The translations under genes were made by a program, and so were the position numbers. From Thermodesulfobacteriota bacterium (GTDB lineage Bacteria > Desulfobacterota > DSM-4660 > Desulfatiglandales > HGW-15): DNA of 5,765 bases. The stretch is from positions 1 to 5,765 of the forward strand of contig JALOPA010000165.1 in the NCBI GenBank assembly GCA_025454125.1, given 5' to 3'. Below the pieces are notes generated by a model. The model did not search any database. It was not told the DNA's origin and saw only the letters and a list, made by a program, of their open reading frames with translations. Below are positions 1-5,765 of this stretch, piece by piece; position 1 is the first letter of the stretch; every line of letters begins with the position of its first letter.

Positions 1-1
1 T

Positions 2-223
2 CAATTTGATTGGGCAATCATCACTTCCGGGCAGTACTTCGAATGGATCATATCGGGGGTCAAGATCACGCTGCAGCTGTCCGTGGTGTCGGTTGCCCTT
101 TCTTTTATTCTCGGGTTGATCATCGCCGTCATGCGCATGAGCCATATCCGGCCGGTTCTGTGGTTCTCCCACGCCTACCTTGAGTTTTTCCGCAACACCC
201 CGCTTCTGGTTCAGATCTTCTTC
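2..223 (+). other. Partial amino-acid ABC transporter permease (HisM/GlnP-like), N-terminal part only
   Basis: These 74 codons read as the start of a polar amino-acid ABC transporter inner-membrane permease. Visible marks are FDWAIITSGQYFEWIISG near the beginning, the ITLQLSVVSVALSFILGL membrane helix, the AVMRMS turn, and above all AYLEFFRNTPLLVQIFF, the strongly conserved EFFR-(G/N)-TPLLVQ block of the His/Glu/Gln permease family. In normal family members this block is followed by aromatic residues, further helices and the cytoplasmic EAA loop that docks the ATPase. Here the sequence switches to FliR directly after QIFF, so no transport channel could form. A bona fide FliR N-terminus has none of these motifs. 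Family recognition is from memory of the conserved block, not from a search. Confidence 0.85.
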
Positions 224-730
224 GAAGCGGTGAGCATGATGGGACAGGTGGCGGGTTTCCAGACCGGCTTTTCCATTACCAACATCATTGATCCGCAAAA
301 CGGGGTTCAGGTGTCCATCCTTTCCAATATGGCTTCCCTTGTGGCTCTTGCGCTGTTTCTGACCCTGGACGGTCACCACCTCTTCCTGCGGGCGATCAAG
401 GAGAGCTACGAGATTTTGCCCGTGGGAGGTCTTGCCCTGAAGGAGGAACCCCTCATGGAACTCATGAATCGAGCAGGGGAAATGTTCGTCCTCTCCATCA
501 AGATGGGCGCGCCGGTCATCGTGGGGCTCCTTTTCCTGCAGGCCGCTCTGGGTCTTCTCTCCAAGGCCATTCCCCAGATGAACGTGATGATTGTGGCGTT
601 TCCCCTGCAAATCGTCTTGGGACTTTTCTTTTTCGGCATCAGTCTCAAGGTGGTTCAGATGCTCACGGAGAAGTATCTCGCGGGCCTTGGCCCGCTGTTG
701 ATGAACACCATGGCGTGGATGAAAGGGTAG
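2..730 (+). CDS. fliR: Chimeric frame: ABC permease N-terminus joined in frame to FliR C-terminus (5' end outside window)
   Basis: FliR is a membrane subunit of the flagellar type III export gate, assembled with FliP and FliQ. The frame is open from the left edge, so 242 residues are visible and the true start lies upstream. The GTG at 83 falls inside a membrane helix with no ribosome binding site and is not a credible start. From base 224 (visible residue 75) the protein is clear FliR: EAVSMMGQVAGFQTGFS, then a DPQNGVQV loop, a FLTLDGHHLFLRAI helix, and PQMNVMIVAFPLQIVLGL near the end, with about three hydrophobic segments. The ~168 FliR residues match the last two thirds of a ~260-residue family; the first ~85-90 residues, carrying the early membrane helices, are absent. 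In their place is amino-acid ABC permease sequence. The frame ends 3 bases before flhB, its normal partner. The FliR identity of the 3' part is sure; whether this gene exists as shown in a living cell is doubtful. Confidence 0.85.
   Translation, partial: QFDWAIITSGQYFEWIISGVKITLQLSVVSVALSFILGLIIAVMRMSHIRPVLWFSHAYLEFFRNTPLLVQIFFEAVSMMGQVAGFQTGFSITNIIDPQNGVQVSILSNMASLVALALFLTLDGHHLFLRAIKESYEILPVGGLALKEEPLMELMNRAGEMFVLSIKMGAPVIVGLLFLQAALGLLSKAIPQMNVMIVAFPLQIVLGLFFFGISLKVVQMLTEKYLAGLGPLLMNTMAWMKG
722..727 (+). promoter_or_regulatory. Ribosome binding site of flhB
   Basis: AAAGGG lies six bases before the GTG at 734 and overlaps the last codons of the fliR frame. It supports the non-ATG start of flhB. 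Confidence 0.55.
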
Positions 731-733
731 AGC

Positions 734-1813
734 GTGGCGGACGAGAGTTTTGAAGAAAGAACCGAGAAGCCGACCCCGAAAAAGCGCGAAGAGGTGCGGC
801 AGAAGGGCGAGGTGGCCAAGACCCGGGAGCTGCCTGCTACCGCGGTCCTGCTGTCCGGGGCTCTGGCCCTGGCCGCCATGGGTTCTTTCACCTACCAGGA
901 GGTGTCGAGGATCACGACCCAGATCTTGTCCTTTTCCATCATCCGGGGAGACGGAGCGGGAGATCTGATGCTCCTCCTGGAGGACTGCGTGATCGCCTTG
1001 CTGCTGGCCCTGAGCCCTGTTCTCGCGGTGGTCTCTGTGACGGCCGTCCTCTCCAATGTGGCGCAGGTGGGGTTTGTCCTTTCGCTGGAAGCGCTGAAGC
1101 CGAAGTTCTCGAAAGTCAATCCGCTCAAGGGGCTGGAACGGCTTTTCTCAAAACAGTCTCTCATGGACCTCTTCAAGTCTCTGCTGAAGCTCCTCATCAT
1201 CGGCATCGTGGCCTACGGGAGCGTCGAGGAAGAGATGGGGGGCCTTGCCGACCTGGGGGACATGGAACCGGCCTCGGTGGCCCTTCACAGTCTTTCGAGT
1301 CTCTTCACGATCGTCCTCAAGTGCGGCCTGGCCATGATGGTCCTGGTGGCCCTGGATTACGCCTTCCAGAGATGGGAGTTTGAGAAGCGAATCCGCATGA
1401 CCCGGCAGGAGATCAAGGAGGAATTGAAGAGAAGTGAGGGAGATCCTCTGATCAAAGCTCGGGTCAAAAGCATTCAGAGAGAGATGGCACGCCGAAGGAT
1501 GATGCAGTCCGTGGCCAAGGCGGATGTGGTGATCACGAACCCGACCCATCTGGCCGTGGCCCTCTCCTATCAGGGCCCGAAGATGAACGCCCCGCAGCTC
1601 GTGGCCAAGGGCGCGGAAAAGGTGGCGGAGAAGATCAGGGAGGTGGCCAAGAGGCACGGGGTTCCCATCGTGGAGAACAAGAAGCTCGCTCAAAGCCTCT
1701 ACACCATGGTGGATCTGGGCCAGGAAATCCCGGGGACCCTTTATCAGGCCGTGGCCGAGATCCTGGCCTATGTCTATCGGCTGAAGGGCCGCCTTTATCA
1801 CAGTAAGCAGTAG
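734..1813 (+). CDS. flhB: FlhB, flagellar type III export switch protein
   Basis: FlhB is an inner-membrane export-gate protein whose cytosolic domain cleaves itself and switches export from rod/hook to filament substrates. The 359 residues match the usual family length. The N-terminus has the typical EERTEKPTPKKREEVRQKGE stretch, followed by four hydrophobic segments at roughly residues 33-53, 84-112, 145-162 and 187-209. A charged linker (about 213-258) leads to the autocleavage motif NPTH at 269-272 (bases 1538-1549), within VVITNPTHLAVALSY. The C-terminal domain ends in ...ILAYVYRLKGRLYHSKQ. The GTG start at 734 is supported by the conserved N-terminus and by AAAGGG at 722-727, six bases upstream. 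It begins 3 bases after the fliR stop, which suggests translational coupling. The last three codons and the stop lie inside a palindromic repeat, so the extreme C-terminus may have been altered by that element. Confidence 0.97.
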   Translation: MADESFEERTEKPTPKKREEVRQKGEVAKTRELPATAVLLSGALALAAMGSFTYQEVSRITTQILSFSIIRGDGAGDLMLLLEDCVIALLLALSPVLAVVSVTAVLSNVAQVGFVLSLEALKPKFSKVNPLKGLERLFSKQSLMDLFKSLLKLLIIGIVAYGSVEEEMGGLADLGDMEPASVALHSLSSLFTIVLKCGLAMMVLVALDYAFQRWEFEKRIRMTRQEIKEELKRSEGDPLIKARVKSIQREMARRRMMQSVAKADVVITNPTHLAVALSYQGPKMNAPQLVAKGAEKVAEKIREVAKRHGVPIVENKKLAQSLYTMVDLGQEIPGTLYQAVAEILAYVYRLKGRLYHSKQ

Positions 1814-1850
1814 GCAGTATTCTTAGGTGCATACTCCCTACTGCTTACTG
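1801..1850. repeat. Heptad-based palindrome with 20-bp arms at the end of flhB
   Basis: Arms at 1801-1820 and 1831-1850 pair over 20 positions with a single mismatch (C1815 against C1836), leaving the 10-base loop TCTTAGGTGC. Each arm is made of 7-base units: left CAGTAAG, CAGTAGG, CAGTATT. The right arm read on the - strand is CAGTAAG, CAGTAGG, GAGTATG, with a further related unit, CAGAAGG, just outside at 1851-1857. The flhB stop (1811-1813) lies inside the left arm. No T-run follows, so it is not a classical intrinsic terminator. It could be a mobile or expandable intergenic palindrome, an mRNA-stabilising hairpin between flhB and flhA, or a partial attenuator. The geometry is directly visible; the role is inference. 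Confidence 0.85.
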
Positions 1851-1898
1851 CCTTCTGAAGGCTTTGGGGGTCAAGGTCCATTGAGTAGAAGAAAGGGT

Positions 1899-1906
1899 GG
1901 AAGGAG
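1899..1906 (+). promoter_or_regulatory. Strong ribosome binding site of flhA
   Basis: GGAAGGAG sits nine bases before the GTG at 1916. It is the best Shine-Dalgarno match in the window and fixes the GTG start of flhA. I see no convincing sigma-28 or sigma-54 promoter in the 1814-1915 spacer. Confidence 0.8.
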
Positions 1907-1915
1907 AATATCCGA

Positions 1916-4012
1916 GTGGCGTCAACGGTGAGACAGGAAGCCCTGGACTTGAAGTCCGGGCCCTTTCAGACCAGCGAGGTGATCGCCGTGGTCGGGGTGA
2001 TGATGGTGCTGGCGGTCATGATCGTCCCCCTCCCGGCCATTCTCCTGGATTTCTTCCTGGCCCTTAACATCACCGTGGCTGTCATCATTCTCCTGATCTC
2101 CCTGTACACTCTGAAGCCTTTGGACTTTTCCATCTTTCCCTCCCTCCTCCTGATCACCACGCTGTTCAGGCTTTCCCTCAATGTGGCGTCCACGCGGCTG
2201 ATCCTTCTGCACGGCAACGAGGGCATTTCCGCCGCCGGAAAAGTGATCCAGTCCTTCGGGAGCTTTGTTGTGGGCGGCAACTACGTTGTGGGCACCATTG
2301 TCTTCATCATCCTGATCCTCGTCAATTTCGTGGTGATCACCAAAGGCGCCACGCGGATTGCGGAGGTGGCGGCCCGGTTCACTCTGGATGCCATGCCCGG
2401 CAAGCAGATGAGCATTGACGCGGACCTCAACGCCGGTCTCATCGACGAGGCGGAAGCCAAGTCTCGAAGGGCAAGGATCTCCAGAGAGGCTGATTTCTAC
2501 GGAGCCATGGACGGTGCGGCCAAGTTTGTCAGAGGGGACGCCATTGCGGGTATCCTCATCGTGCTGGTCAACATTTTCGGGGGGTTCATCATCGGCGTTC
2601 TCCAGAAAAACATGGCTCTCCTGGAAGCGGCGCAGAATTACACCCTGCTCACCGTCGGCGACGGTCTGGTCACCCAGATCCCCGCTCTCACCATCTCTAC
2701 GGCGGCAGGTATCGTGGTGAGCAGGACCGCTTCAGAGGACACGATGGGCAAAGAACTGGGCCGGCAGTTCGCGAGATACCCCAAAGCCGTGTACCTGGCC
2801 AGCCTCACCATTTTCATTTTCGGCCTGATCCCAGGGCTGCCCCACATTCCCTTCATGGCCCTGGCCATGGTCCTCGCCGGAAGCGCTTACCTGGCGACCC
2901 GCGAGCAAGCCGTCGACAAAGGCAAAGAAGGCGGCAAGGGGAAGGAACAGGAGCCGGGGCCGGGGCCGGAACCCGTGGAGCATCTCCTCGTTGTGGACCC
3001 TCTTGAGGTGGAGGTGGGCTACGGACTTCTCTCTCTGGTCGACAAGGAACAGGGCGGAGAGTTCCTCGACCGGGTCCGATCCATCCGGCGCCATTTTGCC
3101 GTGAACATGGGCATGGTGGTGCCTCCCATCCACATCAGGGACAATCTGCAACTCAAGCCCAGCAAGTATCAGATCCTGCTGAAGGGGGTGAAAATCGGGG
3201 AAGGAGATCTCATGGTGAACCACTTTCTGGCCATGGACCCAGGGGACGTCAAAACCAGGATGGAGGGCATTGAAACCGAAGAGCCCGCTTTCCATCTCCC
3301 CGCTTTGTGGATTCCGGAAAGAAAACGGGACGAAGCCCGCCTGGCCGGGTACACGGTGGTCGACAATGTGACGGTCATGTCCACCCATTTGAGCGAAGTG
3401 CTCAAGAAACACGGAGCCGAGCTCCTGGGCAGACAGGAGGTGCAGAACCTACTCGACCACCTGAGCAGGTCCTATCCCAAGGCGGTGGAAGAACTGGTTC
3501 CCAACCTCCTGCCTCTCGGGATCGTCCAAAAAGTCCTGCAGAGTCTGCTTCGAGAGCAGGTGTGCATACGGGACATGCTGACCATCGTGGAGAGCCTTGC
3601 CGACTACGCCTCCCTGACGAAAGATCCGGATCTGCTCACGGAATACGTCCGGCATCGGCTTGCGAGATCCTTCATCAGCCCCCATGTGGATGAGGCAGGG
3701 GTCCTGAATCTGTTCACGTTGAACCAGGAGGTGGAAGACACCCTTGTGCGGGGAATCCACAAGACGGAGCACGGCACCTACCTGTCCGTCGAGCCCGGCA
3801 TTGCGGATGCTCTGGTGAGGTCCATCAAGAAAACGGCCGAGACGGCCATGGTGAAAAACCTCCAGCCTATCCTGGTCACCTCTCCTCAGCTGCGAAGGCA
3901 TCTCAAGAAAATGGTGGAGCATTTTGTTCCGTCCCTCATGGTGCTGTCCCAGACAGAACTGTTGAGCGACATGAAATTCAAGTCTATGGGCGAGGTGAAA
4001 TTGAATGGCTGA
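1916..4012 (+). CDS. flhA: FlhA, flagellar type III export gate protein (FHIPEP family)
   Basis: FlhA forms the ring under the flagellar export gate; its membrane part works with the proton motive force and its cytosolic part docks chaperone-substrate complexes. The 698 residues match the usual ~690-700. The N-terminal ~325 residues contain about eight hydrophobic segments. The family signature FRLSLNVASTRLIL is at 84-97, and the conserved cytoplasmic loop RFTLDAMPGKQMSIDADLNAG is at about 154-174. VRGDAIAGI at 205-213 carries the conserved Asp at 208, the position reported as functionally important in Salmonella FlhA. A charged, Gly/Pro-rich linker (about 329-355, KGKEGGKGKEQEPGPGPEP) leads to the cytosolic domain, about 356-690. 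Start choice rests on the strong Shine-Dalgarno sequence. The gene follows flhB by 102 bases and overlaps flhF by 8. It appears intact. Confidence 0.98.
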   Translation: MASTVRQEALDLKSGPFQTSEVIAVVGVMMVLAVMIVPLPAILLDFFLALNITVAVIILLISLYTLKPLDFSIFPSLLLITTLFRLSLNVASTRLILLHGNEGISAAGKVIQSFGSFVVGGNYVVGTIVFIILILVNFVVITKGATRIAEVAARFTLDAMPGKQMSIDADLNAGLIDEAEAKSRRARISREADFYGAMDGAAKFVRGDAIAGILIVLVNIFGGFIIGVLQKNMALLEAAQNYTLLTVGDGLVTQIPALTISTAAGIVVSRTASEDTMGKELGRQFARYPKAVYLASLTIFIFGLIPGLPHIPFMALAMVLAGSAYLATREQAVDKGKEGGKGKEQEPGPGPEPVEHLLVVDPLEVEVGYGLLSLVDKEQGGEFLDRVRSIRRHFAVNMGMVVPPIHIRDNLQLKPSKYQILLKGVKIGEGDLMVNHFLAMDPGDVKTRMEGIETEEPAFHLPALWIPERKRDEARLAGYTVVDNVTVMSTHLSEVLKKHGAELLGRQEVQNLLDHLSRSYPKAVEELVPNLLPLGIVQKVLQSLLREQVCIRDMLTIVESLADYASLTKDPDLLTEYVRHRLARSFISPHVDEAGVLNLFTLNQEVEDTLVRGIHKTEHGTYLSVEPGIADALVRSIKKTAETAMVKNLQPILVTSPQLRRHLKKMVEHFVPSLMVLSQTELLSDMKFKSMGEVKLNG

Positions 4013-5057
4013 GCCTAGAAGCTTCAAAGGAAGAACCATTGCTGAAGTCATGGAAAGGATCCGGGGAGATCTCGGACCCGAGGCGATGATCCTGTCCACG
4101 CAAAGAGGCCAGGGGCGGGACGGGCTTTTTGAAATCACGGCGCTGCCCGACGGCCGTGACAAACCCGCGGCCGGCCCGGAGGTGCTCGGGGAGCTGAAGT
4201 CGGAGCTCATGAGCCTCAGGGAAATGATCCTTCTCCTGAATCATTCCGGAGGCGTGGTGGAACGCCTGCTGGCCAACCCGGGACTCCTTTCCCTGTATGC
4301 CGCATTGATCCGGAACGGCGTGAACGCGGATTCGGCCCGTTCTTTGCTGGAGAGAGGGGGCGCCCTCGGGGACGGGGCGGGCGGCAGCGCGTCCGTCGCG
4401 AAAAAGAAGGTCCTCCAGGAGTTGGCAACGGCCGTGGAAGTGAAGGACCCTTTTGAGTCCAATCCGGGTGGCCCGGTCCTCGCAGCCTTCTTAGGGACCA
4501 CCGGCGTAGGAAAAACCACGACGGTGGCCAAACTGGCCGCGCGGTTCATGCTCAGGGCGAAGAAAAAGGTGGGACTCGTGTCCATTGACGGGTATCGAAT
4601 CGGTGCCATGGAACAGCTGAGAATCTATGCCAACATTCTCGGCATTCCCTGTTTTCCAGCCTTCTGTCGAAAGGACCTGCTCTATGCGCTGCGCAAGTTG
4701 TCCAACAGGGATGTGGTCCTCATCGACACGGCCGGTCAGAGCCACTACGACAGACAGCGGATCGACGCCCTGAGGGGGTTGATCCCTGCAGAGGCTCCGG
4801 TGGACTGTCACCTCCTCCTTCCTGTGGGAACCTCGGATGGAGAGATGGATCAGGCGGTCCGCAGCTTCAAGGCCTTTAGTCTAAAGAGCTACATTTTCAC
4901 GAAACTGGATGAATGTCAGAGGCGCGGTTCCATGCTCAATCAGCTCCTCAGGTTTCCGCTTCCTGTGTCCTATGTGACCACGGGGCAGAACGTGCCTGAA
5001 GACATTGAGAGGGCGGACAAGAGGAAGCTCCTGAATCTCATTCTGAACGGAAACTAG
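4005..5057 (+). CDS. flhF: FlhF, SRP-family GTPase for flagellar placement
   Basis: FlhF is a relative of Ffh and FtsY that recruits early flagellar parts to the correct, often polar, site; its GTPase is stimulated by FlhG. The N-terminus (1-47) has the FlhF-specific pattern SFKGRTIAEVMERIRGDLGPEAMILST...GLFEITA. A helical, variable region follows (about 60-150), then the GTPase domain. The P-loop is GTTGVGKTT at 164-172. The SRP-type DGYRIGAMEQL is at 195-205, DTAGQS at 241-246, TKLDE at 299-303 and the closing TTGQNVPEDIE at 325-335. At 350 residues it is on the short side for FlhF, mainly because the middle region is small. The third motif reads DTAGQ rather than the DTAGR common in SRP GTPases, but this position varies among FlhF proteins as I recall them. 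The ATG lies within the end of flhA, with GAGGTG at 3992-3997 as a plausible ribosome binding site. Confidence 0.97.
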   Translation: MAEPRSFKGRTIAEVMERIRGDLGPEAMILSTQRGQGRDGLFEITALPDGRDKPAAGPEVLGELKSELMSLREMILLLNHSGGVVERLLANPGLLSLYAALIRNGVNADSARSLLERGGALGDGAGGSASVAKKKVLQELATAVEVKDPFESNPGGPVLAAFLGTTGVGKTTTVAKLAARFMLRAKKKVGLVSIDGYRIGAMEQLRIYANILGIPCFPAFCRKDLLYALRKLSNRDVVLIDTAGQSHYDRQRIDALRGLIPAEAPVDCHLLLPVGTSDGEMDQAVRSFKAFSLKSYIFTKLDECQRRGSMLNQLLRFPLPVSYVTTGQNVPEDIERADKRKLLNLILNGN

Positions 5058-5082
5058 ATGAACTTGCTGCAGAAAGGAACCT

Positions 5083-5765
5083 ATGGATCAGGCGACGGAA
5101 TTGAGAAAACTCGTATCCCTGGAGTGTGAGCAGAGCCGCAGACGCCGGCCCAGGAGGCCCACAAGCGACTTGGAAACCGGTTGCCCCCCAAGGGTCTTTG
5201 CCGTGACGAGCGGAAAAGGCGGAGTGGGGAAAACCAATGTGGTGGGAAACCTCGCCATTGCGTGCCAGCGCATGGGCAAGAAGGTCCTGGTGCTGGATGC
5301 GGACCTGGGCCTTGCAAACCTGGACATCATCTTCGGCATCAATCCCCAGCACAACATCGGGGAGACCATCCGCGGGGAAAGGGACCTCTCCACGATCATT
5401 GCCGAGGGGCCGGAAGGAGTGGCGGTGATTCCCGCTTCGTCAGGAGTCCAGGAACTGGCTCACCTCAGCGAAGGGCAGAAGGTCAATCTCCTGAGCGAAT
5501 TCGACGGGCTCAACAAGAGCTTCGATCTTCTTCTGATTGACACAGGGGCGGGCATCTCCTCCAATGTGATCTTTTTCAATCTGGCCGCCGAGGAGCGCAT
5601 CCTTGTGATCACACCGGAGCCGACCTCCATCACGGACGCCTACGCTCTCATGAAAGTCCTTTTCTTCAATCACGGGATCAAGGACTTTCTGCTCCTGTCC
5701 AACATGGTCCAGGACGAGAGCCCGGGCCGGAAGGTCTATGACACTCTGAGCCGGGTGGTGGCCAA
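5083..5765 (+). CDS. flhG: FlhG/FleN (YlxH), MinD-like ATPase controlling flagellar number, 3' end outside window
   Basis: FlhG is a ParA/MinD-family ATPase that limits flagellar number and activates FlhF. The visible 227 codons plus two bases (5764-5765) continue past the right edge. Residues 2-8, DQATELR, match the DQAxxLR activator motif known from FlhG, which inserts into the FlhF dimer. An arginine-rich stretch follows (RRRRPRRP, about 19-26). Next comes the deviant Walker A SGKGGVGKT at 43-51, with signature lysine K45 and K50. VLVLDADLGLANLDI is at 68-82, the Walker B region LLLIDTGAGIS at 149-159, and PEPTSITDAYALMK at 178-191. The C-terminal amphipathic membrane-targeting helix would lie beyond the window. 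The start is chosen because the activator motif begins directly after Met; AAGGA at 5074-5078 is a short-spaced ribosome binding site. The gap to flhF is 25 bases, consistent with one operon. Confidence 0.95.
   Translation, partial: MDQATELRKLVSLECEQSRRRRPRRPTSDLETGCPPRVFAVTSGKGGVGKTNVVGNLAIACQRMGKKVLVLDADLGLANLDIIFGINPQHNIGETIRGERDLSTIIAEGPEGVAVIPASSGVQELAHLSEGQKVNLLSEFDGLNKSFDLLLIDTGAGISSNVIFFNLAAEERILVITPEPTSITDAYALMKVLFFNHGIKDFLLLSNMVQDESPGRKVYDTLSRVVA

Follow-up and report, generated by a model that had tools for sequence, protein, structure and literature searches.

The window analysed here, a 5,765-nucleotide stretch of a Thermodesulfobacteriota contig, opens with a reading frame that joins the N-terminal part of an amino-acid ABC transporter permease to the C-terminal part of the flagellar protein FliR, and this join is best explained, with a probability of roughly 85%, as an artefact: a chimera formed at the stretch encoding LVQIFF during amplification or assembly. 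The frame lies at 2–730 on the + strand, is open throughout, and comprises two unrelated parts, permease residues 5–78 followed by the whole of FliR beyond residue 92. Positions 2–205 (+) encode an N-terminal portion of an ABC transporter permease of the polar amino-acid type (permease residues 5–72; TIGR01726, P0124). Positions 206–223 (+) are the join zone, LVQIFF, which is present in both parent families (LLVQIFF/WYFG in the permease and GFLVQIFF/EAV in FliR, the stroke marking the join), and positions 224–730 (+) encode the C-terminal part of fliR, namely residues 93–260 of the 260-residue protein plus the stop codon (PF01311, P0001).

A sequence-only reading of this DNA had described an in-frame switch between the two families and had advised separate searches with residues 1–74 and 75–242; these searches confirm the switch. 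Residues 1–74 (window 2–223) match the NCBIfam model TIGR01726 above its cut-off (E 4.6e-18), along with nine further amino-acid permease models (seven equivalog and two subfamily models), all below their cut-offs. None of the FliR models matched these residues at E ≤ 0.001, and the notion that they might resemble FliR more than permeases thus falls away. Residues 75–242 match Pfam FliR PF01311 (E 6.1e-43, profile positions 80–227 of 230) and TIGR01400 fliR (E 5.7e-39), the latter over profile positions 76–235 of 245 with a score of 141 bits, below the curated cut-off of 168.6. The permease relatives are of the 235-residue polar amino-acid type (TIGR01726, PF00528) and are 86–95% identical over all 74 residues (best 120 of 1,097 matches); an identical, unjoined permease parent was sought and only relatives were found, with P0124 identical to window 2–223 at 70 of 74 residues. 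Contrary to a frame of two families, model NF009411 aligns to the whole frame from residue 29, and the distant FliR loci L016–L018 align from frame residue 26 at 33–34% identity. Both alignments are read as weak extensions, because 70 of the 74 residues are identical to those of a permease. NF009411 is a fused FliR/FlhB, and FliR therefore does occur within a fused frame in some bacteria, as it does at 2–730; in that model, however, FlhB is fused behind FliR (judging by model name and length), whereas fliR and flhB of the window are separate frames. The permease part at 2–205 is foreign to the flagellar operon.

Frame residues 69–242 correspond to FliR residues 87–260 and are identical to P0001, the N-terminal 86 residues of FliR being replaced in frame 2–730. 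The initial estimate that FliR had lost its first ~85–90 residues is thus borne out, with residues 1–86 missing and residues 87–92 forming the shared word. The remaining 157 residues of the permease P0124 (79–235) are also missing, and with them most of the PF00528 domain, which spans 39–228 in P0124; a search for PF00528 in residues 1–74 and in the whole frame gave no match, and no complete transport domain was found. These losses, which for FliR amount to a third of its length, weigh against a real fusion protein, maintained by selection, whose permease N terminus stands in for that of FliR, as does the finding that solved FliR structures match the intact FliR P0002 from residue 13 onwards. 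An open frame and an in-frame join are in keeping with such a protein; nevertheless, no relative with the fusion appeared in protein, viral-contig, or plasmid searches, and we consider a functional fusion very improbable.

These searches were approached from several sides. With the whole frame as query, 7,999 candidates were scored and 1,193 proteins matched; no join-spanning protein was found among the 120 listed of these 1,193 FliR matches, in which the best cover was 72%. With the permease part, 1,097 of 1,117 candidates matched, and PF00528 was present in all 120 among the matches listed. A join-centred search (residues 48–100) matched 393 of 487 candidates, and the 120 listed included no spanning protein; its top score, 58 bits, belonged to P0241, a one-sided FliR match covering 60% of the region, and a true spanning protein would be expected to score well above this. 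P0008, a FliR, covers 92% of the join region, yet its identity is 63% and its N terminus is that of an ordinary FliR. Marker words of both sides were found together in none of 282 proteins. Although 210 plasmid records match the frame, none covers at least 80% of it, and in viral contigs three stretches fit a pattern, none of them a relative. A fusion kept by selection was thus sought by the whole frame, the permease part, and the join region, and in viral contigs and plasmids, and was rejected as not found; nor did the protein searches made show it to be shared between lineages. The presence of the same join in relatives, which the sequence-only reading had named as one observation that would speak against an artefact, was accordingly not seen.

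Irregular ends were observed in two FliR relatives. The JGI protein P0241 ends in RSEERRVGKEC, the peptide that an Illumina adapter encodes; its end is another artefact in a FliR frame from the same kind of data. P0242 ceases to resemble the family beyond about residue 170, which on visual inspection looks like a frameshift.

The FliR parent is known in unjoined form. P0001, a JGI protein of 205 residues, is identical to the window throughout LVQIFF and all that follows it (174 of 174 residues), and the 31 residues ahead of LVQIFF are those of an ordinary FliR, beginning at residue 56 of the 260-residue form; its longest contig is 2,838 bases. P0002, a complete FliR of 260 residues, is identical to the window at 173 of 174 residues from LVQIFF onwards. 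Both proteins show this FliR sequence without the join, and it is thus normally part of an ordinary fliR. An artefact had been ranked ahead of a deletion, and a deletion ahead of a functional fusion, and the unjoined P0001, identical at 174 of 174 residues, together with the lack of any join-spanning protein in the searches, supports that order.

The same identity tells against a real deletion or rearrangement in a minority strain, by which slipped mispairing between co-oriented short direct repeats in the permease gene and fliR would have removed all the DNA between the repeats, with fliP, fliQ, and the 5′ end of fliR, leaving a non-flagellated strain. Short direct repeats of such length are known deletion endpoints, and this lends the deletion some plausibility. 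It requires, however, that both genes lie in one genome, co-oriented, and with nothing essential between them; a co-oriented pair of this kind did not appear in the relatives searched, and overall we regard the deletion as unlikely. Somewhat less likely again is the fuller version, in which a deletion in a living subpopulation would have made the permease–FliR fusion, placed flhB-flhA-flhF under the transporter promoter, and abolished flagellar export. Were it true, the window would hold a snapshot of motility loss through a short direct repeat, and thus of one route by which the flagellum is lost.

Gene order in relatives also bears on the join. In the only two relatives checked, L002 and L005, fliP, fliQ, fliR, and flhB stand in a row, in agreement with the earlier remark that fliP and fliQ usually lie ahead of fliR. 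The 74-residue permease piece had no match (tblastn, E ≤ 1e-3) in the flagellar loci of 19 relatives, whose sequence ahead of flhB ranges from 0.3 to 10 kb and is short in some, and this speaks for the chimera and against the deletion. Permease matches in the nine genomes behind L001–L007, L012, and L013 reach at most 42% identity.

The two parents also keep apart at the level of whole genomes. In the phylum draw (phylum of G002), a close permease (E ≤ 1e-70) is present in 23 of 395 genomes, in 18 of them at 74–82% identity, and the three genomes of the draw whose FliR is closest (G002, G005, and G321) are not among the 23. Within the class of G002, FliR is found in 12 of 85 genomes and the permease in none of the 85 (both at E ≤ 1e-60). 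In the class of G001, FliR is found in 3 of 241 genomes (E ≤ 1e-80) and the permease in 9, the best being 57% identical; none of the three best FliR genomes is among these nine. FliR was likewise absent at E ≤ 1e-80 from two permease-bearing classes, those of G297 (0 of 26 genomes) and G296 (0 of 195), and the queries that came back empty in the sets for the classes of G002, G297, and G296 did match in other genome sets. FliR relatives in the classes of G002 and G001 show 49–56% identity, 56% being the best found. Because none of the searched genomes combines the closest FliR with the closest permease, a different organism for each parent is tentatively suggested, and the deletion, which needs both genes in one genome, loses ground accordingly.

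Composition gives the deletion some support. The GC content at third codon positions is nearly equal on the two sides of the join (0.757 in the permease part and 0.744 in the FliR part), and overall GC is 0.527 in the permease part, 0.556 in the FliR part, and 0.598 in flhB; a compositional break across the join was sought by GC, and the values do not clearly point to two organisms. The join itself lies some 205–220 bases from the left end of the window, a position that speaks for the chimera; this left end may or may not be the end of the contig.

The genes downstream are ordinary. The full frame of flhB lies at 734–1813 (+; PF01312, E 1.4e-127; TIGR00328 above cut-off), that of flhA at 1916–4012 (+; PF00771, E 2.7e-279; TIGR01398 above cut-off), and that of flhF at 4005–5057 (+; PF00448; TIGR03499 above cut-off), followed at 5083–5763 (+) by a fleN/flhG-like gene for a MinD-type ATPase (PF13614, PF10609) that is cut by the window end. 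This order of flhB, flhA, flhF, and the fleN-like gene is the order in L002, L003, and L005, in which a MinD-type ATPase gene likewise follows flhF. The four downstream frames contain no stop or break, so any loss of the kind required by the deletion would have to be recent, which counts further against it.

An inverted repeat, CAGTAAGCAGTAGGCAGTAT / ATACTCCCTACTGCTTACTG, is present at window 1801–1850, with 20-nt arms that are 95% complementary; it overlaps the flhB stop and sits in the flhB–flhA gap. The RNA fold of window 1790–1865 has an energy of −37.4 kcal/mol (z −7.3), and the repeat at 1801–1850 has no match in Rfam. A similar repeat word, GGCAGTAGGGAGTAAGCAGTAGGCAGTA, occurs with a diverged copy in the fliQ–fliR gap at 9142–9169 of L003 and at 9142–9169 of L002. 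An 11-base core of the repeat has exact matches in only two loci out of 79, which belong to one and the same genome, and this is possibly a dispersed repeat residing in the gaps of flagellar operons.

The position of the join within the two parents is the remaining line of evidence. Eight aligned permeases read EFFRNTPLLVQIFF/WYFGSYK at this point, and LLVQIFF occupies the join site in 158 of 158 proteins containing both WYFG and LVQ (159 proteins contain WYFG, and the one that lacks LVQ was dropped). The closest FliR proteins, P0001–P0004 and P0007, read GFLVQIFF/EAVSMMG, and others read LVQLFF or MVQVFF; exact LVQIFF is found in 29 of 123 non-permease proteins and is therefore common in FliR, albeit not universal. 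The expectation that the sequence at the join would be plausible in both families thus holds. The shared sequence had been given as TTCTTC at 218–223; that placement of the switch stands, but its extent does not, the shared part being the six codons of LVQIFF at 206–223.

LVQIFF is the sole six-residue word common to the surrogate parents P0124 and P0002, and of 10,000 shuffles of P0002, 69 share a word of at least six residues with P0124. The pair offers 61,100 possible join points, and seven of these lie inside LVQIFF. A join inside the only shared six-residue word (7 of 61,100 points) is not randomly placed, and from the sequence its placement looks guided by the shared stretch. At the DNA level, the run shared by both parents at the join would be at most 20 nt (204–223), because Phe precedes LVQIFF in the P0001 FliR (the window has CTT) and Trp follows it in the permeases. 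The 18 bases of the window at LVQIFF match those of permease relatives at 14–17 positions (10 sites) and those of more distant FliR relatives at 9–16 positions (18 sites, among which G002 and G005 each enter twice). Between surrogate pairs, the longest shared DNA run is 15 nt at best, with a median of 5 (180 pairs), these being relatives and not the true parents; the surrogate sites were picked by peptide pattern and the others dropped, including 2 of the 12 permease loci L059–L070.

A run of this length is of consequence for both the deletion and the chimera. The smallest k in use in common short-read assemblers is 21, and a shared run of at most 20 nt thus falls below the usual assembly k-mers; this favours a join already present in the DNA, as the deletion would have it, and equally makes a pure k-mer misjoin less likely, such that a chimeric read or insert would be needed. 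A chimeric origin would proceed as follows. Part of a permease gene, probably contributed by a second organism in the same sample, would have been attached to a flagellar sequence at its fliR end, by way of the short stretch that codes for LVQIFF in both genes; we infer this foreign origin, the exact step, and that the parents' DNA was identical there. The step was likely template switching or mispriming while the DNA was amplified, or else an overlap wrongly made by the assembler, and likeliest of all would be a chimeric DNA molecule or read that arose by strand switching and was then carried into the assembled sequence. The result would be in frame because both genes use the LVQIFF stretch in the same frame. 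In a passage of PMC5553932 that cites Lasken and Stockwell (2007), amplification chimeras are described as having overlaps of 2–21 nt, with a peak at 5.

The join resembles the template-switching chimeras of multiple displacement amplification (MDA) and PCR in that unrelated genes are joined at a short shared stretch near one end and one parent is known unjoined, although the likeness is drawn from parents at the protein level and from surrogate DNA only. Parents of unrelated families meet at the shared stretch LVQIFF, as seen at the protein level, and P0001 supplies, on the FliR side, an unjoined parent of identical sequence.

As a probable chimera, the LVQIFF join illustrates cleanly how a short protein word common to two families can yield an in-frame, convincing, and probably false fusion gene, and it carries the warning that database frames of this kind should not be counted as new domain architectures.
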